Program-made: the position numbers and the translations under genes
Notes under the pieces: model-generated
Databases searched by the model: none
What the model saw: the letters and a program-made list of their open reading frames with translations, nothing else
What the model was told of the DNA's origin: nothing
Source of the DNA: a virus
DNA length: 64,000 nt
Virus record (IMG/VR): IMGVR_UViG_3300046660_000488
Location: 344,640 to 408,639 of that record
Strand: one strand, 5' to 3'
Shown here: piece after piece, positions 1 through 64,000 of the stretch
Numbering within the stretch: the first letter of the stretch is position 1
Layout: the number at the start of each line of letters is the position of its first letter

Positions 1-365
1 ACACAGTGGATCACTTCCCACGGGAAGCCGAAGGACCGCTCAAGGTTCTCCAGACGCATGTCTGCGACCTCTGGGGTGTCCACGCAGGCCGAGATAGCCA
101 CGAAGCGGAAGCCTTCCGCATAGAGCTTGGGAAGCACCTCTAGGGCGTCTTCCTCGGGCTCCAGATACGGCATGGTGTCACGGCACGTGGAGAATTCGAT
201 GACCAGTTCCGTGGCGCGGTCGCGGTCACAGTTCAGGAAGGTCTCGATGGTGCAGAGATCGCGCAGTCGGCCGAAGGTCGGCAGACCCTTTGCTTCGCAC
301 CAGTCTTGAAATTTGTCGCCAAACTTCAAGACGGTATCGTCGATGTCCGTCAGGATGAGGTTCAT
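1..365 (-). CDS. HAD-superfamily hydrolase, partial (3' end outside window)
   Basis: The ATG is at 365 and the frame stays open to the left edge, so about 121 codons are visible and the C-terminus is missing. The N-terminus reads MNLILTDIDDTVL, which carries HAD motif I (DxDxT: D7, D9, T11), the nucleophile and acid/base aspartates of phosphatases. A later AISAC stretch could be motif II. The family hydrolyses phosphate esters; the substrate cannot be told. It is the last visible gene of a leftward operon, 32 bases after the gene ending at 398. No good Shine-Dalgarno; TATTTTC precedes the start. HAD membership is fairly sure, the specific role is unknown. Confidence 0.75.
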   Translation of the reverse strand, partial: MNLILTDIDDTVLKFGDKFQDWCEAKGLPTFGRLRDLCTIETFLNCDRDRATELVIEFSTCRDTMPYLEPEEDALEVLPKLYAEGFRFVAISACVDTPEVADMRLENLERSFGFPWEVIHC

Positions 366-397
366 TAGAAAATACCGTCTTGAAAATGGTCGCGGGC

Positions 398-814
398 TTA
401 GGCCAGCGAGAACGTGCCTTCGGCGACGCCAGCGTCGGCGACTTGGGCGACAGTCAGGCGCTTGGCTTCGTTGGTCAGCCAGACGTCCATGGCTTCCGTG
501 ATCTGGGCCTCGTACTTGTTGAGGTAGTAATCCATCACGTCCTCGTCCGGAGTGTTGACGAGGTTGTTCTTGATCACCTTGGTCTGGGTCACGTCGATGA
601 TGACGTTGGCGTTCCGAAGGTGGACGGCGTTGACGCGGTCAACCAGCGACGGCTGCTCGAACGCATCCAGATTGCCGGTGACTTCCTTCCAGCCCTTCTT
701 TTCCGTGCGGACGCCCTTGGCCGGGCGTTGGATCAGGGAAATGATCAGGAAGGGGCGGTTCCGCAGGTAACGATCAACCTTCGGGGCCAGCGACGGGGCG
801 GCTTGTTCTGTCAA
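398..814 (-). CDS. Conserved hypothetical protein next to clamp loader
   Basis: A 138-aa soluble protein with no membrane segment and no motif I recognise. The start is a TTG at 814, preceded by GGAG about eight bases upstream. It lies directly downstream of the clamp-loader ATPase. In T4 the small clamp-loader subunit gp62 is next to gp44, so position alone would allow a gp62 role, but I see no resemblance to T4 gp62 and the protein is shorter (138 against 187 aa). Treated as unknown. Confidence 0.7.
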   Translation of the reverse strand: MTEQAAPSLAPKVDRYLRNRPFLIISLIQRPAKGVRTEKKGWKEVTGNLDAFEQPSLVDRVNAVHLRNANVIIDVTQTKVIKNNLVNTPDEDVMDYYLNKYEAQITEAMDVWLTNEAKRLTVAQVADAGVAEGTFSLA

Positions 815-919
815 AATAGTCTCCAGTATGGCTTCAACTATGAAAGTAGAGTTTGGTGCGATTTCTCGCTGTCCATCATCTTCTTCACAATATCAGCTTC
901 GACTTTCCTACCGCAATAT

Positions 920-1858
920 TTACCGGCGGGCGATCTTGATCAAAGCAGCCACGCAGCCAGCCAAATTGATCTCAGGGTCGGCGCTGATCCCGTGGTTCAC
1001 CAGATACTGGGCGATAACCGACAGGGCGTCGTTTTCCTGATCTTCAGTCGAGCCCCACAGTTGGAGGTTCGTGTAGAAATACCGGTAGATGTCCGGGTAA
1101 TCCTCGATCAAGGCGTTCGCCGTGACGACCTCGCGGCCCTGCTTGAACTTGCCCTGCTTGAACAGGTCGATCATGTCCAGCAGGTATTCCTTGGCGTCAA
1201 CGAGGGTTTCCTTCGCGGGCGCCGGGCCGAGCACGCCGCCGACCGTTTCCTTGTCCATCAGGCCGATGCAGCGCCGAAGGTCGGGGTAGGTCAGGTCGCA
1301 GTACTTGATCAGGTTGTCGATGTCGAAACCGATGTTCTCCAGCGTCAGGATTTCGCCTGCGCGGGCCATGAACTCGTTGCGGTCCATGGCCGAGAACGAA
1401 TAATGCTGAATTCGGCTCGTGATCGCTTCGATGATCTTGTTTGGATAGTTGCAGGTCAGGATGAACCGGCAAGTCCGTTCCTTCTGCTCCATTTCAGTGC
1501 GAAGGAATTTCTGGGACAGGACCGACAGGGCGTCGGCCTCGTCGAGGATCACGTACTTGATCCCGGTGGCGTTGAAGGCCCACGTGTTGCAGAAATTGAC
1601 GATGCGATCCTGCACCTCGTCGATCTTCCGTTCGCGGCTCGCCGGGATGAACAGGATGTCGCCCTTGGGGATACCAAGCTCGTTCATCAGAACGAAGGCC
1701 AGCGACGTCTTGCCAGTGCCCGGCGTGCCGGAGAACAGCAGGTGGGGCAGAGAGCCCTTCTTCACCATTTCTTCGAACTTCGAACGCTGGCGGAAATCCT
1801 GCCAGACGTACTCCGCGATGGTCTTCGGACGGTATTTTTCCGTGAGAAGGCTTGCCAT
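920..1858 (-). CDS. 44: Clamp-loader AAA+ ATPase, gp44-like
   Basis: A 312-aa protein, close to T4 gp44 (319 aa). It opens with EKYRPKTIAEYV, typical of RFC/gp44 N-termini. Walker A GTPGTGKT is at residues 44-51, the Walker B/DEAD box (VILDEAD) at 103-109, and a TSRIQ stretch resembles the SRC arginine-finger motif. In T4 the gp44/gp62 complex uses ATP to open and load the gp45 clamp at primer-template junctions. Clamp and polymerase are encoded about 20 kb away at 22.4-26.6 kb rather than adjacent as in T4. No clear gp62 partner was found in this window. Confidence 0.93.
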   Translation of the reverse strand: MASLLTEKYRPKTIAEYVWQDFRQRSKFEEMVKKGSLPHLLFSGTPGTGKTSLAFVLMNELGIPKGDILFIPASRERKIDEVQDRIVNFCNTWAFNATGIKYVILDEADALSVLSQKFLRTEMEQKERTCRFILTCNYPNKIIEAITSRIQHYSFSAMDRNEFMARAGEILTLENIGFDIDNLIKYCDLTYPDLRRCIGLMDKETVGGVLGPAPAKETLVDAKEYLLDMIDLFKQGKFKQGREVVTANALIEDYPDIYRYFYTNLQLWGSTEDQENDALSVIAQYLVNHGISADPEINLAGCVAALIKIARR

Positions 1859-1876
1859 GAAATGACCTACTGCAAT

Positions 1877-1922
1877 CTGGTAAACAAAATGGGTAAACGA
1901 AAATACGAGACTGGTTTACCAG
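1877..1922. repeat. GTTTACC/GGTAAAC boxes upstream of clamp-loader gene
   Basis: Two GGTAAAC copies (1879-1885, 1892-1898) and an inverted GTTTACC (1914-1920) lie within 45 bases just upstream of the clamp-loader start. CTGGTAAAC (1877-1885) and GTTTACCAG (1914-1922) form a perfect 9-base inverted repeat. Read on the gene strand, GTTTAC resembles the -35 element of T4 early promoters. Single copies of the box occur at other intergenic sites (about 2331, 36208, 48308). A promoter or operator role is inferred. Confidence 0.4.
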
Positions 1923-2305
1923 TTTGTTCCACGAACCGCAAATTCCAATCCGGGGTTCGATTGGGCGCCCGACTCTTTCCTCGGGTCTTCGTCGGTCACC
2001 AGCATGACCGCCTTGGGCCAATCGACGCGCCACAGGTCCACGGACACGCCGTCGATCTCGATGACGGTCTTGTTGGTCCAGCGGCCGTGTTCGGTCATGA
2101 TCCACTGGCCGACCTTGACTTCGGTGACGTCGGGACCGACCATATAGACGCGGCCCCAGCGGGCACGGATGCCCCGGTTGGTCATGTCGTCGTCGGGGAT
2201 GATCAGACCGGCCTTGGTGAACTTGTGGCCATGGTCCAGATCGGTGATCCAGACGTGGTCCTTGCGCGGGGTGAACGTCTTGGCCTTGATAGTGGTAATC
2301 GCCAT
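1916..2305 (-). CDS. 31: GroES-like co-chaperonin (gp31-type)
   Basis: A 129-aa protein whose pattern follows GroES: a lead strand with KDHVWITDL, a mobile-loop-like stretch ending in AGLIIPDDD, then GRVYMVGPDVTEVKVGQW, matching the GKVVAVGPG...VKVGDRV core of GroES. T4 gp31 (111 aa) and related phage co-chaperonins replace host GroES so that GroEL can fold the phage capsid protein. Sequence identity to any one homologue looks low, so the call rests on order and spacing of these motifs. It precedes the clamp loader by 57 bases in the same direction. Confidence 0.72.
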   Translation of the reverse strand: MAITTIKAKTFTPRKDHVWITDLDHGHKFTKAGLIIPDDDMTNRGIRARWGRVYMVGPDVTEVKVGQWIMTEHGRWTNKTVIEIDGVSVDLWRVDWPKAVMLVTDEDPRKESGAQSNPGLEFAVRGTNW

Positions 2306-2366
2306 GTCGGAAATGCCTTAAGAAAATATCGTAAACGCATGATACCGGATGGCGAAAATCGGCGTC

Positions 2367-2402
2367 AAAATCAAAAGGGCGGAACCGAAGCCCCGCCCTT
2401 TC
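2367..2402 (-). terminator. Rho-independent terminator
   Basis: AAAGGGCGG (2374-2382) pairs with CCGCCCTTT (2393-2401) around a short loop. On the minus strand it is followed by a T-rich run (TTTTGATTTT). It lies just after the stop of the two-TM protein gene at 2403. Confidence 0.8.
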
Positions 2403-2909
2403 TTAGACTGAAGTCTCCGGCGGAACCGGAGAGTTCGGAACCGACACCGACACGGTGGTCGCATCGGGTGGGATGGACGCCGTGACTGTGGTCGAGGCGC
2501 CTGCCGAATCCACAGAGAAACTGTGGTGGTTGTCGTCGTCATCGTCGAACTCAAGGTTCGCGCCGATGCCGTTGGGGGCGGTGACGGCCAATTGCTTGAC
2601 CTTGCCGAACGCCAGAGCAACGATCACCAGACCGATAAGGCCCAGCGAGATCATCAGGCCAGAGCCGAGCGAATGGATACGGTCAGCCGCGACCGCCTCC
2701 GGCCACTTTCCGTAGCCAATGATCATCGTGTACCACGCGGCGAACGCAGTCACGACCATCCCGGCTCCGAGCATGAGGGCGAAAGTAATGGTTGGGAGCA
2801 GTTTCAATTGATTGAACAGCTTACGGAGTTTTGGTGCCTCCGCCGTTCCCATCCTTTGCAGATTTTGCTGAAGGTTGGGCGGCAGTTTGGGCAGATTTGG
2901 TAGCTTCAT
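2403..2909 (-). CDS. Two-TM membrane protein, holin candidate
   Basis: A 168-aa protein with two hydrophobic segments (about residues 38-60 and 82-104) and a hydrophilic acidic tail with an Asp run (DDDDD). The start at 2909 is supported by AGAGGAA seven bases upstream, although the gene then overlaps the preceding lipoprotein gene by 89 bases in another frame. Following an inner-membrane Rz-like protein and an Rz1-like lipoprotein in one operon, it could be the holin or antiholin of a lysis cassette. That role is inferred from context and topology only; it is large for a holin. Confidence 0.65.
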   Translation of the reverse strand: MKLPNLPKLPPNLQQNLQRMGTAEAPKLRKLFNQLKLLPTITFALMLGAGMVVTAFAAWYTMIIGYGKWPEAVAADRIHSLGSGLMISLGLIGLVIVALAFGKVKQLAVTAPNGIGANLEFDDDDDNHHSFSVDSAGASTTVTASIPPDATTVSVSVPNSPVPPETSV

Positions 2910-3210
2910 CTTGGTTCCTCTTTTCGATGTCTTTTGCCTGTCTTTCTGTTTCGCTCTTGATTTTCATGCGAGTTTCGTGCTCGCAAATCCAAGCAGTGTA
3001 TCCGGCAAGCATCCAGTCAGAGACTTCCAAGTCGGTTCCGGTACGAACGTAGTCCGCCTTGGCGGGCCAAGGGCACTTGTTTTCGTCGAAGAACTCAGCA
3101 GCGGGTTTGACCGCGACGTAGGTTACCTTCGTCACGATTTGAGGCTTGGGGTTACCACCGCATCCAGCAAGCAGCAGGGCGGCGAAAGTCATGGCGAGTA
3201 GCTTCTTCAC
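2821..3210 (-). CDS. Outer-membrane lipoprotein, o-spanin (Rz1-like) candidate
   Basis: A 129-aa protein that begins MKKLLAMTFAALLLAGCGG: a lipoprotein signal peptide with lipobox LAGC, so the mature N-terminal Cys would be lipid-modified and the protein anchored in the outer membrane. Start is GTG at 3210, overlapping the stop of the upstream gene as GTGA. The C-terminal part is charged, then Ala/Gln/Ser-rich. Directly downstream of a membrane-anchored coiled-coil protein, it fits the o-spanin half of a two-component spanin that fuses inner and outer membranes at lysis. It is longer than most Rz1 proteins. Confidence 0.7.
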   Translation of the reverse strand: MKKLLAMTFAALLLAGCGGNPKPQIVTKVTYVAVKPAAEFFDENKCPWPAKADYVRTGTDLEVSDWMLAGYTAWICEHETRMKIKSETERQAKDIEKRNQDEATKSAQTAAQPSAKSAKDGNGGGTKTP

Positions 3211-3626
3211 TTCTGTGCCTTCCTGTCTGCTTCCAATTGCTCGATACGATCCACCGTCTCGATGACCACCGGACCGGCTTTGCCGTTCTGAAGCTCACCG
3301 GTGGCGACCCGGTCATGGATCACGGTGGATGTGTTCTTGATCTTGCCGACCGCTACCGACAGGCTGTCACGAAGTTCCTGAGCGGCCTGCTCGGATTTCT
3401 TTGCTTGCTCGTCGGAGAATTTGCGGTCTTTTTCAGCTTGTACAACTGCGGCCTTCAAGTCGCGTACGACATATTCCTCTCGAACGTCGTCTCGAACACC
3501 ATCCAAGAACTTGTGGGTGTAGTGCTGCGCGGCAAAGAACAGCCCAATCGCCAGCGCGATCCCACCAAATAGCTTGGCGAGAAACTTGCCGAGTGGCGAA
3601 TTCAGGAAAACCCAAGCCGCGCCCAC
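3207..3626 (-). CDS. Inner-membrane coiled-coil protein, i-spanin (Rz-like) candidate
   Basis: A 139-aa protein with one N-terminal membrane segment (about residues 13-33, FLAKLFGGIALAIGLFFAA) followed by a long charged helical region likely to form a periplasmic coiled coil: the layout of Rz-type inner-membrane spanins. GTG start at 3626 with AAGGAAG seven bases upstream. Translationally coupled to the lipoprotein gene by a GTGA overlap. The pairing of an N-in, C-out coiled-coil protein with an overlapping lipoprotein gene is the standard mark of spanins, so the call is fairly good despite no recognisable sequence similarity. Confidence 0.68.
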   Translation of the reverse strand: MGAAWVFLNSPLGKFLAKLFGGIALAIGLFFAAQHYTHKFLDGVRDDVREEYVVRDLKAAVVQAEKDRKFSDEQAKKSEQAAQELRDSLSVAVGKIKNTSTVIHDRVATGELQNGKAGPVVIETVDRIEQLEADRKAQK

Positions 3627-3628
3627 GG

Positions 3629-3985
3629 TTAGTCTTCCTTGTCTTCGATCTTGCGGGCCTTGCGCGGCGCTTCACGGACGGCTTGCGTCGGCGCCTTGGG
3701 CGTCGAGGCGGCCTTCATCGCAGCGGCCACAGCTTCTTCCGGCGTCGCGAAGGTCGTCGGAGCATCGACCGCGATGTTGCGGAGCGAAACTTGGCGGACA
3801 GCCTTGGGGTTCTGCGCGTAGTATTGCTGGGTCACGACTTCGCGGCGCTGCAAGATTTGGCCACGAGCGCCGATACGGTCGCCACGGGCGTTCATGCTTG
3901 CGTTGCCGAGCGCGATCACATTCTCGTTCTCGGCCATCAGGCGGGTCATATCGACCTCTTCGCCCTTCATCGAACGAACTTTCAT
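3629..3985 (-). CDS. Conserved hypothetical phage protein
   Basis: A 118-aa protein starting MKVRSMKGEEVDM. The ATG at 3985 is preferred over one at 4048 because AGGAG sits eight bases before it. The N-terminal half (ending QYYAQNPKAV) is well ordered; the C-terminal part is Ala/Pro/Lys-rich with alternating charges. I have a weak recollection of similar proteins in T4-like phages, with no known function. A TAAATA hexamer at 4015-4020 lies 29 bases upstream, pointing to late expression. A virion-associated role is a guess. Confidence 0.75.
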   Translation of the reverse strand: MKVRSMKGEEVDMTRLMAENENVIALGNASMNARGDRIGARGQILQRREVVTQQYYAQNPKAVRQVSLRNIAVDAPTTFATPEEAVAAAMKAASTPKAPTQAVREAPRKARKIEDKED

Positions 3986-4014
3986 AGTAGTCACTCCTGT
4001 TAAGTGTGCGCTGG

Positions 4015-4020
4015 TATTTA
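4015..4020 (-). promoter_or_regulatory. TAAATA late-promoter-like element
   Basis: TAAATA on the minus strand, 29 bases before the start at 3985. It matches the core of the T4 late consensus TATAAATA. Confidence 0.55.
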
Positions 4021-4065
4021 GCCATGCGGGTGGCTTAACTACCGACACATCACAAAACGGTGTGA

Positions 4066-4593
4066 CTACTTAAGGAAGTCGTGGACGTCCAAGTTGAATG
4101 TGATGGGATTTACTTTGTGGACGCCGATCAGGAACAGGCAGAAACTGGTCACCGAAGACCCCCGGCCCACGCCCCAGACGATCTTGTTCTTCCTGAAATG
4201 GTCGATCAGGTAGATCATCAACTGGAGCAGCGGAATCAACTGCCGTTCCTCGAACAGGTCCATTTCCATGTTGACCCGCTCGACCTCGACGACGGTCTTG
4301 CATTTGTCCAGCAGATAGTGGCGGACGTCTATGGCCTTGAACTCGTCAGGGACGAACCATGTGGCCGCGCGCTGGGCGTGTTCTTCCTCGGGGGAATGGT
4401 CGATGGGCGGCGGCATGGTCAGGGCGGCGTGCCGCTTGTCGAAATGCCGACACCATTCGTTATAGGCGGCGATCTCGTCGCTGGGTTCGACGAAGATGCG
4501 AGAAATGTCCGCACCAGTCATCAGCAACTCGCCAACGGACGCGGGGTCGATGATCGTTCGACCCCATTCGTCCACACGCCTATTCACGCTCAT
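4066..4593 (-). CDS. Stand-alone DnaE (Pol III alpha) palm-like fragment protein
   Basis: A 175-aa protein. Its C-terminal part, residues 139-157 (VWGVGRGSSVTSFCLFLIG) followed by NPITFNLDVHDFL, closely follows the start of the catalytic palm of bacterial family C polymerases, GPGRGSxxGSLVAYxLGI...DPLxYxLxFERFL. The GRGS(S) motif contacts the incoming nucleotide in DnaE. The protein stops before the PDxDxDF catalytic aspartates, so it cannot be an active polymerase. The upstream two thirds is helical and could correspond to the region between PHP and palm. Its role is unknown: possibly a remnant, a regulator or a host-replisome decoy. Confidence 0.65.
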   Translation of the reverse strand: MSVNRRVDEWGRTIIDPASVGELLMTGADISRIFVEPSDEIAAYNEWCRHFDKRHAALTMPPPIDHSPEEEHAQRAATWFVPDEFKAIDVRHYLLDKCKTVVEVERVNMEMDLFEERQLIPLLQLMIYLIDHFRKNKIVWGVGRGSSVTSFCLFLIGVHKVNPITFNLDVHDFLK

Positions 4594-4612
4594 CGTCGTC
4601 TCTCAGGAAACC

Positions 4613-5305
4613 TCAGTCCTGAGTCTTACCACCATCGATAACCGTAGGCCTAAAATTATGTCGCACGATGGCGCCATTTGATGCCGTGGGCCGTTTCTGG
4701 TCAAGGAAATCGAACGTGAAGGCGTAGGCCGGGCGAACCGACAGATCGGCGTCATCCGGTGGAACTGTGTCCAGCGTCGAGCCGTCGTCGCGATCCCACC
4801 ACGGCTCGTCGAAGTAGCGGCGGGTGTCGAACCATTCATCAGCGTCAGGCAGGACAGCCGACGAATCGCCGACGAAATCGAACGAGACGCCCAGTTGGTT
4901 TCCGGTTTCGATCCGCATGGCGCCGAAGGCCATGGAAAGACCCGAGAGGGCTTGCAGCTTGGCTTGCAGCAGCGGGGCCATGTGTTGGTCAGTCGGCTCG
5001 AACGGCGTCAGCATCAGGACGTTGCTGATCATCGGTTTGGTCCCGGCGTCGTCGAAGATCATCTTGATGGCCGTGGCGTTGCTCTGGGCGAACACGATGG
5101 CCCCGTCGAGGATGTTGTCCAGCCAGAAGCGGATTTTCTCGAAGGCGCGGTCAATCTCGTGCTCGGACGCTTCGTCCAGCGGGATGAATTCGGCGCGGAC
5201 CCGCATCTTGGTGGGGACCAGCAAATCTTCGATCATCCGCACGAACCCGACTTCAAAATGGAAATAGTTGAAGCAATTCACTTCGAGGTCATCTTCGTCA
5301 ATCAT
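4613..5305 (-). CDS. Hypothetical acidic protein
   Basis: A 230-aa soluble acidic protein with no motif I recognise. The start ATG at 5305 is preceded by an AAGGCGAG purine tract. It ends 19 bases before the DnaE-like fragment gene and starts three bases after the stop of the gene at 5309, so it is part of the same leftward operon. Function unknown. Confidence 0.75.
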   Translation of the reverse strand: MIDEDDLEVNCFNYFHFEVGFVRMIEDLLVPTKMRVRAEFIPLDEASEHEIDRAFEKIRFWLDNILDGAIVFAQSNATAIKMIFDDAGTKPMISNVLMLTPFEPTDQHMAPLLQAKLQALSGLSMAFGAMRIETGNQLGVSFDFVGDSSAVLPDADEWFDTRRYFDEPWWDRDDGSTLDTVPPDDADLSVRPAYAFTFDFLDQKRPTASNGAIVRHNFRPTVIDGGKTQD

Positions 5306-5308
5306 GGG

Positions 5309-5758
5309 TTACTCGCCTTCTCGGGTGTCGTCGGGGGTATCTTCAGGGGGCTTGGGGCGCGCATCGCTTCGTTCGAACCGGCGATGCGGCGCCGCAGGCT
5401 CCGGGTTGAGGGGATTTGTCGTGCGCTGAGCGGCAAGACGTTCGCGGCCGACTTTGCGGCGCTGCGACATTTTGCTCTCTTCTTCGGAGACCACGTTGTC
5501 GCGGTGGTTCTTGCCAGCGAGGTCGGGTTCGGTCTCGATCACATCGGGGAAGATTTTCTTCTGCTCTTCGAACAGGTCACGGAGCATGCGTTCGCGCCGC
5601 TCGGCGTTGATCACGGCGAGCATGTTCCACAGTTGAGTGACCATGTCGGTGCTATGCCACCGGCTGGCCAGATTCATCTTACGGCTTAGCTCTTCCGATT
5701 TGCGGTTGAGTTCATCTTCACTCATCCCAGAAACATCGAAGCCCGGCAAATCGAACAT
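5309..5758 (-). CDS. Hypothetical protein with helical N-terminus and disordered tail
   Basis: A 149-aa protein. Residues 1-70 are predicted helical with heptad-like charge (SEDELNRKSEELSRKMNLA). The last 50 residues are rich in Pro, Arg and Asp and likely disordered. First gene of the leftward run that continues to the spanin genes, with a TAAATA element 57 bases upstream. No function recognised. Confidence 0.72.
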   Translation of the reverse strand: MFDLPGFDVSGMSEDELNRKSEELSRKMNLASRWHSTDMVTQLWNMLAVINAERRERMLRDLFEEQKKIFPDVIETEPDLAGKNHRDNVVSEEESKMSQRRKVGRERLAAQRTTNPLNPEPAAPHRRFERSDARPKPPEDTPDDTREGE

Positions 5759-5814
5759 ATCTCTGTATACCAGTTTTCAGGCCGTTTCCCTAAATGAAAA
5801 CAGCCATATGCTGG

Positions 5815-5820
5815 TATTTA
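5815..5820 (-). promoter_or_regulatory. TAAATA late-promoter-like element
   Basis: TAAATA on the minus strand in the 69-base gap upstream of the gene starting at 5758. Confidence 0.5.
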
Positions 5821-5827
5821 TGATCGG

Positions 5828-6067
5828 TTATTTCTTTGGGGGCGCTTTAGGAAGCCTATTTACGAACGCAGGATTTGTGACCCTATAGTTCGTACCACAG
5901 TTGGAGCAATAGAAATCCACGTAACGAAAGATGACATTCTTGAACCCAAGTTCCGACACGCTTCCGCAATCGCAACTAAAGCACAATGGTCCATCTACCG
6001 TCAGACGTCGATCTTGGTTTGCTTCTACCTTTGGTTCTTTACCGCCCGGAAAACGAATGATCTCCAT
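5828..6067 (-). CDS. Small zinc-ribbon protein
   Basis: A 79-aa protein with two Cys pairs, CFSCDC near residue 28 and CSNC near residue 54, arranged like a zinc ribbon. Such small ribbons often bind nucleic acid or partner proteins; the target here is unknown. Start ATG at 6067, with an AAGGGT tract almost touching it; a TAAATA element lies 43 bases upstream. Confidence 0.7.
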   Translation of the reverse strand: MEIIRFPGGKEPKVEANQDRRLTVDGPLCFSCDCGSVSELGFKNVIFRYVDFYCSNCGTNYRVTNPAFVNRLPKAPPKK

Positions 6068-6110
6068 ACCCTTACGCCCGTGGACCCACCCACTAAACTT
6101 GTTACCAAAA

Positions 6111-6116
6111 TATTTA
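6111..6116 (-). promoter_or_regulatory. TAAATA late-promoter-like element
   Basis: TAAATA on the minus strand between the zinc-ribbon gene (start 6067) and the tail-protein gene (end 6187). Confidence 0.5.
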
Positions 6117-6186
6117 TGGGGTCCTATGCCACAAATAAGACGCCTTTTGCTTTGGACGGTGGGTGACTAACGATGCACGCTAGGGG

Positions 6187-8190
6187 TTAATGATCGTTCA
6201 TATACACCAGAGCGAGGCCGCCGCCTGATGTGCCCGGCCGGGTTCCCGTGTTCAGGGACGTGACCGCACTTGGGGCCTGAACCGGCGGCTCGTTGTAAAG
6301 TGTCGCGCCGACTTGCAGAGAGCTACCGCCGGTGTTGAACCGCGCCAACACGGTGGTTCCATTATACGTCCCGGTAAAACTTCCACCCACTCCGTAACTG
6401 GCATAGGCCACGGGCGGATAACTTGTGGAGTCCGAATAATTGATGGTGCTGTTGTACGGCCGCGTTGATCCATAACCGTAGAGCATCACCGTGGGCAAAA
6501 GCTCTGCGAATGTGGTCGAGGCATGGCTGATCGGGCAACCGGCGGCTCCGAACGATCCGCTGGAAGCACCCGAACCGACCCGCAGTTCCTTGCCATCATT
6601 TACGCCGCCGTTGACGCGGAACGCCAAACGAGGGGCTGTGACGTTGGCGACCTGATCGGGGGCCGCGTTGAAGTTGGTCTGCACGAGGCTGAACGAGGTT
6701 TCATCACCAAGGCATTGGTAATCCCAGACCGCAGTTTCGCCATAGGATTGCGGACCGCCCTTCGAATCATCCGACCAGTACGCACCAACTGCGGACGCCG
6801 TGCCCGCGAGGTGGACCCGCAACGTCCCAGCGTAACCCTGACCGGGGATCGTGACCGTGGTCGCAATGGACGATTGGGGAGCAGCCGCCGTCTGGACGTA
6901 AGGAACGTTCTGGCTGAGACCTCCAGCATAGACTGCCACGGGTGTCGGTCCGGTGAGTGTGACATAGCCCGTATAACCCGCTGCGATGAACTGGTTGGCC
7001 GAGTATTTCCGCAGGAAGGGAACGGACACACCGGTGGTTCCCAGCGGGTTGAAATCGACCGGGCCGTAGGATACCGGCGACCCTTGTTGCGCGTAGGTCT
7101 GGTCGATCCAGCGGAAGTACCGGACGTCAACGGCGGTGGTGACCGCGAGATCAGATTGTAGAGCGACAATGCTCTTGATGTTAGCCACACCAACCGTCGC
7201 GACTTGCGACCACGACGAGCCGTTGTAGCGGAAGATGTAGACCGTCGTCCGCAGGTGGTTCAGGGCGAAGAAATGGGTTCCGTCCGGCGAGAAGACACCT
7301 TGGATGAAATGCCGATTGTTCGTTTCAAGGTAGAACGCCTGCACGCTCGCGCCCGTTGCTCCGCTCAATGTGCTGATGGCCACCACGGCGTGGTTGTCAC
7401 CGTCGCCATTTCCGAACGCGGCGATGTGTTGCTTGGTCGGTGAGACCACGCAAGCGAACTGGTTGTTGTTTCCAAAACCGGCTTCACCACCATCCGGATC
7501 GTACGGCCAGCCGCTGAAGCTGGTCATCGTATACTGAGTGTAGGGCGTCGCCCCTGTCGCTGAATACAGGAACCGATTACTCGGGCCTGAAATGTATTTC
7601 TCATCGTCCGTGACCGACAAATTGACCGGAGATTCCGCGCCACTCATTAGGTACAGCGGCAACGAGCCAATCGAGACGCGCGAGCTATAGTTTGGCGATC
7701 CGTTCGCATTGGTGTCAAAGCGCCAGACCGTGCCGCCGGAGTCGAGCAAGTAAACTCGCGTACCCGTCGTATTGAACGTGATCGCACGGAAATATCCCGT
7801 GCCCCAGCCGGATGACGTATCGGCGTACGATCCTGACCCGGAGCCGTCTTCCTTAGCGGTTTGGAGGTAACCAATCGTGTCCTGAGCAACCGTACCGGAA
7901 TAGACCCAGCCGTTGGAATTGCGGACGATCACTGCCGAGTACGGTGATCCCGTGGCGGACAGGCGAGTCGTCAGGTCGTAATAAGTACCAGACCCGGTGT
8001 CAGCGGCGTTCGACGCACCGTAGAAATGGTGGAAGCTGAGCGGGCCTGATGTGGGGATGCCTTGATTTGCTACGGTATCGGGAACAAACGGCCCGCCGCG
8101 ATAATAATTCGAAAGCTTGATCGGCGCCGAGCCGCCGAATTCGGCCACCAAGTCGCTGAAGCTGATTTTGCCGTTTGTGGGAAGAGCCAT
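6187..8190 (-). CDS. Virion/tail-associated adhesin-like protein
   Basis: A 667-aa protein. It begins LPTNGKISFSDLVAEFGG, followed by IKLSNYYRGG and GPLSFHHFYGA: repeats of the 'isfsdl...fgg / lsdyyrgg' type that I associate with tail or fibre proteins of T4-like phages. Residues about 70-420 carry repeated strand patterns (TFNTTGTRVYLLDSGGTVWRF and similar) that resemble beta-propeller blades; the rest is beta-rich and Gly/Ser/Thr-rich. Probably a surface or receptor-binding protein. A TAAATA box four bases from the start codon suggests late, possibly leaderless, expression. Confidence 0.7.
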   Translation of the reverse strand: MALPTNGKISFSDLVAEFGGSAPIKLSNYYRGGPFVPDTVANQGIPTSGPLSFHHFYGASNAADTGSGTYYDLTTRLSATGSPYSAVIVRNSNGWVYSGTVAQDTIGYLQTAKEDGSGSGSYADTSSGWGTGYFRAITFNTTGTRVYLLDSGGTVWRFDTNANGSPNYSSRVSIGSLPLYLMSGAESPVNLSVTDDEKYISGPSNRFLYSATGATPYTQYTMTSFSGWPYDPDGGEAGFGNNNQFACVVSPTKQHIAAFGNGDGDNHAVVAISTLSGATGASVQAFYLETNNRHFIQGVFSPDGTHFFALNHLRTTVYIFRYNGSSWSQVATVGVANIKSIVALQSDLAVTTAVDVRYFRWIDQTYAQQGSPVSYGPVDFNPLGTTGVSVPFLRKYSANQFIAAGYTGYVTLTGPTPVAVYAGGLSQNVPYVQTAAAPQSSIATTVTIPGQGYAGTLRVHLAGTASAVGAYWSDDSKGGPQSYGETAVWDYQCLGDETSFSLVQTNFNAAPDQVANVTAPRLAFRVNGGVNDGKELRVGSGASSGSFGAAGCPISHASTTFAELLPTVMLYGYGSTRPYNSTINYSDSTSYPPVAYASYGVGGSFTGTYNGTTVLARFNTGGSSLQVGATLYNEPPVQAPSAVTSLNTGTRPGTSGGGLALVYMNDH

Positions 8191-8194
8191 GCCG

Positions 8195-8200
8195 TATTTA
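8195..8200 (-). promoter_or_regulatory. TAAATA late-promoter-like element, four bases from start codon
   Basis: TAAATA on the minus strand with only CGGC between it and the ATG at 8190. There is no Shine-Dalgarno between. Confidence 0.5.
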
Positions 8201-8244
8201 TTTGGTTGACCACATCAACATTTCGTGCTCAAACCCCCGGTATT

Positions 8245-8652
8245 ATGGCCGCAACAGACCGCCTCTTGGATCGCAAAGAATTCGGCGAGCGTGTATACGC
8301 CCGTGACAAGCACAAGTGCGTCTTCTGCGGAGCAAAGGCTGACGACCCTCACCACATCTTGGATCGCAAGCTCTATCCGGATGGCGGCTATTACCTGAAC
8401 AACGGCGCGTCCGTCTGCAACCCGTGCCACATGAAATGCGAGACCGGTGAGTTCACCGTCGAGCAGGTTCGAGTCAAGGCTGGGATCACCGATCCGATCT
8501 ACCCGCCGGGCATCACGGCCGACATGGTCGTGGACAAATGGGGCAACCAGTATCTGGAGGATGGGCGGCGGATCAAAGGCCCACTGTTCGAGGACACGGC
8601 CGTTCAGAAACTGTTCAAGCGCGATCTGTGGATGTTCGAAGACCATGAGTAA
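8245..8652 (+). CDS. HNH-type endonuclease-like protein
   Basis: A 135-aa protein with two Cys pairs, CVFCG and CNPCHMKC, bracketing DDPHHILDRKLYPDGG: the treble-clef HNH fold with the histidine pair (HH) in the first strand and the second zinc knuckle carrying His. The start is placed at ATG 8245 (MAATDRLLDRK); no clear Shine-Dalgarno. It could be a free-standing homing-type nuclease or a phage nicking enzyme. The C-terminal 60 residues continue as a conserved-looking tail (VDKWGNQYLEDGRRIKGPLF). Overlaps the next gene by eight bases. Confidence 0.78.
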   Translation: MAATDRLLDRKEFGERVYARDKHKCVFCGAKADDPHHILDRKLYPDGGYYLNNGASVCNPCHMKCETGEFTVEQVRVKAGITDPIYPPGITADMVVDKWGNQYLEDGRRIKGPLFEDTAVQKLFKRDLWMFEDHE

Positions 8653-8920
8653 GAAGAGCCTCAGCACCTACCATTTCACGGTCAACGGCAGTCCCGAGAA
8701 AGTCTGCGATCTGAAATCCACTATCTATGACGAGGCAGTCGCGGCGATCCCTGCAATGCTGAGTGAGCCAGAGAAGCAGTATCCGCTCGAAATCACGATC
8801 TGGGTTCCGGACCTTCTTCCCGACTATGGGCCGTATGATTACTACATCGAAAAGCCGGGTGGTGCTGTCGCCATTGCTGTGACCCGGCCGGATGGAACAA
8901 AGATGGCCATCTACACTTGA
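8645..8920 (+). CDS. Small hypothetical protein
   Basis: A 91-aa protein (MSKKSLSTYHFTVNGSPEKV...) with an ATG that overlaps the end of the HNH gene. Predicted alpha/beta, acidic, no motif recognised. Its last codons overlap the -35 box of the promoter that drives the RNA-repair cassette. Confidence 0.7.
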   Translation: MSKKSLSTYHFTVNGSPEKVCDLKSTIYDEAVAAIPAMLSEPEKQYPLEITIWVPDLLPDYGPYDYYIEKPGGAVAIAVTRPDGTKMAIYT

Positions 8921-8944
8921 CTTGGGTCGTATCTCCAGTATAAT
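8917..8944 (+). promoter_or_regulatory. Strong sigma70-type promoter before RNA ligase gene
   Basis: TTGACT (8917-8922), 16-base spacer, TATAAT (8939-8944). The -10 is a perfect consensus. It lies 36 bases upstream of the RNA ligase start and should give early host-polymerase transcription of the repair cassette. Confidence 0.75.
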
Positions 8945-8980
8945 GGGAGCTTCTATTCAACCCTCAATGAGGAGGCGGCC

Positions 8981-9637
8981 ATGCTGGACTACTCGATCCT
9001 GCACAAATATCCGCATACGCCGCACCTGCCTCAGTCGCGGTCGCGGACCGATGACGACCGGGTTCTGACCAAGACCACGCACCTTCTGGGCATGGACGTC
9101 GTGATGTCGGAGAAGATGGATGGCGAGAACGCCTCCCTCTACAACCATCACATCCACGCCCGGTCGCTGGACTCGCGTCCTCGCCCTGATCAGGACTGGG
9201 TTCGCCGGTTCTGGTCCAACCGACGCGCCGACATTCCGGCCAAGTGGCGGGTCTGCGGCGAGAACCTGTGGGCCAAGCACTCGATCATCTACGACAACCT
9301 CCCGAGCTACTTCCTTGGGTTCTCCATCTGGAATGACGAGAACGTCACGCTGGGTTGGGACGAAACGCTGGAGTGGTTCAAGCTGCTGGACATCATCCCG
9401 GTTCGCGAACTCTATCGCGGCCCGTACTCGGATGACGTGGTCCTCGACCTCATCAGCAAGATGAACCCGGACAAGCAAGAAGGGTTTGTCGTCCGCAACA
9501 TCAACTCGTTCTCGCATGACGATTTCGAGTTGAATGCGGCCAAGTACGTTCGGCCCAAGCACGTGCAGACCGATCAGCACTGGCTACACGGCGCCATCAC
9601 GCCAAACGGGCTCGCCCCGGACGGCCAGCAACAGTAA
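8981..9637 (+). CDS. RNA ligase (Rnl2-like nucleotidyltransferase)
   Basis: A 218-aa protein of the covalent nucleotidyltransferase superfamily. Motif I is EKMDGEN with the AMP-accepting Lys at residue 45; WRVCGENLWAKHSI fits motif III, EGFVVR motif IV, and AAKYVRP motif V. The size suits a minimal RNA ligase of the T4 Rnl2/RNA_ligase type without a C-terminal domain. It joins 3'-OH and 5'-phosphate RNA ends, for example repairing tRNAs cut by host anticodon nucleases. GAGGAGG lies just upstream of the ATG. Clustered with a polynucleotide kinase/phosphatase, the enzyme that prepares such ends. Confidence 0.88.
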   Translation: MLDYSILHKYPHTPHLPQSRSRTDDDRVLTKTTHLLGMDVVMSEKMDGENASLYNHHIHARSLDSRPRPDQDWVRRFWSNRRADIPAKWRVCGENLWAKHSIIYDNLPSYFLGFSIWNDENVTLGWDETLEWFKLLDIIPVRELYRGPYSDDVVLDLISKMNPDKQEGFVVRNINSFSHDDFELNAAKYVRPKHVQTDQHWLHGAITPNGLAPDGQQQ

Positions 9638-9648
9638 CGGACGCTTTC

Positions 9649-9891
9649 ATGTCCCATATGAAATACCTCGTGCACGACAAAAATGGGGTGGAAGAGCCTT
9701 TCATCTTCCCCGAGACAATTGAGCACGTAGAAATGGCCGACCTTCTGGGTGTTGAAAACAACGTCGTCTCGGCGGGTTTCTTCACCATCACCGATAGGGG
9801 CGCGTCCTGCTACGGTTCGTCGATGACGCTGATGGTCAGCGCCCGCCGGATCGAGGACCGCGACCTCATCAACCGTTTAGCGGGGTACTGA
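9649..9891 (+). CDS. Small hypothetical protein in RNA-repair cassette
   Basis: An 80-aa protein between the RNA ligase and the polynucleotide kinase genes, starting ATG 9649 (or the Met three residues on). No motif recognised; predicted mixed alpha/beta. The tight spacing (11 bases after the ligase, one base before the kinase gene) indicates co-transcription, but does not show a repair role. Confidence 0.72.
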   Translation: MSHMKYLVHDKNGVEEPFIFPETIEHVEMADLLGVENNVVSAGFFTITDRGASCYGSSMTLMVSARRIEDRDLINRLAGY

Positions 9892-9892
9892 C

Positions 9893-10870
9893 ATGATCCG
9901 GGCGATCATCGTTGACATGGACGGGACGCTCGCGAACGTGAAGCACCGTCTGCATTATCTGAGCCGCTTGCCCAAGGGCATGTCGAGCTTCGAGACCTAC
10001 CATGGCCTGATCGACCAGCCCAAGGACTGGACGAGCTTCCATGACGCCTGCGTGGACGACACGCCCATCGAAGCGGTGGCGTGGCTGGTCACGGCCCTGT
10101 TCGCCACCACGAGCCTGTCGAGTGGCAAGTACGCCATCGTCATCGTCTCGGCGCGCCATGAGCCCTATCGCGAGCGGACCGAAGCGTGGCTGGCCAAATT
10201 CGGCATCCCCCACGACCGCCTGTATATGCGGACGGACGAGGACACGCGACCGGACCACGAGATCAAGGCGGACATCCTCGCCCAGATGATGGACGACGGA
10301 TACGAGCCGTGGCTGGCCATCGACGACCGGCCGGAGGTCTGCGACATGTGGGAGAGCTTCGGGATCGCGGTCCTGCGGTGCTCCTACGAGGACGTACAGG
10401 CCAAGTACGCTGGCAAGGTGATGGTGACCCTGCTCGTCGGCCCGTCCGGCGCCGGGAAGTCCACCTACGCCAAGAAGCACTTCAAGCCGGGCGAGATCAT
10501 CGAAACCGACGCCATCCGTGAAGCGGAAGGTTTGGGTCATGATCCGGACGCGCTGGCTCTGACCTTCAAGCTGGCGCGCGGCTATGCCAAGGCGCGGCTT
10601 GATGCTGGCCTGCCGGTGGTCATCGACGCGACCAACCTTCGCAAGAAGGATCGCGCCCATTTCACCCGGCTCGTCCCGACCGGCGCGTTGATCAAGTACG
10701 TCCTGATCGACCGCAACTACGAGGACAAGGTCGAGACCAAGGGCGACCGGCTCGCCGACATCGTGGACCGGCATCACCGGTATTTCCGCGACACGACGAT
10801 GAAGGACATGAAGCTGGCCGATGGGCTGGGCAACGTCATCGTCGAAGACAAGCGTATCGGTCGCCGCTAA
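9893..10870 (+). CDS. pnkp: Polynucleotide 3'-phosphatase / 5'-kinase, reversed domain order
   Basis: A 325-aa bifunctional end-healing enzyme. Residues 1-170 are a HAD phosphatase: DMDGTL with D8 and D10, a VSARHEP motif II region, and AIDDRPEV as motif IV. Residues about 177-325 are a P-loop kinase: GPSGAGKST at 183-191, then a lid/base region with IDATNLRKKDR. Together they remove 3'-phosphates and phosphorylate 5'-OH ends before ligation. In T4 Pnkp the kinase comes first and the phosphatase second; here the order is phosphatase-kinase, as in animal PNKP. ATG overlaps closely with the preceding stop. Confidence 0.9.
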   Translation: MIRAIIVDMDGTLANVKHRLHYLSRLPKGMSSFETYHGLIDQPKDWTSFHDACVDDTPIEAVAWLVTALFATTSLSSGKYAIVIVSARHEPYRERTEAWLAKFGIPHDRLYMRTDEDTRPDHEIKADILAQMMDDGYEPWLAIDDRPEVCDMWESFGIAVLRCSYEDVQAKYAGKVMVTLLVGPSGAGKSTYAKKHFKPGEIIETDAIREAEGLGHDPDALALTFKLARGYAKARLDAGLPVVIDATNLRKKDRAHFTRLVPTGALIKYVLIDRNYEDKVETKGDRLADIVDRHHRYFRDTTMKDMKLADGLGNVIVEDKRIGRR

Positions 10871-10890
10871 CCCGGCGGCCGATATTCTCG

Positions 10891-10920
10891 TTGACGAATT
10901 TCTATTTTCGGGCGTATGAT
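10891..10920 (+). promoter_or_regulatory. Sigma70-type promoter before HD hydrolase gene
   Basis: TTGACG (10891-10896), 18-base spacer, TATGAT (10915-10920), 26 bases upstream of the TTG start at 10947. Confidence 0.6.
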
Positions 10921-10946
10921 CTCGCGGAATCTCGTAGGAGAATGCC

Positions 10947-11630
10947 TTGCTTCGCCATGTCCGCCACGTCCGAGAAATGCCGTTCCTCGCCAAGCAATGG
11001 TCGCTGATCCATGACGCCGAAGGCATGTTTCCGGACTGGAAGGAATTCTGGCGGATCATCGAGTGCTACAATGAGAAGCACCGTTCCTACCACGCGCTCG
11101 ACCACCTGATCTTCGGCCTCAAGGAAATTGAACGGCTGGGCAAGGAATTGTCCAACCGCACGACCGTGACCTTGGCCTATTTCTACCACGACATCCGCTA
11201 CGACCCGCACCGCAAGGACAACGAGGAAGTCAGTGCCATCCAACTGCGCGAGTACGCTCAGCGCCGGGGCTTCAGCCCGCATCGCACGACGATCTCGTTC
11301 AACCTCGTGATCGAGACCTCGCGCCACATGACGTCCAAGCTGCGCTCGCCGCACTGGAAGCTGATGAGCGACGCCGACATGGCGATCTTCGCCACGCCGC
11401 CCAAGACCTACATGAAGTACGCCAAGGGCATCTGGTCGGAATACTCGTTCGTCGGGATCGAAACCTACGTCGAGAACCGCTGCAAATTCCTCAAAAGTCT
11501 CGACGGCCTGAAAATCCTCTGGCTTCCTGACGGGGCCATGACGAAGGCCGAGCGCAACAATATCGCGCAGAAGAACGTCGCTCTCGAACTGGCGACCCTT
11601 CAGGAATGCCCGGCCCTAATCACTGGCTAA
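10947..11630 (+). CDS. HD-superfamily metal-dependent phosphohydrolase
   Basis: A 227-aa protein. YNEKHRSYHALDHLIFGL (residues about 40-57) and FYHDIRYDPHRKDNEE (about 78-93) match the Y.E..R.YH...H...L and HD(x)YDP..DNE pattern of the predicted phosphohydrolase group COG4339. The following SDADMAIF supplies another conserved Asp. Likely acts on a nucleotide or nucleotide-like substrate; which one is unknown. Start is taken as TTG 10947, because TAGGAG is six bases before it; the first in-frame ATG is at 10977. Followed by a terminator. Confidence 0.82.
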   Translation: MLRHVRHVREMPFLAKQWSLIHDAEGMFPDWKEFWRIIECYNEKHRSYHALDHLIFGLKEIERLGKELSNRTTVTLAYFYHDIRYDPHRKDNEEVSAIQLREYAQRRGFSPHRTTISFNLVIETSRHMTSKLRSPHWKLMSDADMAIFATPPKTYMKYAKGIWSEYSFVGIETYVENRCKFLKSLDGLKILWLPDGAMTKAERNNIAQKNVALELATLQECPALITG

Positions 11631-11692
11631 CGGGAACGGCCCACTGTCGCGGTGGGTCTCATAGCGCACGTCTTGGCACGCTTCACATAGAT

Positions 11693-11728
11693 AAGCCCCG
11701 CCCTTTACAGGGACGGGGCTTTCTTTTT
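11693..11728 (+). terminator. Rho-independent terminator
   Basis: AGCCCCG (11694-11700) pairs with CGGGGCT (11714-11720), and the inner CCCT/AGGG extends the stem; TTCTTTTT follows. It separates the plus-strand HD gene from the convergent M16 peptidase gene. Confidence 0.85.
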
Positions 11729-11755
11729 GACAGTCTGAGCAGGGCATAGCCCTAT

Positions 11756-13096
11756 TTACTTGGTCTCTTCGACGTAGGCGCCGTGCAGCGCGTCGGTGAA
11801 CAGGGTTTCGAAATCGATGCCCTCGGGGATGCCGCCAGCGACCACCAGAGTGGGGCTGATGGACGACAGAAGCTCTTGTGCCGCTTCGATCACTTCGTCG
11901 CGGGTCACCGACCGGTAGCGGTCGAGCAGGACTTGGTCCGACTCCGCCTCGCCCTTGGCGAACAGTTGGGTGGCGACCGAGTCCGTCACATAGTCCGGGT
12001 TACGGTTCTGGGACAGTTGCTGGAGGATGATCTGGTTGCGCGAGCGCGTCCAGTCGGCTTCGGTGACTTCGCCCTGCGCGATGCGAACCAGTTCGCTGAT
12101 CGCCGTCTTCAGAAATTCGACGACGTTGCCGGTCGAGGCCGAACCCTTGATGACGAAGAGCGACAGGTCTGCGTTGCGGAGCAGGCCCGAGCCCACCGAA
12201 TAACAGAGAGCCTTGCGCTCGCGGGTGTTCTGGAACAGCGGTGAGGACATGCCGCCGCCCAGCACGTTGGCCAACATGGCGTACTTGGTCAGCGACAGGT
12301 CAATCGAGCCCGGCGCCGGGAAGGCGACGTACATGTGCGATTGCTCGAAGCGGTCGTCCTCGTGGATGGTCACGCCGCCGACGTACTGGGCCGGTTCGAT
12401 GGCGACGGCCGGAGCGCGCTCCAGATGGCCGAAGTACTTCTCGCCCATGGCGACCAGAGCGTCGTGGTCCACGTCACCGGCCGCGATCAGCAGCATGTGC
12501 TCCGGGTGGTAGAAAGTCTTGACGTAGTTGAACAGGTCGTCCTGCGTGAACGACATGACATTTTCGGACGTGCCAAGGATTTCGCGGCCCAGCGGAGTGT
12601 TGCCGTAGGCCGTCAGGTCCAACTGGGCGCGGGCGATGTGCGAAATCTTGTCGCCGTACTCGGCGATCTCTTCGCAGACCACGCCCTTCTCGCGCTCGAT
12701 CTCGTCCATCGGGAAGGTGGCGTGACAGACGATGTCGGCGAGGATTTCCACCGACTTCTCCATGTGCTCGCTCAGGCCCTCGACCAGATAAGAAGTGGCG
12801 GCCTTGCCGGTGGCGGCATTCACGTAGCCGCCGAGCACTTCGATCTGTTCGGCGATTTCCTTGACGTTCCGGTGCTTCGTGCCCTTGAACAGCACGTGCT
12901 CCAGATAGTGGGTGATCCCGTTCAACTCGCTGGTCTCGTTGCGAGCGCCGACCTTCGTGTAGACCGTGACCTGAACCTCGCCCGGCGTGGGACGCACGGC
13001 GCTGACCACGCGCAACCCGTTCGGGAGCGTGGTGATGGTGACGCCTTCCTTGGCGGAGACGATGGTGTCGGGTGCGGTCTGGGTCAGGTTGGTCAA
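11756..13096 (-). CDS. M16-family zinc metallopeptidase
   Basis: A 446-aa protein of the pitrilysin/mitochondrial-processing-peptidase family. The inverted zinc motif HYLEH (H63, E66, H67 from the chosen start) is followed about 75 residues later by EEIAEY, giving the third ligand Glu. Downstream are the two family domains: GREILGT and the C-terminal GGGMSSPLFQNTRERKALCYSV, which contains the conserved R..Y motif. So it should be an active single-chain protease of the PqqL/YmxG type. TTG at 13096 is chosen because AAGGAG is five bases upstream; the 18 residues before it overlap the promoter. Presence in a phage is unusual; it might process a capsid protein or cut a host peptide. Confidence 0.9.
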   Translation of the reverse strand: MTNLTQTAPDTIVSAKEGVTITTLPNGLRVVSAVRPTPGEVQVTVYTKVGARNETSELNGITHYLEHVLFKGTKHRNVKEIAEQIEVLGGYVNAATGKAATSYLVEGLSEHMEKSVEILADIVCHATFPMDEIEREKGVVCEEIAEYGDKISHIARAQLDLTAYGNTPLGREILGTSENVMSFTQDDLFNYVKTFYHPEHMLLIAAGDVDHDALVAMGEKYFGHLERAPAVAIEPAQYVGGVTIHEDDRFEQSHMYVAFPAPGSIDLSLTKYAMLANVLGGGMSSPLFQNTRERKALCYSVGSGLLRNADLSLFVIKGSASTGNVVEFLKTAISELVRIAQGEVTEADWTRSRNQIILQQLSQNRNPDYVTDSVATQLFAKGEAESDQVLLDRYRSVTRDEVIEAAQELLSSISPTLVVAGGIPEGIDFETLFTDALHGAYVEETK

Positions 13097-13121
13097 AGGA
13101 ACTCCTTGAAACTGAAAGAGC

Positions 13122-13150
13122 ACGGTAGACTGAAAACACGATCTCGTCAA
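13122..13150 (-). promoter_or_regulatory. Sigma70-type promoter for M16 peptidase gene
   Basis: Minus strand TTGACG (13150-13145), 17-base spacer, TACCGT (13127-13122), 25 bases upstream of the TTG start at 13096. Confidence 0.5.
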
Positions 13151-13230
13151 CCAGTTTTACTCTGTGCTGTATAGATTTCTCTCAGAATAGCAGAGAGAAA
13201 CGCCAAAACCAATTTCCACGTTTGGCCGCC

Positions 13231-13236
13231 TAAATA
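13231..13236 (+). promoter_or_regulatory. TAAATA late-promoter-like element, four bases from start codon
   Basis: TAAATA followed by AGGG and then the ATG at 13241. No room for a Shine-Dalgarno at normal spacing. Confidence 0.5.
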
Positions 13237-13240
13237 AGGG

Positions 13241-13855
13241 ATGGCCAACGAAATCGACATCGAAAAGATTCAGGAATCACCGCACCTTCTGGACATGCTG
13301 CTCCAGATGGAAGACGTGCTTGATTCGCTGGACATCTACGTTTTCAAGAACTGGTACAAGGGCGAGGTGGTCGAAGGACCCGGCGTGCGTCGGTATTGGC
13401 TCGATTTCACGCTGAAGTACAAGCACAACCAGATGCCCGATCCCAAGGCCGCCATGCGGTTGATCAAGCACGGCATCCGCGTTGACTTCTCCAAGGGTAC
13501 GGAGAAATCCAAGGAATACAACGCCAACTACGATCAGACGGTTCACGACGACACTGTTCCAGTGCAGAAGGGCGACGCCCCGCCGGAAGAGAAAGACGTT
13601 CGCCCCGAGGACACGGTTTGGCTGGTGGCCATCAGCATCCCGCGTCGCCTCGTTGCTGAACTGTCGGCCGAGCAGATCGACAACGAATACGACGACGAAG
13701 TCGATATCGAGGACGTCGATGACGCCATGGATACCGGCATCGACGACGAGAGCGAGGTCATGGCTGACGAGAACGGCGCGTCCGCTGACGGCGCGGCTGA
13801 TCCGATGGCCGACATGGGCGGCGCGCCTCCGCCTCAGCAGGGAGCGCCCCAATGA
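13241..13855 (+). CDS. Conserved T4-like phage protein, acidic C-terminus
   Basis: A 204-aa protein. Residues 1-95 (with LLDMLLQMEDVLDSLDIYVF and PDPKAAMRLIKHG) form an ordered domain that resembles, from memory, a protein found in T4-like cyanophages without established function. The C-terminal third is strongly acidic, then Gly/Pro/Gln-rich, hence probably disordered. Coupled by ATGA to the next gene. A structural role is plausible given the late-type promoter but unproven. Confidence 0.75.
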   Translation: MANEIDIEKIQESPHLLDMLLQMEDVLDSLDIYVFKNWYKGEVVEGPGVRRYWLDFTLKYKHNQMPDPKAAMRLIKHGIRVDFSKGTEKSKEYNANYDQTVHDDTVPVQKGDAPPEEKDVRPEDTVWLVAISIPRRLVAELSAEQIDNEYDDEVDIEDVDDAMDTGIDDESEVMADENGASADGAADPMADMGGAPPPQQGAPQ

Positions 13856-14610
13856 TGAAACTGGTTGAAGGTATGCGTCACGGCGATCTGGAAGACATGG
13901 TCCTCCAGATGATCAGCGTGGACGAGTACGAGAGCAAACTGGACGATTCGGCAATCGTCATCGGCTTCTATGTCAACGACAAGGACGCGGCCGACGACCT
14001 GAACCGCTTCATCCAAAAGTCGGCGGTCGAACTGCTGGACACCGAGGTGTCTCCGGCTCCGGACCAGCACGGCTACTACATGGTCTTCGTCGAGCTTCTG
14101 AACGACATCAAGATCGTGGACAACATTGAGGCGATTTTGGCCGAGGTCTCCGCATTGGTTGCGGACGACAAGTGGCAAATGCAGGTCTACGGCATCGACA
14201 AGGTGCTCGATTTCTCGCGTAAGGTACTCAAAAATAGGTTCGATCAGCTTCGCCACGAGCCCAAAAATGACGACGACGAGCGCACCGAAAACGAGAGCCG
14301 CGTGGTCGAATTTTTGGAAAACAGCGATCTGTCAAATGCTCTCTATGAAAACGAGCATGTTGAGTTGACTTCGCTCTGCGGTAACTTTCGTGGGCTCGTT
14401 GTGAGCATGGGATCGTACGAAGACGTGATCTCGCGCAATGGGCTTGAGAATACCGCAATCTCCATGGAGTTCGCCCATATTAGCGAATGCCGGGTGTTGT
14501 CTCAAATGCTCGGAGAGAACTGGGTGCCTATGCGTATTGGTGACTACGTTTTGCTCCAGCGACATGACACCGATGATGCCCTGTTGCTCAGAAAACCGCT
14601 GTTTTTCTAG
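13852..14610 (+). CDS. Conserved T4-like phage protein
   Basis: A 252-aa protein starting MMKLVEGMRHGDLEDMV, with DTEVSPAPDQHGYYMVFVEL near residue 63. I recall this N-terminal region from T4-like cyanophage proteins annotated as virion-associated; I cannot confirm it. The C-terminal 110 residues (from about 145) look like a separate domain with lower GC and less biased codons than the first part, which may be an accreted module. Translationally coupled to the previous gene by an ATGA overlap. Confidence 0.75.
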   Translation: MMKLVEGMRHGDLEDMVLQMISVDEYESKLDDSAIVIGFYVNDKDAADDLNRFIQKSAVELLDTEVSPAPDQHGYYMVFVELLNDIKIVDNIEAILAEVSALVADDKWQMQVYGIDKVLDFSRKVLKNRFDQLRHEPKNDDDERTENESRVVEFLENSDLSNALYENEHVELTSLCGNFRGLVVSMGSYEDVISRNGLENTAISMEFAHISECRVLSQMLGENWVPMRIGDYVLLQRHDTDDALLLRKPLFF

Positions 14611-14716
14611 TCAATAGCGGAAATCAGTCGGCGGACCGAAAAAGCGTTTTGCACAACGTCAGCGGCTGTGCGATTGTTTCCATCGCTAAGGGGACTTTAA
14701 CGTTTACGGGGTTCGG

Positions 14717-15058
14717 ATGTCTGCGTCGTTCGCGGAAATGCCTTCTGCTTCATGGAAGAAGCTTGACAATTGGAAAAAGCCGAACCTGCGTCCCTCCTTC
14801 ACCGAGTTGCGTGCGGCCAAGCCCTCTTTTGAGTTCGTCGAGAAACCTGCCGTTTTCGTCACGCTTGACGATGTCGTGCTCTTCGATATGCGCGACTGGA
14901 TTCATAATCGTGTCGCCAAACACGGCGATGAAAATTGCCGCCAGTACGAAATGTACGGCCGTTTCCATGTCCGGCAGTTCGAGGTCGATTACGTCGGCGC
15001 CTCGTTCCGCTTCCTCGACATCCAAGACGCGGTTCTCTTCAAGATGTTCTGGGCCTAA
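14717..15058 (+). CDS. Hypothetical protein
   Basis: A 113-aa basic/aromatic protein with no motif recognised. The start may be ATG 14717 or ATG 14738 a few codons later; neither has a convincing Shine-Dalgarno (a weak GGGG is near the first). It is followed by a strong terminator. The 106-base gap upstream holds no feature I can name beyond a GTTTAC box near 14702. Confidence 0.65.
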   Translation: MSASFAEMPSASWKKLDNWKKPNLRPSFTELRAAKPSFEFVEKPAVFVTLDDVVLFDMRDWIHNRVAKHGDENCRQYEMYGRFHVRQFEVDYVGASFRFLDIQDAVLFKMFWA

Positions 15059-15100
15059 CCCACACAACTAGAAGAGTAATATACATCCACCTACACAGAG

Positions 15101-15133
15101 AGCCCTCGCTAAATAAAGCCGAGGGCTTTTTTG
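15101..15133 (+). terminator. Rho-independent terminator
   Basis: AGCCCTCG (15101-15108) pairs with CGAGGGCT (15120-15127), followed by TTTTTT. The loop happens to contain TAAATA (15110-15115). Confidence 0.88.
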
Positions 15134-15167
15134 CGTGGTGGTTGCTGTGGAGGGATTTCTAGGGTCG

Positions 15168-15413
15168 TTGATGAGTCTTTTGACAAGTGGGAAGAGCGCG
15201 GCTGACGTGCTCCCCATTGTCATGAGTCTTGTTATTTGGCATCTACTCGTCGAGCGAAAGAAGCTCATTGAAGACAACAAGAAAAAAGACGAGAAGATTG
15301 ATAAAATTTTGGACGATTACTACAAGGGAAACCTGACCCTCACTGAGGCTCTGAATTCCTTGAAGCTCGTACTTTATGAAATTCGTGGCAATATTACATT
15401 TCGTCGGGACTAA
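15168..15413 (+). CDS. Small membrane protein with coiled-coil tail
   Basis: An 81-aa protein: one membrane segment (SAADVLPIVMSLVIWHLLV, about residues 9-27) followed by a Lys/Glu/Asp-rich helical tail. The layout resembles BhlA/UviB-type holin-like peptides, but also a simple membrane anchor. ATG 15168 is chosen over a GTG at 15135 because GGAGGG and CTAGGG lie upstream of it, while the GTG abuts the terminator. Lies four bases before the PAS-domain gene, so the two may work together. Confidence 0.65.
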   Translation: MMSLLTSGKSAADVLPIVMSLVIWHLLVERKKLIEDNKKKDEKIDKILDDYYKGNLTLTEALNSLKLVLYEIRGNITFRRD

Positions 15414-15416
15414 ACT

Positions 15417-16619
15417 ATGATCTGGCCGTTCAATTCCCGTCGCAAAGTGGATGATCGCCGTGAGCGCGACATTCTCCGCGATCTGCGCGTGTTGGAAAGC
15501 CAGCACGCGCTGCTCGAAGCTGCGACGCAAACGGCCGATGCCGCGAATGTGGTCACCAACAGCCTGCGCGCCCGTCTTCAGGACAGCATTTCGCAGTTCG
15601 AGAACACGGCCCGCATCCTGAATGACGCTTTGGTCATCTGTGACCTTGAAGGCAAGGTTCAGGCGTTCAACCCAGCCGCTGAGCGCATGTTCAATCTCCC
15701 GGCTCGTGACGCACGCGATGCCTTCGTCGGCGACCTGCTGGAATGGGGCGACACCGCGCTGACGGACATCGAGTACGTTTGGGAGCTACTGAGCCGCCTC
15801 GAAAAGGAAGACGACGACGGCGCCACCCTCAAAGGTGTAGCGTCTAATGGCCGCACCTTCCCCATCGACGTCAACCACACGCGCTTGGATCGCTCGGACA
15901 ACTCGGCCATCGTCCTGCTGGTCATCCGCGACATCACGCCATGCGCTGACATCAAGGTCTCACTGAAGAGCTACCGGTCGATCTTCGACTCGGCGTTCGA
16001 CTGCATCCTCGTCATCGACAACGACGACATCGTCGCCGCCAACCCGGTCGCCTCGGAATTCTTCGGCTACAGCGCAGAAGAGCTTCTAAGCAAGCGTCTG
16101 GACGATCTGATCGTCACTGGCCGCCACGACCTCTCCAAGGCCTTCAGCACCGGTGACGACGCCGTGGACCTGAAAGGCAAGATCGCCGATCACGACGGTC
16201 ACCAGATGGAAGTCACGTTCACCACCACCACGATCTGGTGGAACGGACGCCCGGCCGCACTGGTAACGATCAAGGACACCACGAGCGTGTACGTGCGCGC
16301 GCCGCAGATCGAGAACTTGATCTGCTGCTTCAACGACAAATTCAAGATCACCTTCGTGAACGCGGCCTTCGCCTCGTTCTACGGTCTTGGGCGCGACAAA
16401 CTGGTTGGGTCGGACATCCGCGCCCTACAGCCGGAGAACGACCGCAGCGCCTTCCTGATGCACCTGAACGGGCTGACGCCACAAACGCCGAGCCGCCGCA
16501 TGCAGCTTCGCACACGCGATCATGACGGCGCCATCTGCACGCAAGTGTGGACTGACAACGCGACCTTCGACGACGATGGCGTCGAGTATCAGCGTATCGG
16601 CCACGTCACCCGCGATTAA
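15417..16619 (+). CDS. Triple-PAS-domain sensor protein without output domain
   Basis: A 400-aa protein. A basic N-terminus and a coiled-coil region (residues about 15-70) lead into three PAS-like units: about 58-170 (NDALVICDLEGKVQAFNPAAE, ending IVLLVIRDIT), about 184-292 (FDCILVIDNDDIVAANPVASE, ending LVTIKDTT) and about 298-400 (KFKITFVNAAFASFYGL). No histidine kinase, GGDEF, EAL or HTH follows. PAS domains bind cofactors or small ligands and mediate protein contacts in bacterial signalling. A phage-encoded PAS chain without effector could titrate or rewire a host sensor complex. Function is inferred. Confidence 0.85.
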   Translation: MIWPFNSRRKVDDRRERDILRDLRVLESQHALLEAATQTADAANVVTNSLRARLQDSISQFENTARILNDALVICDLEGKVQAFNPAAERMFNLPARDARDAFVGDLLEWGDTALTDIEYVWELLSRLEKEDDDGATLKGVASNGRTFPIDVNHTRLDRSDNSAIVLLVIRDITPCADIKVSLKSYRSIFDSAFDCILVIDNDDIVAANPVASEFFGYSAEELLSKRLDDLIVTGRHDLSKAFSTGDDAVDLKGKIADHDGHQMEVTFTTTTIWWNGRPAALVTIKDTTSVYVRAPQIENLICCFNDKFKITFVNAAFASFYGLGRDKLVGSDIRALQPENDRSAFLMHLNGLTPQTPSRRMQLRTRDHDGAICTQVWTDNATFDDDGVEYQRIGHVTRD

Positions 16620-17242
16620 TGGTGTAGGTCGCCCCACACCTTCATCAACCGATCCAGATACGCATTATCTTCCGCCTCGTAGCGGTCGGCCGCGTCCATG
16701 TAGTGGTCGTAGAATTCCTCGTCGGTCGTCGGATAGTCCAGAGACTTGCGCTTGCGGCGCTCGACGTTCCACCAGCGATACAGGATCGCAGCTTCACTCC
16801 ACGCCTTCTCCAGCGGCCCGTAGACGTCCTGACCATCGGTCTGGGCGCGTAAATCAGCGCAATGGCGGTCGATGTTCTCGGCCGTGGCGTAGTAGCGCTC
16901 GACATGCTCGGAGAACACCTCGAAGGTGGCGTTGAGCATCCGGATGTCCGTCCCGTGCCAGCCGGGCTTCAGATAGCGCGGGCGGATGACGTGCTGCTGA
17001 TGGGTGGTGCGGGATTTGACCCACCAAATCCATTTGTCCAGCGTCCGCCAGTACACGCGGCGTAAGCCCATGGGCACGGTCCGGGTGATGAACCAGCGCA
17101 CCGGGAACCGGCTCTTGCGGAAACGGTCGATCCGCTTCCACTTATCGCAGGTCGCGCCCACCGGCCCGGTCATGATCAGCCAGCCAAGACCGAACGGCTT
17201 TTTCTGCCGGACGTGCCGGGTCTTGCTGTGCATGATGTCCAT
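16616..17242 (-). CDS. Hypothetical protein, Trp/Arg-rich
   Basis: A 208-aa protein rich in Trp, Arg and Tyr. The middle has RRVYWRTLDKWIWWVK and RYLKPGWHGTDIRML, which recalls phage proteins with a 'W..D..I.....P.L......G.P' layout whose role is unknown. Start ATG 17242; ATG 17233 is an alternative. Its 3' end overlaps the end of the convergent PAS gene by four bases. Confidence 0.72.
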   Translation of the reverse strand: MDIMHSKTRHVRQKKPFGLGWLIMTGPVGATCDKWKRIDRFRKSRFPVRWFITRTVPMGLRRVYWRTLDKWIWWVKSRTTHQQHVIRPRYLKPGWHGTDIRMLNATFEVFSEHVERYYATAENIDRHCADLRAQTDGQDVYGPLEKAWSEAAILYRWWNVERRKRKSLDYPTTDEEFYDHYMDAADRYEAEDNAYLDRLMKVWGDLHH

Positions 17243-17245
17243 GGG

Positions 17246-17584
17246 TCAACCCCTAAGCCAAATCAACCAGATCGCAAACCAGACCAGCTTCGCACCATAG
17301 TGCAGGAACTGGTCGGTCTTGTAGCCGATCTTTCCTTCGCACTTGGCGAAGTCGATCAGGCCGTGAGCGACGGTCTCGGCGAGGGCCAGCCCAACCGATT
17401 GCGTCAAGACGCCGACCACCGCGCCGTGGATCAGGCTATGGGCCGACAGGATGAAGGGCCAGTGGTCCTTGCCCTGCGGCATGTTGCGGTTCTTTCCGAA
17501 GGCGACGTATTCGCTCTGGGAAGCATAGTCAGCCCAAGCGTGGCCCGCTATCAGCAGGAACAGGGTCAGGAGTGGGGTAAACAT
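17246..17584 (-). CDS. DUF3307-like small membrane protein
   Basis: A 112-aa protein with three hydrophobic stretches. LFLLIAGHAWADYASQSEYVA, then SAHSLIHGAVVG, then ETVAHGLIDFAKCEG and YKTDQFLHYGAKLVWFA fit the conserved 'H..GDF.LQ...K', 'H...H', 'H..ID..K', 'DQ..H' series of DUF3307 proteins found in phages and bacteria. Role unknown; the His/Asp pattern suggests metal binding within a membrane. Its start overlaps the end of the previous gene by 56 bases. Confidence 0.72.
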   Translation of the reverse strand: MFTPLLTLFLLIAGHAWADYASQSEYVAFGKNRNMPQGKDHWPFILSAHSLIHGAVVGVLTQSVGLALAETVAHGLIDFAKCEGKIGYKTDQFLHYGAKLVWFAIWLIWLRG

Positions 17585-18239
17585 CGGGTTTCAACTTTCG
17601 CAATGCGTCAAGTATGGCTTTGTCCACGGCGGCTTTGTGATTGGCCTTCAAGGACTCGTATATTTCCTGTTCGGCTACCGAATTGTCGCCTTCCAAGGTT
17701 TCGAGAATTTCCTTCTCGATGGTGCAAGGCCCTTGGGCCGCCCGCATGCTGGCGAACGTCATCGGTTCGCTGATCTCGACAATTTCGAAATCAGCCTCGA
17801 CGATCTTCAGCTTTACGGATCGGAAAGGCGTATCTTCACCATTCGCGCCAAACCGCCCGCCATAGGGTCCGGGTCCACCGTCCACGAACATCGCGCCCGT
17901 GGAGTCTTGGCGCCAGTCGTGGTTCCAGCGGCTGAAGATGACCTCGCCGCCGATTTCGTAGCCGTGCCATTCGTACTCGGCCGCCGACGTGGCGTCGCAG
18001 ATCATCAGCTTGTCATCGTGGACGAACAGACCGAAATAGTGCTTGTGGCCTTTGCTCAGGTCCGGCTTCTTCTTGTAGAAAACCGACACCGGAGTCTGGT
18101 TCCACTGCCCATCCCGACCTTTGAGCGCGAGGTCAGCGATGTATGTGGCCTCGTAGGCTGCTTCAGCCTTGTCGATGATGATCCCGGTGTAGGGAGCGCC
18201 CTTGTTGATCCAGATAACTTCAGCCAAAGCTGCCACCAT
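17529..18239 (-). CDS. Hypothetical protein
   Basis: A 236-aa protein that begins MVAALAEVIWINKG (ATG 18239; a TTG one codon earlier is the other option). The middle contains FYKKKPDLSKGHKHYFGLFV and a Gly-rich GGPGPYGGRFG segment; the last 60 residues are helical and charged. No family recognised. Overlaps neighbours at both ends (20 bases upstream, 56 bases downstream), which points to strong compaction. Confidence 0.7.
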   Translation of the reverse strand: MVAALAEVIWINKGAPYTGIIIDKAEAAYEATYIADLALKGRDGQWNQTPVSVFYKKKPDLSKGHKHYFGLFVHDDKLMICDATSAAEYEWHGYEIGGEVIFSRWNHDWRQDSTGAMFVDGGPGPYGGRFGANGEDTPFRSVKLKIVEADFEIVEISEPMTFASMRAAQGPCTIEKEILETLEGDNSVAEQEIYESLKANHKAAVDKAILDALRKLKPDVYPTPDPVPADSGPRLG

Positions 18240-18450
18240 CAAGCCTAATCGTACTACCGAGAAGCTTCTGCGTTTCGCGAAGATCGTCGGATAGAGACAC
18301 GTTTCGTTGCAAAACCTGACCGATGGCGGCGACCAGATCGTTGGCCTCCGCCATCGGCAGGCGAAGCTCCTTCGAGCCGGTTCGACCGGCCTGACGGACC
18401 TTCGCTATAAAAGCATCGATTCCTTCGACGTTCAGTTTCGTAGACGACAT
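18220..18450 (-). CDS. Small hypothetical protein downstream of exonuclease
   Basis: A 76-aa protein starting MSSTKLNVEGIDAF at ATG 18450, four bases after the exonuclease stop. It has a helical C-terminal half (LVAAIGQVLQRNVSLSDDLRE) with coiled-coil character. No known family. Translational coupling to the exonuclease gene is likely from the spacing. Confidence 0.68.
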   Translation of the reverse strand: MSSTKLNVEGIDAFIAKVRQAGRTGSKELRLPMAEANDLVAAIGQVLQRNVSLSDDLRETQKLLGSTIRLDGGSFG

Positions 18451-18454
18451 ATTA

Positions 18455-19684
18455 TCACGCATACGGGGCGTTGAGATAGGCCGCATGATCCTGAGCCTCG
18501 ACAATCAGGGACGGCAGGTAGTTGTCCTTGCAGAATTTCAGGAAATGGACCCCGACGCCCTGCACCTTGGGCTTTTGGACAGCCTCGAACACAACCTCCG
18601 TCATCAGGTTCTTGATCCGGTCGGGCATCTGGGTGAGGTCGATCAGCGATTCGTTGATCTTGAACTCGGAACCCACCGTAACCTTTTCCTTGATCGGATC
18701 GCCGGTCTGCGGATCGAAACCGACGATCTTGTCCCACTCCGTCTGGAAGAAATTGTTCCAGACGTAGTCCTTGGTCTTGCGGTCTTCCCAAGCTTCGCAG
18801 ATGCCCGCGCGCTTGGATGACCCCTTGTAGAAGACGCCGGGGTAGGACGAGAACACGCTGTCGCCGACGTCGCCACGGATCAGCTTCACGAACAGGGCCT
18901 TACGCCACCATTCGGGCTCGATGGTGAACGAGAATTCTTCCCGAACAAACGGCTCCGGAACATACGCCACCGGCTCATACGACGGCTTCTTGACCTGTTT
19001 CTTCGCTTCGGCCGCGTCGTGGCGCTCGCGTTTCTTGACTTGTTTTTCGCGGTGCTTGATCTGCCGCTCGTCTTCCGCAAGCTCGTGCTTGGTGCGGGCT
19101 TCGGCGAACGTGCCCTTGATCGACACCTTGCCGCTGTCGGGCTTGATCGCGAACACCAGTTGTTCACCGGTCTCGACGCGGAACACGCCGTCCGTGGTCA
19201 GCAGGGTGTCGTCGAGGCCGTTGTAGATTTTGACCTTGGGGGACAGCAACTGCACGAAGTCGCTGTCGCTCGACAGGATGATGTGCTCGTCGTCCGGGTG
19301 TAGGGCGATCCAGTGCGCGATCCAGTCGTCGCCTTCCACGCCATCCTTCTGGAGGACGGTGCAGCGGGTCTTGTCGTTCAGGAATTCCTGAAAGTCGTTC
19401 ATGACGTGCATGAACGCGGCTTCCTCTTCCTTTTCGGCCGGGGTCGCCTCCATCTTGTCCAGCTTCCGCTTGGACTTGTACTTGGGGTAGATGTCGTAGC
19501 GCCAGCTACGGCCTTCGCAGGTGAAGACGAAGTGATCCGTCTTGAACTCGCGGTGCAGCTTCCGCAGCGAGCGGAAGATGATGGTCAGAGCCAGACCCGC
19601 CTTCGTGAAGGCGTCGCCCTGTGCGGCGTGGCGGGCGCGATAAAACAGGTTTGCGACATCAACAATCGCGTAGCGTCTGGACAT
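18455..19684 (-). CDS. rnh: 5'-3' exonuclease / RNase H (T4 rnh-like FEN family)
   Basis: A 409-aa protein of the PIN-like FEN/5'-nuclease family. IVDVANLFYRARHA carries the first catalytic Asp; DGVEGDDWIAHW and SSDSDFVQLL supply the acidic clusters that bind two metals; LIRGDVGDSVFSSYPG is the helix-hairpin-helix-like region. T4 RNase H (305 aa) removes RNA primers from lagging-strand fragments. This one is about 100 residues longer, with a Lys/Glu-rich insertion (about residues 185-240). ATG 19684 is chosen with GAGG six bases upstream. Its own promoter is visible at 19709-19737. Confidence 0.88.
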   Translation of the reverse strand: MSRRYAIVDVANLFYRARHAAQGDAFTKAGLALTIIFRSLRKLHREFKTDHFVFTCEGRSWRYDIYPKYKSKRKLDKMEATPAEKEEEAAFMHVMNDFQEFLNDKTRCTVLQKDGVEGDDWIAHWIALHPDDEHIILSSDSDFVQLLSPKVKIYNGLDDTLLTTDGVFRVETGEQLVFAIKPDSGKVSIKGTFAEARTKHELAEDERQIKHREKQVKKRERHDAAEAKKQVKKPSYEPVAYVPEPFVREEFSFTIEPEWWRKALFVKLIRGDVGDSVFSSYPGVFYKGSSKRAGICEAWEDRKTKDYVWNNFFQTEWDKIVGFDPQTGDPIKEKVTVGSEFKINESLIDLTQMPDRIKNLMTEVVFEAVQKPKVQGVGVHFLKFCKDNYLPSLIVEAQDHAAYLNAPYA

Positions 19685-19708
19685 GAATGGCCTCAAATAA
19701 TGACCCCC

Positions 19709-19737
19709 ATCTTAGGAGCCAATTAGAAGCCTGTCAA
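19709..19737 (-). promoter_or_regulatory. Sigma70-type promoter for 5'-3' exonuclease
   Basis: Minus strand TTGACA (19737-19732), 17-base spacer, TAAGAT (19714-19709), 24 bases before the ATG at 19684. CTGGTTAACC lies just upstream of the -35. Confidence 0.68.
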
Positions 19738-19754
19738 ATTTTGGTTAACCAGAT

Positions 19755-19982
19755 TTAGGCCGCGAGTTTGGCCGCCTGCTGCGCGCTGATCTGGTCGTAG
19801 AATTTCGACCGCCAGTCGCCCCAGTCGCCGAAACAGCCGATGCTGATCATCACGTGTTCGGGGACGATTTCTGTGTCGAGCACGAGCGCGCTGATGCGGC
19901 GCCCGAACAGGTAGGTTTCCCTGACCAGCTTCTGAACGTTGTCGCCCGGCTTGCGAGTGACCCTATCCTTGATCGTGATCAT
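19755..19982 (-). CDS. Small hypothetical protein
   Basis: A 75-aa protein with a central beta-rich part (YLFGRRISALVLDTEIVPEH) and a Trp-rich GDWGDWR segment. No family recognised. Its ATG comes directly after the T-run of a terminator hairpin, with no separate Shine-Dalgarno except the hairpin's own GGGGA arm. Confidence 0.68.
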   Translation of the reverse strand: MITIKDRVTRKPGDNVQKLVRETYLFGRRISALVLDTEIVPEHVMISIGCFGDWGDWRSKFYDQISAQQAAKLAA

Positions 19983-20010
19983 AAAAAATCCCCTCTGTGG
20001 AGCAGAGGGG
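19983..20010 (-). terminator. Rho-independent terminator abutting a start codon
   Basis: CCCCTCTG (19990-19997) pairs with CAGAGGGG (20003-20010). On the minus strand TTTTTT (19988-19983) follows and the ATG of the next gene comes immediately. Confidence 0.82.
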
Positions 20011-20036
20011 GACTTTAGAGCAAGTTCAGGGAGAAA

Positions 20037-20369
20037 TCAAGCCTTGAGTTTGAACTGAATGGCAACCACAGAATCAGAGGCTGCTTCGATGCTGTAGCTT
20101 TCACCGAGGCCAGAGCTAAACAGCTTCAGGAGAATGGCGAACGGAATACCTTCAGCGGGGACGAACACCGCGACGCTCACGCTGCCATTTTCGATGTAGA
20201 CCGCATTGCGGCGAGCGAATTCGAGGCCCAGACGTTCGAAAACTTCCTTCGTCTTTGCCTCGATCTGTTGGTCGCGCATGGCCTCAGCTTCGGACGCTTC
20301 CGGGTCGTAGCCGTATTCGTCTGGTTCTTCGTTGATACCAGCCAATTCGATGATGCGAGAGTGATCCAT
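20037..20369 (-). CDS. Hypothetical protein
   Basis: A 110-aa protein with an acidic N-terminus (NEEPDEYGYDPEASEAEAM) and a C-terminal alpha/beta region. No motif recognised. A TAAATA element lies six bases before its ATG and no Shine-Dalgarno is seen, so it may be read from a leaderless late transcript. Confidence 0.7.
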   Translation of the reverse strand: MDHSRIIELAGINEEPDEYGYDPEASEAEAMRDQQIEAKTKEVFERLGLEFARRNAVYIENGSVSVAVFVPAEGIPFAILLKLFSSGLGESYSIEAASDSVVAIQFKLKA

Positions 20370-20375
20370 GGGTAC

Positions 20376-20381
20376 TATTTA
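20376..20381 (-). promoter_or_regulatory. TAAATA late-promoter-like element, six bases from start codon
   Basis: TAAATA on the minus strand, separated from the ATG at 20369 by GTACCC. Confidence 0.5.
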
Positions 20382-20384
20382 CCC

Positions 20385-21335
20385 TTAGTACCGGTAGCGG
20401 CCGTTCTGTCCGTTGTTGTAGAACCGGTTGGAGTTGAACGGGACGGGCTCGTCGTCAAACGGGATGCCAGCGTTGTCGCGGCAGACGTCCGAGAACCATT
20501 GCTCGACCAGTTCTTCATCCGTGCGGCCGATGTAGCCGTTCAGACGAAGCTCTTCGATCCAGCGCTCATTCCAGTCGAATTTGAAGAAGATGCCGTTGAT
20601 GCCCTTGGAGGGGTCGAACGAGTTGTCCACGACGGCGACCCACGGCTCACCCTTGGCGGTGGCCATGGCCTTGTCGTACTCGAACTGGGTCATCTTGCCG
20701 TGCTTGAAATCGACGGTCAGGAACGCCTGTTCCTTCTCCTGATCGGTCAGATACTCGTCGAGCTTGGCCGACTCCATGTCGTAATCGTACTGGCTGATCT
20801 TGCCGTGCTTCAGCTTGGCGTCGAGCACTTCGTATTCGGTCAGGGCCGAGCCGAGATCGTAGTCGAATTCGCTGATCTTGCCGTGGTTGTAAAGGACCCG
20901 GAGGCGGTCGTTGTCCGTCTCGGCGACCGACATGTCGAAATCGAATTGGGTCAACAAGCCGTGCTTCAACTTGACCAAGCTCTGGGCATGCTCGTTCGGC
21001 GCCTGAAGCATGTCGTAGTCGTACTGGCTAATCTTGCCGTGTTTCAGGTCGATCTTGGCCTGCTGGTCGGGATCAACCTCGCCGCCGTTGGCGTACAGGG
21101 CCTTGGCCGAGTCGTAGTCCCAGTCGGCAATCTTGCCGTATTTCTTGGACACTTCGAGGACCGCGCTCAGGTACTCGATGGATTTCTTGTTCGGGTTCGC
21201 GATCTCGGCGAGCCGCAGATCGAGGTCTTCGCCGTCGAAATAGTAGTGAGCTTCAGCTTCATCGTACACCCGACCCACGAGCCCCCAGCTTGCCGGGAGA
21301 AGGTTGAACGGGATGAATTTGGTCTTCTTGGCCAT
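20385..21335 (-). CDS. Repeat protein with six KHGKISQYDYD-type units
   Basis: A 316-aa acidic protein. After an 80-residue N-terminal region, six degenerate units occur about every 30-40 residues: KYGKIADWDYD, KHGKISQYDYD, KHGLLTQFDFD, NHGKISEFDYD, KHGKISQYDYD, KHGKMTQFEYD. Each has the 'basic-G-x-hydrophobic-(S/T)-x-(F/Y)-(D/E)-(F/Y)-D' form, like the short helix-turn-helix pairs of SHOCT-type repeats. The C-terminal 90 residues are a separate aromatic-rich region. Probably a protein-interaction scaffold; function unknown. Confidence 0.78.
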   Translation of the reverse strand: MAKKTKFIPFNLLPASWGLVGRVYDEAEAHYYFDGEDLDLRLAEIANPNKKSIEYLSAVLEVSKKYGKIADWDYDSAKALYANGGEVDPDQQAKIDLKHGKISQYDYDMLQAPNEHAQSLVKLKHGLLTQFDFDMSVAETDNDRLRVLYNHGKISEFDYDLGSALTEYEVLDAKLKHGKISQYDYDMESAKLDEYLTDQEKEQAFLTVDFKHGKMTQFEYDKAMATAKGEPWVAVVDNSFDPSKGINGIFFKFDWNERWIEELRLNGYIGRTDEELVEQWFSDVCRDNAGIPFDDEPVPFNSNRFYNNGQNGRYRY

Positions 21336-21339
21336 GGGA

Positions 21340-21810
21340 TCAGTCCTGTGCGAGACGCAGGAACATGCAGAACCGGTCCCACTCGCTCTTGAGGGTTGGA
21401 TTTTCGTGCACGACGTTCATGATCTTGGCGAAGTCAGTGCCGACCGTGAGGTAGTGATTGATGATGTGGGAGATATCCATGATCGTCTGTTCGTCCGGCG
21501 GATCGCCATTGCCGGTCGAATACAGAGAGGGGACGTCGATGTCCCGAGAGTGGAGCAGAGAGCATGCTTCCTGCATGATGCCGTGACCCGCCTTCAGGTA
21601 CATTAGCTCAATTGGTTGCTGTTCCATGAAATCGGAGAACCGAGCAGTCCACTGGGCATTGATGTCCTTCTCAAGCTCAGCAAGTTGATCGCGGATGTCG
21701 GCGCGCCGTTCGCGGCGCTCATCGGTGTTGGCCGCGTCGTTGTTCTTGAGGTCTTCGCCTACGACATCATAGATGGCGGCGACGGTGGCTTCTTCGGGGG
21801 TGTTATCCAT
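21340..21810 (-). CDS. Hypothetical protein with shared NPTLxSEWxRFCMF C-terminus
   Basis: A 156-aa mostly helical protein. Its end, ENPTLKSEWDRFCMFLRLAQD minus the last residues, is nearly the same as the C-terminal region of the protein at 30492-30773 (NPTLASEWKRFCMFIKL). The rest of the two proteins differ, so this is a shared module of about 20 residues on different N-termini. A TAAATA element lies 26 bases upstream. Function unknown. Confidence 0.75.
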   Translation of the reverse strand: MDNTPEEATVAAIYDVVGEDLKNNDAANTDERRERRADIRDQLAELEKDINAQWTARFSDFMEQQPIELMYLKAGHGIMQEACSLLHSRDIDVPSLYSTGNGDPPDEQTIMDISHIINHYLTVGTDFAKIMNVVHENPTLKSEWDRFCMFLRLAQD

Positions 21811-21836
21811 GGTGTTTACTTCGAAAACTGCGAAGT

Positions 21837-21842
21837 TATTTA
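21837..21842 (-). promoter_or_regulatory. TAAATA late-promoter-like element
   Basis: TAAATA on the minus strand 26 bases upstream of the start at 21810, just downstream of a terminator. Confidence 0.55.
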
Positions 21843-21854
21843 GTCCAAGAAGGG

Positions 21855-21882
21855 AAAAGGGCAGGCCGCAGCCTGCCCTTTT
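21855..21882. terminator. Bidirectional terminator hairpin
   Basis: AAAAGGGCAGGC (21855-21866) pairs with GCCTGCCCTTTT (21871-21882) with a four-base loop. It works in either direction and closes the clamp operon on the minus strand. Confidence 0.85.
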
Positions 21883-21888
21883 AAGTCA

Positions 21889-21958
21889 CGGTGGGCTGTC
21901 TGGGAGACCTCCCGCCGCTGCGTGCCGCCCGCGAGTGATTTGGATCACCTCCCTTTTT
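21889..21958 (+). ncRNA. Candidate small RNA ending in an anti-Shine-Dalgarno-like tail
   Basis: In the 176-base gap between two minus-strand genes, the plus strand has a GTGAT-TTGG-ATCAC hairpin (21935-21948) followed by CTCCCTTTTT, a terminator-like end. GGATCACCTCC (21942-21952) equals the 3' tail of bacterial 16S rRNA including its anti-Shine-Dalgarno core. Upstream is GGGAGACCTCCC. No plus-strand gene precedes it, so a short plus-strand RNA would have to have its own promoter, which I could not identify. Speculative. Confidence 0.25.
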
Positions 21959-21986
21959 GGACGATTGCTGGGCGGCCGGTCGGTGA

Positions 21987-22403
21987 TCACGTCTCGCGGG
22001 TTTGACCCTTCGGAGGCGTGGGATAGGAGGGGTGCAGCGTCGGATCGTTGACGTTGAACACCGTGAAAGATGGGCGCTGGTTGGTTCCCGAGAAACCGTA
22101 GCCCGAGCCCACGACGGGCTCGCCGAACGTGCCGTTCATGTTGTCGAAGCCGCCGGGCGTCAGCGAGGATTCCACGGCGCCGACCGTGACGATGTTCGGG
22201 CCGAGGATCATGCCCAGACCACCGGCGATGGCCTCCATGATTTCCTTGGGGTCGTGCTTGACATCCAACTGGCGTCCACCCTTGAGGTGAACGGCCGACG
22301 CCGAATAGCCAAGGTAGTCGATTGGCGAGACTTGCACGATCTGGCCAGCCTTGACGTACGTGGTCTGATCGTTGCAGGTCGTCATTTCCAGAAACTGGCT
22401 CAT
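21987..22403 (-). CDS. Hypothetical protein coupled to sliding clamp
   Basis: A 138-aa protein from ATG 22403, whose ATGA overlaps the clamp stop codon. Residues 1-60 (YVKAGQIVQVSP, SAVHLKGGRQLDVKHDPKEIMEAI) follow the small beta-strand pattern seen in FlbD-like and related short regulators: strand, strand, 'G...V', helix. The C-terminal half is Gly/Pro-rich and likely disordered. Co-expression with the clamp suggests a replication-linked role, but none is shown. Confidence 0.7.
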   Translation of the reverse strand: MSQFLEMTTCNDQTTYVKAGQIVQVSPIDYLGYSASAVHLKGGRQLDVKHDPKEIMEAIAGGLGMILGPNIVTVGAVESSLTPGGFDNMNGTFGEPVVGSGYGFSGTNQRPSFTVFNVNDPTLHPSYPTPPKGQTRET

Positions 22404-23134
22404 GCGTTTGCTCTCATGACGTAGCTGTAGTCGCCGTAGGGTGTCTCGACTTGCACCGAGATCACGCCACGGTCGGTGACGTTGAAGGTGGCGAGGTGGT
22501 TGCCCGCCTGCTTGAGGTATTCGAGGATCATCTTGACATCCCACTGGATGTCGCCTCTGAGCTTGCCTTCCACGCCTTCGGCGAAGACCATGCTCGCCCG
22601 GTGGGTCGAGGACGAGTCGTCGCCGAGGATGAAGTGGAGGTTGCCTTCCTCATCGGTGCGGATGTCCACGGTCGTGTGGAACTCGCTGTACATGTTGTAC
22701 AGTTGGTTGAATTCGGTGACCTTTTCCTTCTTGATCTCGACCGATACATCCCAAGGGATACGGCCGATGATCGTCACGCTGGGCGCCGCTTCCGGGTTCA
22801 TGACCCGATAGTCGGCCTTGCTGCGCGTTTTCGGGTTGCGGAACTCGATCTGCTCGACCGTGGTGGTGTCATTGTAGTCCCGGCGTTTGACCGCGACCGT
22901 GGCGTCCATCGACTTGTAGGACGCAAAGTTCAGCAGGCCCGACAGCAATTCCATGTTGGCCATGCCGAATTCGCCGCTCAGATCAGCCAGCGGTTCCTTC
23001 AGCTTGCCCTCGAAGAAACGGATCATGTTCCCGTCTTCGCCTTTGATCAGGGTCTCAGTCTCTGAGCCGATCACGCGAACCACGGGGAAAAGGGCCGACG
23101 CCTGTTTGACGATGTCAGAAAGCGCGTCGCGCAT
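22400..23134 (-). CDS. 45: DNA polymerase sliding clamp, gp45-like
   Basis: A 244-aa protein (T4 gp45 is 228 aa) with the repeating beta-alpha-beta pattern of clamps, ending LATFNVTDRGVISVQV...YVMRA, which matches the C-terminal strands of gp45. It has no catalytic motif, as expected. In T4 the trimeric ring tethers the polymerase and also activates late transcription through gp33/gp55. It lies between the polymerase gene and a coupled small gene in one leftward operon, the T4 neighbourhood. ATG 23134 has AGGAGA eight bases upstream. Confidence 0.85.
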   Translation of the reverse strand: MRDALSDIVKQASALFPVVRVIGSETETLIKGEDGNMIRFFEGKLKEPLADLSGEFGMANMELLSGLLNFASYKSMDATVAVKRRDYNDTTTVEQIEFRNPKTRSKADYRVMNPEAAPSVTIIGRIPWDVSVEIKKEKVTEFNQLYNMYSEFHTTVDIRTDEEGNLHFILGDDSSSTHRASMVFAEGVEGKLRGDIQWDVKMILEYLKQAGNHLATFNVTDRGVISVQVETPYGDYSYVMRANA

Positions 23135-23190
23135 CAAAAAATCTCCTAAAGTATGACTCAGTTAACCAAAATGGAAAATGCGCGGCAATA

Positions 23191-23694
23191 TCAGTCTTGC
23201 TTGAACATCTTGAAGAGGGTCGCCGTAACGTCGTTCTCGAAACTGTAGACGGCGAAATTCGACTTGATCTTTGGGGTGGGCGCGAAAATGGAATGGGTGG
23301 TGGTGATTTCGTACTGAACTGTCCAGCCGCCGCCTTTGCCTTGCGTCGCGATCCACAACGCATCGCCTTCGAGCGCTCGTTTTTCGCCACAGTCGATCCG
23401 CACCTTGAACGGGAACGGTTCGGTTCGGATGACGAAATCGACCGCATGCTCAGCAGGTGGATGGTAGTGCATCTTCCCACCGTCCTCAGACACGAACAGG
23501 ATCGTGAATTCCGGTGGCAGGTGATCATGCAATTTGGCCATGCCCATCTGACGCGGGAGGAACACGTGATCCTTCGTCACCGTGGGGTCAATCGGCTGGA
23601 CGCCGACGATGGCCTTGGCGATGCGCTGGACTTCGCTCAGGACTTCGCTCAGGACTTCGTCTTCATCGTCAGGCAAATGTGAAGAATTCTGCAC
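23191..23694 (-). CDS. Hypothetical protein between polymerase and clamp
   Basis: A 167-aa protein with an acidic N-terminus (PDDEDEVLSEVLSEVQ) and a beta-rich middle. GTG start at 23694 has AGGAG seven bases upstream, and the gene overlaps the polymerase 3' end by 26 bases in another frame. T4 has regA and gp62 in this interval; I see no similarity to either. Given the position it may be a replication accessory or translational regulator, by context only. Confidence 0.72.
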   Translation of the reverse strand: MQNSSHLPDDEDEVLSEVLSEVQRIAKAIVGVQPIDPTVTKDHVFLPRQMGMAKLHDHLPPEFTILFVSEDGGKMHYHPPAEHAVDFVIRTEPFPFKVRIDCGEKRALEGDALWIATQGKGGGWTVQYEITTTHSIFAPTPKIKSNFAVYSFENDVTATLFKMFKQD

Positions 23695-26551
23695 CCATTC
23701 TCTCCTTGGTTTCTTCCATATTCCACTTCAGCACGCCAAAGAGGTTGTTGAGCTTGTTGTCGATGATCGTGGTCTCCATCGCCTCGTGGTTGAAGGGCAA
23801 GTCCTTGAACCACTGCGGGATTTGCAGTTCGTCGATGGGATATGCCACTTCCGAGACCCCAAGCATGTTGTGCTTGAGCTTGCAGACGACGATCTTGGAG
23901 CCGTCGCCGATCCGCATGGAGTACTTGTCGTCGAAGGTTTTGCAGAGCTTGTTCCAGTTCATGGCGGCCTCGACGTGCGAGACCTTGTTGACCTTGACCT
24001 TCGTGCCCTTGCGGAGCTTCAGCGCTTCTTGGAACGACAGGTCGTTCACGTACTGCTTGCGGCTGACGTAGTCCGCCAGCGCCGACACCTTCTTAGGCGC
24101 GCCCTTGTCCCAGCCGGGCTTCGTCTTGAAGTCCTTCCGGAAGGCTCGGATTTGGTCGAAGATGTTCGCCTTATCGACGCCGCAAAGCAGGTCCATCAGC
24201 ACCTTGGACAGGAATTCCTGCATGTACTTGGGCGTGTCGGCGCGCTTCAGGTCCAGACCCATGACCTTGAGCTTGCCCGGCTTGCCGTCGATATCCAGAC
24301 GGTGGCCGTCCTTGTCGTACATCAGCACCGCGTATTTCTTCTTCTTGATGAAGAGGCCCTTCGACGCCACCAGTTCGCGACCGGCCTTGATCAGCCCGCC
24401 GCGCTCTTCGCCAGTGTTGAAGGTCCGGTTCATGAATTCGGGGAACGTCGCGTTGCACTGCTCAGCGATCTGGTCGTACAGTTCGATGGTCTGATCGCGG
24501 GTCCAGCCCTCGACGTCCTTGAACAGCATCTTCGCCGTGAAATACGAGGAGTCCGTGTCCGAGTAGATGATCGCGTCGCCGTCGATCTGGTACGTGCCCG
24601 TGATGATCTCGTTGATCTTCGAGTTCATGTGACGCACGACCGACCGGCCGGTCAGGGTGACCGACTGACCAAGGCGCTCGTCATAGAACCGCAGGCCTTC
24701 GTTAAGCAGGGCGCCGTACAGCGAGTTCAGCAGAATCTTACGAGCCTGCTGGCGCTGATTCCAGAAGCCTTCCCAGTAGATGCAGAGTTCCTTCTGCTCC
24801 GGGGTCAGGTCGCCGGTCAGGGGCAGGTTCACCTCTTGGACGAACGCGGCTTCCGCGTCCTTCAGGGGCTTGCCTTCCTTGCGCTTGGTGAAAGCCTCTT
24901 CCTTGGCCTGCATCTGCTTACGTTCGGAATACCACTTGGCCAGCAGTTGCGGGATGATGCCGCTCTTCTTGGTCGAGAAGATCGTTCCGTTGGCAGTGAC
25001 GCAGAGCTTGTTCGCCGGGTTGAAGATGTAGTCGTAGAACGACAGGCCCGTGAACGAACGCGACGTGCCGTCCTCGAAATCGACAACGAACGGGGTGTCG
25101 TCGCGGCGGTGCATGGCGTCCACCTCGAAACAGGCGAACACCCCTTCCCACGCTTCGGCCCGCTTCTTGGGACCAAGCTCCAGCACCTTCTTGTTGATGA
25201 AATCCATCGTCGAGCCCAGACGAATCTGGCCAACGATGGTCTCAGGGCTCATGTTGAGCGACCGGATCACGGACGGGTACAGCGAGTTGATGTCCACGCA
25301 GCCGATCTCGTCCCACAACCCAGTCTTGGGCGGGGCGACATAGGCGCCGACGACCGGCGTACGGCCGTCAACTACAGGCGGAGCCGGGCCATCATCGTCG
25401 TCGTTCTCGTAGCCGAAGTTGTCCTTGAATTCTTCTTCCTTCAGGACGTTCTTGCGGTCGGGCACGACGAAACCCATCGCGTGCATTTCGTTGATGATCG
25501 CGGTCTCGACCAGCGACACCGACCCGAGCGTCGTCTTCAGCAGCACACAGTTGCCGTGTGCGACTTGGTTCGAAAGCTCGATGAAGCGCTTCTTCTTGTC
25601 GATCTTGTACAGCAGCAGGGTATCCTGCCGATTGTATTCGATGAACTTGTGGAAGTCCTTCTTGTACAGGTCGTCCAGCGTCCCTTGGTATGGGACCTTG
25701 TTCTCCTTCACTTCGATTTCACCAACGAAATCGAGGCGGTAGGAGTGAAGTTGCTGGGTGTTGTGCTTCTGGTAGAGGTCCAGATAGTCAAGGTGGACCC
25801 GGCCGACCAGATCGTAGGTCTTATGAGTCCGCTTGAACTTCATGTACTCGCGCTCGCGCGGGTACTGGCGCCACAGGCACAGGTCGCGCGTGTAGTCCTT
25901 GCCCAGCACCCTCGTCATGCGGTTGACGATGTAGGGAATGTCGAAGCCGGTTGAATTCCAGCCCGACAGCACGTCAACGTCTTCGATCAGGTCGATGAAA
26001 GTCTTCATCAGTTCACCTTCGTTGGTGAACAGGAAGGTGTCTTCGATGCTGTCGGCGATGGCCTGACCATCCTCGTGGGTGTAGGTCGGCGGAAGCAGGA
26101 CGAGCGTGACCAGACGCGAGATCGAAGTCAGATAGACAGAGATCGCGGTGATGGCGCTGAAAGGGTCCACGGTGGTGGCCCACCCACGGTCGGGGTTCCA
26201 GTCCACCTCAATATCGAAGAAGCCGATGTTGAGGACAGGCGCTTCCACACCCATGTAATGCGTGGCCAGCGAGCGGAACACCGGGTTGATGTCCGACTCG
26301 AAGATTTTGGGCGCGCGCTTGTTGCCTGTGCCACCCTGCATTTTCTCCAACTCCTTGCGGAACTTGCCGCCGTGGTTGGTCGAGTATTTCTTGCAGGGGT
26401 CGCCGAAAATTGACTGGTGGGAACCGGAGTTGGCTTCGTAGTAGAAGACATACTCGGCGTCGTGTTCCGTGAGCACACGTTGACCGTTGTGCCGCTCCGC
26501 CACCAGAATCTTGTCGTTCTTGCGGTCGTGAATGGCGTCAACGTAGCTCAT
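23669..26551 (-). CDS. 43: Family B DNA polymerase, gp43-like
   Basis: A 960-aa replicative polymerase with proofreading. Exonuclease motifs: FFDIEVDW near residue 110 (Exo I), LSGWNSTGFDIPYI (Exo II), YNRQDTLLLY (Exo III). Polymerase motifs: A DINSLYPSVI near 420, B KILLNSLYGAL near 604, C YSDTDS near 660. T4 gp43 has 898 aa, so this is slightly longer. The ATG at 26551 is chosen: the next upstream option (TTG 26605) lies beyond the TAAATA element. The N-terminal 100 residues are quite diverged from T4. Confidence 0.95.
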   Translation of the reverse strand: MSYVDAIHDRKNDKILVAERHNGQRVLTEHDAEYVFYYEANSGSHQSIFGDPCKKYSTNHGGKFRKELEKMQGGTGNKRAPKIFESDINPVFRSLATHYMGVEAPVLNIGFFDIEVDWNPDRGWATTVDPFSAITAISVYLTSISRLVTLVLLPPTYTHEDGQAIADSIEDTFLFTNEGELMKTFIDLIEDVDVLSGWNSTGFDIPYIVNRMTRVLGKDYTRDLCLWRQYPREREYMKFKRTHKTYDLVGRVHLDYLDLYQKHNTQQLHSYRLDFVGEIEVKENKVPYQGTLDDLYKKDFHKFIEYNRQDTLLLYKIDKKKRFIELSNQVAHGNCVLLKTTLGSVSLVETAIINEMHAMGFVVPDRKNVLKEEEFKDNFGYENDDDDGPAPPVVDGRTPVVGAYVAPPKTGLWDEIGCVDINSLYPSVIRSLNMSPETIVGQIRLGSTMDFINKKVLELGPKKRAEAWEGVFACFEVDAMHRRDDTPFVVDFEDGTSRSFTGLSFYDYIFNPANKLCVTANGTIFSTKKSGIIPQLLAKWYSERKQMQAKEEAFTKRKEGKPLKDAEAAFVQEVNLPLTGDLTPEQKELCIYWEGFWNQRQQARKILLNSLYGALLNEGLRFYDERLGQSVTLTGRSVVRHMNSKINEIITGTYQIDGDAIIYSDTDSSYFTAKMLFKDVEGWTRDQTIELYDQIAEQCNATFPEFMNRTFNTGEERGGLIKAGRELVASKGLFIKKKKYAVLMYDKDGHRLDIDGKPGKLKVMGLDLKRADTPKYMQEFLSKVLMDLLCGVDKANIFDQIRAFRKDFKTKPGWDKGAPKKVSALADYVSRKQYVNDLSFQEALKLRKGTKVKVNKVSHVEAAMNWNKLCKTFDDKYSMRIGDGSKIVVCKLKHNMLGVSEVAYPIDELQIPQWFKDLPFNHEAMETTIIDNKLNNLFGVLKWNMEETKERMGAEFFTFA

Positions 26552-26580
26552 GAAATCGTACCAGAGTTGGGAATGGGCAG

Positions 26581-26586
26581 TATTTA
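26581..26586 (-). promoter_or_regulatory. TAAATA late-promoter-like element upstream of polymerase
   Basis: TAAATA on the minus strand 29 bases upstream of the polymerase ATG. A late promoter is unexpected for a replication gene, so this may be chance or ensure late supply. Confidence 0.35.
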
Positions 26587-26591
26587 TTGGC

Positions 26592-26620
26592 GGGGAGAGG
26601 GGCAAAATTTCCCCTCTCCC
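26592..26620 (-). terminator. Terminator-like hairpin without T-run
   Basis: GGGAGAGGGG (26593-26602) pairs with CCCCTCTCCC (26611-26620) across an eight-base AT-rich loop. It separates the DsbA-like gene from the polymerase gene. No clear T-run follows, so it may be a processing or partial-termination site. Confidence 0.55.
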
Positions 26621-26644
26621 GTATTATCCAGAGCCTTTTGGGGC

Positions 26645-26920
26645 TTAGATAACCTCGCCGCCGCGACCGGTGACTTCGAGGATTTCGTCCACGATGTCGT
26701 GGTTTTCCTTCTCGGCCTGACGCGAGGCCTTGTAGGCGATGCGGGCGGCCTTCATCAGGTGGGCGGGCTTCCAGCCGAACTCTTCGGCCAGCGCCTTCGC
26801 CGAGTCCTTCAGGCCTGCCTTCAGGTCGTCGGTCTCTTGGAAAATCTTGGTCGAGGCGTCCATGAACTGGCCGAGCTTGACGCGGTCGTTGGTCGAGAGG
26901 GTTTCAACGTCGATAGCCAT
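26645..26920 (-). CDS. dsbA: DsbA-like double-stranded DNA-binding protein
   Basis: A 91-aa all-helical protein. Its layout (FMDASTKIFQETDDLKAGLK, then AEEFGWKPAHLMKAARIAYK, then an acidic helix EKENHDIVDEIL) parallels T4 DsbA (89 aa), which binds double-stranded DNA at late promoters and near the origin: the '...YNELIKDIRIRAKDELGVDGKMFNRLLALYHK' arrangement. Size and helix order agree; sequence identity is modest. No clear Shine-Dalgarno; TATTTTC lies just before the ATG. First of the leftward replication block. Confidence 0.72.
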   Translation of the reverse strand: MAIDVETLSTNDRVKLGQFMDASTKIFQETDDLKAGLKDSAKALAEEFGWKPAHLMKAARIAYKASRQAEKENHDIVDEILEVTGRGGEVI

Positions 26921-27039
26921 GTGAAAATATCCGGCAAAAATGGTTTCAAGAAATCAGCCGGTGGAAATCCCCGGCTCACTTTCTGACCATATCGAACCGA
27001 AAAATTCAGCGCAAAATTTCGTTTACCAAGGCGGAGGGC

Positions 27040-27067
27040 TGGACATCGTTTCCCAGATTGCTACAGT
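27040..27067 (+). promoter_or_regulatory. Sigma70-type promoter, likely leaderless
   Basis: TGGACA (27040-27045), 16-base spacer, TACAGT (27062-27067) with GC before it, the alphaproteobacterial GCTANA form. The ATG at 27075 is eight bases from the -10, where transcription should start, and has no Shine-Dalgarno. Confidence 0.55.
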
Positions 27068-27074
27068 GGCGTCC

Positions 27075-27362
27075 ATGGCAATTTCACATTACCTCGGGGT
27101 CGTCCTCGACCAGACAAGCTGGCCGCAGCCCGGTCACCGGATGCAGTTCACCGGCAAGGGTGGCTACGATGGCGAGATCGAGCATGCGTCCTCGAAATTC
27201 GAGCCGAACCAAATCCTGACCGTGAAGGAATTCGTGGTCGGCGGGTCGGCCAGCCGGGTCATCTTCAATGAGATCGACGGCGGCTGGAATTCGGTCCTGT
27301 TCGAATGGCTGGACGATCCGCGTCCGCCCGAGGATGTGTCTCAATACGTGGACCCCGCCTGA
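27075..27362 (+). CDS. Small hypothetical protein
   Basis: A 95-aa beta-rich protein starting MAISHYLGVVLDQ. It has the strand pattern of a small SH3-like or OB-like barrel (ILTVKEFVVGGSASRVIFNE), function unknown. Overlaps the next gene's ATG by one base (TGATG), so is translationally coupled to the nucleotidyltransferase gene. Confidence 0.72.
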   Translation: MAISHYLGVVLDQTSWPQPGHRMQFTGKGGYDGEIEHASSKFEPNQILTVKEFVVGGSASRVIFNEIDGGWNSVLFEWLDDPRPPEDVSQYVDPA

Positions 27363-28015
27363 TGGAAACCGTTGGCCTCTACGTCGGCTCGTTCGATCCG
27401 GTGACCCTTGGACACCTCGACATCGTCAGCAAAGCGATGAAGACCTTCGACAAGGTCATCGTCGGCAAGGGCTTCAACCCGAAGAAAAAACAATCCCTCC
27501 TGCATCCGGGCGTCGCAGCGGCTATGATCGCCCACGCCGCCAGAGAAGCGCTTGGCGTCGAATTCGACACGCGAATCGCCAAGGGTGGTGAGATCGGCGA
27601 GGGCAAGGTCATCATCCGACATGACCGCAAGGACAAGCGATATCCCTCCACCGAGCAATACCCTCGCGAAAACCTGCATCCGGCCTACACGTCGCTGGAC
27701 GGCCGCCTGCACATCGGTGTCTACGAGGACGACATTTCGGCCTACGCAAAGCGCATGGGCGCCACCCATCTGGTGCGGGGCCTTCGGCAGGTCAGCGATT
27801 TCAACGACGAATTCACCCTGCACGGGGTGATGCGCGAGATTTCGCCTGAACTGATCCCGATCCACATCATCTGCGACGCCAAATTCCTGCACGTCTCGTC
27901 GAGCACGGTGCGTGAACTGGCCAAGCTCGGCTACAACGACAACCTCGACTGGCTGGTTACACCCACGGTCAAGGACATGGTGATCGACTGCACGGCGTCG
28001 GTGCTGCGCTGGTGA
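27362..28015 (+). CDS. coaD: Phosphopantetheine adenylyltransferase-like (CoaD-like) nucleotidyltransferase
   Basis: A 217-aa protein of the nucleotidylyl-transferase HIGH superfamily. GSFDPVTLGHLDIV (residues 9-22) is the T/HxGH motif; LVRGLRQVSDFNDEF matches the CoaD 'RG(L/I)R...DFE(Y/L)E' signature; VSSSTVRELAKLG matches ISSSxVRE. Bacterial CoaD (about 160 aa) adenylates phosphopantetheine in CoA synthesis. An insertion of about 50 residues after residue 55 makes this longer. It could feed CoA/NAD-type metabolism or use another substrate. The signature is strong, the exact substrate inferred. Confidence 0.85.
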   Translation: METVGLYVGSFDPVTLGHLDIVSKAMKTFDKVIVGKGFNPKKKQSLLHPGVAAAMIAHAAREALGVEFDTRIAKGGEIGEGKVIIRHDRKDKRYPSTEQYPRENLHPAYTSLDGRLHIGVYEDDISAYAKRMGATHLVRGLRQVSDFNDEFTLHGVMREISPELIPIHIICDAKFLHVSSSTVRELAKLGYNDNLDWLVTPTVKDMVIDCTASVLRW

Positions 28016-28278
28016 TCCATCGCGGCTTGCATACGCGAGAGCGGCAGGAGTCCAAGGGCTGGAAGAGCATCGCGTGGTGCTCCACGCCGGTCTATGCCGG
28101 GACAACCATGGTTGGCCGGGACGTGGAAGGCGGTGGCTGGTTCCGCACTTTCCAGAAGGGTGGCATGCTGTTCTACTACCACGGGGTCGATGACCACGGT
28201 GGCCCGTTCGACGGCGGACCCTGCAAAACCAGAGCCGCCGCCGCGCGGCTGGCGTCTCGCCTGTTTATGAAAACTTGA
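28012..28278 (+). CDS. Small hypothetical protein
   Basis: An 88-aa Gly/Trp/His-rich protein starting with a GTG that overlaps the stop of the CoaD-like gene (GTGA). KGWKSIAWCSTPVYAG and GGWFRTFQKGG suggest a small beta-sheet domain. No family recognised. Its 3' end overlaps the convergent gene by 14 bases. Confidence 0.65.
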   Translation: MIHRGLHTRERQESKGWKSIAWCSTPVYAGTTMVGRDVEGGGWFRTFQKGGMLFYYHGVDDHGGPFDGGPCKTRAAAARLASRLFMKT

Positions 28279-28495
28279 CCACAAGCCTGATGCCATACTG
28301 ATCGTCGGTCGGAGGATCGCGCATCAAGCTGATCCGCGCGTTGGTCGGCTTTTGGGGCGGCGGCAGGTTCGCCACGTGGCGCTGTATGGCTTTCGTGACG
28401 AATGCGACGACGTTGATGCCATAGTGACGCTCAGCGTCCTCAACGGCTTCGGATGTGATCTGGAACGTGACGCCGTCTACGGTGTGTGTTTGCAT
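28265..28495 (-). CDS. Small hypothetical protein
   Basis: A 76-aa protein (MQTHTVDGVTFQIT...) with TAGGAG upstream. The middle (EAVEDAERHYGINVVAFVTKAIQRHV) is helical. No motif recognised. It follows the ThyX terminator and could be read by readthrough. Confidence 0.68.
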   Translation of the reverse strand: MQTHTVDGVTFQITSEAVEDAERHYGINVVAFVTKAIQRHVANLPPPQKPTNARISLMRDPPTDDQYGIRLVVKFS

Positions 28496-28509
28496 GGTGC
28501 TCTCCTACG

Positions 28510-28534
28510 AAAAAGGGAGGGCCGAAGCCCTCCC
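28510..28534 (-). terminator. Rho-independent terminator after ThyX
   Basis: GGGAGGGC (28515-28522) pairs with GCCCTCCC (28527-28534) with a four-base loop; on the minus strand TTTTT follows and then the TAGGAG ribosome site of the next gene. Confidence 0.85.
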
Positions 28535-28539
28535 GATCC

Positions 28540-29637
28540 TTATTTCTTCTTCTTGGTCTTGCCGATTTGAACAGGCGGTGTCTGGGGCGCGGTGTTGACC
28601 AGCAACTCAACCGCCTTGGGAAGGATTTCTTCCTCAAGCCTCTTGCTGGCGGCGGCCATCGACTTGGTCAGTTCGCCGTAGGCGGGAAGGCCCCATTGCG
28701 TCGCGAATTCGCGAAGCTCACGGGGCGACATTTCGTACTTGTCGGCGAAGGCCTTATCCGAGCCCGCTTCAAGAAGCGCGTCGGTCCACCAGACCTTCGG
28801 CGCGCTCGGGCACGCCAGCAGGGCCTTCAGCAGCGAAGTCTCCATCCGCGAGTTGTGGGTCGCTTGGCGGATGTAATCCTCGAAAGCCTGAACCGACTCG
28901 GGGAACAGCGGCTGGATCAGGTCATAGATCGCGTTGGCGACGTCGCGGATTTCCCGCTGAGCATGCGGGTCCATACGCAGACGCAGAAGGTGGAACAGGT
29001 TGTGGAGGTCTTGCTTCCAGTACAGTTCCGTGTAGTTGCCGGTCGGTAGGATCGTGCGGGCCAGTTCGCGAGCGATGCCGCCGAAATCGTCGCTCAGCAG
29101 CGGGTCGGCTGGATCATACGGATCGCACCAGACATCGCGCTTGTTTTCTCCGCGATCACCAAGCAGGGCCTTGTAGATGTCGTAGGACGTGCGATTGGCT
29201 TGCTCGATCATCCAACGAACGCCGGTCTTATCCTCGTCCGAGAGGTCACCGGAGCGGCCCTGTTTGTTGTCCTTGGACTGGGGCGCGATGTAATCGGGCT
29301 CGGGCATGTAGAATTCGTCGGTCATGACCGAGTAACGACCCGAGTACTCGTTCAGGCTGGCCGTGCGGTGACGGATCAGTTGGCGAGCAATGAAGATCGG
29401 GAGCTTGATGTGCAGCTTGACTTCGCACATTTCGAACGGCGAGGTGTGGTGGGCGCGCATCAGATAGCGGAGCAGGCCGCGATCTTCGCTGACCGACTTC
29501 GTGCCGTCGCCGTAGGAGGTCCGGGCCGCCTGCACGACGGCATAATCCGAGCCCATGTGGTCGATCAGCCCCACGAAGCCATGGTCGAGCACGGGGACGT
29601 ACTTGGGGTCGTTGATAACGTCAGCTTGCTTCGTCAT
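28540..29637 (-). CDS. thyX: Flavin-dependent thymidylate synthase ThyX
   Basis: A 365-aa protein with the ThyX signature RHRTASLNEYSGRYS at residues 89-103 (RHRx7S with EYSxRY). The FAD- and dUMP-binding His/Arg residues are in place, and TGNYTELYWKQDLHNLFHLLRLR is the conserved C-terminal motif. It makes dTMP from dUMP using methylene-tetrahydrofolate and NADPH/FAD. Cellular ThyX is usually 210-260 aa; a C-terminal extension of about 100 residues ends in a Lys run. ATG overlaps the stop of a very small upstream gene. Confidence 0.95.
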   Translation of the reverse strand: MTKQADVINDPKYVPVLDHGFVGLIDHMGSDYAVVQAARTSYGDGTKSVSEDRGLLRYLMRAHHTSPFEMCEVKLHIKLPIFIARQLIRHRTASLNEYSGRYSVMTDEFYMPEPDYIAPQSKDNKQGRSGDLSDEDKTGVRWMIEQANRTSYDIYKALLGDRGENKRDVWCDPYDPADPLLSDDFGGIARELARTILPTGNYTELYWKQDLHNLFHLLRLRMDPHAQREIRDVANAIYDLIQPLFPESVQAFEDYIRQATHNSRMETSLLKALLACPSAPKVWWTDALLEAGSDKAFADKYEMSPRELREFATQWGLPAYGELTKSMAAASKRLEEEILPKAVELLVNTAPQTPPVQIGKTKKKK

Positions 29638-29786
29638 GTGTTTTTGCTATGCTCTAAGTATTGGATAAACAAATCGGGATACTCTTCGCCGGTGACACGG
29701 ATGCCATTGCGGAAGAGATAAAATGCTTCCCTTGATACCAATCCCCGAAATTCGTCGCCATTAATTTCGAGGACCGGGGTCAGCAC
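29634..29786 (-). CDS. Very small hypothetical protein upstream of ThyX
   Basis: About 50 aa from a GTG at 29786 (ML TPVLEINGDEF...), with CGGAG about 12 bases upstream. Longer in-frame extension overlaps the gene at 29803 and reads as its shadow. The stop overlaps the ThyX ATG (ATGA), which supports a real coupled gene. Function unknown; start is uncertain. Confidence 0.45.
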   Translation of the reverse strand: MLTPVLEINGDEFRGLVSREAFYLFRNGIRVTGEEYPDLFIQYLEHSKNT

Positions 29787-29802
29787 GATGTCGGCGACTC
29801 CG

Positions 29803-30102
29803 TCAGGTTTCCTCGCCACCGCAGTCCTCGCTGGAGTCGCATTCTGGCCATGGAACGTCCGCGCCGTCCTTGAACAGCCAGTTGAACTCGGAATAGCGGG
29901 TCTGTTTCTCACCGGCCGCCTTCAACAGGCTTTCACCAAGGGCGCGGGCGGCGTTGGTGGTCAGGCTGACCTTGGCGGTGACGTCGCCGCTGCGGACCTT
30001 CATCCAGACGTAATCGTCGGAAGCTTCGACCACGGCCACGGTTTGCCACGGCGCTGGGCCGCTGGAATAGAACTCGGCGATCTTGATTGCATCATCACTC
30101 AT
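29803..30102 (-). CDS. Small hypothetical protein
   Basis: A 99-aa acidic protein beginning MSDDAIKIAEFYSSG. The middle (VRSGDVTAKVSLTTNAARALGESLLKAAGE) has the beta-strand then helix pattern of a small alpha/beta domain. No family recognised. One of five co-oriented small genes between 29.6 and 30.8 kb. Confidence 0.7.
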   Translation of the reverse strand: MSDDAIKIAEFYSSGPAPWQTVAVVEASDDYVWMKVRSGDVTAKVSLTTNAARALGESLLKAAGEKQTRYSEFNWLFKDGADVPWPECDSSEDCGGEET

Positions 30103-30106
30103 GGGG

Positions 30107-30307
30107 TCACGCCTTCACGGGGAAGGGTTCGACGCGCCACTGCCACGTGCTGGCCACGGAGGTCTTGCCGTTGTTGATCATGCTGTTGACGTAGGCTCGG
30201 GCCGACGTCTCGTTGTCGTAGACCTCAACGATCTCGTACTTGGCGGCGCCGCCGACCACGTAGGTTTCGCGGGACACGATCCATGCGATTTGTCCGGCGA
30301 AACTCAT
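30107..30307 (-). CDS. Small hypothetical protein coupled to Acb2-like gene
   Basis: A 66-aa protein (MSFAGQIAWIVSRET...). ATG 30307 has GGGAG eight bases upstream and overlaps the preceding gene's stop (ATGA). The sequence YEIVEVYDNETSARAYVNSM reads as strand-turn-helix. Function unknown; its coupling to the Acb2-like gene makes it a candidate defence-linked gene. Confidence 0.7.
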   Translation of the reverse strand: MSFAGQIAWIVSRETYVVGGAAKYEIVEVYDNETSARAYVNSMINNGKTSVASTWQWRVEPFPVKA

Positions 30308-30492
30308 GCGGAGGCTCCCTTGACGCCCCACATCACGGCTTCTTCCAGCTTGGTGATGGCCAGCGCGTACTCACGGGACTTGGGCAGTCCGGCGAACAGG
30401 GCGATGAATTCTTCGCCTTGGTCCTTGATCTTGGCGATCAGGGCAATCTCGTCTTCCGTCAGTTGACGGTATTCTTTGCGTGTTGCTGTCAT
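30304..30492 (-). CDS. acb2: Acb2-like anti-CBASS protein (cyclic-nucleotide sponge)
   Basis: A 62-aa, two-helix protein: YRQLTEDEIALIAKIKDQGE, then REYALAITKLEEAVMWGVKG. This follows the Acb2/Tad1-hairpin domain pattern 'R.L...E..LI..IK..G.EL..L.......RWLAIG.THLQ.GFM.LVRA', with the helix-turn-helix spacing kept; T4 Vs.4 belongs to that family. Acb2 forms hexamers that soak up cyclic di- and tri-nucleotides made by CBASS immunity. The second-helix match is looser than the first. Flanked by overlapping small genes, typical of early accessory operons. Confidence 0.72.
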   Translation of the reverse strand: MTATRKEYRQLTEDEIALIAKIKDQGEEFIALFAGLPKSREYALAITKLEEAVMWGVKGASA

Positions 30493-30773
30493 TAGAAAAT
30501 ATCATTTGAGTTGGAAATCGCCGCAAAACGGCGCTCAGCTTCGTCGTCGCTGAGTTTGATGAACATGCAGAAGCGCTTCCACTCGGAAGCCAAGGTCGGA
30601 TTGTCCGCGATGAGCTTCTGTAGCTCTTCCCAGTACTTCGCCTTTGTCTCGGCTAATTTGATGCGATCCTGAAGACCGTCGATAATTTTCCCAAGTCTAC
30701 TAACATCATCGTTCAATTTTGTAATGCAAGCAGCTTGTGCTTCGATCATACGCTGATCTGCGGTCCGATACAT
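30492..30773 (-). CDS. Hypothetical coiled-coil protein with NPTLxSEWxRFCMF end
   Basis: A 93-aa protein: a long coiled coil (LNDDVSRLGKIIDGLQDRIK) followed by NPTLASEWKRFCMFIKL, the same C-terminal module as the protein at 21340-21810. Its ATG follows a terminator T-run by two bases. Its stop overlaps the Acb2-like gene start (TAATG). Function unknown. Confidence 0.72.
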   Translation of the reverse strand: MYRTADQRMIEAQAACITKLNDDVSRLGKIIDGLQDRIKLAETKAKYWEELQKLIADNPTLASEWKRFCMFIKLSDDEAERRFAAISNSNDIF

Positions 30774-30775
30774 AG

Positions 30776-30811
30776 AAAAACACCTCTGATACTACAAGAG
30801 TACCAGAGGTG
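30776..30811 (-). terminator. Rho-independent terminator abutting a gene start
   Basis: CACCTCTG (30781-30788) pairs with CAGAGGTG (30804-30811), with further inner pairing (ATACT/AGTAC). On the minus strand TTTTT follows, then the next gene begins within three bases. Confidence 0.75.
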
Positions 30812-30829
30812 GAAAGTATAGTCTATTTT

Positions 30830-31102
30830 TTAGCTGAGTTGTTTCTTGTGGTCGATCAGCTTGAACATTTCGCTGATCTTCACGTACATCGCATGACGGA
30901 GGCGGTCGGTATCGAGCTTGAGCCTCGCGGAACGAAGGCGGCGATCAGGCCCGGTCAAGAAATCCTGAAGCTCTTGGCCCTTCAGGTAGGTCTTGTTGCC
31001 GCGCTCGTCTACGATCTCTGCCTCGATGATGTACTGAGGGTCGATTTCCTCTACATCAAGGTCTCTGATGATGTCGTTGATAAGCGCCGCTGGATTGATC
31101 AT
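30830..31102 (-). CDS. Small hypothetical protein
   Basis: A 90-aa acidic protein (MINPAALINDIIRDLDVEE...) with AAGGAG eight bases upstream of its ATG. Ends KISEMFKLIDHKKQLS. No family recognised. Carries a TAAATA element 20 bases upstream, so is probably late. Confidence 0.72.
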   Translation of the reverse strand: MINPAALINDIIRDLDVEEIDPQYIIEAEIVDERGNKTYLKGQELQDFLTGPDRRLRSARLKLDTDRLRHAMYVKISEMFKLIDHKKQLS

Positions 31103-31122
31103 GGGGTAATCTCCTTACTTGG

Positions 31123-31128
31123 TATTTA
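31123..31128 (-). promoter_or_regulatory. TAAATA late-promoter-like element
   Basis: TAAATA on the minus strand, followed by AAGGAG and then the ATG at 31102: the normal T4-like late layout. Confidence 0.6.
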
Positions 31129-31139
31129 CCCTATTCGGA

Positions 31140-31406
31140 CTAATTAAGCGATCCGTTTGTCTTCATGTGAGCAGCATGTTCAAGGGCTGCGAGGATCACC
31201 GCCGCAGCCTTGATCAGGTCTTCTTCAAACGCCTCAGCCTGTGGCTTAGTGTGCTTCCTCGAAGAGCCCCGAAGACAGTAACTTGCCGCAATGGCGAGCC
31301 AGTCATTCGGGGTATTCTTCGTGTCCCACTCCGAGCCGGGCAGGTTGAACTGACGCTCGCGCTCCGCGAGGATTTCAGCGATGATTTCCTCGCGGCGCGC
31401 GGTCAT
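31140..31406 (-). CDS. Conserved phage hypothetical protein
   Basis: An 88-aa protein. IIAEILAERERQFNLPG, NTPNDWLAIAASYCLRG and the helix EEDLIKAAAVILAALEHA match a widespread phage protein pattern (E...ER..Q......NTP.DW......Y..R......F...L.KVAA..LAAIE) of unknown function. Starts right after the stop of the upstream gene (TAAGATG). Confidence 0.78.
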   Translation of the reverse strand: MTARREEIIAEILAERERQFNLPGSEWDTKNTPNDWLAIAASYCLRGSSRKHTKPQAEAFEEDLIKAAAVILAALEHAAHMKTNGSLN

Positions 31407-31407
31407 C

Positions 31408-32238
31408 TTACTTCGACGCCTTGCGGGGGCGGGTCGCCTTCACCGGCACTTCCACGACAGCTTCGGCGGCCTTGCGGGTCCGAGTTGCCTTGGCGGGTGC
31501 GGATTGAGCCACCGGCGCGGTCTGGGCGACGCGCTTGGTCGGCGCCGCGCGTTCCGGCTGCGGACGCAGTTGGGGTGCGTACTCGTAGGCCTTCTCGCGC
31601 TTCTGCTGGGCGGCGAATTCCAGATCGGACGCTTCCATCAGCAGGTTGTTGGCGATGCCGACCGCACGTTCGTTCACGCCAGCGCGTTGGTTCTGGGCGT
31701 GCGGGTTGAACTTGTCAGCTTCTTCGTACTGCTGGGCGCGGGCCTTGGGGGCGACTTGCGCGTACAGGCTACCGACCGGGTCGATCTCGGGTTCCGGCTC
31801 AGCGACGGGATAGCCCTCGAAGCCTTCGTAGATCGACATGGCGTCGCCGTTGTAGCTCGGGGCGACCGGCTCTTCGGGGATGTAACGGCCCATCTTCTCC
31901 AGCACTTCGCGGAGCGGGAAGCTGCGCGACGGAAGCGGGAGCATCGACACTTGGTCGATGTGGATGGGTTGCAGCAGGTTGTTGTGGTGCAGGAACTTCA
32001 GCACGCTCAGCGTGCCGTCCGGCATCATCCGGGCGTCCAGAACCGTACCGAGGTCGGTGGCGGCTTGGCCTTCGCGGCTTTGCAGGATTTGCATCATGTA
32101 CTGCTGGAAGCGATCCGGCAGGCTGTCAGTGGAAACCACCAGAGCGTGGTCTTCGCGCTGGGGGATTTGCATGAAGATGACCGCGTAGCGCTGGTCAGTC
32201 CGGGCGTGGCGTGCGACGTGTCGCAGAGGTGTAGACAT
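31408..32238 (-). CDS. Conserved T4-like phage protein, possibly virion structural
   Basis: A 276-aa protein. TPLRHVARHARTDQRYAVIF, EDHALVVSTDSLP and KFNPHAQNQRAG, with REKAYEYAPQLRPQ, resemble from memory a protein of T4-like cyanophages annotated as structural. The last 60 residues (AAPTKRVAQTAPV...RKASK) are Ala/Pro/Lys-rich and probably disordered. GGAG five bases before the ATG at 32238. Confidence 0.75.
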   Translation of the reverse strand: MSTPLRHVARHARTDQRYAVIFMQIPQREDHALVVSTDSLPDRFQQYMMQILQSREGQAATDLGTVLDARMMPDGTLSVLKFLHHNNLLQPIHIDQVSMLPLPSRSFPLREVLEKMGRYIPEEPVAPSYNGDAMSIYEGFEGYPVAEPEPEIDPVGSLYAQVAPKARAQQYEEADKFNPHAQNQRAGVNERAVGIANNLLMEASDLEFAAQQKREKAYEYAPQLRPQPERAAPTKRVAQTAPVAQSAPAKATRTRKAAEAVVEVPVKATRPRKASK

Positions 32239-32262
32239 TGTTACTCCGTAATTGGGTAAAGT

Positions 32263-32517
32263 TTAGGCTTCCGGCGTTTCGTCGCCCGCAACCGTAGTTG
32301 CGGCTTCAGCGGCTTGCTGCGCTTCAACGTATTCGATGAAGTCGAGAAGACGGCGACGGTGACGCTGGACTTGCTCGATGTTCGACCAACCCTTCAGTGC
32401 ACCTTCCCCCACAAGATGATCAATGATCTGTAGGGAGTGCTTCATGTCCTGAAGCTCCAGCGAGGGAGCGACTTCTTCAGAATCGTCGAGGTGGTCGGTT
32501 TGAGCAATATCGGTCAT
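32263..32517 (-). CDS. Small acidic hypothetical protein
   Basis: An 84-aa protein with disordered acidic ends and a helical core (QDMKHSLQIIDHLVGEG, QVQRHRRRLLDFIEYVEAQQ). No family recognised. Has both an early-type promoter (32547-32576) and a TAAATA element (32614-32619) upstream. Confidence 0.7.
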   Translation of the reverse strand: MTDIAQTDHLDDSEEVAPSLELQDMKHSLQIIDHLVGEGALKGWSNIEQVQRHRRRLLDFIEYVEAQQAAEAATTVAGDETPEA

Positions 32518-32546
32518 AGTATGAGGACTCCAAATGGGATTACCAC

Positions 32547-32576
32547 ACAGTACACTTATGGTTAAATCTGGGTCAA
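32547..32576 (-). promoter_or_regulatory. Sigma70-type promoter
   Basis: Minus strand TTGACC (32576-32571), 18-base spacer, TACTGT (32552-32547), 29 bases before the ATG at 32517. The 199-base gap around it (32518-32716) holds this promoter, a TAAATA and the HNH terminator. Confidence 0.45.
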
Positions 32577-32613
32577 TATTTCTGAATGACTCCGCACTTA
32601 ACTGGTGACGAAG

Positions 32614-32619
32614 TATTTA
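32614..32619 (-). promoter_or_regulatory. TAAATA late-promoter-like element
   Basis: TAAATA on the minus strand, 96 bases upstream of the start at 32517. Confidence 0.4.
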
Positions 32620-32682
32620 TCAGCGGCCTTTTCTTCCGGCCAAATAAGGCTCGAAAAGGCGCTCAGCTTGAAAATGGGCAAT

Positions 32683-32713
32683 AAAAAAGCCCCGATCCAT
32701 CGGGACCGGGGCT
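32683..32713 (-). terminator. Rho-independent terminator after HNH gene
   Basis: AGCCCCG (32688-32694) pairs with CGGGGCT (32707-32713); on the minus strand TTTTTT follows. Confidence 0.85.
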
Positions 32714-32716
32714 GGA

Positions 32717-33301
32717 TCACGCCGCGAGGCGGATCACATTGTTCTTATTCTTCCGAGGCTTAACGATCACGTTGTCCTCCGGCCATGACAGGTACGGAAC
32801 CCATGCGGCCTCGGGGATCGTGATCGGGAACTCCCGCCGCTTGGCCACAAGGTCGTAGTACGACGGCTTGTAGGCGGGGAAATTCGGCCTGATCCTGACG
32901 TTGTTGCCCTTCTTGTTGTTGCAGGGCTTGCACGACGTGATCGCGTTCGTCCACGTGATCTGGCCGCCCAACGACTTGGGGAAGATGTGGTCGAGCGACA
33001 GCCGGTCCTCGTTCGTGAACTGCTCGTTGCAGTACGCGCACGTGTAGCGGTCACGCAGGAAGATGTTGTCCTTGTTGCAGACGACCTCACGCTCGAAGGG
33101 CTCGTAGCGCTTCTGCATGATGATCGACGGAACCATGAACTCCTGTGACGGAGTATGGACCACCCAGTCCTCGTAGTACTCGACTACGTTGACCGATCCG
33201 ACGTGGATGCAGCGCATCGCGTCTTGCCAGATCATAGTGGACAAAGGAAGGACGGTCGGCAGACCATCCGCTTGCAAGACTAGAACGTCCCCCGTTCTCA
33301 T
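32717..33301 (-). CDS. HNH endonuclease
   Basis: A 194-aa protein. RDRYTCAYCNEQF, DRLSLDHIFPKSLGG and NAITSCKPCNNKKG form the HNH fold with two CxxC zinc knuckles and the catalytic DH pair; this matches the HNH_5 layout 'C..C......LT.DH..P.S.GG...W.N...AC..CN..K'. Free-standing in an operon, so a homing or DNA-processing nuclease. The N-terminal 80 residues form an extra domain. AGGAGG five bases before the ATG and a TAAATA element 24 bases upstream. Confidence 0.88.
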   Translation of the reverse strand: MRTGDVLVLQADGLPTVLPLSTMIWQDAMRCIHVGSVNVVEYYEDWVVHTPSQEFMVPSIIMQKRYEPFEREVVCNKDNIFLRDRYTCAYCNEQFTNEDRLSLDHIFPKSLGGQITWTNAITSCKPCNNKKGNNVRIRPNFPAYKPSYYDLVAKRREFPITIPEAAWVPYLSWPEDNVIVKPRKNKNNVIRLAA

Positions 33302-33325
33302 ATTAGCCTCCTGTGCTTCCGGGGT

Positions 33326-33331
33326 TATTTA
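33326..33331 (-). promoter_or_regulatory. TAAATA late-promoter-like element
   Basis: TAAATA on the minus strand followed by AGGAGG and the HNH gene start at 33301. Confidence 0.58.
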
Positions 33332-33356
33332 GGACCCCGGAAATTGCTCTCGGAGT

Positions 33357-34580
33357 CTAATGGCGGGTGAAATTCTCCAACTTGAGACCTTCTGGCGACC
33401 AGCGCAGATCAACGGACGACAGATAGCCGCCCTTACCGGCGCCCGTGTCCATAAACACGGCTTGCCCACCGGCTGCGTTGGTTTCAACGACCGGCTTAAT
33501 CATCGAGCGTGCGTCATGGCCAACGAACACGGACATGTTCGAGGGAATGGCGTCGATCCAGCTATAGGTTCGGGGAGGACGATCAGGCCCTCCCAAACGT
33601 TGAGTGGGAGCGGCCGTCATATCGAACTCACCGAACAGGGAATACGTTTCCATGTTCTTGTGGTCCTGATCTGAGCCCCATGCGGACGGGTGAACCGCCG
33701 CGTGGGTAAAGTAGGTGTTATTTAGTCCCAAGCGATAAGGAGAACGAGCAACCAGCCCCCGGAACCTTGCCATCCATCGTTCCCGGCTGGCGGGACTGAG
33801 GTGAGAAAGCGCGGTTGTGGTAACCTTGTTACCTTCGCTTAATTTCATTATATGCCTCGAACGCTCGGGTTGGTCAATCCATCGGGCGATCTTTCGCTCA
33901 TGGTTTCCCAAAATTAGTTCCCCGTTTCCCCGCATCACGACCCGGTAAACCTCTTCCGCGCATTCAATCGGCTGAGGCCCGTAGTCGATCACATCACCCA
34001 GAAAAATGATGAAGTGGCGGCGGTCACGCGCCCAGTCGATTGCCGAAAGCAAGGACTGGTACATGCCGTGGATGTCGCCTATCACGGTGATTCCATTGAA
34101 CCTTTCCTTGATAGACGCGATGTCGTTCGTCTTGAGTCGGTAAACCGGATCAACCACCGCCGCGCTCATATCGACCACGTTGGCAACTCCGTCACCCTTC
34201 ATGAAATCCTTCGACGCTGACGTGAACCGTTGGCGAGCCACCGGATCGGCGTCAATGTCGTCGTACACCAGATAGAATACCGGAACACCGGAATTCACGC
34301 CGATATTGGTCAGCCCCATCCGGCCGTCCCTGCGGACGTTGGCGGCGCTGACCACCACGCGCTCACCCAGCCGAAGCTTGGTCTCCACCCGGCGGTGCAA
34401 CTCGGAGAAGACGATGCCGTCGAGGTCTCGACGGTTCTCATCCCCCACCAGTTCATGCCGGATAGCGTTGGCGCTGACGATCTCATAGTCGGGGAAAGCC
34501 TCCCGCACACGCGCGTCATTGTAGTGGGCGTTCGGACCCACGGTAATGACCAGCGAATGGAGTGGAATCAGTTTCCTCAT
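33357..34580 (-). CDS. Degenerate kinase fused to metallophosphoesterase (bacterial Pnkp-like)
   Basis: A 407-aa two-domain protein. The N-terminal 160 residues have the fold pattern of a P-loop kinase (PLHSLVITVGP..., YEIVSANAIRHELVG, VVSAANVRR), but the Walker A is replaced by GPNAHYND, so the kinase is probably dead. The C-terminal part is a calcineurin-type phosphoesterase: GDIHG at 168-172, FLGDVIDYGP, LGNHE, then H and GHD motifs. This is the kinase-phosphatase order of bacterial Pnkp RNA-repair enzymes and related phage proteins. Likely a nucleotide or RNA-end phosphatase. The ATG sits at the predicted transcription start. Confidence 0.83.
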   Translation of the reverse strand: MRKLIPLHSLVITVGPNAHYNDARVREAFPDYEIVSANAIRHELVGDENRRDLDGIVFSELHRRVETKLRLGERVVVSAANVRRDGRMGLTNIGVNSGVPVFYLVYDDIDADPVARQRFTSASKDFMKGDGVANVVDMSAAVVDPVYRLKTNDIASIKERFNGITVIGDIHGMYQSLLSAIDWARDRRHFIIFLGDVIDYGPQPIECAEEVYRVVMRGNGELILGNHERKIARWIDQPERSRHIMKLSEGNKVTTTALSHLSPASRERWMARFRGLVARSPYRLGLNNTYFTHAAVHPSAWGSDQDHKNMETYSLFGEFDMTAAPTQRLGGPDRPPRTYSWIDAIPSNMSVFVGHDARSMIKPVVETNAAGGQAVFMDTGAGKGGYLSSVDLRWSPEGLKLENFTRH

Positions 34581-34586
34581 CTTCGC

Positions 34587-34616
34587 AGTGTAGTTTAGAT
34601 CAGCATTTTAAGTCAA
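34587..34616 (-). promoter_or_regulatory. Sigma70-type promoter, likely leaderless
   Basis: Minus strand TTGACT (34616-34611), 18-base spacer, TACACT (34592-34587). The ATG at 34580 is seven bases past the -10 and has no Shine-Dalgarno. Confidence 0.55.
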
Positions 34617-34634
34617 AATCCTCGTATAGGTGGG

Positions 34635-34662
34635 TTGACATGAAGCAGAGTTCGTATAGAAT
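34635..34662 (+). promoter_or_regulatory. Sigma70-type promoter
   Basis: TTGACA (34635-34640), 16-base spacer, TAGAAT (34657-34662), 31 bases before the ATG at 34694. Divergent from the promoter at 34587-34616. Confidence 0.68.
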
Positions 34663-34693
34663 GCTCCTACGTTCAACAACACGAGGGCCACAC

Positions 34694-35110
34694 ATGACCG
34701 ACCTGATCATTCAAGACGAGCGCGTGGCCCAACTGGAAAAGCAACTGCGCGGCGCGCAAGAGACCTACGAAGGCGCCAAGGCGACCTTCATGGAGCGTTT
34801 CGAAAAGACCCCGGTCTACGCCTTCGAGTGGGCTGACACCGTCATGTCGGCCGCCGTCACCGCCAAGCTGCACAACGAATTCGCCGACAGCATCATCGCC
34901 AACCAAGAAGGCGACAAGCCGCTGTCCTACGAAGAAATCATCGCCTTCATCACCCGCGACCTGACGGACCGGGTCCTGCGCGGCGCCGAGAGCCCCAAGC
35001 AATCGACAAGCTCGACGCAGAACCTGCTGGCCCAATTCGAATTGTCCGCCGCCGCCAAGCTGCTGAAGCGCATCACCACCTTCTGGTCGCAGTCGGCGAC
35101 CTACGGCTAA
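34694..35110 (+). CDS. Hypothetical helical protein
   Basis: A 138-aa protein with a coiled-coil N-terminus (DERVAQLEKQLRGAQETYEG) and further helices. GAGGG lies before the ATG at 34694. No family recognised. First gene of a rightward early operon led by a good promoter. Confidence 0.75.
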   Translation: MTDLIIQDERVAQLEKQLRGAQETYEGAKATFMERFEKTPVYAFEWADTVMSAAVTAKLHNEFADSIIANQEGDKPLSYEEIIAFITRDLTDRVLRGAESPKQSTSSTQNLLAQFELSAAAKLLKRITTFWSQSATYG

Positions 35111-35153
35111 TCCGCTCCCTGAACCGATCAACCGCAGCTTCACGGAGGACCAC

Positions 35154-35453
35154 ATGGCCGACTATCGTAAGACGAAGATGATCCACCCGGATGCCGACGT
35201 GCACAGCGCCAAGAACCCGTGCTCGTGCTGCGGCCGGAAAATGGCGGAAGCCAATCGCCGCTACTTCGTCCACATGATCGACGGCGGCTCCAACGTCCTG
35301 CATCCGGACGACTACGAGGCCTACATGGCTGATGAAGCCGTGAACAAGAGTGGTGAAATGGGCCTGCACCCGGTCGGCAACACCTGCGCGAAGAAGAAAT
35401 TCGGTGCGTTCGCCGCCCTGATCGACACCGACACGTGGACGCGGGTGAAGTGA
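35154..35453 (+). CDS. Small Cys-containing (zinc-binding?) protein
   Basis: A 99-aa protein with CSCCGRKM near residue 23 and a later NTCAKKKFG, a spacing that would suit one zinc site. GGAGGACCAC precedes the ATG. No known family. Stop overlaps the GTG of the next gene. Confidence 0.72.
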   Translation: MADYRKTKMIHPDADVHSAKNPCSCCGRKMAEANRRYFVHMIDGGSNVLHPDDYEAYMADEAVNKSGEMGLHPVGNTCAKKKFGAFAALIDTDTWTRVK

Positions 35454-35638
35454 CCCGCCGCGTCGCATCCTACCGTGCGGCGATCTTTTGGATCGCCCGC
35501 AACGACGACACGACCTTTCTGGACGTGACGCCCCTGATCGGATCGGTCAGTGTGGCTCTGGTCGCCGACCTGTTCGGCCGGACTGACGAAGAGGTCATCG
35601 CCGACCTCCGTAAAGAGGTTTCCAAACTTGACCGATAA
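35450..35638 (+). CDS. Small hypothetical protein
   Basis: A 62-aa protein from GTG 35450 (MTRRVASYRAAIFW...), coupled to the previous gene by GTGA. FLDVTPLIGSVSVALVADLFG and the C-terminal helix EEVIADLRKEV resemble a short helical DNA- or protein-binding unit, but no family is recognised. Confidence 0.65.
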   Translation: MTRRVASYRAAIFWIARNDDTTFLDVTPLIGSVSVALVADLFGRTDEEVIADLRKEVSKLDR

Positions 35639-36191
35639 ACCTGTGTTCACCCCGACCCTGCCCAGCAAGGTCAAGAACCGCAACATCAAGCTTGAGGTCG
35701 CTCCGGATCGCTATGCGAGGCTGGAGACCATGGCGGCCGAATGCGGAATTTCCCTGAAGGAATTGCTTCGGCAGTTCGTCGATTTCGGCGTCGCGCACTA
35801 TCAGCCGCCGACCAAGCCCATCGAGCGCCGCAGTGTCGGGCGCCCCGTGGAGCCAAAGACCTACGTGCCAGCGCCTTACATGGCCGACCTGCTGGCCGAC
35901 GTGTACTCGGGGAAAATCCTGCACGTCTCGCAATTGGAGAATGCCCAGATCGACCGATTCATCGATCTCGCGGTCCATGACCTCGCCAAGCGGTGGTCCA
36001 ATTCCGACACGCCAGAAGGTGGGATCGACGCTCTGGAGCAAACCGACCACATCATCAGCTTCGTCCAACGCAATTTCCAGCAGGACGTTCTGCGAAGGTT
36101 CATCACAAGGCTGAAGGAACGGATGGTTCTGGACGCTGACTTGATGCCGACCTACAAGGGGCTCATCCGCGAGCTTGGGCTAATCGACTAA
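35628..36191 (+). CDS. Putative DNA-binding protein with RHH-like N-terminus
   Basis: About 187 aa from TTG 35628 (AGAGG nine bases upstream); GTG 35643 is an alternative. Residues 17-55 (RNIKLEVAPDRYARLETMAAE, then ISLKELLRQFVDFGV) show the strand-helix-helix order of ribbon-helix-helix regulators. The rest is helical. It overlaps the previous gene by 11 bases. A transcriptional regulator in the early operon is plausible. Confidence 0.62.
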   Translation: MTDKPVFTPTLPSKVKNRNIKLEVAPDRYARLETMAAECGISLKELLRQFVDFGVAHYQPPTKPIERRSVGRPVEPKTYVPAPYMADLLADVYSGKILHVSQLENAQIDRFIDLAVHDLAKRWSNSDTPEGGIDALEQTDHIISFVQRNFQQDVLRRFITRLKERMVLDADLMPTYKGLIRELGLID

Positions 36192-36222
36192 CACAGCCCG
36201 AAAATATGGTAAACAAAAATGG

Positions 36223-36240
36223 GGTCCAGTACACTGGACC
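36223..36240 (+). promoter_or_regulatory. 18-base palindrome overlapping translation start region
   Basis: GGTCCAGT (36223-36230) and ACTGGACC (36233-36240) form a perfect inverted repeat with a two-base centre. It lies two bases before the ATG at 36243, where the ribosome binding site should be. Either a repressor operator or an RNA hairpin hiding the start. Confidence 0.5.
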
Positions 36241-36242
36241 TC

Positions 36243-36938
36243 ATGAAAACCTATGCGATTTACCTAGACCTCGACGGGGTCATGGCCGATTACGACGCCG
36301 GAATTCGGCGCTTCGGCTTCACGCCCGATCCGGCGCTTAACCGGTCGGCCCACCTTCTTCCCGGCTCTAAGAGCGAGAAGAAGCGGGAAATGTACGAGGC
36401 CATCAAGGGCAAGCATTTCTACGATGAACTGCCCTTCCTGCCCGGCGCGATCCAACTCTACGACTACGTCAAGGACGCGGACCCAATCATCCTGACTGCT
36501 GCTCCGAAATTTGGCGCCGGTGAGGATGACTACTATCTGAACCCCTACTGGCTGGGCGCTGCGTTCCACAAGCGCAACTGGGTCGAGACCCGGTTGATCC
36601 CGGCCGCAGAGAGCTTTAGCGACGGCAAGCTCTACAATCCTGACAACCTGTCGGATGAGGTGTTGGTTCAGAAAGCCATCGACTGGATCGACAGCGAGGA
36701 AGTGTCGCTGCGCTCAGCCATCGACGACACGCGGTTCATCTGCACGACGTCGGCGCGGAAACAGGAATTCATCAACCGCAAGCACAGCATCCATCAAATC
36801 CTGATCGACGACCGTGGCGACAACATCGACCGCTGGGAAGCCGCAGGCGGCATCGGCATCTGCTACACGACGTTCGAGGACGCCAAATCCCAACTCGACG
36901 ACATCATGTTCCACGACCCGGCCAACTTCAACCAATAG
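36243..36938 (+). CDS. HAD-family 5'(3')-nucleotidase-like phosphatase
   Basis: A 231-aa protein. LDLDGVMADYDAG supplies HAD motif I (DxDG) with the 'VMADYD' cap typical of 5'(3')-deoxyribonucleotidases; IILTAAPK is motif II (T); a later LIDDRGDNIDRWEAAG is motif IV with the DD pair. It would dephosphorylate a nucleotide, tuning dNTP pools. An upstream ATG at 36219 would add eight residues through the palindrome; homology to HAD starts favours 36243. Confidence 0.8.
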   Translation: MKTYAIYLDLDGVMADYDAGIRRFGFTPDPALNRSAHLLPGSKSEKKREMYEAIKGKHFYDELPFLPGAIQLYDYVKDADPIILTAAPKFGAGEDDYYLNPYWLGAAFHKRNWVETRLIPAAESFSDGKLYNPDNLSDEVLVQKAIDWIDSEEVSLRSAIDDTRFICTTSARKQEFINRKHSIHQILIDDRGDNIDRWEAAGGIGICYTTFEDAKSQLDDIMFHDPANFNQ

Positions 36939-36949
36939 TACGAAACTCG

Positions 36950-36978
36950 TTGACGAGTTGCATTGCGCGTGCAAAGCT
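36950..36978 (+). promoter_or_regulatory. Possible sigma70-type promoter (weak -10)
   Basis: TTGACG (36950-36955), 17-base spacer, AAAGCT. Only the -35 is convincing; 25 bases before the GTG at 37004. Confidence 0.35.
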
Positions 36979-37003
36979 CCACCATCAACATGGAGACTTG
37001 CAC

Positions 37004-37909
37004 GTGATCAACCCGCAGGAAGTCGAAGCGATATTGATGGACAGTCTGAGCCCGACCGGGGTTCTGGTCCAAGGCGTGATGCGGACGTTCGGCATCGACC
37101 TCGACAAGCTGGAGAAGCACCGCCAGACCTACAAGGACTGGATCGCGCAGCTTCCCACTGAATTCCTGTCGGAGAAAGAAGGCGGCGGGGGCGGCTACTC
37201 GATGCTGAACCTCTGCGTCACCAAGGACGGCGAACTATGGACCGGTATGCAGTCCACCACGGACCTGCTGTTCGTCGGCGCCGCCGCTCTGGGCTTGGCC
37301 ACCTATCTGATGCCGCGCGAAATGTGGCGGATGCTTCCGGGCTCGATGCCCTACATGGTCTTCACCACGGAAGACCCGAACCCCGACTCCATCGAACGCA
37401 AGTACATGATGCACCGGATGCTTCCGGACGGCGGCAAGGTTCGCCTGTGCATCGACGCCAAGGCGCCGCCGACGAAGGAAGAATTGGATGTCGCCTTCAC
37501 CTACGTCCTGTCGGCGCTGTCACCATACGCCAATTGGACGTTGCAGGTGATGGAGGCCAAAGACCCGCTGGACGGCCGCGATGCGACTGTCATGAAGGTC
37601 TACACGCCCGATAACGCCAGCGACCTGATGCAGTACAAGCTGGGCGACGGTGACCAACCGGCCGAAATCCTGACGGTCGGAACGCGGGAAGAGATCGCCA
37701 AGGTCCCGCAGAAAATGATCATGTTGCAACAGACCGGCGTCGAAGATGGTCCGCGCGTCCAGAAGAGCCGCTACGACAGCCTGTTCGTGACCCTGATGTA
37801 CGGCGACGGGGCGCGCCAGCGTCTGCACGGCGAAATGGGTGACCTGACGGTCTACCTGCCGGTCAAGAAGACGGTCCAAGCTCCGGAAGTCCAGCCTGAA
37901 GCTTCTTGA
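37004..37909 (+). CDS. Hypothetical protein
   Basis: A 301-aa protein from GTG 37004 with GGAG eight bases upstream (the ATG at 36991 gives a five-codon dead end). A poly-Gly loop (EGGGGGY) follows a helical N-terminus. The middle has aromatic and Met-rich strands. No family recognised. Its 3' end overlaps the convergent gene by 47 bases. Confidence 0.75.
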   Translation: MINPQEVEAILMDSLSPTGVLVQGVMRTFGIDLDKLEKHRQTYKDWIAQLPTEFLSEKEGGGGGYSMLNLCVTKDGELWTGMQSTTDLLFVGAAALGLATYLMPREMWRMLPGSMPYMVFTTEDPNPDSIERKYMMHRMLPDGGKVRLCIDAKAPPTKEELDVAFTYVLSALSPYANWTLQVMEAKDPLDGRDATVMKVYTPDNASDLMQYKLGDGDQPAEILTVGTREEIAKVPQKMIMLQQTGVEDGPRVQKSRYDSLFVTLMYGDGARQRLHGEMGDLTVYLPVKKTVQAPEVQPEAS

Positions 37910-38102
37910 CGTGCTCGTAGACCTCGTCGAGGTTCTTCTGCGCGCCGAGAACTTGCCGCTCTAGGGCGGCAAGCTCGAATTTCAGCAGGTCGTTGACACC
38001 CCGCACCTTGGCCATGTTGACCTTCAGTTCGGCGTTCTCCTTCTCGGAGGCGTCGAGCCTCGCCTGAAGGCGAGTCAGCGGGGTGTCGAGTTTGTGGGTC
38101 AT
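37863..38102 (-). CDS. Small coiled-coil protein
   Basis: A 79-aa protein that is almost entirely coiled coil (LTRLQARLDASEKENAELKV, ALERQVLGAQKNLDEVYEHV). Six bases after the next upstream gene's stop. Overlaps the 3' end of the convergent plus-strand gene. Confidence 0.62.
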   Translation of the reverse strand: MTHKLDTPLTRLQARLDASEKENAELKVNMAKVRGVNDLLKFELAALERQVLGAQKNLDEVYEHVKKLQAGLPELGPSS

Positions 38103-38108
38103 TGACCG

Positions 38109-38423
38109 TTACCCATGGTAATCGTCCATGTCGTCCACGAACTCGCCGCACTCTTCGTCGAAAACAGGATCGTCGTCATCGTCAAGCAACTCCGTCGCCT
38201 GATCGGCCATCAGGTTGGCGTTGTGCTCGTCCACCAGCTTGGTGGCGAACGATACCGCGTCATCCAGCGTCAGGAAGGCGTCCGACGCCACGCGGAAGAC
38301 GATCTGCGACGGAACACCGTCGAGGGCGTCTACGCGGGCCACGGGGACGTAAAAGCGGCCGTCTTCTCGGGTGACCGGATTGCCGACCGTCAGGAATTCC
38401 AGCACGAAAGCTTCGTCCAGCAT
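38109..38423 (-). CDS. Small acidic hypothetical protein
   Basis: A 104-aa protein whose last 30 residues are nearly all Asp/Glu (ELLDDDDDPVFDEECGEFVD). ATG 38423 overlaps the upstream stop (TGATG). The acidic tail could mimic nucleic acid or bind basic proteins; no direct evidence. Confidence 0.68.
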   Translation of the reverse strand: MLDEAFVLEFLTVGNPVTREDGRFYVPVARVDALDGVPSQIVFRVASDAFLTLDDAVSFATKLVDEHNANLMADQATELLDDDDDPVFDEECGEFVDDMDDYHG

Positions 38424-38869
38424 CACGCCACCGCCTTCTTGTTCTTCGAGCCCGGCGGGCGACCACGGCGACGCGGCGCCATCGGCGTGCCGTCTTCGTT
38501 CAGCATCGGCTCAGGGACCTTCTTCTTGACGCCTGTGCCCGGCTTGCGGCCACGGCGCTTGCCCTGCGGCACGGCCTCGCCGAACGTGTCCATGCCGTAG
38601 ATCGAGCCGATGGTTTGCAGGGTCATGCCGTCGATCTTGCGGACCTGATCGCCCATGATCACGCGCGGCGAACCGTCGATGGTCGAGATCGTATCGAACT
38701 GAACCCGACCGGCCTTCTCGTAGACCTTCAGGCCGACGAGCGTAAAGGTCCCGACGCCACGCGCCAGCGGCGCGCCCGACAGGTCCACGCCCTTGTAGAC
38801 GGCCTCGATTTCGGTGTTCTTGTGGATGATGCCGGTCTCAGTGAGCTTCCGAATGAGTGCAATGTTCAC
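38423..38869 (-). CDS. Hypothetical protein with AT-hook-like tail
   Basis: A 148-aa protein. Residues 1-95 are a beta-rich domain (YKGVDLSGAPLARGVGTFTL). The C-terminal tail has two GRP-type cores, RRGRKPG and RRGRPPGSK, the AT-hook form that binds the minor groove of AT-rich DNA. GTG start at 38869, coupled to the upstream stop (GTGA). The AT-hook reading is from sequence pattern; binding is inferred. Confidence 0.7.
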   Translation of the reverse strand: MNIALIRKLTETGIIHKNTEIEAVYKGVDLSGAPLARGVGTFTLVGLKVYEKAGRVQFDTISTIDGSPRVIMGDQVRKIDGMTLQTIGSIYGMDTFGEAVPQGKRRGRKPGTGVKKKVPEPMLNEDGTPMAPRRRGRPPGSKNKKAVA

Positions 38870-39528
38870 GAAACAATCTCTTCTCGAAGAATGGATTTTG
38901 AAATGGAGGTAATCAAATCGTTGACACCCATCATGGCGACCATGATGTCGGTCTCAGAGTTCAAAAATAGGTTTGGGGAGTCGTCTCCAGTGAGCCAGCA
39001 AGTATCGGTGTTGTTCCGGCTCAGGAGGTAGACGTCGAACCAGTCATAAAATTCTGACCAGTCCTCTGGCGTAAAGGATCGTTTGAATTCGATCTTGTAG
39101 CGATACTTGCTCCAATAGAGCATGTCGGTGATTTCAGTCTTGATCTTACTCTTGCGGGACTTCTTGAGATAGTCGATCTCCGCTAGAGATTGCGGTCGGC
39201 TCACCTGCCGAACGTGCTTGAGATTGGAGGCGACGAACCGCTTTGCGGTCTCCGCGTCCACGAAGAAAAAGCTGTAGCTGTGCTTGGTATTGTCGCGGAC
39301 CTTCCAGTCGGAAGGCTCGCCGCTCAGGGTTTCAGTGCGGCGTTTCAGGAACCGCTTCTTGGCCTTGTCGAACGCCGCGCGCAGTACGTATGCGTCAGGC
39401 GGTGCCATGCCATCGCAGTTAGGGGGAACGACGCCGTGGTTCACGGTCACTCTGAACGGGTACTTCCCCCAGAACAGATTCGTGATGGGCGTATAGTTCA
39501 CCCCACGGTGAACGTCAAACGAGTCCAT
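38866..39528 (-). CDS. Hypothetical protein
   Basis: A 220-aa basic, aromatic-rich protein. Several aromatic clusters (LFWGKYPFRV, YWSKYRYKIEF, WSEFYDWFDVYLL) but no known motif. Lower codon bias than neighbours. Coupled to the next gene by GTGA. Confidence 0.72.
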   Translation of the reverse strand: MDSFDVHRGVNYTPITNLFWGKYPFRVTVNHGVVPPNCDGMAPPDAYVLRAAFDKAKKRFLKRRTETLSGEPSDWKVRDNTKHSYSFFFVDAETAKRFVASNLKHVRQVSRPQSLAEIDYLKKSRKSKIKTEITDMLYWSKYRYKIEFKRSFTPEDWSEFYDWFDVYLLSRNNTDTCWLTGDDSPNLFLNSETDIMVAMMGVNDLITSISKSILREEIVS

Positions 39529-39565
39529 AAAATGCGCTCAAGTATAAGTAGAACAATACACAAGT

Positions 39566-39591
39566 CTCTGCTCCTGAAATTACGAGCAGAG
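39566..39591 (-). other. Hairpin in intergenic gap downstream of ClpA-like gene
   Basis: CTCTGCTC (39566-39573) pairs with GAGCAGAG (39584-39591) around an AT-rich loop. Together with the hairpin at 39598-39630 it fills the 108-base gap 39529-39636. Confidence 0.5.
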
Positions 39592-39597
39592 GGCACT

Positions 39598-39630
39598 GGG
39601 GTTGCTGGACGAAAATTTCCCAGCAACCCC
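39598..39630 (-). terminator. Probable terminator hairpin after ClpA-like gene
   Basis: GGGGTTGCTGG (39598-39608) pairs perfectly with CCAGCAACCCC (39620-39630). No T-run follows on the minus strand, so it may be a partial terminator or processing site. Confidence 0.6.
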
Positions 39631-39636
39631 TATACT

Positions 39637-41913
39637 TTACACGTTGATAACCACGTTGTCATCAACAATCGCGATGTTCGCATCGCCGCCGTTTTCCAGA
39701 GAACCGATCACGATCAACTTGGAAAGAGGCTTGGCGACATTGTCGGACAGGACGCGCTTGAGCGGTCGAGCGCCCATGAGCGGGTCGTAGCCCTTGTCGC
39801 CCAGCCAGTCCAAGGCCTCTTGCGTGAACGACAGATTGACGTTTCGCAGGGAGGCCATTTCCTGAAGCTGGCGAACGAACTTGGCCACGATGTGCAGCAT
39901 GTTCGCCTTGTCCAGCCTGTCGAAGCGGATGTGGGCGTCCAGACGGTTCATGAACTCCGGGGTGAAGAACGCCTTGATCGCGGCGGTATCGCCGCCGACG
40001 TTCTCTTGCGATCCGAAACCGATCCGGTTCTTGGCCCGATCACGCGCCCCGGCATTCGAGGTCATGATCAGATGGATGTACCGGCAGTCGATGGTCTTGT
40101 TCGACGAGTCGGTGAACGAACCATTGTCCATGATCTGGAGGAAGATGTTCAGGACGTCCGGGTGAGCTTTCTCGATCTCATCCAGCAGCACCACGCAATG
40201 AGGCGTGTCGCTGACGCTCTGGGACAGCAGGCCAGCCTGATCCGAGTAGCCGACATAGCCGGGAGGGGCGCCGATCAGCCTGCTGACCGTGTGCTTCTCC
40301 ATGTACTCGGACATGTCGATCCGGATGAGAGGCAGGTTGTAGACGTCCGCGAAGACCTTGGTGACTTCGGTCTTACCCACGCCGGTCGGGCCGGTGAACA
40401 GGTAGGCTCCAGCCGTCTTGTGGTTCTCACGCAGGCCAGCCTTGCTCAGGTAGATCGCGTCGATCAGGGCGGTGATCGCCGCTTCCTGCCCGAAGACGTT
40501 GGCGCGCATCTGCTCGTCGAGACGGATGATGCGTTCCTTGTCGCCCTCGGCCATTTTCTTCGGCGGGATTTTGGCGATCTGCTCAACTTCGGCCTCGATC
40601 TCTTCGACCGTGATCAGACCCTTGCGCTCGACACCTTCCTTCAGGACGTTCTGGGACGCGCCAGCGCAGTCGATCAGGTCGATGGCCTTGTCGGGCAGGA
40701 GCTTGCCGCTGATGTAACGGTGCGACAGGTCAACGGCCGCCACGAGGGCTTCGTCCGTGAATTCGACGTTGTGGAAGGTCGAGTAATAGGGCGCGAGGCC
40801 GCGCAGGATGTCCTTGGCGTCGTCCAGCGACGGTTCGAACACATCCACCTTGCCGAATCGGCGAACGAGTGCCGTGTCCTTCTCGAAGTGCTTGTGGAAC
40901 TCTGACGACGTCGTCGAGCCCATGCAGCGCAGCGTGCCCTTGGCCAGAGCAGGCTTCAGGAGGTTGGCCGCGTCCATCGTGCCGCTGTTGCCAGCCCCGG
41001 CGCCCATGATCATATGGATTTCGTCGATGAACAGGATCGACTTGGGCTTCAGTTCAAGGGCGTTGATGACTTGCTTCATCCGCTCTTCGAAATCACCGCG
41101 ATAGCGAGCGCCAGCCACCAGAGCGGCCAGATCAAGCGCATAGACGGTCGAGTCCAGCAGGATGGCCGGAACCTCGGAGCGAACGATCTTCAGGGCCAGA
41201 CCTTCGGCGATGGCCGTCTTGCCAACACCCGGTTCACCCACCAGCAGCGGGTTGTTCTTCGTCCGGCGGGCGAGGATTTTGACGACGGAGTCCACTTCCT
41301 TCGTCCGGCCGATCAGCGGGTCGATGCTCTTGGTGTTGGCCCGCTCATTCAGGTTGACCGTGTAAAGCGCCAGAATGGAGTCGGCATCAGCTTCGGTCGT
41401 CGGCTTGGGCGGCGCCGTGGTCGGCTCGTCACCAGACATGATATGGCGTGCAAGACCGATGGTCGGCTTCTTGCCGTGCGACATGAAGCGCATCAGGGCC
41501 AGCGGATCGACGCCGAACTTTTGCAGGATCACGACCGCGTAACTGTCCTCCATCTTGGAGCCAGCCAGTTGCAGCAGGACATCCAGAGGGGTGACGTCAG
41601 GATCGGTGTGGGCGGCCTTCTTGCCGGTCGCGTTGAACACCAGTTCATTGGCGCGCGGGCTCGGCTCCGGCTCTTCGTCGCTGGCAGGAATGAGGCCTTC
41701 GGAGTAGAACGACTCCAACTCTTCCTGAATGCCCTCGACGTCGATCTTCATCCCTTCAAGGGCGGAGACCACATCTTCCTGCTCCAGAAGCGACGACAGC
41801 AGGTGTTCGAGGGTGATGAAAGCATGTCTGCGTTCGGTGGCGATTCGTCTAGCCCGAAGAAACATCGCGGCTGTACGCTCAGTTTGAGCGCTATTCTCAG
41901 GCAAATCACTCAT
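39637..41913 (-). CDS. clpA: ClpA-like AAA+ unfoldase with ClpP-docking loop
   Basis: A 758-aa protein with full ClpA architecture: an N-domain ([14 protein letters not shown]), D1 with Walker A GEPGVGKT at about 226 and Walker [10 protein letters not shown]2 with GPTGVGKT at about 508, [14 protein letters not shown], and the small C-terminal domain. It lacks the long middle coiled coil of ClpB. Just before [12 protein letters not shown] lies NRIGFGSQ, the place and form of the IGL/IGF loop by which ClpA/ClpX dock on ClpP. So it could feed substrates to host ClpP. ATG 41913 with AAGG upstream. No phage ClpP seen here. Confidence 0.93.
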
Positions 41914-41923
41914 CAAAAATACC

Positions 41924-42418
41924 TTATCTACGCAATGTCTTACCTCCCGATCCTTTGGCCCTCGATAATACGAGGCGGGAGACGAGAGACACGAACGTCA
42001 CCCCGTTCAGGTGGTCCGTCTCATGAAGGTAGCAGCGTGCGTCGAGATTGGCAAACATTTCGTTTACCAAATTTCCGGCCGCGTCCTGATAGCGCACCTC
42101 GGCGGTGATCGGCCGGGATACCTTCAGGAAAAGGCCGGGGAAGCTCAGGCAACCCTCATCATCCTTGGCCTTGGTCTCGGAGACCGACAGGATTTCCGGG
42201 TTGAAGACGCCGATCTGGCGGCCGTCGCTCGTCTCCATGACGAACATGCGGTAGGGCAGGTTGACTTGCGGAGCGGCCAGACCGATGCCGCGCTCGCGCT
42301 TCATCGTAGACAGCATTTCGCCCACCAACCATTTCGGGTCGGCGGGCGGATTTTCGAAGTCGAAGGGAGGGGTGGGCTCCGACAGGATGGGGTGTGAATC
42401 GGGTACGAGGGTGAACAT
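41924..42418 (-). CDS. def: Peptide deformylase
   Basis: A 164-aa protein with all three deformylase motifs: GIGLAAPQV (motif 1), EGCLSFPG (motif 2) and LHETDHLNG (motif 3, HExxH), where Cys and two His bind the metal. It removes formyl from nascent Met; phage versions in T4-like cyanophages act on phage or photosystem proteins. The C-terminus is short, as in other viral deformylases. TAATG overlap with the upstream gene; the ClpA ribosome site lies in its last codons. Confidence 0.93.
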   Translation of the reverse strand: MFTLVPDSHPILSEPTPPFDFENPPADPKWLVGEMLSTMKRERGIGLAAPQVNLPYRMFVMETSDGRQIGVFNPEILSVSETKAKDDEGCLSFPGLFLKVSRPITAEVRYQDAAGNLVNEMFANLDARCYLHETDHLNGVTFVSLVSRLVLSRAKGSGGKTLRR

Positions 42419-43044
42419 TACAGTCTGGAGCGGATGATCTCGTGCATGACTTCGATCCCAGCGACCTTCAGGTCGTTGCAGGCTTTGGCGTCGCCCATCG
42501 AGACGATGTCGCGAAGCGAGGCGTGGATCAAGTAGGTTTCGGTGAACATCAGGCCGCGAACCTGCGAAGCCCGCTCGTAGGAGATCATCCCCGGCGCCGT
42601 GCCCTCGCGGACAGTGATGTTGTGGCCAAGGCGGCTCATTTCGATGCCGAAGTCGCGGTTGGCCTTGATGCAGGCCTCTTGGTTGACCGGCGCGCCACGG
42701 TTCACAGCGCCACGACCCAGTTCACCGGCCTTGATCCTGTTGGAGACGTTGGCACACAATTGGGTCACGCAGCGGCTGTTGACGGCCGAGCCGACGATCT
42801 GAGCCATCTGGCTGAGGTCTTGAACGTTGGGGTCGAGGCCCTGATAGGTCGGCGAGACATAGCGCGTCTGGCCGTTGGCCATGCGCTGCTGATATTGATA
42901 CTGCGGATACGGACGATCCTGCTGGCGGGTCTGCGGGCCATTGACGGCCGCCACCGCGTCGCGGGTCACGCTTGGATCGAACTGCTGGGCGTTCGCGCTC
43001 GAAGCGAACAGGACAGCGGCGATAGCAAGACCGGCGAGACGCAA
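42418..43044 (-). CDS. Exported (signal-peptide) hypothetical protein
   Basis: A 208-aa protein. The first 20 residues, MRLAGLAIAAVLFASSANAQ, are a Sec signal peptide with an AxA cleavage site, so the protein goes to the periplasm. The rest has four Cys (RCVTQLC, EACI, KACND) likely in disulfides. TTG start with GGAGG five bases upstream. No family recognised. Export of a phage protein suggests a role at the envelope, for example superinfection exclusion; this is a guess. Confidence 0.75.
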   Translation of the reverse strand: MRLAGLAIAAVLFASSANAQQFDPSVTRDAVAAVNGPQTRQQDRPYPQYQYQQRMANGQTRYVSPTYQGLDPNVQDLSQMAQIVGSAVNSRCVTQLCANVSNRIKAGELGRGAVNRGAPVNQEACIKANRDFGIEMSRLGHNITVREGTAPGMISYERASQVRGLMFTETYLIHASLRDIVSMGDAKACNDLKVAGIEVMHEIIRSRL

Positions 43045-43072
43045 GGTGACCTCCAGAGCAATTTCGATTTGG

Positions 43073-43957
43073 CTACGTAGCAGAGTTTTGCTTCTCTTGC
43101 AAGTCTTTTACTTGCAAAAGCAGGCCTTTTTGCTCGTCCGTCAAGTCCTTGGGGACCGTGATGTTGATGACCGCAAAGAGATCACCACGCTCACCACCGC
43201 GCTCAAGGTCCGGCAGACCGTAGCCGCTGATCCTCACCGACGACCCTGACACCTTGGTCGGAACGCCGAAATAAAGCTCTTCGCCCTCCAGCGTCACGAT
43301 CTTGGCCGCGCCGCTGATCATCAGTTCAAGGGCATCCACGTCAACGCGGGCATGCAGGTTCGCGCCGTTGCGCTCGAACGCACGATGCGGCTTGACCCTT
43401 ACCGTCAGGTAAAGGTCTCCAGCCTTGCCGCTCACCCAGTTCCCCATGCCCGGAACACGCAGCCGCGTACCGTGGTGAATGCCCGGTGGGATTTTCACGT
43501 TCAGGGTCTTGGCCGTTTCGAGGCCGGGATCGACCTCGATGTTCACGTTGGCCCCATTCAGTACCGAAATCAGGTCGATATCGACGGCGGCTTGCCGGTC
43601 CATCATCTGGCGACGGATGTGTTCGTCTTGGCGCCTGAAAATTTCCCGATAGCGATCCGCGAACGGGTTGTTGTCGTCGAACGCGAATTCCTGCCACCAG
43701 CCGCCCGCCGCGTCGGCGTTGCGGAAACCGTTCGGGCCATGCGGGTTCTGGCTGAAAGGGCTCGACGCCTGCTTCCACTCATTGCGCTTGGCCTGCGTGG
43801 CGATTTTCTCGTAAGCGGCTGAAATCTCTTTGAAACGAGCGTCGTCACCCCCGTTGCGATCCGGGTGATGTTCCTTGGCCAGCTTGCGGTAGGCCGACTT
43901 GATCTCGTCGTCGGTGGCGGTCTCTGCGACGCCAAGGGTGGTGAAGGGATTGCTCAT
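43073..43957 (-). CDS. dnaJ: DnaJ/CbpA-type co-chaperone
   Basis: A 294-aa protein: N-terminal J-domain (NPFTTLGVAETATDDEIKSA, HPDRNGG) with the HPD tripeptide that stimulates DnaK ATPase, a Gly/Phe-rich linker, and two C-terminal beta-domains (IPPGIHHGTRLRVPGMG and DLYLTVRVKPHRAFER). No zinc-finger, so it resembles CbpA rather than DnaJ. Upstream of an exported protein, deformylase and ClpA in one leftward operon, forming a proteostasis group. Confidence 0.92.
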   Translation of the reverse strand: MSNPFTTLGVAETATDDEIKSAYRKLAKEHHPDRNGGDDARFKEISAAYEKIATQAKRNEWKQASSPFSQNPHGPNGFRNADAAGGWWQEFAFDDNNPFADRYREIFRRQDEHIRRQMMDRQAAVDIDLISVLNGANVNIEVDPGLETAKTLNVKIPPGIHHGTRLRVPGMGNWVSGKAGDLYLTVRVKPHRAFERNGANLHARVDVDALELMISGAAKIVTLEGEELYFGVPTKVSGSSVRISGYGLPDLERGGERGDLFAVINITVPKDLTDEQKGLLLQVKDLQEKQNSAT

Positions 43958-44016
43958 TAACGAAATTATAACCCAATGGTAAGCCTAAAGCAGTAAAATC
44001 CAGCTTTAAGGCCAAG

Positions 44017-44022
44017 TATTTA
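44017..44022 (-). promoter_or_regulatory. TAAATA late-promoter-like element
   Basis: TAAATA on the minus strand, 59 bases upstream of the DnaJ gene. It lies beside the divergent plus-strand promoter at 44034. Confidence 0.45.
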
Positions 44023-44033
44023 GGGCCATCCCA

Positions 44034-44061
44034 TTGACATTGCGGGAATCTATAGTAGGAT
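44034..44061 (+). promoter_or_regulatory. Sigma70-type promoter
   Basis: TTGACA (44034-44039), 16-base spacer, TAGGAT (44056-44061), 31 bases before the ATG at 44093. Confidence 0.68.
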
Positions 44062-44092
44062 TACTTTGTTGAAACGGTAGGAGACAGCACAC

Positions 44093-44518
44093 ATGACGAA
44101 ACTGGTAAAACGGTTGGCCATCGACGCCCTGCTCGCCTACCTGTTCTATCGGTTCAGCCGCGTGGTGTTCGTCGTCGTCCTGTTTTTCGCGGCCATCTTT
44201 GGCTATGGCGTGATCAGTAGCGCGTGGTCTGATTTCCGCGCCCATGGCGGCGGCGAGCAAATCGACCCTGCAACGGCCGCTTCATTCAGCTACAACACCG
44301 ACGTCAACAACAGCCAAGTGAACTGGACCTTCCGCAACACGTCGGATCGCGTTTTGGGTTCGGTCGAGATTGCATGCGTGGCCAATGGCACGGAGACCCT
44401 GTTCTTGGCGGGCGACTATGTCGCTCCGGGCCAAGAGGTCAGCGGCGCCAAATACAACTCGACCTTCGGCTATGACACGCGGTGTCACCTCGCCGATGCG
44501 AGACTGTACGACAAGTGA
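44093..44518 (+). CDS. Membrane-anchored hypothetical protein
   Basis: A 141-aa protein with a strong N-terminal membrane segment (about residues 21-45, FSRVVFVVVLFFAAIFGYGV) and an extracytoplasmic beta-rich domain with two Cys. GTAGGAG precedes the ATG, so it is well translated. Early promoter, single gene, followed by hairpins: fits a small early envelope-modifying protein. Function unknown. Confidence 0.75.
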   Translation: MTKLVKRLAIDALLAYLFYRFSRVVFVVVLFFAAIFGYGVISSAWSDFRAHGGGEQIDPATAASFSYNTDVNNSQVNWTFRNTSDRVLGSVEIACVANGTETLFLAGDYVAPGQEVSGAKYNSTFGYDTRCHLADARLYDK

Positions 44519-44521
44519 CTG

Positions 44522-44545
44522 ATCAGGCGGGCTTGCCCGCCTGAT
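44522..44545. terminator. Bidirectional GC hairpin
   Basis: ATCAGGCGGGC (44522-44532) pairs with GCCCGCCTGAT (44535-44545), an 11-base perfect stem after the membrane-protein stop. No T-run. Confidence 0.6.
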
Positions 44546-44592
44546 GGTTTGGATGACACACTCGCTATCGCTCGCTGGCTGTCATCCAAACC
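44546..44592. repeat. 13-base inverted repeat hairpin
   Basis: GGTTTGGATGACA (44546-44558) pairs perfectly with TGTCATCCAAACC (44580-44592), loop 21 bases. Stacked directly beside the hairpin at 44522-44545. It may end the structured RNA on the minus strand or the membrane-protein mRNA on the plus strand. Confidence 0.65.
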
Positions 44593-44599
44593 GATTTGA

Positions 44600-45214
44600 C
44601 TGTCCTTCCTTGAGACAGTTTCTTTCCTTGTATCCTAGATTTATGTTGCATTTCTCTCCCCCTACCACAAGCAATCCCCCGTAAAGGGGGACTGACTTGC
44701 GGTAAAGGGAGAAGTGCAGACGATCCTGAGTTCGTAGTTGCTCAACCCGTGGCGTACCGCGTCTATAGCGGGGCTGGCGGTTCTCCTGTACCAGCTTGTT
44801 GCACACGTTATCTCGATCCGACCCACCTGAAGGTGGTCGAGTTGCGTCTTGACCGGTGGATGTGCCTTTCGGCGCTTTCATCCCCGAGACGTGCTTGACG
44901 GGTGGTCGTGTGTGATCTGAACGGTTATGGCTCCCTCTCGGGGCCAATCTTACAGACCTCGCCGGTTGAGAGACGGGTCCGCACGGATAGTTGTCAAACG
45001 CGAGACATAGCTATCCTCTTTCATAAAAAGCCTTTCGTGGACCAAATTCTGGTTCACCAAGCGGCTGTGACGGGATATGCTCGCCGTGGGGCTTTCACCC
45101 GCGTGGCAATCCGACCTACTTGTTCGGTGCGCTCCTGACGTTCCGGTCCGTTGATCCCGGTTGGTCGGTTGGGCTGGGCTACCCGATACTTACTGCCCTG
45201 CGCGTATAGCTGTA
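44600..45214 (-). ncRNA. Candidate large structured noncoding RNA (about 600 nt)
   Basis: A 750-base stretch (44519-45268) has no credible ORF: the open frames on both strands are short, Arg/Pro-rich and lack start sites. Read on the minus strand it folds into many nested helices: CCGCAAG/CTTGTGG (44702-44696 with 44671-44665) enclosing CCCCC/GGGGG; GGATG...GCC-GAAA-GGC...CATCC (44883-44858); CGAC-CACC-TTCA-GGTG-GTCG with one bulge (44839-44819); GGATAG/CTATCC (45016-44985) with inner TGTC/GACA; GGGT-GAAA-GCCC (45100-45089); GCTGG/CCAGC (44795-44773). GAAA tetraloops and a G-U pair exist only on the minus strand, which favours that strand. A promoter-like TTGACT-18-TATTGT precedes it. Size and setting recall phage-associated ornate RNAs such as GOLLD or ROOL; identity is not shown. 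Confidence 0.5.
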
Positions 45215-45220
45215 AGTTGG

Positions 45221-45250
45221 ACAATAGAATCATAACGTGTGCTGAGTCAA
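45221..45250 (-). promoter_or_regulatory. Promoter-like element for structured RNA
   Basis: Minus strand TTGACT (45250-45245), 18-base spacer, TATTGT (45226-45221). It would start transcription near 45214, at the edge of the folded region. Confidence 0.45.
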
Positions 45251-45268
45251 AATGAATCGGTGGTTGCA

Positions 45269-45679
45269 TTGAACTTAGATGTTTGGCGGTTCCAAGATGA
45301 CCGGCTGGTCATGGTGCTGACGCCGATCAATTCGGACGGCGGCAATGATCGTGCGATTTACACGCCGGGCACTCCAGAATCCGAAGCGTTCAAGTTGCTG
45401 CGCGATGACACGATGTCGAAAAGGCATACCATCCTCTTGGTGGCCGACTGCATCGTTGAGGGTATTTTCAAGTTCAGTCTTTTCAAGACGGTGGCGCCAT
45501 GGACGCCGGACGCGGACGTCAGGCTGCGCGAGAATTCGATCCTGACCGAATTCTTCGAAAGATGCCCGGCGACCCGCATGGAGAAAATGCAGCACGTTCC
45601 GGGTGTTGACGCTTCGACTGAATTGAACATCTACATCCGGATAGAAGACCTGATGTTCCTGCGGATGATGTACTCATGA
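45269..45679 (+). CDS. Tandem paralogue family member 1 of 3
   Basis: A 136-aa protein. TTG 45269 is chosen because it aligns with the start of the next paralogue (MNLDVWRF against MKLDVWSF); a GTG at 45239 is possible. Shared landmarks: LDVWRF...LVMVLTP at the start, LTEFFERCPATR in the middle and LMFLRMMYS at the end. Alpha/beta pattern; no known family. Coupled to the next gene by ATGA. Confidence 0.75.
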   Translation: MNLDVWRFQDDRLVMVLTPINSDGGNDRAIYTPGTPESEAFKLLRDDTMSKRHTILLVADCIVEGIFKFSLFKTVAPWTPDADVRLRENSILTEFFERCPATRMEKMQHVPGVDASTELNIYIRIEDLMFLRMMYS

Positions 45680-46092
45680 AACTCGACGTCTGGAGTTTTC
45701 ACGAAGGACTGCTGAACCTCGTCATCACGCCGATGCCCAAGGGCGTCAGCCATAGTTTGGCAGACGGACGTCGCACATGGCCGCCATCGACGTCGGCGTG
45801 GTGTATCGCGTTCAATAAATTCCAAGCCGACGCCCGCAAAGATAACCGCGCCATCACCCTCGTGACCGTGACCATCGAGGACGGCGTGTACGAATTCGCC
45901 GTGGCCAATATGGCGGAGCCTCGCTCGGGCTGGGCGATCCAGAACAACTCCATGCTGTCGGAATTCTTCGAGCGATGCCCGGCGGCTCGAACCAAGGTCG
46001 TGAACCTTCACCCTGACATTGCGGACGCCACCCGGACGCTGGTCTACATCCGGCAAGAAGACTTGATGTTCCTGCGGATGCTCTACGCATGA
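45676..46092 (+). CDS. Tandem paralogue family member 2 of 3
   Basis: A 138-aa protein (MKLDVWSFHEGLLNLVITP...). Aligns end to end with member 1: LSEFFERCPAARTKVVNLHP against LTEFFERCPATRMEKMQHVP and LMFLRMLYA against LMFLRMMYS. Overlaps neighbours on both sides by ATGA. Function unknown. Confidence 0.8.
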   Translation: MKLDVWSFHEGLLNLVITPMPKGVSHSLADGRRTWPPSTSAWCIAFNKFQADARKDNRAITLVTVTIEDGVYEFAVANMAEPRSGWAIQNNSMLSEFFERCPAARTKVVNLHPDIADATRTLVYIRQEDLMFLRMLYA

Positions 46093-46517
46093 CCAGCAAG
46101 CCTGCGACGCTCTGGACCCTGTTCGGTGGAAAGTTGGTTCTCGCGGTCAGGCCTGAAGGCTGGGGCGGCGTCCTCACGTTCGTGATCGGCAACGACAAGA
46201 GAGACGAATGTCGGTTGTTGTTCAAGCAGGAACCGACGCCAAGGGGTTCGCCATATGTCTTCAAGCTATGGTACGGGGCGCGCCACCAAGGTGACCCCGA
46301 TTTGCGCGGCGTTGAGTATGTCAAATATGTGCTTGATGATTTCCTAGCGGTGTGCCCACGGTCTCGCGTTTACGAAGTGAAGCCGGAGCCCGTGCCATCG
46401 GTCCCCAACCAGCATGGCTTTCTGCCGGTTGGGCCGAATTGGAACGACCAGTCTATCGGGACCTTCCTCGAAGTGGCGACTCTGGCCGACCTGACTGTCC
46501 TTCGGATGATGGACTAA
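46089..46517 (+). CDS. Tandem paralogue family member 3 of 3 (divergent)
   Basis: A 142-aa protein. It keeps the frame of the family: LWTLFGGKLVLAVRP near the start, LDDFLAVCPRSRVYEV in the middle and LTVLRMMD at the end, but is more diverged, with its own insertions. ATGA overlap with member 2. Confidence 0.78.
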   Translation: MTSKPATLWTLFGGKLVLAVRPEGWGGVLTFVIGNDKRDECRLLFKQEPTPRGSPYVFKLWYGARHQGDPDLRGVEYVKYVLDDFLAVCPRSRVYEVKPEPVPSVPNQHGFLPVGPNWNDQSIGTFLEVATLADLTVLRMMD

Positions 46518-46529
46518 TATTTTGCAGGC

Positions 46530-46535
46530 TAAATA
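46530..46535 (+). promoter_or_regulatory. TAAATA late-promoter-like element
   Basis: TAAATA 34 bases before the ATG at 46570, with GGAG in between: a normal late layout. Confidence 0.6.
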
Positions 46536-46569
46536 AGGTCGCACTTTTTCGCACAGGAGCGACCTAAAA

Positions 46570-46746
46570 ATGGCTAAAATTCAAGAAGAACTGGTGGTGA
46601 TCCGCCTGAGCCGTCTCGTCAAGGACGATCAGAAACTGAGCGCCACCATCACGGGTGAAGACTTCATCCCGAGCATGGAAGCCGTCGTGGCTGAACTGGC
46701 TGGCGCTGGCGTGCTGGTCGAAGTCGAGCGGGCGCCCACAGAGTGA
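46570..46746 (+). CDS. Very small hypothetical protein
   Basis: A 58-aa protein: MAKIQEELVVIRLSRLVKDD followed by TITGEDFIPSMEAVVAELAG and ending RAPTE. It reads as strand-helix-strand. GGAG 10 bases upstream and a late-type promoter support expression. Function unknown. Confidence 0.7.
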   Translation: MAKIQEELVVIRLSRLVKDDQKLSATITGEDFIPSMEAVVAELAGAGVLVEVERAPTE

Positions 46747-46785
46747 TCCGCAGGTCACCCACCGTCTATAGTCTGGAAGGCCTGA

Positions 46786-47550
46786 TCAAAACGGTGACGG
46801 GTCCAGATCAGTCCCAAACGGGCCTTCCGGACGGACGGTGGGTTCCCACACGGCCAGTTCGTCTAGGAGGCTTACGGGAACGCCTCTATGCCGGATGGCT
46901 TGTCTTTTCGGGTCGAGCGGACGCGGTTGAATGGCCGGGCCAGTGAGCACCTTCGGGAATTCCTGACAGGCCCTGACCCGGTTTTCCAGATTACGGACGT
47001 ACTCTTGCCACATGAAGCTTCGGCTGGCGAGGTCCGGATAGTTCTGGTCGAAATAGAACCCGATGAGCCGGAAGACTTCCTGAAAGAGGAAGTCGCGTGA
47101 CTTGGCGGTTCGGGCCAGCATGAATTTCGACAGGACAGCTTCGTCCATCAGCGCTTCGAGATAGGCATGATGCTTGGCCTCGTGGACGAAGATATGCCGC
47201 TGATGCTTGGCGTGCGGAAAGCGCTCGATGTATTTCCCGATGGCCTGTTTTTCGCACAGGTGGGCGGCCAAGAAAAACATGAAGTAGGTCAGCGGCATAG
47301 GCACTGACCGAATGAACACGAAGGTGTTCTCCACCCCGTCTTGCGAGAAGGTTTCCGCGACCGGGGTTTCCCAATCCATCATCGACATGACGCAGCCGCG
47401 ATTAAGCTCGGCGCGCGGAGGGATGATCGTTTCCTTGAAATGGAACAGGCCGTCGAAGTTCATCGGCCCATGGGTGATGAAATTCGTCAGAGAAGCAGCT
47501 TCGGCTGGCTCGTTGGGGAGCCTCGTGGCGAATTTTTCTTCAATACTCAT
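46786..47550 (-). CDS. Hypothetical helical protein, partner of nucleotidyltransferase
   Basis: A 254-aa mainly helical protein from ATG 47550. It contains QRHIFVHEAKHH; RHIFVH fits the R(N/D/H)xxxH form of HEPN RNases, which often pair with MNT nucleotidyltransferases. The next gene upstream is such a transferase and the two overlap by 11 bases. HEPN membership is a weak inference from one motif; length is above typical HEPN. Confidence 0.6.
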   Translation of the reverse strand: MSIEEKFATRLPNEPAEAASLTNFITHGPMNFDGLFHFKETIIPPRAELNRGCVMSMMDWETPVAETFSQDGVENTFVFIRSVPMPLTYFMFFLAAHLCEKQAIGKYIERFPHAKHQRHIFVHEAKHHAYLEALMDEAVLSKFMLARTAKSRDFLFQEVFRLIGFYFDQNYPDLASRSFMWQEYVRNLENRVRACQEFPKVLTGPAIQPRPLDPKRQAIRHRGVPVSLLDELAVWEPTVRPEGPFGTDLDPSPF

Positions 47551-48286
47551 CGAGATCGTCCAACCATGTGCCGTCTTTGCTGGGGCCACCCAAGTAGATG
47601 ACGCTCTGAGAGATCGCCATCCCGTCCGCGCCGTAGAAGGTCGAGAGCAGGCTGGGGTCGGGCTCAAACCCCATCATCAGGTATTTCGCCACCCGGAATG
47701 GGCGCGGCGTATGCGGCTTGTTCGGGCAACGCAGGCGCCGAGCGGCCAGATCGGCGGCCGTGTCGTCGTGCATGATAATCTCGCGTCCGTCCGTCAGCAG
47801 CATGCAGGCCGAAAAGTCGAAGTGGTTCAAAAGCTCGTCGGCCGTTTCGTATCGTGACCGGGTCACGAACTGGACGGTGACCGCAGCGCCGGTGAGCATG
47901 CTTGAAAGGCGCGCCCCGCCGCCGAACGGCGTCGGTTCGTATCGGCCTTGCAGCATCGGGCTGACGTAGCCTTCTGGGATGTCTTTCGGTGGAAAGACGT
48001 AATCTGCCGCCGCGTCTTTCGGCCGGTGGAGCCCCCGCACGATCATCGGTTCGTCCATGACGAAATACGGACCCTTGCCCGGAAATTTGCTGTCTTCGAC
48101 TTCGCGCCGATCCGGTGGGAAGAACAGGTCGATGTCAGAGTAGCCGAAATCGGTGGCGTTCTCGTAAAGCAGCCGGGCGGCGCTCCCCGCGACCCACGGT
48201 CCGGTGTCCAGATTCACGAAGCCAAGGTGCTCGCGAATGAAGCGAGCGATGGGGTGGTCCGGGTTAGGGACCGCAATGCGCTGCAT
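47540..48286 (-). CDS. Nucleotidyltransferase-like (Pol beta superfamily) protein
   Basis: A 248-aa protein from ATG 48286. WVAGSAARLLYENATDFGYS followed by DIDLFFP is the GS...DxD signature of Pol-beta-type nucleotidyltransferases. A later FDFSACMLLTDGREIIMHDD supplies a third acidic strand, and RPFRVAKYLMMGFEP resembles the C-terminal helix of viral members of this group. Would transfer a nucleotide to RNA or protein; target unknown. Promoter at 48327-48355. Confidence 0.78.
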   Translation of the reverse strand: MQRIAVPNPDHPIARFIREHLGFVNLDTGPWVAGSAARLLYENATDFGYSDIDLFFPPDRREVEDSKFPGKGPYFVMDEPMIVRGLHRPKDAAADYVFPPKDIPEGYVSPMLQGRYEPTPFGGGARLSSMLTGAAVTVQFVTRSRYETADELLNHFDFSACMLLTDGREIIMHDDTAADLAARRLRCPNKPHTPRPFRVAKYLMMGFEPDPSLLSTFYGADGMAISQSVIYLGGPSKDGTWLDDLDEY

Positions 48287-48326
48287 AATGGGTTCAGACG
48301 AAATATGGTTTACGAGAATTGACCCT

Positions 48327-48355
48327 TTGGTATGCCCGGAGGCTCGGGGTGTCAA
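48327..48355 (-). promoter_or_regulatory. Sigma70-type promoter
   Basis: Minus strand TTGACA (48355-48350), 17-base spacer, TACCAA (48332-48327), 40 bases before the ATG at 48286. Confidence 0.5.
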
Positions 48356-48360
48356 CCGGC

Positions 48361-48366
48361 TAAATA
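48361..48366 (+). promoter_or_regulatory. TAAATA late-promoter-like element
   Basis: TAAATA 27 bases before the ATG at 48394, with AGGAGTGG between. Confidence 0.6.
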
Positions 48367-48393
48367 CCCACACGGATTAGGAGTGGGGACGCA

Positions 48394-48801
48394 ATGAGCC
48401 GGAAGAGTGTCTTGATCATCAGCACCAGCACGCGGGCTGAAGAGATCGACGTGACGGGAAATCCGGTGAGGATCGACAATCTATACTCGTCCTCCGAGTA
48501 TATGATGACCTTTGCTATTGCATCCAGTGCTTTCATGGGCCGCGTTGTGCTTGAGGGTTCCATTATGAACTCTCCGGGCGAGAACGACTGGGCGACGATC
48601 TATCTGACCCCGGAAGGATTCATCGACTACCCCAAGACCGGTCAGCAAGGTCGCGAGACGTCCACTTTGGGCTTCACCGTCAAGGGCCGGTACACGTGGG
48701 TTCGAGCAAAAGTGCTGCGATCCCACCTCATTTCGACAGTAGCAACAAGCCTTCAGGTAGCAACGTACGGCGCTATCGACCGCATTTTGCTCAACCTCTA
48801 A
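48394..48801 (+). CDS. Probable virion protein (beta-rich)
   Basis: A 135-aa beta-rich protein (VLIISTSTRAEEIDVTGNPV, GRYTWVRAKVLRSHLIST) with no known family. Late-type promoter, AGGAG start, and position at the head of the fibre cluster suggest a small structural protein or fibre accessory. Confidence 0.72.
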   Translation: MSRKSVLIISTSTRAEEIDVTGNPVRIDNLYSSSEYMMTFAIASSAFMGRVVLEGSIMNSPGENDWATIYLTPEGFIDYPKTGQQGRETSTLGFTVKGRYTWVRAKVLRSHLISTVATSLQVATYGAIDRILLNL

Positions 48802-48830
48802 GAATTCAGTCCCAACTGTCCTTGGAGTCA

Positions 48831-48836
48831 TAAATA
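48831..48836 (+). promoter_or_regulatory. TAAATA late-promoter-like element
   Basis: TAAATA 25 bases before the ATG at 48862, with GGGGAG between. Likely the promoter for the first three fibre genes. Confidence 0.62.
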
Positions 48837-48861
48837 ACCAGAATATTTGGGGAGTTATACA

Positions 48862-50784
48862 ATGCCTTCAGTTGGTAGCAGCCGCGTCAAGACGTCCGGC
48901 CGTGGTGAGATCGAGTACTCGCAGGATTCTGCAACAAGCAATGGCGCGACGACCGCTGCTGTTTCGACCCCTGTTGATGAGCCGATCCTGTCGGTTGTCG
49001 GCGAGAACGTCGGTGGTGGCCTTGGCCTCTTCAACGGCGTCAACGGCTCCGACCATGTGGTCATGGAGTTCAAGACCCTCAAGGCAGGCGCGGGCATCGC
49101 GATTGTCAACGACGGTCTGTCCCTGACCATCCGCGCCACCGGCAATGCGACCGGCAACGGCGGCACGATCATCGGCGACGGCTTCGACATCCAGCTTGGC
49201 GACATCGCCAACAAGGGTGACGGCTCGTGGGCGCCGGGCGCCGTGGACCTGACGGACTCGACCCCGATGTCCGAAGCCATCGACGAGATCAACGAACTGC
49301 TCGGCCTGTTGATCCCCGCAGCCCCGCCCGCTTTCCCCAACGGCACGCTGACGATCATCAACACCGCTGGCAACTCGCCGCGTCTGGCCGCTGGCTTCAC
49401 CAGCCACGTCACGGGTCAGGGCACGCCGGTCGCGGGCGATGCTGTCGCGCGCATCACGACCACGGGCGTCAGCACCAACACCCTCAACGACGTCGGCCCG
49501 GCTAACCGTGGCAAGATTCAGCTTCTGCTGAACGACGGTTTCGTCGGCGAGCGCACGCTGACGGAGAACAGCGACAACGGCAACTACGGCGGCCTGATCA
49601 TTTCCGACGAGAAGGACTTCCCGGTCGATAAGCCCGGTTTCTGGAAGTCGCTCGACGTTGCTGGCACGGCCGTCCCGGTCGCCCAAGGCCTCAACAAGGT
49701 CCGCATCAACCACACCAACGCTGGCACGACGGCCAACACGCTGTTCGTCCGCGACGACATGACGGCTTCGCCGTCCATCCCGACTGGCTCGGTTGCTCTC
49801 CAGACGCTGGGTACAGTCGCCTATTCGTCGGGCATCCCGCACTTCGGCCAAGGCGGCGTCCTGACGGTTGGCGGCTCGATCACCAATCTGGCTGGCCAGA
49901 CCTACTACGGCGGCAACGATCCGCTGACGATCACCGGCACGAACACGGTCACGACGGCTCAAGCCTTCAGCTACACTTCGCTCGGCATCACCACCCCGAT
50001 CCCGGCACAGACGACGTCTGCGACCGCGACGACCGGCGTGGCTGTCAGCATCGACGGCACGACCCATTCGTCGGGCGTCATCCAAGCCGTGGCCAAGAAC
50101 GTCAACGGACAAACGGCTCCGACGACGCTGTCGCAGTCGATCATTCTGGTCAAGCGCGGCGTCGCCGCCTCGAACCGTCTGGACGAACTGAACGTCCCGG
50201 TCATCAATCTGGGCACGGTCCCCAACGCCAATTACGCCACGCGCACTCTGATCGCCGCCAACGCCGACCGTCCGGCTGGCGCTACGGCCAACTGGGACGC
50301 CACGGCGGCTCTGGCCAGCTACGAAGCCGCAGTCTGGGCTGGCGCTCTGGGTCACTGCCAAGTCGATTTCACCAGCGGTTACCTGCCGCAGGGTCCGAAT
50401 TACTCGCAGGGCCGCAGCGGCGCTCAGTACGCGACCTTCACGTTCAACCGCGCCTCGGTCTCCAATTTCCGCATCAACGTCGTCGGCACGTACGCAGGAG
50501 TTTGGGTGAAGCTTCCGGGCGTCTCCGACAACTCGGCGATCTCTCCGAACGCCACGAACGGCTGGTGGGACGCCACCAAGGCTTACGCCGGTGCTGGTGT
50601 CCCCGGCAACTCGTCGGACTCGCTGGCTGGCTGCGTCGTCGGCACGCCGATGGGCGGAACTTCCGGCGCCTATCAGATCACTTTTGGTCCTCAGTCTTCG
50701 ACGAACGCGACCTCGAACCAGATCATTGTCCGTATTCGTCTGAACGCTGGGCAAGTCATTACTTCGCTCAATTTCTCTAACTAA
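48862..50784 (+). CDS. Tail fibre-like structural protein
   Basis: A 640-aa protein from ATG 48862 (GGGGAG upstream; a TTG at 48847 is rejected). Beta-rich and Gly/Thr/Ala/Asn-rich, with strand repeats typical of fibres (GAGIAIVNDGLSLTIRATGN). The C-terminal 120 residues end in a compact domain (TFNRASVSNFRINVVGTYAG) that resembles the tips of phage fibre proteins. Heavily biased, C-ending codons. First large gene of the fibre cluster. Confidence 0.78.
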   Translation: MPSVGSSRVKTSGRGEIEYSQDSATSNGATTAAVSTPVDEPILSVVGENVGGGLGLFNGVNGSDHVVMEFKTLKAGAGIAIVNDGLSLTIRATGNATGNGGTIIGDGFDIQLGDIANKGDGSWAPGAVDLTDSTPMSEAIDEINELLGLLIPAAPPAFPNGTLTIINTAGNSPRLAAGFTSHVTGQGTPVAGDAVARITTTGVSTNTLNDVGPANRGKIQLLLNDGFVGERTLTENSDNGNYGGLIISDEKDFPVDKPGFWKSLDVAGTAVPVAQGLNKVRINHTNAGTTANTLFVRDDMTASPSIPTGSVALQTLGTVAYSSGIPHFGQGGVLTVGGSITNLAGQTYYGGNDPLTITGTNTVTTAQAFSYTSLGITTPIPAQTTSATATTGVAVSIDGTTHSSGVIQAVAKNVNGQTAPTTLSQSIILVKRGVAASNRLDELNVPVINLGTVPNANYATRTLIAANADRPAGATANWDATAALASYEAAVWAGALGHCQVDFTSGYLPQGPNYSQGRSGAQYATFTFNRASVSNFRINVVGTYAGVWVKLPGVSDNSAISPNATNGWWDATKAYAGAGVPGNSSDSLAGCVVGTPMGGTSGAYQITFGPQSSTNATSNQIIVRIRLNAGQVITSLNFSN

Positions 50785-50796
50785 GGGTAATACTTC

Positions 50797-53700
50797 ATGG
50801 CCATTTCAGATTCTGACAAGATTGATTTCCTCTGGAAGAAGGTTATCTTTGGTGTTACCAAGACGGCGTCGGGCACCATCAAGCTCGGCTCGAACGAAAG
50901 CGTCACGTCGCCGTTCCCCGTCGATCCGGATAACATCTGGAGCGAAGCCAGCCTGATTCCGGACACGCCGCCGACTTCGACGACCGCTCAGGTCCGTCGT
51001 TATTTCGGTGTGACCCGCGTTCACATGACGGTGGACCCGACCTCGCCGCCTAACCAGACTTGGTTCGCGACGTCGGCCTATCCGGACATCACCAGCCGCC
51101 TGACGGATTTCATCAATCCGGGCATCTTCGGCGCTGGCTATCTGGTTCAAGCCTTCATCGGCGACCCGAACACGGGTCCGGCCGCTCGTATCTTCCCTGA
51201 CGCTGCTGGCGAAGAATTCGTCTTCGACTATGCGGCCGGTGTCCTGAACTTCGTCAATGCTGTCCCGGCATCGCGCGCGGCGACCGTTGGCCAAGGCACG
51301 GTCTCGGTTTCTGGCAACGGCATCTACATCCAAGCCTACCGTTACGTCGGCGCCAAGGGCGGCGGCGGTTCGGGTGGTGGCTCGGGCTTCGTCGCCAAGG
51401 CTGGCGACACCATGACCGGAACGCTGGCGTTCAACGGCATCGACGACGCTCTCTTCCTGAAGGAAGACGCTGCGAACGGCACGCAATGGGGTGCTGGCGT
51501 GGTTGGCACGGACCTGCGCGTCTTCGCCGCCGACATCGCTAACTCGGCCATCAGCTTTGGTCACCGCGCCGCCAACACCGGCGTCTTCCGCGAAGACCTC
51601 CGCATCGACGCAAACGGCGTTGTGACGGTCGGTGGAGCCGACGACGGCTTCGTCACGACCAACGACGGCAACCGCATCGTTCTGGGCCACGTGGATGCCA
51701 ACGGCTTCGTCACTGAGAACATGGTCATCGAGGCCAACGGCGTCGTCTACATCGACGGCTACATGGTCTACCACGAAGGCAACCTGAACCTGAACGGTGG
51801 CCTGACCCCGTCTGGTGTGTCGCCGGGCGCCTACACCAACGCCAACATCACGGTTGACGTCTACGGCCGCGTCACAGTCGCCGCCAACGGCACGGGCGGT
51901 GGTGGTTCCTCGGGCACGGTCACGTCGGTTGCGGCAACGGGATCGGCTGACATCGCCGTCACTGGTTCGCCGATCACCACGGCTGGTACGCTTGCCTTCG
52001 CTCTGTCCAACACGGCGGTCACACCGGGCACGTATACGAAGGTCACGGTTGACGCCAAGGGCCGCGCCACGGCTGGCACGAACCTGAGCAGCAGCGACGT
52101 CACCACGGCGCTGGGCTTCACTCCGCTCCAGACGGTCACCAACGCAGCCGTCGTCTCGGCGCTCGGCTATCAGCCGCTGGCGACCAACCAGACGATCACG
52201 GTCACGGGCGACGCTACGGGCTCGGGCGCTACTTCGATTGCCCTGACCCTCGCCAACACCGGCGTCGCTGCTTCGACCTACTCGCTCCCCACGGTCACCG
52301 TGGACAGCAAGGGGCGCGTCATCAACATCCAGAACGGCTCGGCTGTCACCAGCGTGGGCGTCACCGGTTCGGCCGACATCACGGCGACCGGCGGACCGAT
52401 CACGTCGGCTGGCTCGATCTCTCTGGCCCTGTCCGACAAGCTGGGTGTAACGCCGGGCACGTACAGCCTGACCACGATCACCGTTGACCAGAAGGGCCGC
52501 ATCACTGCGATCTCGAACGGTTCGGCCGGTGGTACTGGCACGGTCACGTCGGTCGGCCTGACCGGCTCCCCGGCCATCACGGTCACGGGCTCGACGATCA
52601 CCACGAGCGGTTCGTTCGCGGTCGATCTGTCGAACACGGGCGTCACGGCCCAGACCTACACCAATCCCGTCGTCACGGTCGATGTGAAGGGTCGCGTCAC
52701 TGCGATTTCGAACGGCTCGGCTGGCGGCACGGGAACTGTCACCTCGGTTGGAGCCACGGGTTCGGCCGACATCACCGTGGGTGGTGGTCCGATCACCAAC
52801 TCGGGCACGCTGACCTTTGCTCTGTCGAACACGACGGTTTCGCCGGGCGTCTTCACCAAGGTCACGGTCGATGCCAAGGGCCGCGTAACGACGGGCGCGT
52901 TTCTGTCGAGCGCCGACGTCACCACGGCGCTGGGCTTCACACCGATCTCGACCAACCAGTCGATCACCGTCTCTGGTGACGCCACCGGTTCGGGCACAAC
53001 GGCGATCACTCTGGCTCTGGCCAACACGGGCGTAACGGCTCAAACCTACGTCAACCCGACCATCACGGTCGATGCCAAGGGCCGTGTCCTGACCGCTTCG
53101 AACGGAACGGGTTCGGCTGGCACGGTCACGTCGGTTGCTGCTACCGGCACGGCTGACATCACGGTCACCGGTTCGCCGATCACGACGACCGGAACTTTGG
53201 CTTTCGCGCTGTCCAACACGGCGGTCACGCCGGGCACGTACACGAAGGTCACCGTGGACGCCAAGGGTCGCGCGACTGCTGGCGCCCAACTGACCAACAC
53301 CGACGTCACCACGGCTCTGGGCTTCACTCCGCTGTCCACCGTCACCAACGCGGCCGTCGTCTCGGCTCTGGGCTATCAACCGCTCCAGCACAACGAAGCG
53401 ATCACGGCTTCGGGAGACGTCACGGGTTCGGGTACGACGGCGATTGCACTGACGCTGGCCAACTCGGGTGTCACGGCTGGATCGTACACCAACGCCAACA
53501 TCACGGTTGACGCCAAAGGCCGCGTGACTGCGGTCGCCAACGGCGTGGCTGGTGGTGGCGGCGGTGGTTCGGTTTCGGTCAGCAAGGGTGGCACGCAAGT
53601 CGTAGCCACGGCCACCAACCTCAACTTCACGGGTAACAGCGTGACGGTGACGGACGGCGGCGCTGGCGTGGCCAACATCGCAGTCGATGACCGCGTCGAG

Positions 53701-54081
53701 TACGTCTACTTCCAATACACCTCGGGCAACGGCGGCACGTTCGCGAACAACACCGATTGCATTCTGGCCAAGACCAGCGGCGTCACGGTCACCATCCTCG
53801 ACGGAACCAACTCCATCGTGAAGTTCACCTTCACGGGTCGTCCGTTCCCGCCGGGTGGTATTGCCGTCATGGGTCAAGCGTATTCGACCAACGAGTTCCT
53901 GTACAAGAACGTCGATGGCACGTTCGCTACCAGCAAGATCACCGGCGGCGGCACGGCGGCTGCTCCGACGTTCTTCGGTACGTTCTCCGAATACACGATC
54001 CAGCTTCGCATGACCGACACCGGCACTTCGGGCGCTGGTCTGGGCCAACGCGCGCGCGCTGCAATCATCTTCAAGTTCTAA
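50797..54081 (+). CDS. Large repetitive tail fibre protein
   Basis: A 1094-aa protein. Residues 1-180 are a unique N-terminal attachment region, then a Gly linker (KGGGGSGGGSGF) and a GDTMTGTL motif common in fibres. From about 330 to 930 come tandem repeats of about 60-75 residues built of GTVTSVAATGSADI, TVTGSPITTAGTLAFALSNT, PGTYTKVTVDAKGRATAG and VTTALGFTPL. Such repeats form a trimeric beta-spiral shaft. The last 150 residues are a non-repetitive tip. Probably the receptor-binding long or side fibre. Confidence 0.86.
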   Translation: MAISDSDKIDFLWKKVIFGVTKTASGTIKLGSNESVTSPFPVDPDNIWSEASLIPDTPPTSTTAQVRRYFGVTRVHMTVDPTSPPNQTWFATSAYPDITSRLTDFINPGIFGAGYLVQAFIGDPNTGPAARIFPDAAGEEFVFDYAAGVLNFVNAVPASRAATVGQGTVSVSGNGIYIQAYRYVGAKGGGGSGGGSGFVAKAGDTMTGTLAFNGIDDALFLKEDAANGTQWGAGVVGTDLRVFAADIANSAISFGHRAANTGVFREDLRIDANGVVTVGGADDGFVTTNDGNRIVLGHVDANGFVTENMVIEANGVVYIDGYMVYHEGNLNLNGGLTPSGVSPGAYTNANITVDVYGRVTVAANGTGGGGSSGTVTSVAATGSADIAVTGSPITTAGTLAFALSNTAVTPGTYTKVTVDAKGRATAGTNLSSSDVTTALGFTPLQTVTNAAVVSALGYQPLATNQTITVTGDATGSGATSIALTLANTGVAASTYSLPTVTVDSKGRVINIQNGSAVTSVGVTGSADITATGGPITSAGSISLALSDKLGVTPGTYSLTTITVDQKGRITAISNGSAGGTGTVTSVGLTGSPAITVTGSTITTSGSFAVDLSNTGVTAQTYTNPVVTVDVKGRVTAISNGSAGGTGTVTSVGATGSADITVGGGPITNSGTLTFALSNTTVSPGVFTKVTVDAKGRVTTGAFLSSADVTTALGFTPISTNQSITVSGDATGSGTTAITLALANTGVTAQTYVNPTITVDAKGRVLTASNGTGSAGTVTSVAATGTADITVTGSPITTTGTLAFALSNTAVTPGTYTKVTVDAKGRATAGAQLTNTDVTTALGFTPLSTVTNAAVVSALGYQPLQHNEAITASGDVTGSGTTAIALTLANSGVTAGSYTNANITVDAKGRVTAVANGVAGGGGGGSVSVSKGGTQVVATATNLNFTGNSVTVTDGGAGVANIAVDDRVEYVYFQYTSGNGGTFANNTDCILAKTSGVTVTILDGTNSIVKFTFTGRPFPPGGIAVMGQAYSTNEFLYKNVDGTFATSKITGGGTAAAPTFFGTFSEYTIQLRMTDTGTSGAGLGQRARAAIIFKF

Positions 54082-54090
54082 GGAAAATCC

Positions 54091-56061
54091 ATGCGTTACG
54101 TCGATCTCCCCGCAAAAGTCCTTTCCGGAAGCGTATCTGCCATCACTGGTCTCGGTGCTTGGCCGTACGACGACGGGACGGGCGACCCGTTCTGGGTGGG
54201 GGGATCGACGCCCAAGGACTACCGCTGGCGGATGACCATGACGGTCGTCAATCAACAGCACTCCAGCTACAAGACCCGTCGTCCTTATTACTACACTGGT
54301 ATGGATGTCTCGGTTGGTGATTACGTCGCCGACCGTGAAGAAGGCATCTGCGTCAAGGTCACTGCTGTTATCAGCAAGACGGATACGTCGGTCGTCTGTG
54401 AAGTTGAAGACGTTCTGCGCTACAATACGTTCCGTTTCCAAGGCGGAACGGGTGTCGGCATTTTCCGTATCCCTTCGGAAGTCATCGTTTTCTCGCTGAA
54501 CGAAGAAGGCCTCCCGGTCGTCGATCCGGTCCCCACGGTCGGCGTCGGTCCCAATTTCTTCCCCAACGTCATGTCCCGCTTCCAGAACATCGAGGCGGAC
54601 GCCAATTTCCCGTTGGCCAAGGACAATCACGGATTTGAGCAGAACGACCTGATCTCTGCTGATCCGAACAATAACACCTTCGTAAAGACCGACAGTGGCC
54701 ACCCATACATTGTCGGCACGGTGTCGTTCAACGGCGCTGGCCCAAACACCTTCTTCATCAACCCGATCCAGAAGGTCTTGGACAACATGGACTCGCTGAT
54801 CGGCGACGTTGGTGAGGTCATCTACGCTGACCCAAACGTCGCTGGTGGATACTCCACGGTCGGCACTGTTCCGGTCATGATCAAGCTGCGGAACAACACG
54901 CAGTCGCAAACGGTGGGATCGGTGTTCGGCCCCACGTCCCCGGCCGGAACCGCCTTCAAGCTGAACGGCGTGCTGGTGACGATGTCGGCTGGAACGCTGA
55001 CGGAATGCCAAAGCCTGATCAACAACACGACGGCCACGCACGGCATCGTCGCCTCCACTATCTCGTCTCCCGTGGTCGCCCAGTCCAACCCGGCTGACTG
55101 CGTGAATGGCGAACCGGCTTTCCTGTCCACTGGTGCTCAGGCAACGATCAACGGTGTACTCGTCACCTTCAACACCACGACTGTAGGTCAGGCGACCTAT
55201 GGTTCGGCCTATGCGCTTGAAGAAGACATGGCCACGGACATCAACGCGGCCAATATCCCCAATGTCGTCGCCACGACGGCAGGCAATAAGCTGGTCCTGA
55301 CCAACTCGGCTGGCGGGTCGATCACGATTGTCAACGTCGCGGCGGACACCGGCGGCAACCAGTTCGCTGGCCCGGCTTCCGCGTCTGGCGTTCCTTTGGC
55401 CACGACGTCTGGTGCTGGCGGCTCGGCCCTGAAGCTGACGGCGCCGGATGCTCGCGCCATCGACATCTACGACCAGACGGGCACGTTCTCGGAAGATTTC
55501 GGCATCGTGAGCGCAGAGAACGGCACGAAGGCCGCCGCGCTCTATATCGAGCAGGGCATTCGCGAAGCCTCGACTTATGTGGTCGCCAACATTCCGGCAC
55601 GTGACGCGCTGGACGCGACGTTCGGTGACCAGTGCTTTGTTCAGGACGCCGGTAATGGCGAGTGGGCTCATTACATCCGCACGCTCGACAACTCGTGGGT
55701 CAAGCTCTCGGATGCTGACTCGTCAGTCACGGACGCTCAGTCGGTTGAAATCGAAGTCGAGTTCAACAGTGCGACAAACGGTCTCATCCACACGATCTCG
55801 TCGGGCCGCCGCGTCAGTTTCGTGACCGTCACCGTAGTCACGCCGTTCAACGGCACGGCTCCGACCATCGCTGTGGGCGACGCTGGAAGCAACTCGCGCC
55901 TGATGACTGCGGATCAGAACGATCTGACCACCATCGCAGATTACTCAACTACACCCAGCTATACCTATAGTAATTCAGGGTCGGATACCGACATTGAGTA
56001 TTACTTTGACCCCGGAAACTCTACTTCCGGAAAAGCTGTCATTGCAATCACTTATACCTAA
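54091..56061 (+). CDS. Tail fibre/baseplate-associated protein with flagellin-hook-like repeats
   Basis: A 656-aa protein. The N-terminal 150 residues have mixed strands and a GGTGVGIFRIPSEVIVFSLN segment. Later units, FKLNGVLVTMSAGTLTECQS and TINGVLVTFNTTTVGQATYG, then NKLVLTNSAGGSITIVNVA, resemble the flagellin hook IN motif (VNGV.VTLS....L......NLVLT...G..I). C-terminus is a beta domain. AAGGA precedes the ATG. Structural, exact place in the virion unknown. Confidence 0.76.
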   Translation: MRYVDLPAKVLSGSVSAITGLGAWPYDDGTGDPFWVGGSTPKDYRWRMTMTVVNQQHSSYKTRRPYYYTGMDVSVGDYVADREEGICVKVTAVISKTDTSVVCEVEDVLRYNTFRFQGGTGVGIFRIPSEVIVFSLNEEGLPVVDPVPTVGVGPNFFPNVMSRFQNIEADANFPLAKDNHGFEQNDLISADPNNNTFVKTDSGHPYIVGTVSFNGAGPNTFFINPIQKVLDNMDSLIGDVGEVIYADPNVAGGYSTVGTVPVMIKLRNNTQSQTVGSVFGPTSPAGTAFKLNGVLVTMSAGTLTECQSLINNTTATHGIVASTISSPVVAQSNPADCVNGEPAFLSTGAQATINGVLVTFNTTTVGQATYGSAYALEEDMATDINAANIPNVVATTAGNKLVLTNSAGGSITIVNVAADTGGNQFAGPASASGVPLATTSGAGGSALKLTAPDARAIDIYDQTGTFSEDFGIVSAENGTKAAALYIEQGIREASTYVVANIPARDALDATFGDQCFVQDAGNGEWAHYIRTLDNSWVKLSDADSSVTDAQSVEIEVEFNSATNGLIHTISSGRRVSFVTVTVVTPFNGTAPTIAVGDAGSNSRLMTADQNDLTTIADYSTTPSYTYSNSGSDTDIEYYFDPGNSTSGKAVIAITYT

Positions 56062-56079
56062 ATTCTCCTGAGTACTTGC

Positions 56080-56085
56080 TAAATA
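56080..56085 (+). promoter_or_regulatory. TAAATA late-promoter-like element
   Basis: TAAATA 73 bases before the ATG at 56159, giving the last fibre gene its own promoter. Confidence 0.55.
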
Positions 56086-56158
56086 CTTCGCTTCCCGTGA
56101 ACGGCCTTAAGCAAGCTGCACGAGGACAATTTGTTTCACCTATAGGAGACTACAACAT

Positions 56159-59100
56159 ATGGCTAATATCAAGAATTTTGGTATGGTTGGTGTTGGCACT
56201 GACGTGCAATTCGGCAAGGGCGGGGCTCGCCTCGTTCAGTCGGAAGGCACATTTGCTGCGAAGAATGCGACGGGCAATGCCTTCGTTCGCTTCCAAATCG
56301 CAGAAGGTGTCGATGCTGGCGATGCTGTCACGGTTCAACAGCTTACGAATGCTGTTTCCACCGTCGCCAATGCTTCCACTGCACTCCAGACCGAAATCGA
56401 CGCCATCGAAACCGGCGCCGGTCTGAACTCGGACGGCACGTACACGGCTCCGGTCGGTTCTGCCTATCTGGCCAACGCAACCTCGCTGAAGGACGCTTCG
56501 GCTCTTCTCGACACCGCTCTGGCTGCTGAAGTCGCTGCTCGCACGGCTGCGGATTCGGCTCTGTCGAACGCTGTCGCCAACGTCGCGGCCAACGCCACGT
56601 CGATGCAATCCGAAATCGACCTGATCGAAACTTCGGTCGGTCTGGGCACGGACGGTTCGCTGACTCTGGCTGACGGCAACTACCTCGCAGCCGCCAACTC
56701 GCTGGTTCAAGCTGTCGAAATCCTCGACGGCGCTATCGGCAACGTTTCGGTCGTCGCCAACCTCGCCAACACCAAGGCCGACGCTGCTCAAGCCGACGCC
56801 ACGCAAGCCCTGTCGGACGCTGCTAACGCCGCTGCTGACGTCGCTCTGCTGGACGGCCGTGTTGACACGCTGGAAATCACGACCGTTGCTCAAGGCAACT
56901 CGATTGTCGCGCTGACCAGCGATCTGGCCAACACCAACGCCAACGCCGTCACCCTGACGGCTCGCGTCGATGCTCTGGAAAACGACTCGGCCACGGCTAA
57001 CGCCCTTGCCGAACTGGCTCAAGACATTTCCGACGAAGCCAACGCTCGCGTTGCCGCTGACCTCGTTCTGTCGAACGCCATCGTTCAAGAAACCTCGGAC
57101 CGCGCCAACGCCGTTGCCGCTGAAGCCAACGCTCGTACGCTCGCCGATGGCGTTCTGACGACCGCGATTGCTCAGGAAGTTTCGGACCGCGCCAACGCCG
57201 TTGCCGCTGAAGCCAATGCCCGTACGCTCGCCGATGGCGTGCTGACGAGCGATCTGGCCAACGCTGTCGCCGCACACGACGCTCTGGCCGCCAACGCCAT
57301 CGTGAAGGACGGTTCGGTCGCTATGACCGGCGCTCTGAACCTCGGCAACAACGTCATCCATAACGTCGCCAACCCGGTTGACGATAACGATGCTGCAAAC
57401 AAGCTGTTCGTCACGACCCTCGTTGGAACTCTGGGCAACGCTTTCAACTACGTTGGATCGCTGCCGGAAATCTTCGCGACCTTCCCGGTTACCGGTGATG
57501 GTTCGCTTGCAACGCCGTACGATCTGTCTGATCTTCCGCCGGAAGGCCAGAACGCCGGTGATTACTACAAGGTCACGGAAGAAGGCTACTATCAGGTTGG
57601 CGCCAACGCTGCCGTTCTGTTCGAAGAAAACGACGGTCTGGTCTTCAACGCCATCGGTGACATCGACAAGATCGACAACCAATCGTCGGTCGTGTTCGGT
57701 ACGGCTGGTGAAATCGAAGTTGCTGGTAGCCCGTCCACGGGCTTCACCGTTAGCATCGACGACGCTTACACCGCTGCTCGTCAACTGGAAGTCTCCAACG
57801 AAGCCAACGCCCGCGCCGCCGCCGACAGCCTGCTGTCGAACGCCATCGTGCAAGAAGCCTCGGACCGCGCTGCTGCTGACCTGACCCTCTCGAACGCCAT
57901 CGTTCAAGAAGCGTCGGATCGCGCCAACGCTGTTACGGCTGAAGCCAACGCCCGCACCGCTGCTGACGCTGTTCTGACCTCGGCTATCGCTCAGGAAGTC
58001 TCGGATCGCGCCAACGCTGTTACGGCTGAAGCCAATGCCCGCACGACTGCTGACGCTGCTCTGACCTCGGCTATCGCCAACACGGACGCCAACGCCGTCA
58101 CCCTGACGCTGCGCGTTGACGCTCTGGAAGACGAAGTCGCCAACGCTCTGGGTAACACCACGGCTCTGGAAGCTCGCGTTGACACTCTGGAAGCCAACTC
58201 GGTCGCCTTCGACGCTCACTTCGTTTCGACGGACGCGAACGTTGCGGCTCTGGCCAACACGGTCGCCAACACGGTCGCCGATATCGCTGACCTGCAAGCT
58301 GAAGACGTTCTGATCAACGGCAACGTTTCGACCCTCACGGGCCGCGTTGACGCTGTTGAGATCGCTGCTGCTGCTCTGGCCAACGCTGTCGCGAACAACA
58401 CGGCCAACATCGTCACCCTGCAATCCGACCTGCTCGACCTGCAAGACGAAGTTGACGCCATCGAAGCTGGCGCGGGTCTGAACTCGGACGGCACGTACGC
58501 TGCGAACGCCACGGCGAACTACATCGCCAACGCGACCTCGCTGGCCGACGCCGACGACCTGATCGACGCCGCCATCAAGACGGTCGCCGACGAACTGGCC
58601 AACCTGTCGCAAGACACGATCAAGACTGCCGACAGCCTGAACTCCGTTCACGTTGCTGACAACTCGGTCGAATTCAAGCTGAACGTCGGCAACGCCGCTC
58701 AGTCGGTTGGTACGATCATCGCTGGTCCGGATGCTGACTCCAACTTCCAATTCGATCTCTCCGCTGCTGGCGAAGTCATTCTGCGCGCCCAAGGCGAGCC
58801 GACCGACGTTGACCTGCGTCTGGCTGGTCAGGGTGCTGGTCACGTCATCATCGGCGAAACCGGCGTTGGTGTGATCCAAGCTGACGATGGCTACGACATG
58901 ACCGTCGCTGGCGGCGTGGGTGGCGGTAACCTCAACCTGTACGGCTCGACCGTCGTGGTTGGTGGCGAAGACACCACTGCCGTCGCGAAGTTCAACAGCA
59001 TCGCCAATGCTACGGCGTTCGCCGAAGTCACCAACGGCACGAACAGCGTCGAATTCAGCGTTGATGGCGTCGCCACCAACCTTGACCTCGTGTTCGCTCC

Positions 59101-59536
59101 GAAGGGTGCTGGCAACGTTAGCGTCTCGAACGCTCGCGTGATGAACCTCGGCAACGCCGTCGCTTCGACGGACGCTGCTACGCTGGGTCAAGTCGCATCG
59201 GCTGTCGCTGCTTCCGAAATCGGCCACGTCAAGACGCTGGTCGCTACGGTAACGGAAACGAACGGCACGGTCGATCTGGGTGCAATCACTGGTACGGTCC
59301 TGCGCGTTCGCGTGCTGGTCACCGGTGCTTTCGCCACGGGTACGATCACGGTTGGTTCGGCTGAAGGTTCGGCTAACGAACTGGCAGGCGCTGCTGACAT
59401 CGACGAAGCCTCGGCCGGTATCTACATCGTGGAAACCGCCAAGGATTACGTCGCTGGCACGATCCAAGCCACCGTCGCTGGCGCTACGCCGGGCGTTGGT
59501 TCGGCCAAGGTCTACGTCGAATATCTGGTGGGCTAA
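56159..59536 (+). CDS. Large Ala/Asn-rich coiled-coil fibre protein
   Basis: A 1125-aa protein with long heptad-like repeats, for example DRANAVAAEANARTLADGVL repeated near 320 and 340 and DRANAVTAEANARTAADAVL near 580. This composition and the LSNAIVQEASDRA units are those of trimeric coiled-coil fibres. A globular insert (residues about 420-540, FNYVGSLPEIFATFPVTGDG) breaks the shaft. The C-terminus (FAPKGAGNVSVSNARVMNLG) is a fibre-type beta region. AGGAG seven bases before the ATG. Followed by tandem terminators. Confidence 0.84.
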   Translation: MANIKNFGMVGVGTDVQFGKGGARLVQSEGTFAAKNATGNAFVRFQIAEGVDAGDAVTVQQLTNAVSTVANASTALQTEIDAIETGAGLNSDGTYTAPVGSAYLANATSLKDASALLDTALAAEVAARTAADSALSNAVANVAANATSMQSEIDLIETSVGLGTDGSLTLADGNYLAAANSLVQAVEILDGAIGNVSVVANLANTKADAAQADATQALSDAANAAADVALLDGRVDTLEITTVAQGNSIVALTSDLANTNANAVTLTARVDALENDSATANALAELAQDISDEANARVAADLVLSNAIVQETSDRANAVAAEANARTLADGVLTTAIAQEVSDRANAVAAEANARTLADGVLTSDLANAVAAHDALAANAIVKDGSVAMTGALNLGNNVIHNVANPVDDNDAANKLFVTTLVGTLGNAFNYVGSLPEIFATFPVTGDGSLATPYDLSDLPPEGQNAGDYYKVTEEGYYQVGANAAVLFEENDGLVFNAIGDIDKIDNQSSVVFGTAGEIEVAGSPSTGFTVSIDDAYTAARQLEVSNEANARAAADSLLSNAIVQEASDRAAADLTLSNAIVQEASDRANAVTAEANARTAADAVLTSAIAQEVSDRANAVTAEANARTTADAALTSAIANTDANAVTLTLRVDALEDEVANALGNTTALEARVDTLEANSVAFDAHFVSTDANVAALANTVANTVADIADLQAEDVLINGNVSTLTGRVDAVEIAAAALANAVANNTANIVTLQSDLLDLQDEVDAIEAGAGLNSDGTYAANATANYIANATSLADADDLIDAAIKTVADELANLSQDTIKTADSLNSVHVADNSVEFKLNVGNAAQSVGTIIAGPDADSNFQFDLSAAGEVILRAQGEPTDVDLRLAGQGAGHVIIGETGVGVIQADDGYDMTVAGGVGGGNLNLYGSTVVVGGEDTTAVAKFNSIANATAFAEVTNGTNSVEFSVDGVATNLDLVFAPKGAGNVSVSNARVMNLGNAVASTDAATLGQVASAVAASEIGHVKTLVATVTETNGTVDLGAITGTVLRVRVLVTGAFATGTITVGSAEGSANELAGAADIDEASAGIYIVETAKDYVAGTIQATVAGATPGVGSAKVYVEYLVG

Positions 59537-59543
59537 CCCACGG

Positions 59544-59569
59544 GAGGGGGACTTCGGTCCCCCTCTTTT
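59544..59569 (+). terminator. Rho-independent terminator with UUCG loop
   Basis: GAGGGGGAC (59544-59552) pairs with GTCCCCCTC (59557-59565), TTCG loop, TTTT tail. Confidence 0.92.
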
Positions 59570-59584
59570 CGACGACAATCATGG

Positions 59585-59617
59585 AAGGGCGGGGGCTTCG
59601 GTTCCCGCCCTTTCTTG
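59585..59617 (+). terminator. Second rho-independent terminator
   Basis: AAGGGCGGG (59585-59593) pairs with CCCGCCCTT (59604-59612), followed by TCTT. Back-up terminator for the fibre cluster. Confidence 0.82.
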
Positions 59618-59632
59618 TATCCAGATTTTGCC

Positions 59633-59638
59633 TAAATA
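59633..59638 (+). promoter_or_regulatory. TAAATA late-promoter-like element
   Basis: TAAATA 23 bases before the ATG at 59662, directly after the tandem terminators. Confidence 0.58.
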
Positions 59639-59661
59639 TTCAATCATCCAGTTGGTGTATC

Positions 59662-60291
59662 ATGAGCGAACCAGTCAACATCCATCGTTATGTCAAGATC
59701 GTTGTCAAAGACGAGCTTCCCAAGGAAATCTTGGGTGATTGGTTCCGCGCGGTCAAGAAGACTGTCCCGAGCGGCGTCATGACGACGATTCAAACGACGG
59801 CCCAAGAAGGCCTGCGCTCGGCCGTGATGGTTCACCGCTCCGGCGGCGAGGACAATGCCTACATCATCCCGATGACACGCGACCTGTCGGATGGTGAAAT
59901 CGAACCGGCTGTCGAGCAATTCTCCAGCCAGCATCCTGATCTCGATTTCGAGATCGAAGTCTCATCCTCGGAAGTCGCCAATGCCAGCGACAAGCCGAAG
60001 GTCGAAATCCCTGACGAAAGCTTCTCCAACCTGTGCGTGGCTTGGGCCAAGAAACAGCACGAAGACTGGTTCAAGGATCGCACCGACGCCGGGTGGCGCT
60101 ATGGCATCAACATGAGTGTCAATCAGAAGACGCACCCTCTGCTCCGCCCGTGGCACGAACTGCCGGACAAGTACCGGAACGTCAACTACGATCAGCCTCA
60201 GAACCTGCTCGATCTGCTCAACGATCAGGGTTACGCGGTGATCTCGAAGACCGAACTCGACAGCCTGCTGAATCTGGTTCGCGGTCGCTGA
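59662..60291 (+). CDS. RyR-domain protein
   Basis: A 209-aa protein. Residues 1-120 form an alpha/beta N-terminal domain (YVKIVVKDELPKEILGDWFR). Residues about 122-200 are a RyR domain: WAKKQHEDWFKDRTDAGWRY, then QKTHPLLRPWHELPDKYRN and a final helix, matching the 'W...K...GW.YG......HP...PW..L....R..' pattern of ryanodine-receptor repeat domains. Prokaryotic RyR domains occur near nucleotide-signalling and conflict genes. Ligand and role here are unknown. Late-type promoter. Confidence 0.82.
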   Translation: MSEPVNIHRYVKIVVKDELPKEILGDWFRAVKKTVPSGVMTTIQTTAQEGLRSAVMVHRSGGEDNAYIIPMTRDLSDGEIEPAVEQFSSQHPDLDFEIEVSSSEVANASDKPKVEIPDESFSNLCVAWAKKQHEDWFKDRTDAGWRYGINMSVNQKTHPLLRPWHELPDKYRNVNYDQPQNLLDLLNDQGYAVISKTELDSLLNLVRGR

Positions 60292-60317
60292 TTTTTATTG
60301 CCAAGCCTGTATGGTTA

Positions 60318-60599
60318 ATGGATTATCAGTCCATGGCAATCGGACTTATCACAATTTGGCTGGGTGTGGCGGCGTGGCTTTGGGTCCACTGCAAGCTGAC
60401 GCTCGACGACGCCGAAAATGTGGAAGATGTCCCCCAGCGCTCAATTCCCGGTGCGCTGCTGTGGCCGTGGTTCTTTTTGATTTCATTGACCAATTTTTTC
60501 ATCACGTGGTCTTCGGCCCTCGTGAACCATTTCAAGGCGAAGCTATATGACGAACACGGTGCAGATCATCGAAGCCCTCGAAGCGACGACGAAACGTAA
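60318..60599 (+). CDS. Small two-TM membrane protein
   Basis: A 93-aa protein from ATG 60318 with two membrane segments (AIGLITIWLGVAAWLWVHC and ALLWPWFFLISLTNFFI). Its last 53 bases overlap the DNA ligase gene in another frame. Could be a holin or an unrelated inner-membrane protein. No Shine-Dalgarno is obvious. Confidence 0.6.
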   Translation: MDYQSMAIGLITIWLGVAAWLWVHCKLTLDDAENVEDVPQRSIPGALLWPWFFLISLTNFFITWSSALVNHFKAKLYDEHGADHRSPRSDDET

Positions 60600-61929
60600 C
60601 GAGAAGGAACAAATCCTCACCGCCGCATTTATGGATGGTGAACGAGATTTTTTCACTGCTGCAAAACTGGCATACGACATTCTGGTCACCTTCGGCGTCA
60701 AGAAGGTCGCCGAGATCGATCCGGAAGCTGAAGACGTAGGCGGCGACTATTCGTTCGTGGATTTCCTGTCGCTGGCCGCCAAGTTGCGCGCCCGTGAACT
60801 GACGGGTCACGCGGCGCGCGACGCGATCCACGAGGCCGCCAACCGCAGCAACGTGAAGACGTGGAACACGTTCTACCGCCGCATCCTGCTGAAGGATTTC
60901 AAGTGCGGCGTGGACACCTCCACGATCAACAAGGTGCTCAAGGCCATCGCCAAGAGCACGCACCTCGCGGAAGCGTCCGACTTCATCATCCCGGTGTTCT
61001 CGTGCCAGTTGGCCAAGGACGGCGCCGATCCGGACAACGCCAAGCACGTGACCGGCCGCAAGATGCTGGACATCAAGCTGGACGGCGTCCGTCTGCTGAC
61101 CGTGCTCGACAAAGAGCAGGGCACGATCACCCAGTACACCCGCAACGGCAAGGTCAACGAGAATTTCACGGAAATCCGTGAGAGCCTTCAGGCCATGATG
61201 GACTACCTGCCGGGCTCGGTGGTTATCGACGGTGAAGTCGTCGCCAAGTCGTTCCAAGACCTGATGCGTCACGTCAACCGTCGCACGGATGTGGACACGT
61301 CTGCCGCCCGGCTGGCCGTGTTCGACATGATCCCGCTGGAAGACTTCCGCGCGGGCATCTGCACGACGCCGCAGGAAATCCGCCACACGGTTCTGGCCGA
61401 TCTGGACGCCGAAGGCTTGTTCAAGAAATTCACCAACGGCATCGTCTACGTGATCCCCAAGGTGACCGTCGATCTGGACACGGTCGAGGGCCAAAAGACC
61501 TACGCCGAGTTCAACAAGGCCGCCATCGAAGCGGGCTACGAGGGCGTGATGCTGAAGGACCCGGACGCGCCGTACGAGACGCGCCGCACCAAGGCGTGGC
61601 TGAAGGTCAAGCCGTTCATCGAAGTCAGCCTAACCGTGGTTGGCGTCGAGGTCGGCAAGGAAGACGGCAAGCGCAAGGGCCTGCTGGGCGCCATCGTCTG
61701 TGAGGGCTACGACGACGGCAAGTTCATCAAGTCCAATGTCGGGAGCGGATTCACCGATGCTCAGGTCAAGGAATACTGGGAAGACCAGTCCTTGGTCATG
61801 GGCATGGTGGTCGAGATTCGCGCCGACTGTCTGACCCAAGACGAGGACAGCACCGGCACGAACAATTACTCGCTGCGGTTCCCGCGATTCAAGGGCTTCC
61901 GGGGTACGGTTCCGGGTGAAAAGCTCTAA
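60547..61929 (+). CDS. 30: ATP-dependent DNA ligase, gp30-like
   Basis: A 460-aa protein (T4 gp30 is 487 aa). Motif I DIKLDGVRLL with the adenylated Lys at 177, motif III DGEVVAKSF, motif IV EGVMLKDP, motif V WLKVKPF, and an OB-fold C-terminal domain ending FPRFKGFRG. It seals nicks in lagging-strand and repaired DNA with ATP. AAGGCGA precedes the ATG. Confidence 0.94.
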   Translation: MTNTVQIIEALEATTKRNEKEQILTAAFMDGERDFFTAAKLAYDILVTFGVKKVAEIDPEAEDVGGDYSFVDFLSLAAKLRARELTGHAARDAIHEAANRSNVKTWNTFYRRILLKDFKCGVDTSTINKVLKAIAKSTHLAEASDFIIPVFSCQLAKDGADPDNAKHVTGRKMLDIKLDGVRLLTVLDKEQGTITQYTRNGKVNENFTEIRESLQAMMDYLPGSVVIDGEVVAKSFQDLMRHVNRRTDVDTSAARLAVFDMIPLEDFRAGICTTPQEIRHTVLADLDAEGLFKKFTNGIVYVIPKVTVDLDTVEGQKTYAEFNKAAIEAGYEGVMLKDPDAPYETRRTKAWLKVKPFIEVSLTVVGVEVGKEDGKRKGLLGAIVCEGYDDGKFIKSNVGSGFTDAQVKEYWEDQSLVMGMVVEIRADCLTQDEDSTGTNNYSLRFPRFKGFRGTVPGEKL

Positions 61930-61954
61930 CCACACTAGCAGAGAGCGGGGGCTG

Positions 61955-62341
61955 ATGACGCGCATCACCCCCGCGTTCGACACGCTTGCGTGCGGCTTCG
62001 TGCTACGGGACCGCCTGAACAAGATCGGCTATGAGCACTGGTCGCATTTTCTGCCCCGAGAATGGACTATCGACCAGTCGCCGCCCTACGCGGTTGTGGT
62101 ATCCGGCAATCTGTATGAAGCCGAAGAAGTGCTCGTGCGGAACAACGTAGTCCTGAAACCATGGACAGCGATCAATTACCAGTGGGAGGTACGGCCCGAC
62201 ATCCAGTTCACGGTCAACGGCGTTCCGCAAGGGCCTGTGAGCTATTTGGATAAGGTAGCGATCATCGCATCCAACTTGGAAGACCTCACCAAAATACGAC
62301 TTTTCACCGACCTCAGCTTTGTTGAAATGCCATATAAATAG
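61955..62341 (+). CDS. Hypothetical protein
   Basis: A 128-aa protein (MTRITPAFDTLACGFVLRDR...), alpha/beta, aromatic-rich, with no motif recognised. ATG 61955 follows a GAG/GGGGG purine tract. Its stop codon lies inside the TAAATA element of the next gene. Confidence 0.72.
   Translation: MTRITPAFDTLACGFVLRDRLNKIGYEHWSHFLPREWTIDQSPPYAVVVSGNLYEAEEVLVRNNVVLKPWTAINYQWEVRPDIQFTVNGVPQGPVSYLDKVAIIASNLEDLTKIRLFTDLSFVEMPYK
62335..62340 (+). promoter_or_regulatory. TATAAATA late-promoter-like element, four bases from start codon
   Basis: TATAAATA (62333-62340) is the full T4 late consensus; GTGT separates it from the ATG at 62345. Confidence 0.6.
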
Positions 62342-62344
62342 TGT

Positions 62345-62992
62345 ATGCGTATCAACGAACTATTCACCGAAGAACATCTTGACGAGGGTATTCGCAAGAG
62401 CCTTGGTGCTGCGGTATTGGGTGGAGCGTTGCTTGCAACCCCGGTCGGGCAACTCGCCAACGACCAGATCAAAAACTCAGGTCCCGCACCCCGCGACGTA
62501 GCTGTGCTCGCCCAGACGATCTGGGCTGAAGCTCGCAGCCATGGCGTTGAGGGCATGAATGCGGTTGGCCATGTCATCAAGAACCGCGTCGATGCCGACA
62601 AGGGCATGTTCGGCCACGGCCTGACTGGCGTGGTCAAGAAAGATAAGCAGTTCTCTTGCTGGAATGTAGGCGATCCTAACCGCGACCGCGTCAAGGCTAT
62701 GATGGACATCGAGACTGCGATCCGGAATCAGGAATCTCCGGTAGAAGGCAAAGACTTCAACGAGTGGTATGCCAAATTCCAGCAGACTCGGGATTTCACC
62801 GACTACAAGGCATGGCGTAATGCGTTCAAGGTTGCTCGCGACATCCTTGACAATCGCTCCAAAGACCCGACAAACGGCGCGGTCTACTACCATACTACAG
62901 GCGTACACCCGTACTGGGCAGACAAGATGATCCCGGTCGGCCAAGTTGCCAGTCATATCTTCTACCAACTACCTCAAAAGAAGTTGACATAG
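62345..62992 (+). CDS. SleB/CwlJ-type cell-wall hydrolase (endolysin candidate)
   Basis: A 215-aa protein. An N-terminal MRINELF segment and a hydrophobic stretch (SLGAAVLGGALLATPVG, about 20-36) could act as a signal-anchor. Residues 57-215 are the Hydrolase_2 domain: LAQTIWAEARSHGVEGMNAV with the catalytic Glu, VIKNRVDAD, KQFSCWN, then TNGAVYYHTTGVHPYWADKM, as in SleB. It cuts peptidoglycan and could be the endolysin, though it lies far from the spanins. Confidence 0.86.
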   Translation: MRINELFTEEHLDEGIRKSLGAAVLGGALLATPVGQLANDQIKNSGPAPRDVAVLAQTIWAEARSHGVEGMNAVGHVIKNRVDADKGMFGHGLTGVVKKDKQFSCWNVGDPNRDRVKAMMDIETAIRNQESPVEGKDFNEWYAKFQQTRDFTDYKAWRNAFKVARDILDNRSKDPTNGAVYYHTTGVHPYWADKMIPVGQVASHIFYQLPQKKLT

Positions 62993-63066
62993 CAGACATG
63001 CTGTGATCTACGTCCCTCGATCAATGTTAGGCGGCCGGTAGCCGTCCCATTTGGAGAAACGATTTC

Positions 63067-63669
63067 ATGGACCATTCGCCTTTCCTCGTCACCCGCGAGC
63101 AACGTGTCGCCCTCTACATCGACGGACCCAACCTCCACGCCGCGTTCAAGACCGGCACGTTCGATGTGGACTACAAGAAGCTTCTCGCGCATTTCGAGGT
63201 CGGTGATGAACGCGGACCGTTCTGTCGCCTGATCCGCGCCAATTACTTCACCGCCATCAACGACGTCGCCTCGGAATACTCGACGGTCAAGCCGCTCGTG
63301 GACTGGCTGAGCGCCAACGGCTACGTGGTGCACACCAAGCCGATCCGAGAAGTCCTGAGCGGCGACGGAACCCGCAAGCAAGTCCGCGCCAGCGTTGCTC
63401 CCGATCTGGCGGCGATGCTGATGCGTGATGCGTTCGCCAAGAACATCGACCACGCCATCATCTTCTCGGGCGACGTGGACATGCTCCCGGCCGTCCGCGA
63501 AGCTCAGGCCTACGGCGTCCGCGTCACCTGCATGACGTCCAAGCCGAGCATGTCGGTCGATCTGCGCGGGCAGGTGGATCGCTTCCTCGACCTGCACGAC
63601 AAGGACGGCGTGTTCGAGAACCTGATCGGCAAGCCGCCGAACACTCCGGCCAGCCGCCGCCAAGCCTAA
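63067..63669 (+). CDS. NYN-domain (PIN-like) RNase
   Basis: A 200-aa protein of the NYN/LabA (DUF88) group. VALYIDGPNLHAAF has the first catalytic Asp (D19) and Asn; the middle supplies an Asp near DLAAMLMRDAF; SGDVDMLPAV (about 134-143) is the conserved SGDxDF-type motif. These form a metal-binding PIN-like active site for RNA cleavage. GGAG eight bases upstream. Possible roles: host mRNA or tRNA decay, or defence-related cleavage. Confidence 0.88.
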   Translation: MDHSPFLVTREQRVALYIDGPNLHAAFKTGTFDVDYKKLLAHFEVGDERGPFCRLIRANYFTAINDVASEYSTVKPLVDWLSANGYVVHTKPIREVLSGDGTRKQVRASVAPDLAAMLMRDAFAKNIDHAIIFSGDVDMLPAVREAQAYGVRVTCMTSKPSMSVDLRGQVDRFLDLHDKDGVFENLIGKPPNTPASRRQA

Positions 63670-63673
63670 GCGG

Positions 63674-64000
63674 TCAGAGCCACTTCACGGTTGCATCGCC
63701 TTCGTGTGCGTGATCCCAAACGAACCACGCGAAGGCGATCATCCCTGAATTCTTCATCTTCTCGCCGTTCCGCGTCATCGTGAGGCGCTTGGAGAAGACG
63801 TAGACGCGCTTCAGGGGCGTAGCCTCGAACATCTTCTTGCGCTTGCCGCCCTCCAGAAACTGGAGCTTGCAGAGCATCGCGACCTTGCCGCGATTGTCGG
63901 CCGTCATTTCCAACGATTTCCAGATGAACTCTTCAGCCAGCTTGAACGGCGGGTTCGTGATGATGTTCGTCGGGTTGACCGCGATGTCGTGGGCCGGGAA
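63674..64000 (-). CDS. N6-adenine DNA methyltransferase-like protein, partial (5' end outside window)
   Basis: The frame is open from the right edge to the stop at 63674 (108 codons). It reads PTNIITNPPFKLAEEF: NPPF is motif IV of N6-adenine methyltransferases, which binds the target base. The following KVAMLCKLQFLEGGKRKKMF, then KRVYVFSKRL is typical of phage Dam-like or type I-like methyltransferases. The SAM-binding motif I must lie beyond the window. May protect phage DNA from host restriction. Confidence 0.78.
   Translation of the reverse strand, partial: FPAHDIAVNPTNIITNPPFKLAEEFIWKSLEMTADNRGKVAMLCKLQFLEGGKRKKMFEATPLKRVYVFSKRLTMTRNGEKMKNSGMIAFAWFVWDHAHEGDATVKWL

Follow-up and report, generated by a model that had tools for sequence, protein, structure and literature searches.

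The minus strand of positions 44519–45268 in the window, the 64,000-nt stretch of viral DNA analysed here, is predicted to carry a stand-alone gene for a structured RNA, copy A, which extends from about 45214 to 44523 and the transcription of which is inferred. The initial annotation had proposed a search for homologues and covariation, and both are found: copies occur in several phages and two domains of the RNA covary. It is probable (about 0.8), judged by analogy, that copy A belongs to a new family of large phage RNAs that act in trans, come from genes of their own and work like GOLLD and ROOL. The sequences support a family that is absent from Rfam, probably comprises two subfamilies, is new beside GOLLD and ROOL, and is unusual in that one genome contains several paralogues of the RNA gene.

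Genomic setting and coding potential

The window corresponds to positions 344,640–408,639 of a virus record spanning 578,292 bp (the 578-kb phage). The nearest relatives of its tail protein (48847–50781) are in Caulobacter and Brevundimonas phages, and its ClpA is nearest to those of Sinorhizobium phage Phosso, an Acinetobacter phage and Agrobacterium phage Atu_ph07; the record is inferred to be a giant phage, the host of which is probably an alphaproteobacterium. The ClpA gene lies in a minus-strand cluster (39637–43957) with genes for DnaJ and for a peptide deformylase recognised by sequence. Elsewhere, ClpA is accompanied by a deformylase in Phosso and by DnaJ in Atu_ph07.

The stretch is bounded on the left by a plus-strand gene ending at 44518 and on the right by a diverging plus-strand ORF that starts with GTG at 45239. 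It was first described as 750 bases without a gene, which is confirmed except for the last 30 bases, where the latter ORF overlaps it. The description of a bordering tandem array of an unknown protein family is borne out, since its three proteins of 138–146 aa fall into no Pfam family and match nothing in PHROGs convincingly. An IMG/VR scan with the products of the 44093 and 45239 genes as queries gave no relatives. A possible relative of the array diverges from the orthologous RNA copy F; BLASTP did not pair the two.

Several longer ORFs cross the stretch, of 121 aa (TTG start, minus strand), 71 aa and 78 aa. Most of the gaps that separate copy A from its homologues have a length not divisible by three (23 of 29 against copy C, 30 of 34 against copy F and 22 of 27 against copy E), so no ORF is kept across the stretch and the earlier view that it holds no credible ORF stands. 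Folding of the sequence beats all 20 dinucleotide shuffles, with z = -6.9 for the minus strand and z = -5.3 for the plus strand.

Organization of copy A

The neighbours and predicted elements of copy A are listed below, from the diverging array through the RNA in its 5' to 3' direction to the converging gene.

45239–46517, plus: diverging tandem array of three 138–146 aa proteins of unknown family; the first start codon (GTG, 45239) abuts the -35 box
45245–45250, minus: -35 box TTGACT; 14 of 19 copies have TTGAC exactly 18 nt from the -10 box
45221–45226, minus: -10 box TATTGT, 18 nt from the -35 box; same motif count
44523–45214, minus: predicted ncRNA gene copy A, about 690 nt; homologues with covariation
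45171–45198, minus: 5' H-type pseudoknot, GGGC/GCCC and GGGU/GCCC; complementarity covaries, 0 of 20000 permutations per helix
45143–45161, minus: CCGG...CCGG helix 3' of the pseudoknot; seen by eye only in A, C, F and copies of G002 and G007, with no formal test
45030–45065, minus: GCC-[hairpin]-GAAAGGC element; helix 1 of alignment A7, 91.7% paired
44985–45016, minus: GGATAG..CUAUCC hairpin with inner GUC/GAC helix (consensus UGUC/GACA); A7 helices 2 and 3
44953–44981, minus: 7-bp helix with a conserved loop around UCYCUCRAC; A7 helix 4, two-sided changes in 7 of 7 pairs
44920–44947, minus: small variable hairpin followed by invariant AACCGU; alignments A4 and A7
44812–44921, minus: core, with closing helix, CGACCACC/GGUGGGUCG helix, GUC/GAC helix and inner arm; helices 1–8 of alignment A5
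44858–44885, minus: GGGGAUGAAAGC..GCACAUCC arm with GAAA cap, the first GAAA hairpin of the initial annotation; A5 helices 7 and 8
44773–44795, minus: signature hairpin GCUGGUacaGGagaACCGCCAGC; A5 helices 9 and 10, 99–100% paired
44757–44771, minus: CCGC-UAUAGAC-GCGG hairpin; A5 helix 11, two-sided changes in 4 of 4 pairs
44654–44714, minus: long hairpin CUUCUCCC..GGGGGAGAG, its length differing among copies; alignments A1 and A4
44632–44643, minus: conserved linker UAAAUCUAGGAU; AAAUCUA invariant in six copies
44546–44592, minus: 3' hairpin with AGCGAUAGCGA tip; alignments and element coordinates
44523–44544, minus: terminal GC-rich hairpin UCAGGCGGGCAAGCCCGCCUGA, without a U-tract; from the sequence
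44093–44518, plus: converging gene, 141 aa, without a Pfam or PHROGs match

The individual elements named at the outset are present, namely the two GAAA hairpins (GCCGAAAGGC at 44864–44873 and GGGTGAAAGCCC at 45089–45100), the two left-end hairpins (44546–44592 and 44523–44544) and the motif TTGACT-18-TATTGT (45250–45245, then exactly 18 bases, then 45226–45221). The length given there, about 615 nt, has to be corrected to a predicted transcript nearer 690 nt, and the conserved 5' pseudoknot, found here by comparison of copies, was absent from that description. An 11-bp helix between the promoter spacer and 44800, suggested by the single sequence, was discarded because homologues B and C do not keep it. 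Both ends of copy A are inferred, the start from its position about 7 nt after the -10 box and the end from the terminal hairpin, and the 3' end is uncertain because this hairpin lacks a U-tract; the same hairpin is possibly a bidirectional terminator.

The promoter-like motif recurs in the family. TTGAC, exactly 18 bases and a TATNNT-like box are found in 14 of 19 copies, compared with 14 of 1774 background windows (0.8%), and the motif lies 280–355 nt before the core. Since the pattern was drawn up after the copies had been seen, the enrichment ratio is only indicative. Transcription by an RNA polymerase of the host type is an inference from this motif. At the gene position shared by copy A and its orthologues (slot 2, below), the start of the diverging gene's coding sequence runs into the -35 region, and this overlap may add to the conservation of the -35 box there.

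Homologues in giant phages and elsewhere

A DNA search of the 578-kb genome itself gave two more copies, B and C, with C 62% identical to A over nearly its whole length and B 63% identical over the middle part. The covariance model R1, built from A, B and C (175 positions, 44 pairs), found a fourth copy outside its training set, D, in the same genome (E = 1.1e-27); identity among the four copies is 44–60% within the conserved part. Model R1 also found two copies in a related 415-kb phage (E = 2.2e-27 and 2.5e-14), a genome that had been retrieved via its tail protein and not by RNA sequence. Further records were brought in by conserved-sequence patterns together with R1 and the model R2, and other large records contain three copies (G002, 608 kb), four (G007, 457 kb) and two (G012, 240 kb), with additional copies on several shorter contigs. 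The third copy of the 608-kb phage (E = 1.5e-5) has a compensated signature hairpin, GGAGG..CCUCC. One copy lies in the chromosome of Microvirga sp. VF16.

Many of the distant copies were first retrieved by a hairpin pattern, and their significance is inflated for that reason; those not selected in this way are D, E, F, G2b, G2c, G7c, G7d, G12b and two copies of G021. Two matches to the hairpin pattern (L129 and L131) were rejected as ordinary sequence without other features of the family. Model R2 gives copy A 145 bits (E = 4.2e-36), with A within its training set. Copy A has all the features of subfamily I: the TTGAC-N18-TANNNT motif upstream, the 5' pseudoknot with the UGUC/GACA hairpin domain, and the core with the signature hairpin, the last being met by copy A under R2 and by the unbiased copies D, E and F under R1. 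BLASTN of copy A, G2a, G7a and copies of the compact subfamily against 50,697 phage records returned nothing relevant, R1 had no match in nine named phages (about 2.8 Mb, including Atu_ph07, Phosso and the Caulobacter and Brevundimonas phages), and R2 on six of these nine gave only one chance match of 16.6 bits, inside an Atu_ph07 gene.

A compact relative of about 430 nt occurs in records G016–G018 and G021–G025, with three copies in a 453-kb phage. The three modules that it shares with subfamily I follow the same order there, with a GGAUCGCUCUAUC..GAUAACGAUC hairpin, then the closing helix, signature hairpin and neighbour hairpin, and then a GGGGGAGA hairpin, and seven of its sequences have two-sided changes in 43 of 99 predicted pairs. 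The R2 scores are moderate (24–32 bits) and partly owing to the hairpin pattern. From the shared module order and these scores, homology of the compact subfamily to subfamily I is probable but not proven. The compact RNA of L154 (G023) has its 5' element twice in tandem upstream of the core.

Conserved structure

Alignment A5 comprises 20 sequences placed on the model; standard pairs fill 92.4% of its 711 base-pair cells, compared with 71.1% when shuffled and 28–46% for slid structures, and two-sided changes affect 33 of 44 pairs. The covariation in alignment A2 was reached in 0 of 500 shuffles. The separate 5' domain was aligned by plain MAFFT without structure (A7) and is 95.7% paired, with two-sided changes in 15 of 19 pairs; its helices 2 and 3 are 97.5% and 98.4% paired, with two-sided changes in 7 of 9 pairs. 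The stem of the signature hairpin covaries, and its apical loop is GNRA in most homologues and AGAA in copy A.

Just after the promoter, the best pseudoknot of nearly all copies is of the H type and takes the form GGAAGU-N-GGGGU-N-ACUUCC-A-CCCC; G2c is a clear exception. Strands taken from the same copy form 3.94 and 3.81 of 4 pairs in the two helices, whereas strands taken from different copies form 2.44 and 3.08, and in 16 copies none of 20000 permutations equalled the observed complementarity for either helix. Because the helices were picked as the best in each copy, it is the contrast between copies that makes this a fair test. The initial annotation had offered GOLLD, ROOL or a new class; the homologues and covariation support the new class, while no Rfam match speaks for GOLLD or ROOL.

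Gene positions and relation to neighbouring genes

Two positions recur among the phages. In slot 1 the order is a Smr-domain gene, a HAD-like gene, the RNA and an exonuclease-like gene of the RNase H fold, and its members are C (578-kb phage), E (415-kb phage), G7d (457-kb phage) and, by the exonuclease gene only, G2b (608-kb phage). The Smr-domain gene near copy C is L003:271-633 (E = 2.6e-11), and three giant phages have a Smr gene close to their slot-1 RNA. Slot 2, between the tail-gene side and the DnaJ side, contains A, F and G10, which form one clade (95/94 support); DnaJ and a spanin-like gene place G7b there as well. Younger pairs are B with D and G12a with G12b. Thus, some paralogues predate the divergence of the phages and others are specific to a lineage. 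A copy in the 608-kb phage is flanked by a glutamyl/glutaminyl-tRNA synthetase-like gene (L120:13-900, minus strand), recognised by sequence without a profile search.

In slot 1 the exonuclease-like gene comes next in the same direction as the RNA (C, E and G2b), as it would if the RNA were a cis-regulatory leader or a long untranslated region. That reading is improbable, for the downstream genes differ among copies and the next gene on the strand of copy A is DnaJ, beyond the converging gene and the terminal hairpin. One neighbour of copy A points toward it and the other away from it, so copy A is the leader of neither.

Comparison with known RNAs and other explanations

GOLLD forms a closed RNA-only 14-mer cage, and GOLLD and ROOL are typically near tRNA genes. 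Both are large phage RNAs of unknown function that are abundant or lysis-induced and form RNA-only cages (PMC12286853). ROOL, of about 660 nt, is borne by phages and prophages and is highly structured, with pseudoknots and no known protein partner, while GOLLD is very large, with one conserved and one more variable part (PMC12286853). The new RNA resembles ROOL in size, phage setting, ornate pseudoknotted fold and lack of a known protein partner, and resembles GOLLD in being a very large phage RNA with a conserved and a variable part. It differs from ROOL in its conserved sequences and from GOLLD in that its 5' domain also covaries well. The lytic phage K produces two long, abundant ncRNAs near tRNA genes that have been likened to GOLLD and ROOL by location and abundance (PMC9241854); they too are large non-coding phage RNAs, but unlike the new RNA they adjoin tRNA genes.

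Similar size, phage location, ornate fold and unknown function (PMC12286853) would also suit a divergent GOLLD or ROOL too distant for the Rfam models. This is very improbable. Rfam 15 at the gathering score matches no family anywhere in the window, GOLLD and ROOL included, and at relaxed thresholds neither matches copy A up to E 10 or the homologues up to E 1; ARAGORN, run on the window and on 27 other loci, finds no tRNA, and the new RNA has several paralogues per genome. The open-access full texts contain no description of the family that we could find, subscription papers and most preprints being outside the scope of that search.

The other relaxed-threshold Rfam matches in the window, copy A and the homologues are spurious hairpins, with one exception. 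Polynucleobacter-1 RNA (RF01718) is an RNA of about 141 nt from Burkholderiales and from fresh water and estuaries (PMC2864571). It matches L046:268-599 (minus strand) with 54 bits, directly upstream of a possible signature-hairpin module, and neither copy A nor any other homologue reaches its gathering score of 37 bits. L046 is a possible distant relative of the family, a kinship less certain than that of the compact subfamily. Because RF01718 adjoins the signature-hairpin module there, this Rfam family may represent only part of a larger RNA that has a 3' module of this kind.

An RNA belonging to a mobile or RNA-guided element (group II intron, retron, omega RNA or transposon remnant) is hardly plausible. 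The copies are dispersed and several in number, and the Microvirga copy adjoins a tyrosine recombinase fragment, yet no reverse transcriptase, transposase or IscB/TnpB-like gene was recognised beside the inspected copies (without a systematic search), and Rfam gives no intron or HEARO match. The identities of 41–62% and the conserved positions across diverged phages point to old vertical inheritance. In Microvirga sp. VF16 the RNA directly follows the C-terminal part of the recombinase (L130:84-1400), and the two are possibly what is left of an integrated element.

A tmRNA-like or ribosome-rescue RNA is scarcely credible. The 457-kb phage does encode SmpB (E = 8.4e-50; L128, G007:C1 near 200103-200501) about 0.9 kb after the G7d core, and a Smr-domain gene lies beside three copies (2.6e-11 near copy C). 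However, SmpB is missing from the seven other RNA-bearing records searched and, at one record in eight, was rejected as a general partner of the family; neither ARAGORN nor Rfam finds a tmRNA. Chance folding of GC-rich intergenic DNA, which single-sequence folds alone cannot exclude, can be practically dismissed, because it conflicts with the covariation that two independent domains show against controls and with the unbiased homologues.

Possible role and significance

If copy A is a member of a new family of large trans-acting phage RNAs, a sigma70-type promoter of the kind used by host RNA polymerase (TTGACT-N18-TATTGT) would drive a transcript of about 690 nt toward the GC-rich hairpin. 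The transcript would fold into the 5' pseudoknot, a hairpin-rich middle domain, the branched core, the signature hairpin (usually with a GNRA loop) and the variable 3' hairpin. It would then most likely serve as an abundant structural RNA of infection, as an RNA scaffold, perhaps an RNA-only oligomer, or in an RNA–protein particle, and diverged gene copies would raise its dosage or supply different subunits. Abundance or high dosage and action in trans are inferred, and the scaffold or oligomer role rests on the analogy with GOLLD and ROOL only. That the paralogous RNAs of one phage co-assemble, as different subunits of an RNA-only hetero-oligomer (a cage or compartment) or of an RNA particle, is speculative and doubtful.

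The presence of four copies in the 578-kb phage and of one to four in other giant phages suggests an important role of the RNA during infection, and since phages that differ greatly in base composition keep such copies at the same gene positions, lasting selection is implied. Large ornate phage RNAs are rare. With up to four paralogous genes per giant phage, the family provides a comparative handle on the role of such RNAs, through paralogues versus orthologues, dosage and subunits, and one copy belongs to a bacterial chromosome, that of Microvirga sp. VF16, which may be culturable.
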